A stretch of DNA of 10,062 nucleotides from Myxococcales bacterium. GTDB taxonomy: Bacteria > Myxococcota > Polyangia > HGW-17 > SLPX01. Location of the stretch: contig SLPX01000111.1 of assembly GCA_007131745.1 (NCBI GenBank), positions 1 to 10,062 on the forward strand, in the 5' to 3' direction. The notes under the pieces were generated by a model, which was given only the letters and a program-made list of their open reading frames with translations, was not told the DNA's origin and searched no databases. A program made the position numbers and the translations under genes. Shown here piece after piece: positions 1 to 10,062 of this stretch (its first letter is position 1; each line of letters starts with the position of its first letter).

Positions 1-54
1 CCGACGCGGCGATACTCCCCGACGCGGCGATACTCCCCGACGCGGCGATACTCC
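1..54 (+). repeat. Perfect 18-bp tandem repeat, three copies, in frame
   Basis: The unit CCGACGCGGCGATACTCC occurs three times back to back (1-18, 19-36, 37-54) without a mismatch and then degenerates at CGGACGCG. It lies in frame in the secreted-protein gene and encodes D-A-A-I-L-P hexapeptides. The array probably continues to the left of the window. Perfect identity at DNA level, including synonymous positions, points to recent slippage expansion. Confidence 0.95.
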
Positions 55-635
55 CGGACGCGTATGTAGAACCCGACGGATCAGTCCTGTACTACAATGA
101 CTTTTCAACCATAGAAGACGATTTTGAAGGATACGGGAACTGGGCCTACCAAGGGGGAAGCTTGTGCCAAAACAGCACAAATAACCCCAGGTGGCCCAAT
201 CTGAGGCTTCACGACGCTGTACTCCCGGAAAACGACATTGTCGTCGAGACGGTCATGACCGTGACCGGCTACGAGGCGGGCCACTCGGATTGGGCCTCTG
301 TAGGCGTGGGGGTGCGCAGTGTATCCACGGGGAACGGAAACTACCACAGCTACCTGTGCTGCCTGGACCTGGAAGACGGCAGGTTGGTGATCCTGTACAG
401 CCATGGTTTGTCCGTCACACCTTTGGCCGCCAGCGCACACGGGACTGTGTCCAACACCGGCACGTTCACCCTGCGCGCCTCCGCAATCGGCACGACAATC
501 GGCTGCGAGATCCTTTCAGGGTCCACGGTTGAACCCCTCAGTTTTGTACACAGCGATCTGACGACCGGAACAGCAGGCATGTTCACCTACCGCGCGTCCG
601 CGTGTTGGGATTACCTCCTCGTTTACGAACCCTGA
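1..635 (+). CDS. C-terminal part of a secreted protein with a jelly-roll (concanavalin/LamG-like) domain; 5' end outside window
   Basis: The reading frame is open from the left edge (first full codon at base 3) to a TGA at 633-635, giving 210 visible residues. The TTG at 162 is an internal codon, not a convincing start, because the open frame and sensible protein sequence extend upstream of it. The visible part begins with three D-A-A-I-L-P hexapeptides and an acidic linker. About 180 residues then alternate short beta-type segments, with a YYNDFS opening, a GYGNWAY motif, and a WDYLLVYEP ending typical of concanavalin-like jelly-roll domains (LamG/DUF1080 style). Such domains usually bind or cleave glycans, and Asp/Pro-rich linkers are typical of cell-surface or lipoprotein tails. 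Ligand and enzymatic activity cannot be told. Any signal peptide lies outside the window. Two adjacent Cys (LCCLDL) sit mid-domain. It converges on the hydrolase gene, 41 bp away. Confidence 0.75.
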   Translation, partial: DAAILPDAAILPDAAILPDAYVEPDGSVLYYNDFSTIEDDFEGYGNWAYQGGSLCQNSTNNPRWPNLRLHDAVLPENDIVVETVMTVTGYEAGHSDWASVGVGVRSVSTGNGNYHSYLCCLDLEDGRLVILYSHGLSVTPLAASAHGTVSNTGTFTLRASAIGTTIGCEILSGSTVEPLSFVHSDLTTGTAGMFTYRASACWDYLLVYEP

Positions 636-644
636 TGGGAAAGA

Positions 645-666
645 CCGACCCGGCTTGAACCGGTCG
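645..666. terminator. Possible hairpin between convergent genes
   Basis: A seven-base-pair stem with one bulged C can be drawn: CGA-CCGG, loop CTTGAA, CCGG-TCG, at about 646-666. It lies between two convergent stop codons (635 and 677), where a bidirectional terminator would be expected. There is no T-run on either side, so an intrinsic terminator is weakly supported. Confidence 0.3.
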
Positions 667-676
667 ACGGCTGTGA

Positions 677-1879
677 TCACAAGGGCCGCGGTGTTCTCTC
701 CATGGCCTGTCGGACCAGGTTCACCACGTGCTCACCCACCTCCGGGCTGGTCAGGATGTCGAAGTGTCCGGTAGAGGGAAACACCCGATAGCTTCCGCAG
801 GCGGCCGAGGGATCCGTCATTCGAAAGGGGTCAGTGCCAAGGGCGCTCCGTTTGCCCACCAGGCCGTCGCCGAAGTAGAGAGCGACAGGAGAGCTTTCGT
901 CAGAGGCCAGGGTTCCCACCAGCAGGTGGTAGTCTACACCGGAAATAGTTGGGATGTGGGTGCGTACGGCCCGCAGACGACCATCCTTTGAATGATCCCG
1001 CCAGTCTTCGTCGACCATGAAGCCGAAACGCAGATCCCGGATACCGTTACTCCGCTGCTCGATGATCCGCCCGCCCAGTGTCGTGTAAAGGTTGCCCACC
1101 CGTTGCAGCACGAAAGCACTCAGGTTGGCGAGTTGCTCAAGGTAGGACCCCTGGGCCGGCACCCCCAGGAGTACCACCGTGGACAGCCGCTTGACCCACT
1201 CGTGCCCATCCAGGCTGCCGTAGTAACCCGCGCTCCTGGCCACCAGGCCTCCCATTGAGTGCGCCACCAGGATCAACCGATCCAAATGAGGTACGGCGGC
1301 GGCCACCAACTCCTCAAGGAGCGCTGAGAGACGTCGACCGTTTTCCGAGATGTGCAGGCCCGTGTTGTAACGTACGTGGAGCACAGTGACCCCGAGTTCC
1401 CGCTCCAGGCGGAGCCCGTGGCCGGGCCGGCTCGGAGAAGTCGACTGCCAGCGGGTTTCATCAAACATCACCTCGTCGCACATGAGCCCATGGATTGTCA
1501 CAACCAACGTCCGGCCGGCGGACTGAAGTTTGGACGGCAAGGCCAGCTCCTCCACGCCGACGTCGCTACCACCTTGGCGGAAGGACATGGAGATGGCTTT
1601 GGGATCCCCGGCTTCGGCGAGGCGGTCGCCCAGGAATCCGCAGAGCACAGCGTTGAGGTAGTGGCGGTTCTCCGCGGTTACGCGGTAGGCCGAGCCGACT
1701 CCTCTTCCCATCGCCGAAGCCGCTTTGCCCACAGCGGAAACCGCCTTCGAAAGAGCGCCGGGCTCCGCTGACTCCGTCGTTTCGGCAAACTCCTCGGCGA
1801 CCGATTCTTCGTCAACCATCGCTTCTTCTTTGCTGCCGGAGCCTGTGCAGGCTCCTTCCGTACTTGCGTCAATCTCCAT
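677..1879 (-). CDS. Alpha/beta-hydrolase, lipase/esterase-like (400 aa)
   Basis: A serine hydrolase of the alpha/beta fold, probably acting on an ester or lipid substrate. The oxyanion-hole segment VVTIHGLM is at residues 126-133. The nucleophile elbow is L-V-A-H-S-M-G-G with Ser208; the first Gly of GxSxG is Ala, as in small Bacillus-type lipases. A likely acid residue is Asp338 in YFGDGLVGKR, and the likely catalytic His is His372 in STGHFDIL. The sequence between them resembles PGAP1/lecithin-acyltransferase-like esterases. The first 70 residues are an acidic and then Ala-rich extension with no signal peptide, so the protein looks cytoplasmic or peripheral. ATG at 1879 is preferred over the upstream in-frame start at 1918 because GGGAGAG stands about 8 nt upstream of it. 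It appears monocistronic. The physiological substrate is unknown. Confidence 0.85.
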   Translation of the reverse strand: MEIDASTEGACTGSGSKEEAMVDEESVAEEFAETTESAEPGALSKAVSAVGKAASAMGRGVGSAYRVTAENRHYLNAVLCGFLGDRLAEAGDPKAISMSFRQGGSDVGVEELALPSKLQSAGRTLVVTIHGLMCDEVMFDETRWQSTSPSRPGHGLRLERELGVTVLHVRYNTGLHISENGRRLSALLEELVAAAVPHLDRLILVAHSMGGLVARSAGYYGSLDGHEWVKRLSTVVLLGVPAQGSYLEQLANLSAFVLQRVGNLYTTLGGRIIEQRSNGIRDLRFGFMVDEDWRDHSKDGRLRAVRTHIPTISGVDYHLLVGTLASDESSPVALYFGDGLVGKRSALGTDPFRMTDPSAACGSYRVFPSTGHFDILTSPEVGEHVVNLVRQAMERTPRPL

Positions 1880-1975
1880 AACACTTCTCTCCCGGGCAAA
1901 CCGCCTGATTTGCAACATGCCCTTTTTTCGTCACAAGTCGAATAAGGCACGCACAGGTGGAGGCGGAATTGTTGT

Positions 1976-2004
1976 ATGCTACAGCTTCTACCCATCATGG
2001 ACAA
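1976..2004 (-). promoter_or_regulatory. Candidate sigma70-type promoter of the hydrolase gene
   Basis: On the minus strand TTGTCC (1999-2004) and TAGCAT (1976-1981) are separated by exactly 17 bp. Each matches the -35/-10 consensus at four of six positions. Placement about 100 bp upstream of the hydrolase start is reasonable. The call rests on spacing and partial matches only. Confidence 0.3.
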
Positions 2005-2091
2005 CACAATCCTCATAGCTCATAGCGCCCCTCATCCTGACTCGGTCTGACCAAACCGGTCGACGTTCCAGACTTTGTAAACGATGGCACG

Positions 2092-2150
2092 AGTTTTTTT
2101 GCCTTGAGTCAAAATTGCACGCTAGTTTTTTTGCCTTGAGTCAAAATTGC
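2092..2150 (+). repeat. 27-bp direct repeat, two perfect copies, upstream of the ATPase gene
   Basis: Two identical 27-bp copies (2092-2118 and 2124-2150) are separated by 5 bp, so the period is 32 bp. Each begins AG followed by seven T, then GCCTTGAGTCAAAATTGC, and contains the near-palindrome TTGAGTCAA (2104-2112 and 2136-2144). The pair is bracketed by the inverted hexamers CACGAG (2088-2093) and CTCGTG (2150-2155). Further TTGAGT words occur at 2174 and, as TTGAGTCA, at 2200-2207. A period close to three helical turns suggests protein binding sites, an operator or iterons; function is inferred. Confidence 0.85.
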
Positions 2151-2230
2151 TCGTGAGCTAGAAGGGTGTTAACTTGAGTTTGTGATGAAAATCCATGAAT
2201 TGAGTCAGCTCTAAGCATCGGAGGGATTGA

Positions 2231-3343
2231 ATGTTTACAAGATTGATAACTCGCCAGGTGAAAAAAGACCTCCAAAAAAAGATGGTTTTTGTTGGTGGTG
2301 CCCGGCAGGTTGGTAAAACCACCATGGCGAAGTCAATCCTTGAAAAGAACGGGGTCTATTTGAACTGGGATATCACAAAACATCGGGAAATGATTTTGAA
2401 AGGCGAAGTCCCGGAAGGCGGGATGCTGATTCTTGATGAGTTGCACAAATTCAAGGAATGGCGGCGGTACTTGAAAGGAATTTATGATTTACATGGAAAC
2501 ACAAAGAAAATTCTGGTAACCGGAAGCGCTCGTTTGGATTACTACAGGTATGGCGGCGATTCACTTCAGGGCAGATACCATTATTTGAGAATGTTTCCAC
2601 TTTCCGTTGCGGAACTCTCAATAAAAAACAACAAGCAACTTGAAAACCTGATGAGCCTGGGAGGTTTTCCCGAACCTTATTTTTCAGGGTCGGTTACCGA
2701 GGCAAAAAGGTGGTCGAGGCAATATCGCACAAGATTGATTCATGAAGACATAGTAGCGCTTGAAAGAACAACCGAGATCCAGAAGATTGAACTCATGATG
2801 CTGAGGTTGCCTGATCTCGTGGGTTCACCGCTTTCAATAAACTCTCTGCGGGAGGATCTGAACGTCAGCCATAAAGCAGTATCAAACTGGCTCGATATTC
2901 TTGAGCGGTTGTATTCCGTTTTCAGGATTCCACCTGTCACCGGCAATCTCCTCAGAGCCGTGAAGAAAGAACAGAAACATTACCATTATGACTGGACGCT
3001 TGTGAAAGATCCGGGATTGAGGTTTGAGAACATGGTTGCCGTTCATCTGAAAAAATGGGCGTGTTGGCAGCAAGATGTTTTCGGACGAGATGTAGAACTA
3101 CACTATTTCAGAGACGTTGATCGAAGAGAAGTTGATTTTGTCATGGTTGAAGACGGAAAGCCTCTTTTCTGCGTTGAAAGCAAACTCGAAAGCACAACCC
3201 TGTCGAACCATTTGCTCTATTTTTTGAAAAAGTTTCCAGCGTGTAAAGGATGGCAGATAACGCTTTCGGGATCAAAGAATGTGACAACAAGAGAGGGAGT
3301 CCGGATCGCTCCGGCGGTTGTGTTTTTAGGTGAACTGATTTAG
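2231..3343 (+). CDS. DUF4143-type AAA+ ATPase (370 aa)
   Basis: A full-length member of the common prokaryotic P-loop ATPase family with a C-terminal DUF4143 region. Walker A is GARQVGKT at residues 23-30. Walker B is LILDELHK at 66-73. The sensor-like motif TGSARLD is at 97-103, followed by the family-typical SLQGRYHYLRMFPLS stretch and a GGFPEPY motif near 144-150. The C-terminus has a restriction-endonuclease-like core: E-V-D-F-V near 300 and then C-V-E-S-K about 15 residues on. Family members are widespread, often horizontally transferred, and mostly of unknown role, though toxin and nuclease functions have been suggested. ATG at 2231 is chosen for a GGAGG about 7 nt upstream. The gene is A+T-richer than both flanks, has no partner gene, and is bounded by repeats on both sides, suggesting acquisition. 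Confidence 0.88.
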   Translation: MFTRLITRQVKKDLQKKMVFVGGARQVGKTTMAKSILEKNGVYLNWDITKHREMILKGEVPEGGMLILDELHKFKEWRRYLKGIYDLHGNTKKILVTGSARLDYYRYGGDSLQGRYHYLRMFPLSVAELSIKNNKQLENLMSLGGFPEPYFSGSVTEAKRWSRQYRTRLIHEDIVALERTTEIQKIELMMLRLPDLVGSPLSINSLREDLNVSHKAVSNWLDILERLYSVFRIPPVTGNLLRAVKKEQKHYHYDWTLVKDPGLRFENMVAVHLKKWACWQQDVFGRDVELHYFRDVDRREVDFVMVEDGKPLFCVESKLESTTLSNHLLYFLKKFPACKGWQITLSGSKNVTTREGVRIAPAVVFLGELI

Positions 3344-3357
3344 GGGCGGCCGCACGG

Positions 3358-3497
3358 GTGGAATTGTTCGGGTTTGGCGACGGAGGGTGAGGAGGTGGTG
3401 GCTCCGCTGGGAGGTGACCAAATGTGAAGAATTCCACGTCAGTGGAATTGTTCAGGTTTGGCGACGGAGGGTGAGGAGGTGGTGGCTCCGCTGGGAG
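3358..3497. repeat. 56-bp direct repeat that duplicates the 3' end of the tRNA gene
   Basis: Bases 3358-3413 and 3442-3497 match over 56 bp with one mismatch (G at 3370, A at 3454), with a period of 84 bp. The second copy runs into the intact tRNA and contains its CCA, discriminator, acceptor 3' strand and the start of the T-arm. The first copy is therefore a truncated tRNA 3' end (about 3396-3413) plus the shared downstream flank, and it diverges right after CTGGGAG. The 28-bp spacer supplies AATTCCAC (3430-3437), which is the inverse of GTGGAATT at 3442-3449 across a 4-nt loop. The arrangement resembles the leftover of site-specific integration at a tRNA 3' end, or a local tandem duplication. 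Confidence 0.9.
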
Positions 3498-3556
3498 TCG
3501 AACCCAGAACCTCTCGATTTTGAGTCGAGCGCCTCTGCCAATTGGGCCACGGAGCC
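3480..3556 (-). tRNA. tRNA with anticodon CAA (decodes UUG, Leu), short variable loop, CCA encoded
   Basis: The minus strand folds into a complete cloverleaf. The acceptor is GGCTCCG/CGGAGCC (7 bp). The D-arm is GCCCAATTGGCAGAGGC. The anticodon stem CTCGA/TCGAG encloses the loop CTCAAAA. The variable loop AGGTT is only 5 nt. The T-arm is CTGGG-TTCGACT-CCCAG. Discriminator A is followed by an encoded CCA (3480-3482). The tRNA is 74 nt, plus CCA. By loop position the anticodon is CAA, which reads the Leu codon UUG. Bacterial leucine tRNAs normally carry a long variable arm, so the charging identity is uncertain. All stems are perfectly paired, so it does not look like a decayed gene. Confidence 0.92.
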
Positions 3557-3720
3557 TGAGTTTCAGAGAAAGCTTCTTATCATAAACAAATCCCAAAAGC
3601 CAACCACAAAAAAAAACAAAAGATCGAGTTGCAAAACGACTGAAAAGACTGGAATCCTTATTTCGTGCGGCAGGTCCAAGTGGACATGGGGAAAATGGAC
3701 ATGGGTTTGAAAGCTGGTGT
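3557..3720 (-). promoter_or_regulatory. Region between radical SAM gene and tRNA; -10-like TATGAT for the tRNA
   Basis: On the minus strand TATGAT at 3579-3584 (five of six -10 matches) sits 22 bp before the tRNA 5' end, which fits a tRNA promoter with a leader of about 15 nt. No good -35 hexamer is seen at 16-18 bp. A long T-tract on the same strand (complement of the A-run near 3605-3615) lies past the radical SAM stop codon without a strong stem before it, so termination there is unproven. The word CCATGTCCA occurs twice near 3680-3705. No gene is seen here. Confidence 0.4.
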
Positions 3721-5214
3721 TCAGACTGCAGAGGAGCGGGTGGCGATTTCTTTTTTCGTGGCAACGGGTACTTCGTCGATGTGTGGGGAGTGAGCGCCGC
3801 AAGATTCCATGTTTTCCAACTCTTCGGCCGTGGCGGGGTAGAAGCCGAATTCCTGGAGGACGCGGAGCTTGGGGCGGATGTTTCCTTCCAGGTCTACGTG
3901 GAAGAAACCGGGGAAGATATCCGGGTTTGCCTGGATGAAGTCGAAAACATCCTTGTGCTTGGGGTCGATTTCCACGTGAGCGCCGGTGCTGATTTCATGG
4001 CCGGTCACCATGTATTCGGGAAAAACGTCGGGCGCGAACTCGAGTTGTTCGAGCTTGACGTGGTTTTTGAAAAGGGGAGTTTGAGGCAGGAGGCAGAGCA
4101 TGGAAGGGAGGATCCTGGCGCCCATCATGCGAAAGGAGATCATCTGGAACACGGATTTGTAGAACTCGTCCATGGATTCGAATGGGTAGCCCCATACGTA
4201 GAAGAGGTCGACGCGGCGGAAGATGTCGCACGCGATTCGCACGATTTCGATGGTTTCATCCGATGTGAAGCCTTTTTTCGTGAGTTCCAGTATGCGATCA
4301 TCACCGGATTCGATTCCGAACCGGATTTCCACGCAGCCGGTGCGTTCCATGGCTTCCATCATTTCCGTGGATGAGAGGTTGATTCTTCCGAAGGCTTTCC
4401 AGAGGAGGGAGAGACCTGTTTTTTCAAGGGCGTTGCAGAAGCTGACGACGCGCGATGGGGAGGAGACGAAAAACTCGTCTTGAAACAGGATCATTTCCGC
4501 TCCTCCTTTTTCATGGAGGGTTTTCATGTCCTGGATCACGGATTCCGCGCTTCGATAGTATGATTTGTGGTCCCATACGGGCGCGACCGAACAGAACGTG
4601 CATTCATACGGGCACCCGCGGGAGGTGATAACGTTGAAACCGGTGTATGAAGAGAGGTCCACGTGATGGTAAGCCGGGGGGGTGATGCGGTCGAGGTTTA
4701 CGATGCGGGGCGGACGGGGGTTGTGGCGGATGACTCCGTCTTGGATGTAGCTTATCCCCGGGACGTTTTCGAGCGAGTCTCCGTTGGTGAGCGCTCCTAG
4801 AAGAATGGGAGCGCTTTTTTCTGCTTCTCCCCTGACGATTATGTCCACCCAGGGACATAGCTCAAGAATTTTTGTTTCAACGGATTTTGGGCCGACCCCC
4901 GCGAGGATAAGGGTTTTTTCGGGGTGCAGTTCCTTGTAGTGCTTCATGGCGAGAAGGGTGAAGGGAAGGAGGTTTGCCATGCATGAAAAGCCTACCACTG
5001 GGGCCGCGCCTTCGAGGAAACGGGCTACCTCCTCTGCTGAAAAGGGTTCTTCGACCTTGTGTTGCTGATAGTCTCGAAAATCAACCTGAAAGCCCGCGTC
5101 TTCGAGCGCTGATGTGACATAGAGGGGCCCCAGGGCGAGGTGCTGTTCCTGCTCTATGTTGTCGTGGTATCGGACGTAGAGCAGATTCAGATTCAGGATT
5201 GTAATATGAGCCAC
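3721..5214 (-). CDS. B12-binding-domain radical SAM enzyme (497 aa), candidate maturase of the adjacent paralogs
   Basis: An N-terminal Rossmann-like region (residues about 2-145) has the pattern of B12-binding domains of this superfamily: DYQQH near 48, VVGFSCMA at 73-80, ILAGVGPKS at 103-111 and VRGEAE at 127-132. The radical SAM core follows with S-R-G-C-P-Y-E-C-T-F-C; Cys201, Cys205 and Cys208 should bind the [4Fe-4S] cluster. The acidic FQDEFF (244-249) and FGIESGDD (299-306) motifs are typical. The C-terminal 125 residues are not recognised. The annotated start is GTG at 5214 because AGAGGAG stands about 8 nt upstream; the in-frame TTG at 5235 has none. It follows the second paralog by 39 bp on the same strand. 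Cobalamin radical SAM enzymes often methylate unreactive carbons. The substrate here is inferred from adjacency only. Confidence 0.88.
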   Translation of the reverse strand: MAHITILNLNLLYVRYHDNIEQEQHLALGPLYVTSALEDAGFQVDFRDYQQHKVEEPFSAEEVARFLEGAAPVVGFSCMANLLPFTLLAMKHYKELHPEKTLILAGVGPKSVETKILELCPWVDIIVRGEAEKSAPILLGALTNGDSLENVPGISYIQDGVIRHNPRPPRIVNLDRITPPAYHHVDLSSYTGFNVITSRGCPYECTFCSVAPVWDHKSYYRSAESVIQDMKTLHEKGGAEMILFQDEFFVSSPSRVVSFCNALEKTGLSLLWKAFGRINLSSTEMMEAMERTGCVEIRFGIESGDDRILELTKKGFTSDETIEIVRIACDIFRRVDLFYVWGYPFESMDEFYKSVFQMISFRMMGARILPSMLCLLPQTPLFKNHVKLEQLEFAPDVFPEYMVTGHEISTGAHVEIDPKHKDVFDFIQANPDIFPGFFHVDLEGNIRPKLRVLQEFGFYPATAEELENMESCGAHSPHIDEVPVATKKEIATRSSAV

Positions 5215-5253
5215 CGCGGAACTCCTCTTGTTCAAGACAAGCTTAAATGTTTG

Positions 5254-6069
5254 TTAGTTCTCAGGTTTTGTTTTTGTAACCGGAGGGATGTCCGGTGCGA
5301 TGCCGCCGACTGCACCCATGCCTCTGGTGACCGCTCTTGATTCACAATCAGAGTCGCGTTGTTTTGTAGAACGAGGCGATGTGCGAGGGGGCGGTCTATC
5401 GGACCTTATTCCCCGGGTGCGGTCATGTTGGCCGGGTCGCTTTATGTTCAAGTTGGGCCGAGCGGAATCCTGTTTCCCGGGCTTTTCAGAATCTTCTTCC
5501 CCCTCTGATTCTGTCTCTTCTTTTTTCTCTTCCTGTTCGTTTTGCTCTTCGTCTTCCGGCACAATTTCATCATGGCCTGGATCTTGTTCTTCTACGTCAG
5601 GAGGAATATCGGGTTCTATCCCTCGGACTACAGCGGGAGATTCTGTGATAATGGGCTGTTCTTCATTGTACTCTTTAGCGGGAGATGTTTCTCCTTTTTC
5701 GGTTTTTGTGCAACGCGCAAGCGCTGCTCCTCCCAGGATCAGCACGGCGGTTCGCGCTGCCTGCTGCAAAAAAGAGCGGCGGTCCATAGCAGGTTCGGGA
5801 AGACCGCGGGCCATGTTGCGGATTCCGTCGGCCGTGATGGAGCGAAGCATGGCTGTTTCTGAACGGGTGAGTTGGATGCCGGCCGCGTGCGCGGCTTTTT
5901 CCCGTTCGCGGATGAGTTCTTCGCAAAATTCAGGGTCTACCGAAGCAAGCCTCAGAAGGCTTTGAAGACCGGTCGGGATCGGATGAAGACCGTCGTTTTT
6001 CGACTTTGTCTTCGGGTTTTTTGATTTTTGCGTTGGTTTGTCGCTTGTAAACATTCTTGAACGAACCAT
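5254..6069 (-). CDS. Putative radical SAM substrate, paralog A: NHLP-like leader, internal Tat-type segment, GIxPDxPP tail (271 aa)
   Basis: Not a recognised named protein. A basic N-terminus (1-30) is followed by a compact helical region (33-90) with SLLRLASVDPEF, EKAAHAAG and LTRSETAML motifs. It resembles the leader regions of NHLP-clan RiPP precursors, where a short 'DP-F-LL...G-LT-E-ML' pattern recurs; this likeness is from memory. Next come D-R-R-S-F-L (RR at 97-98), a hydrophobic run (105-119) and Cys120, like a Tat or lipoprotein signal but internal. The tail is acidic and Pro/Glu-rich, with GIEPDIPP (150-157), GIRSDRPP (220-227) and GIAPDIPP (256-263). ATG at 6069 has AGGAG 6 nt upstream. 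It lies 18 bp after paralog B and just before the radical SAM gene. Alternatives: an iron-sulfur-type Tat-anchored accessory protein, or an anti-sigma-like membrane protein. Confidence 0.7.
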   Translation of the reverse strand: MVRSRMFTSDKPTQKSKNPKTKSKNDGLHPIPTGLQSLLRLASVDPEFCEELIREREKAAHAAGIQLTRSETAMLRSITADGIRNMARGLPEPAMDRRSFLQQAARTAVLILGGAALARCTKTEKGETSPAKEYNEEQPIITESPAVVRGIEPDIPPDVEEQDPGHDEIVPEDEEQNEQEEKKEETESEGEEDSEKPGKQDSARPNLNIKRPGQHDRTRGIRSDRPPPRTSPRSTKQRDSDCESRAVTRGMGAVGGIAPDIPPVTKTKPEN

Positions 6070-6625
6070 GGTGCGCTCCTGTTTTCTTTAAATTCCGGAC
6101 AAGCTGCCCAGAATCTGATCTTTTTTGCCTGGTCTTTCAACCTGTGGAAAATGGTCCTTGGTGTGTTTCTCTTCGCTGTCTTGAGCCTTGTCATCATTTT
6201 CGGGATCGTGTTTGTCAGGATGCTCTTGTTCAGGTTCTTGCTGCTCCGGTTCGGGCTCTTCTTTTTCGGTAGGTTCTTTCTCGGGTGGTATGGTGGGCGC
6301 GATTCCTTCATCGATATTGCGTTGTTCTTTTCTGGCCGGAGCAGGTTCACCGTGCTTTACACAGTTCGCCAGAATTGAGCCGCCGAGAATCAGAACAGCG
6401 GTTTTCGCCGCTTGTTTCAAAAAGGATCTGCGGTTCACAGCGGGTTGGGGGAGCTGATTTGCCATCAAGCGGATCTGGTCGGCCGTTATGGATCGGAGCA
6501 TGGCCGTTTCTGAAGGAGTTAGTTCTATTCCTGCCGCGTGCGCGGCTTTTTCACGTTGCCGGATGAGTTCTTCACAGAATTTGGGATCTACCGAAGCCAA
6601 CCTCAGCAAACTTTGTAAACCCACC
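5700..6625 (-). repeat. Diverged tandem duplication of about 270 bp (leader plus Tat-type region)
   Basis: The segments at about 5706-5971 and about 6360-6625 encode the matching 88-residue blocks of the two paralogs and are still visibly similar as DNA, for example GCCGCGTGCGCGGCTTTTTC and CGGATGAGTTCTTC in both. Outside this block the two genes are not alignable by eye except for the ribosome-binding leader and the GIxP motif. Conservation is thus confined to the leader-like and membrane-targeting part. Confidence 0.85.
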
Positions 6626-6744
6626 GGAACAGGGGGGAGTTTGGTTATTTTCTCCGGCGGTCTGCCTCCTACAATGGTTCTCCTGGGAGAGTTGTTTCCC
6701 ATTTCTCCGGGTTGGTTTTCTTTGAAAGTCTTCTGTCCTGACAT
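6088..6744 (-). CDS. Putative radical SAM substrate, paralog B: NHLP-like leader, internal Tat-type segment, GIxPxIPP tail (218 aa)
   Basis: Paralog of the following gene. Residues 41-128 align with residues 33-120 of paralog A at 71 of 88 identities by my count. The N-terminal 40 residues and the tail differ. The leader-like region (41-98) is followed by N-R-R-S-F-L (RR at 105-106), a hydrophobic run (113-127) and Cys128. The tail is rich in Glu, Pro, Lys and Asp, with one GIAPTIPP at 147-154, and ends LGSLSGI. ATG at 6744 has GGGAG 6 nt upstream; the leader GGAGCGCGCCATG almost matches that of paralog A, so the duplication seems to have included the ribosome binding site. The Cys is preceded by Asn, which is not a standard lipobox. 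It opens the three-gene paralog B - paralog A - radical SAM group. Function is unknown; a modified precursor is the favoured reading. Confidence 0.7.
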   Translation of the reverse strand: MSGQKTFKENQPGEMGNNSPRRTIVGGRPPEKITKLPPVPVGLQSLLRLASVDPKFCEELIRQREKAAHAAGIELTPSETAMLRSITADQIRLMANQLPQPAVNRRSFLKQAAKTAVLILGGSILANCVKHGEPAPARKEQRNIDEGIAPTIPPEKEPTEKEEPEPEQQEPEQEHPDKHDPENDDKAQDSEEKHTKDHFPQVERPGKKDQILGSLSGI

Positions 6745-6820
6745 GGCGCGCTCCCGTCGTTTCCAAGCATTATTTGGACAACCGACACATGTGGTTTAGA
6801 CACCACTGGATCATAAAAGT
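6745..6820 (-). other. 76-bp gap before paralog B; small hairpin, no clear promoter
   Basis: It separates the helicase stop from paralog B. A five-bp stem, GTGGT (6791-6795) with ACCAC (6802-6806), could form but has no T-run. A TATGAT-like word occurs on the minus strand, but no -35 at proper spacing is seen. Read-through from the helicase gene is therefore possible. Confidence 0.4.
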
Positions 6821-8503
6821 TTAGAATAAAATGGGGTTTTTTACTAACAAAAAAAACAGGCTTGAAAGTACGTGGTCTCTGTTCATTTCTTTTTCCACGC
6901 CGATGATGGTGAGCAAACTCGTAGCACGGGAGACCGCGATGTACATTCTTGTGCTGTAGGTGGTGTCGTACATATCGGAAACGAGCCTGAGATCCGTTAT
7001 GATAACAGCCGGCCGCTCCAACCCTTTAAATCGCAGGAAGGTGTCGCATACAATATGGGAATCTGATTCGACGTGATCCGCGGGCATGACTTTTTTTCCA
7101 CCCAGCTTGCTGTTGTGACAGATGTTTTCATCCGAGTTTTTTCCCCGTATCGAGATGACCGCGATTTCGCCGGGTTGCAATCCTTGTCCAAGCAACCTGT
7201 TTATTTCCTTGCCTGTTTGAATTGCGATTCTTTGTTTCGAAGAGGTCTTTATTGAAATGATGTTCGAATCGATAACCGGTTTGACGAGATCCGGATTCAA
7301 TGAACATCGTCCTGCATAACAGTCCGCCAGGTGCTGGATTTCGGGAGGGCAGCGGTATGGTTTGCGTAAACCGATACGGAAAGATGCTTGTTGGATGTCC
7401 TCGGGTATTTGCCGTGCTTTCCAGAATCCCTGATCATTGTCCGCGAAAACCCACAATCGATCCCTTTTTTTCGAGCATTCCCTTACAAGACACCAGTCGT
7501 CTTCGGTTAAATCCCGACCCTCGTCTATGATGACCGTATCCCAGGAGTCTTTTTCGTCCGGCAGGCCGTCGATAGCGGCCCTGAGGGATACGCTGTTCCA
7601 GTATTCGGAAGGATCATCTCCTCTGTATTCGGTGGGATTTTCGCCCAACAAACCGGCAGCGAAGTGTCGGATTGCTCCAGTGGTGACATTTGGATGCACC
7701 ACGGTTTCCTTAAGTAGGCGTCCCAGCGCATTGGTGAAGCATAGCAGAAGAACTTTGTCGCCTTTTTCCGCCCTCCGCTTGGCTGATTCGCAAGCGAGAA
7801 GGGTTTTTCCGGTTCCGGCTCCTCCCATGATCAGGACGCGGTCGTTTTCTTCGATCTCGTACAGTTTTTCAATCTGTTCTTCGTCGAGTTGTATCCTGTG
7901 TTGATTGTCCAGCTTGATCCTGTCACCCAAGCTCAAAGAGGGAATCCATGTTTCGCCCCAGAAATTGTGAAGAGTTCGTAACCATGGGCCTTTCACCGGC
8001 CATGGTTCAGGCACTGAGCGTTCCATGACTACTTTCAGGATTTCTTCCAGATAAGGGAGATCACGGCCGCCGATGATAAGGCCGTTAAGGTTGCATTGCG
8101 CCGGCTGCTTTGTAAACAATGTATCGGGGAAACACACTGCCACTCCGATTGTGGGACATTGGATGTTTTCTGCCTTGAAGCGTTCAATCAAACGCTTGCG
8201 GAAAGAAAACGCCTGATCCATGGGAGGTGTTTTCATGGGGTTATTGTTTTGAAACCAGGTTCCGTTTTTTTGGGAGATTTGTCCTCCCTTTACTTCAATC
8301 ACAAGGATGGATGGCCGGGATGGATCCACGACAACGAAATCCCCTTCACTGAACAATCCTCTTGTCCGCAGTTTCAGCGAGTGGTACGCACACCAACCTT
8401 TTGGAAGTGAAGTCTCTAGTGCACCATGGACTTTTATTTCCGCTTCAGATCTTGTTGGCCTGGGTGTTTCACGGGGCCAAAGGCCGGAAAAACGGGAAGA
8501 CAT
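6821..8503 (-). CDS. NERD nuclease domain fused to a UvrD/SF1-type helicase (560 aa)
   Basis: The N-terminal nuclease-related (NERD) domain spans residues about 18-125, with G-D-F-V-V-V-D (54-60) and the E-V-K-G-G site (Glu70, Lys72). The SF1 helicase follows: Walker A GGAGTGKT (227-234), Walker B IIDEGRD (325-331), motif III ADNDQGF (354-360), RKPYRCP near 380-386, motif V RFKGLERPAVI (491-501) and motif VI YIAVSRATS (521-529). NERD-helicase fusions act on DNA and occur in defence, mobile and housekeeping contexts; the target is unknown. ATG at 8503 is chosen because AGGAG lies 9 nt upstream; the in-frame TTG at 8539 has no such site. Motif II reads DEGRD where the related UvrD-type usually has DEAQD. 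The gene sits between the lipoprotein and the paralog pair on the same strand. Confidence 0.88.
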   Translation of the reverse strand: MSSRFSGLWPRETPRPTRSEAEIKVHGALETSLPKGWCAYHSLKLRTRGLFSEGDFVVVDPSRPSILVIEVKGGQISQKNGTWFQNNNPMKTPPMDQAFSFRKRLIERFKAENIQCPTIGVAVCFPDTLFTKQPAQCNLNGLIIGGRDLPYLEEILKVVMERSVPEPWPVKGPWLRTLHNFWGETWIPSLSLGDRIKLDNQHRIQLDEEQIEKLYEIEENDRVLIMGGAGTGKTLLACESAKRRAEKGDKVLLLCFTNALGRLLKETVVHPNVTTGAIRHFAAGLLGENPTEYRGDDPSEYWNSVSLRAAIDGLPDEKDSWDTVIIDEGRDLTEDDWCLVRECSKKRDRLWVFADNDQGFWKARQIPEDIQQASFRIGLRKPYRCPPEIQHLADCYAGRCSLNPDLVKPVIDSNIISIKTSSKQRIAIQTGKEINRLLGQGLQPGEIAVISIRGKNSDENICHNSKLGGKKVMPADHVESDSHIVCDTFLRFKGLERPAVIITDLRLVSDMYDTTYSTRMYIAVSRATSLLTIIGVEKEMNRDHVLSSLFFLLVKNPILF

Positions 8504-8581
8504 GGGAGTGTTCTCCTTTGAATTCCGAGAGACCTGCAAGAGGGTATCTTCCGCCCGCTTTCGATGCGCGAACGGCCGGGT

Positions 8582-9889
8582 TCATCTTGTTTCCTGTTCC
8601 AGCCCGAAATCCAGCAGGGTCCATTGTTTTTTCGTCCTGACTCCGGTCAGGTGGAGTTGGAGTCCCTTTGGACACGAGTACAGGACCGAACGGACTTCGT
8701 TCATCCGTTCCAGAAGAAGCCGGGTCGGTTCCGGAGCTTTTCCTTTTTCCCATGCTGATGAGTAGTGTTTTCTCAGGCTGTCGGATTCATCAGCGCCCCT
8801 GATCCTGAGTTTGCACTCTGACCAGTCCAGCGCCAGGTAGCCGGTCCAGAAAAGGAAATGTCTCCACAAGAAGACCGCTGTCGTGTCCCGATCGGAGAAA
8901 CTGAAAGATTCAGGGTTGATTGCCACGGCTTTTTGAGTTTCCGGAGGGAGGGTCAAGAGAACATCGGTGATCTCACGGGCCGAAAAAAGTTCGGGATCCA
9001 CAAGAGGGGCAAGACATTCGGGATCCGCGTTCTTGAGACATTCCATGGTACGGGAAAAAAGGCTTTTCGGGTCGGTCGGAGTGTCGGCCGATTTTTTGAA
9101 AGGGTCGTCTTCCGGAGGAATCGCATACTTCCATGCGTACCTTTCCGGCAAAGTATCGTCGAGTTGAGCGATGATCCATTTCTCTGTAGCTCTCTCTTTC
9201 AGAAGTACAACGTCGGTTCGCCGGTGGGTGCACTTAAGCGTTCCAAGTGCGACTTCCGTCCAGGCGCGCATAAGATTTCTTCCGGCAGACACCGCCGGCT
9301 CGGACCATTTGCCTATTTGCAGGAAATCATGCAGAGATGAACGGGAAACCGGTCCGACTGTGCAATCAGTCGGCCGTGAGGGGCTGGAAGTCAAAAATGT
9401 TCTCACTACCCGTGTTATGAGCAACAATCTTTCAGGTACACCTTGTTGCATATCGCGATCGTCGATCCTGTGGGCGATCTGATTGAGCACTTCTTTTTCT
9501 ATAGGGGGGTTCAGTCGCTCGAAGAGTGTGTCGGAATGTTGTTCGGCTTCAAGTGATCCCTGGCTGTACGCGATCAACCTGGAATCCTCCATCCTGATAT
9601 TGGCGCGCGGATCCAACAGGCTGATGATCCCGTCGAAATCCAGTTTTTCCACCCTCGCTGCAAGTTCTCTGATGGCTTCCTCAGGGGTTTCAAAGCTCCA
9701 TGGGTGAGGTTGAGGGGATCTGTCGGGTTTTAACTCGGTTTTTGGTCCGTCGGGTGTAACTCTGGAAGTCTCTCTTGACTCTTGGGTTCTTTTCTTCAAA
9801 TCTCTACATCCGGTTGAGATTCCCAAAGTGAAAGCAAAAAATATCGTCAATATGGGCGCTGTTTTTTTTAATGCTTTATAGGGGGCCAT
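8582..9889 (-). CDS. Predicted lipoprotein with two similar halves, unknown function (435 aa)
   Basis: The N-terminus has a basic start (MAPYKALKK), a hydrophobic run (11-24) and I-S-T-G-C with Cys28, a somewhat imperfect lipobox; the mature protein would be lipid-anchored. A Pro/Lys-rich linker (30-62) leads to two segments with a similar plan. The first opens T-P-E-E-A-I-R-E-L (68-76), has LDFDGIISLLDP, and closes with EKWIIAQLDD (236-245). The second opens with SLFSRTMECLKNADPECLAPLVDP (276-299) and closes with KQWTLLDFGL (421-430). That pattern recalls tandem NTF2-like folds, but the family is not recognised. ATG at 9889 is preferred (GGAGG about 5 nt upstream) over the ATG at 9922, which has no ribosome binding site. 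It is the first gene of the five-gene minus-strand run. Confidence 0.8.
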   Translation of the reverse strand: MAPYKALKKTAPILTIFFAFTLGISTGCRDLKKRTQESRETSRVTPDGPKTELKPDRSPQPHPWSFETPEEAIRELAARVEKLDFDGIISLLDPRANIRMEDSRLIAYSQGSLEAEQHSDTLFERLNPPIEKEVLNQIAHRIDDRDMQQGVPERLLLITRVVRTFLTSSPSRPTDCTVGPVSRSSLHDFLQIGKWSEPAVSAGRNLMRAWTEVALGTLKCTHRRTDVVLLKERATEKWIIAQLDDTLPERYAWKYAIPPEDDPFKKSADTPTDPKSLFSRTMECLKNADPECLAPLVDPELFSAREITDVLLTLPPETQKAVAINPESFSFSDRDTTAVFLWRHFLFWTGYLALDWSECKLRIRGADESDSLRKHYSSAWEKGKAPEPTRLLLERMNEVRSVLYSCPKGLQLHLTGVRTKKQWTLLDFGLEQETR

Positions 9890-9922
9890 TTTGCCTCCGT
9901 TTTTTGGAAAGGGTCGACTCAC

Positions 9923-10062
9923 ATGGGTTGCTTTAGCTTTTTTTCAATATTCATTATAGCAGCTATCATTTACCACGTAATCAAGGCCCTGACAAAGACC
10001 GGTGATTTAGTGGAAGAGAAAACCGGAGGATGGGAAACTCAAGGTACGGAATGGACCAGGCC
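9923..10062 (+). CDS. Start of a small membrane-anchored ORF, divergent, cut by window edge
   Basis: The frame is open from ATG at 9923 to the right edge (46 codons). It starts MGCFSFFSIFIIAAIIYHVI, a single membrane-spanning or signal-anchor segment, and continues with a polar, protein-like stretch (KTGDLVEEKTGGWETQG). A GGAAAGGG about 9 nt upstream could serve as a ribosome binding site. It begins only 33 bp from the divergent lipoprotein start, and the lipoprotein's likely promoter lies within it, which weakens the call. The product is not recognised. Confidence 0.45.
   Translation, partial: MGCFSFFSIFIIAAIIYHVIKALTKTGDLVEEKTGGWETQGTEWTR
9953..9961 (-). promoter_or_regulatory. Extended -10 promoter element TGCTATAAT
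   Basis: The minus strand reads TG-C-TATAAT, a perfect extended -10 sigma70 element. Transcription would start near 9946, giving a leader of about 57 nt to the lipoprotein ATG at 9889. A weak TTGATT lies 20 bp upstream, too far for a standard -35, but extended -10 promoters tolerate this. It lies inside the start of the divergent ORF. Confidence 0.5.

What the first reader, a model, noticed from the sequence alone, without database searches (positions are those of the whole stretch)
3721..6744. Candidate RiPP-like cassette: two tandem NHLP-like leader proteins followed by a B12-type radical SAM enzyme
Seen: two paralogs with a strongly conserved helical leader-like block and divergent low-complexity tails, 18 bp apart, then a radical SAM gene with a B12-binding-like N-terminus 39 bp on. 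Known: B12 radical SAM enzymes modify RiPP precursors in several systems, for instance proteusins, which carry NHLP-type leaders. Inference: the radical SAM protein modifies the tails of the paralogs. Unlike known precursors, these carry a membrane or Tat segment between leader and tail, so the modified product would stay anchored or be exported folded.
Basis: partly seen in the sequence, partly recalled or inferred. Interest (0 to 1): 0.75.

Follow-up and report, generated by a model that had tools for sequence, protein, structure and literature searches.

The report
Leader-guided radical-SAM-modified anchored repeat proteins
Two neighbouring proteins carry a peptide-antibiotic-type leader, a membrane or lipid-anchor segment and copies of a short Gly-Ile-x-Pro-Asp motif, and in the uncultured bacteria examined such genes travel with one vitamin-B12 radical enzyme, which suggests a little-known way of chemically marking exported proteins.

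Summary
On the minus strand lie lead1 (6744-6088), lead2 (6069-5254) and a B12-binding radical SAM gene (5214-3721). The leader block resembles Os1348/Franean1_4349 (NHLP-clan) leaders in sequence (below curated cut-offs) and, modestly, in predicted fold; the enzyme most resembles ApyD in sequence and MgmA in fold. In three genome samples the enzyme was scored in 5, 7 and 10 genomes, with leaders scored in 5, 6 and 10 of them (the remaining one has a leader fragment at a contig end); 21 of 22 public enzyme loci have a leader gene adjacent. Leader and enzyme diverge in parallel, also for two paralogous pairs in one genome. Behind the leader come a hydrophobic segment, a near-invariant Cys and a tail with G-(I/V/A)-x-P-D motifs, about 17-fold over residue shuffles and 4-6-fold over dipeptide-preserving ones. 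Leaders also sit on other domains and at orphan loci. Best reading: a leader-guided B12 radical SAM enzyme modifies G-I-x-P-D sites before export and anchoring. Modification and lipidation are not shown. Signal-bearing, lipidated RiPPs are known, so this is a new variant of a known kind.

The parts
6088..6744 (-). lead1: leader-bearing precursor-like protein, 218 aa
   Evidence: ORF; NF038399 E 3e-9, 36.8 bits against cut-off 40; 93 proteins incl. itself and lead2 at E <= 1e-3
6655..6678 (-). TIVGGRPP block of lead1 (absent from lead2)
   Evidence: TIVGG in 90 of 93 near and 29 of 30 distant relatives
6454..6624 (-). leader helices of lead1 (residues 41-97)
   Evidence: five helices, block pLDDT 92-97; Os1348 6lk7_C best fold match
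6361..6432 (-). RRSFL + hydrophobic segment + Cys of lead1 (residues 105-128)
   Evidence: helix 105-120 in model; TIGR01409 Tat signal E 0.059, below cut-off; residue before Cys is Asn, atypical for a lipobox
6283..6306 (-). GIAPTIPP, degenerate copy of the core motif in lead1
5254..6069 (-). lead2: leader-bearing precursor-like protein, 271 aa
   Evidence: ORF; NF038399 E 1e-8, 35.1 bits against cut-off 40; 68% identical to lead1 over 56% of it
5794..5967 (-). leader block of lead2 (residues 35-92)
   Evidence: NF038399 match region
5710..5781 (-). RRSFL + hydrophobic segment + Cys of lead2 (residues 97-120)
   Evidence: residue before Cys is Arg, atypical for a lipobox
5599..5622 (-). core motif copy GIEPDIPP in lead2
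5389..5412 (-). core motif copy GIRSDRPP in lead2
5281..5304 (-). core motif copy GIAPDIPP in lead2
3721..5214 (-). B12-binding radical SAM enzyme, 497 aa, GTG start
   Evidence: PF02310, PF04055; fold nearest MgmA, then OxsB, CysS, AprD4, TsrM; SD-like AGGAG before the GTG
4591..4614 (-). CPYECTFC, [4Fe-4S]-binding CxxxCxxC motif of the enzyme
   Evidence: CxxxCxxC present in 16 of 16 enzymes compared
3784..3801 (-). C-terminal CGAHSP of the enzyme
   Evidence: invariant in the 44 aligned sequences of A4; CGA in 16 of 16 and CGAHSP in 13 of 16 enzymes of the wider set

Best explanation
This is a minimal RiPP-like protein-modification cassette. The folded Os1348/NHLP-clan leader, with the TIVGG block where present, docks lead1 and lead2 on the adjacent B12-dependent radical SAM enzyme in the cytoplasm. 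The enzyme then modifies the low-complexity tail at the recurring G-(I/V/A)-x-P-D sites. C-methylation is the most likely chemistry, with Pro or the residues beside it the first candidates. The protein is then exported through its internal hydrophobic segment, by Tat where RRxFL is present, and stays anchored. If signal peptidase II cuts at the conserved Cys, export, leader removal and lipid anchoring would be one step. Shown: gene order, co-occurrence, parallel divergence, leader likeness, enzyme class, motif recurrence, near-invariant Cys. Inferred: docking, site, chemistry, export route, lipidation.
For: Co-occurrence: leaders scored in 5 of 5, 6 of 7 and 10 of 10 enzyme genomes, in samples of 195, 377 and 192 genomes. 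Samples 1+2 (572 genomes) give Fisher p 9e-20, sample 3 (partly overlapping sample 2) 4e-15. Adjacency: 21 of 22 public enzyme loci read have a leader gene beside the enzyme. Parallel divergence: Mantel r 0.94, 0 of 5000 permutations as high, 15 pairs incl. the window; inside G006 the two systems pair off as cognates. Leader: NF038399 matched at 1e-3 by 20 of 20 members of A5, Os1348 best fold match, PF14407 listed for 8 of 37 rows. Motif: 278 and 110 copies against shuffle means 16.6/49.6 and 6.6/27.6; in the distant group GI is followed at +3 by P in 72 of 80 and at +4 by D or E in 76 of 80. Cys after the hydrophobic stretch in 91 of 93 and 30 of 30. Several leader genes round one enzyme, up to six. 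[quoted passage not shown]
Confidence: 0.6

Rival explanations
1. The enzyme does modify the leader-bearing proteins, but not at G-I-x-P-D; the motif is a binding or sorting element of a surface-displayed tail, and the modified residue lies elsewhere, for instance in the segment next to the Cys or in the fused domain.
For: Leader proteins with TonB_C or hydrolase-like domains exist, and two enzyme loci have leader-hydrolase fusions without the motif tail.
Against: The motif is the clearest element shared by otherwise unlike proline-rich, acidic and Asp/Thr-rich tails.
Confidence: 0.2
2. The enzyme acts on a small molecule, lipid or cofactor, and the leader-bearing proteins are carriers, membrane anchors or regulators of it rather than substrates.
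For: NCBIfam matches of the enzyme include BchE, HpnJ and other small-molecule enzymes, and fold matches include OxsB, CysS, AprD4; the hydrophobic segment could bring the enzyme to the membrane.
Against: Leader-type block, several paralogs per enzyme and orphan leaders in enzyme-bearing genomes are typical of precursors; best sequence match is ApyD and best fold match MgmA, which act on peptide or protein.
Confidence: 0.15
3. The leader-bearing proteins are ordinary membrane-anchored signalling or scaffold proteins (anti-sigma-like), and their link with the enzyme is only shared ancestry of an operon.
For: A cytoplasmic helical domain, one membrane segment and a low-complexity outer tail are common in such proteins (general knowledge).
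Against: Fisher p 9e-20 and 4e-15, cognate pairing of paralogous systems in one genome, no anti-sigma or other signalling match in the Pfam and NCBIfam scans.
Confidence: 0.05

Closest known systems
Os1348 / Franean1_4349 (Frankia_peptide) NHLP-clan leader proteins (NF038399, PF14407)
   Same: Leader block matches over most of the profile and the predicted fold is nearest Os1348; PF14407 is listed among ATP-grasp-linked precursor families in PMC8939145 (passages).
   Different: Window scores are below curated cut-offs; here the block is followed by a hydrophobic segment, Cys and a long tail, and the partner is a B12 radical SAM enzyme.
DAG-RiPPs (RiPP-lipoprotein hybrids, PMC12636315: abstract, passages and section 12 seen)
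   Same: Modified peptide or protein with a lipoprotein-type segment and Cys; proteins over 30 kDa can be modified; short pathway.
   Different: There an MNIO enzyme recognises a conserved C-terminal motif with an N-terminal signal, and the authors expect leader independence; here a leader precedes the export segment, the enzyme is B12 radical SAM, the motif has no Cys, and lipidation is only inferred.
Proteusins (e.g. polytheonamide; PoyB/PoyC seen in PMC11285071, passages)
   Same: NHLP-type leader (recalled for PoyA) and B12 radical SAM C-methyltransferases.
   Different: No further radical SAM (epimerase) gene among the window ORFs scanned; anchor segment and repeat tail; leader nearest Os1348.
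ApyD of aminopyruvatide biosynthesis (PMC10635010, passages)
   Same: Best NCBIfam match of the enzyme (E 1.9e-43); acts in a G-Y-L-Y-D pentapeptide that resembles G-I-x-P-D in layout.
   Different: Far below the curated cut-off (148.8 against 750 bits); ApyD carries an RRE and works with a P450 and an MNIO; no such partners among the window ORFs scanned.
MgmA, methyl-coenzyme M reductase glutamine C-methyltransferase
   Same: Best fold match (9ccb, Foldseek E 3.9e-22); B12 radical SAM enzyme that methylates a protein (PMC11796369, start of abstract in the listing).
   Different: 18% identity; single folded target, no leader (recalled).

Membership tests
Os1348/Franean1_4349 NHLP-clan leader family | Profile score at or above the curated cut-off | tested here: not met
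   NF038399 36.8 and 35.1 bits against 40; PF14407 20.3 and 18.2 against 48. Among relatives PF14407 is listed for 8 of 37.
Os1348/Franean1_4349 NHLP-clan leader family | Os1348-like helical fold | tested here: inconclusive
RiPP | Conserved leader followed by a variable core-like part | tested here: met
   73 of 91 identical up to the Cys, 31 of 90 after it; family alignment.
RiPP | Modifying enzyme encoded with the precursor | tested here: met
   21 of 22 public enzyme loci with an adjacent leader gene, plus the window. That the enzyme modifies it is inferred.
RiPP | Core is post-translationally modified and leader removed | not testable with these tools
   Needs mass spectrometry.
B12-dependent radical SAM (class B) methyltransferase | N-terminal B12-binding domain, radical SAM domain, CxxxCxxC | tested here: met
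   PF02310 44.9 (cut-off 32.1), PF04055 59.3 (cut-off 29.5); CPYECTFC.
B12-dependent radical SAM (class B) methyltransferase | Transfers a methyl group | not testable with these tools
   Other B12 radical SAM enzymes do other chemistry (C-S and C-P bonds, ring contraction, cyclization are named in a passage of PMC10635010).
ApyD equivalog (NF050148) | Score above curated cut-off 750 | tested here: not met
   148.8 bits.
DAG-RiPP | MNIO modifying enzyme | tested here: not met
   No MNIO/DUF692 match among the eight window ORFs scanned.
DAG-RiPP | Canonical lipobox with Cys | tested here: inconclusive
   Cys in 91 of 93 and 30 of 30 relatives, -1 residue G/A/S in 70 of 91 and 22 of 30; Asn and Arg in the window. 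No signal-peptide predictor was available.
Tat substrate | Twin-arginine signal | tested here: inconclusive
   TIGR01409 13.8 bits against 16.7 for lead1; RRxF[LIFM] in 83 of 93 near and 6 of 30 distant relatives.
Proteusin | Radical SAM epimerase and further tailoring genes beside an NHLP precursor (definition recalled) | tested here: not met
   Only one radical SAM gene among the eight window ORFs scanned; the window is 10 kb, so genes farther off are not excluded.

The most novel reading that the evidence does not exclude
A general, leader-addressed marking system for anchored or lipidated proteins. One B12 radical SAM enzyme reads an Os1348-type leader that has been placed in front of many tails and even whole folded domains, including orphan genes elsewhere in the genome. 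It installs a carbon-level modification on each G-I-x-P-D site, and signal peptidase then removes leader and signal together, leaving a multi-copy modified, membrane-anchored protein. It would be a leader-dependent RiPP-lipoprotein.
Probability: 0.4. Interest if true: 0.85.

Novelty: new variant of a known kind. Interest (0 to 1): 0.7.

Why it matters
It would show a RiPP leader used as a portable address on exported, anchored proteins, against the published expectation that lipidated RiPPs are mostly leader-independent. It offers a short, well-defined target motif for an unassigned branch of B12 radical SAM enzymes, so a two-gene co-expression followed by mass spectrometry gives a direct test. 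It also gives a biochemical lead for uncultured Deltaproteobacteria/Myxococcota.

Tried and rejected
Rejected: (a) chance neighbours, by co-occurrence and adjacency. (b) Species-tree explanation of the parallel divergence for G006: its second enzyme is 64% identical to that of G014 and 55% to its own first enzyme, its second leader 58% and 27%; the rest of the Mantel signal may reflect shared descent. (c) Cobalamin riboswitch before the cassette: at gathering threshold no Rfam match other than two tRNAs in 11 sources. (d) Plasmid carriage: no enzyme match in 72,556 plasmids at 1e-40. (e) Viral contigs: 27 pattern matches, none confirmed. (f) Other genes conserved in the cassette: none seen by eye in the ORF lists of 10 loci and parts of 7, except that the related G443 and G564 share neighbours; tblastn of five other window genes' and leaders' proteins found only leaders and enzyme in L001-L010. 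(g) Solved relative of the hydrolase-like fusion: only a designed protein at E 5e-4, taken as chance. (h) Whether the 56-60% identical enzymes of Planctomycetota and other phyla have leaders could not be tested: no contigs reachable. (i) PMC2887384 (founding NHLP paper) holds no mention of radical SAM or signal peptides by the terms searched.

Counting rules: of the 37 rows, the 30 with ids P0214-P0243 were used; P0244 and P0245 and the five already were left out. Tails were cut at the first Cys behind a hydrophobic stretch, which lost P0028 and P0033. L041 (leader cut by the contig end) was left out of the Mantel test. By the pattern (which also lets RH pass) 87 of 93 have an RRxFL-type site. 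Two weak leader fragments in L030 (E 5e-4, 1e-4) and a weak enzyme-profile match in L073 (E 1.5e-13, 48 bits) were not counted. Samples 2 and 3 overlap (enzyme genomes G001, G443, G564 are in both). Profile A5, used for sample 3, holds sequences from G443 and G564; profile A1, used for samples 1 and 2, holds database proteins, of which P0016 and P0025 have the contig lengths of L003 and L001. The thresholds were E 1e-6 for leaders and 1e-80 for the enzyme (1e-60). Completeness of the genomes is not told. Absence from fold search lists is not evidence.
Full report
WHAT IS THERE. The window (10,062 bp) holds on its minus strand lead1 (6744-6088), lead2 (6069-5254) and a radical SAM gene ending at 3721. 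The GTG at 5214 is the better start than TTG 5235: it has AGGAG upstream and lines up with the starts of relatives. Gaps are 18 and 39 bp. From the leader block to the Cys the paralogs share 73 of 91 aligned residues, after it 31 of 90.

THE ENZYME. It has PF02310 and PF04055 above cut-off and CPYECTFC. The best NCBIfam model is ApyD (148.8 bits, cut-off 750), then BchE, rSAM_ocin_1 (RiPP C-methyltransferase), HpnJ and others, none of the 25 shown near its cut-off, so it is an unassigned branch. Its model (mean pLDDT 86) is nearest MgmA, then OxsB, CysS, AprD4 and TsrM. The C-terminal tail is predicted with low confidence (from residue 469), yet C-G-A-H-S-P is invariant in the 44 aligned sequences, and CGA is kept in 16 of 16 enzymes down to about 50% identity. 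That points to a functional Cys/His (inference).

THE FAMILY. A search with lead1 gave 93 proteins; one with the enzyme gave 1,399 at E <= 1e-30 among 7,997 candidates scored, 120 listed. Of the 93 leader proteins, 20, including the window's two, share a longest-contig length with one of 96 contig lengths of the closest enzymes, a rough hint of linkage. A scan of 84,980 species genomes with A2, which needs an exact match to one of two peptide patterns, returned 10 loci, all from records titled MAG, of Deltaproteobacteria, Myxococcota or an uncultured proteobacterium; 7 of 10 have the enzyme directly downstream. Of the other three, two (L002, L006) lie in assemblies that also gave an enzyme locus (L001, L003), and one (L004) in a genome where no enzyme was found.

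CO-OCCURRENCE. Sample 1, 195 genomes (phylum of G004): leader 7, enzyme 5, both 5. Sample 2, 377 genomes (phylum of G001): enzyme 7, leader 7, both 6; the seventh, G428, has a leader fragment cut by the contig end beside the enzyme. Sample 3, 192 genomes (class of G006, partly overlapping sample 2): enzyme 10, leader 12, both 10. Fisher p 9e-20 for samples 1+2 as scored, 4e-15 for sample 3. Leader without enzyme: G013 (leader at contig end), G162 and G623 (weak matches), G408 and G003. Of 22 public enzyme loci read with flanks, 21 have at least one leader gene beside the enzyme; L104 (G600) has none in the 17 kb read (about 8 kb each side), while that genome has two leaders elsewhere. The 21 carry 1 to 6 leader genes; further leaders lie at orphan loci of the same genomes. 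G001 has six leader matches on six contigs and one enzyme match, so one enzyme would have to serve several precursors in trans.

PARALLEL DIVERGENCE. Identity matrices of leader and enzyme for 15 cognate pairs, the window's among them, correlate at r 0.94 (0 of 5000 permutations). Most of this could be common descent, but G006 has two systems: its second enzyme and second leader are both closer to those of G014 (64% and 58%) than to its own first ones (55% and 27%).

SEGMENT AND TAIL. A hydrophobic stretch followed by Cys occurs in 91 of 93 near and 30 of 30 distant relatives, the Cys at median residue 128 and 123. RRxF[LIFM] occurs in 83 of 93 near but only 6 of 30 distant ones, so Tat is plausible mainly for the near group. 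The residue before the Cys is G, A or S in 70 of 91 and 22 of 30; the window has Asn and Arg. The tails differ in make-up (proline-rich, acidic, Asp/Thr-rich) but share G-(I/V/A)-x-P-D: 278 copies in 83 of 91 near tails (residue shuffles 16.6 sd 3.9; dipeptide-preserving 49.6 sd 6.7) and 110 copies in 30 of 30 distant tails (6.6 sd 2.8; 27.6 sd 4.6). Counting only from 'GI', with no condition on what follows, the +3 residue is P in 101 of 124 (near) and 72 of 80 (distant), and +4 is D in 88 of 124 and 65 of 80. After GA and GV it is weaker: P in 188 of 240 and 34 of 56 (near), 9 of 20 and 16 of 36 (distant). In the near group the unit often repeats as RPxxxxMxTxGGAxPDxPP.

OTHER CARGOES. The leader also precedes TonB_C domains (two proteins in L030, Pfam E 2e-14 and 1e-5) and similar-looking C-terminal regions at orphan loci (L058, L061; not scanned). 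In L031 and L034 it precedes a hydrolase-like domain (my reading of the sequence; no Pfam match) directly before the enzyme. Leaders thus look like a portable address.

MECHANISM. NHLP leaders can bind their enzymes by protein/protein contacts, and different enzymes use different faces (PMC12455567, abstract and passages). ApyD beta-methylates Tyr within G-Y-L-Y-D (PMC10635010, passages), and bottromycin's B12 radical SAM enzymes methylate Phe, Val and Pro (PMC11285071, passages). From these I infer C-methylation at or near the Pro of G-I-x-P-D, with low confidence on the residue. Cytoplasmic modification before export fits both Tat and lipoprotein routes; for MNIO-modified DAG-RiPPs lipidation has been shown (PMC12636315, abstract, passages and section 12). 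That paper expects lipidated RiPPs to be mostly leader-independent; here a leader sits before the segment. Whether the window's proteins are lipidated is open.

PRINT. Nine full-text searches listed no paper that I recognised as describing this cassette or motif; the library holds open-licence PMC papers only, the lists were capped, and I read listings, abstracts and passages, not whole texts.

VERDICT. Real, well beyond chance, and best read as a leader-guided B12 radical SAM protein-modification cassette. Not filed as a member of the Os1348, ApyD, DAG-RiPP or proteusin families, since a defining feature was tested and not met in each. New variant of a known kind (RiPP-like).

Noticed in passing
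window 3358-3497: A 56-nt direct repeat (98% identical, copies 3358-3413 and 3442-3497); the second copy overlaps one end of the tRNA-Leu(CAA) gene (3480-3556, minus). It looks like an attachment-site-type or local duplication beside a tRNA gene.
   Followed up: partly
window 1-3000: GC falls from about 0.61 (1-2000) to 0.45 (2001-3000), where an AAA/DUF4143 ATPase gene starts at 2231.
   Followed up: no
window 6821-8539: Minus-strand protein with NERD nuclease-related and UvrD-type helicase matches just upstream of lead1; no match in the ten loci first compared.
   Followed up: partly
L031 8928-9962; L034 6728-7762: Leader block fused to a hydrolase-like domain of about 200 aa with no Pfam match, directly before a ~50% identical radical SAM enzyme.
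   Followed up: partly
L030 8914-12703; L058 1513-2502; L061 1387-2613: Leader blocks on long proteins with C-terminal domains; those of L030 match TonB_C, L058 and L061 (orphan loci of G001) were not scanned.
   Followed up: partly
L043, L044, L110: Three to six leader genes around one enzyme, with tails of long Asp/Thr dipeptide runs and, in several, a GVGPD- or GTGPD-like motif near the Cys; TIVGG and GSWKRR type leaders side by side suggest paired precursors.
   Followed up: partly
window 3784-3801: C-terminal CGAHSP of the enzyme: invariant in 44 aligned sequences although the tail is predicted with low confidence; His or Pro is changed in 3 of 16 enzymes of the wider set.
   Followed up: partly
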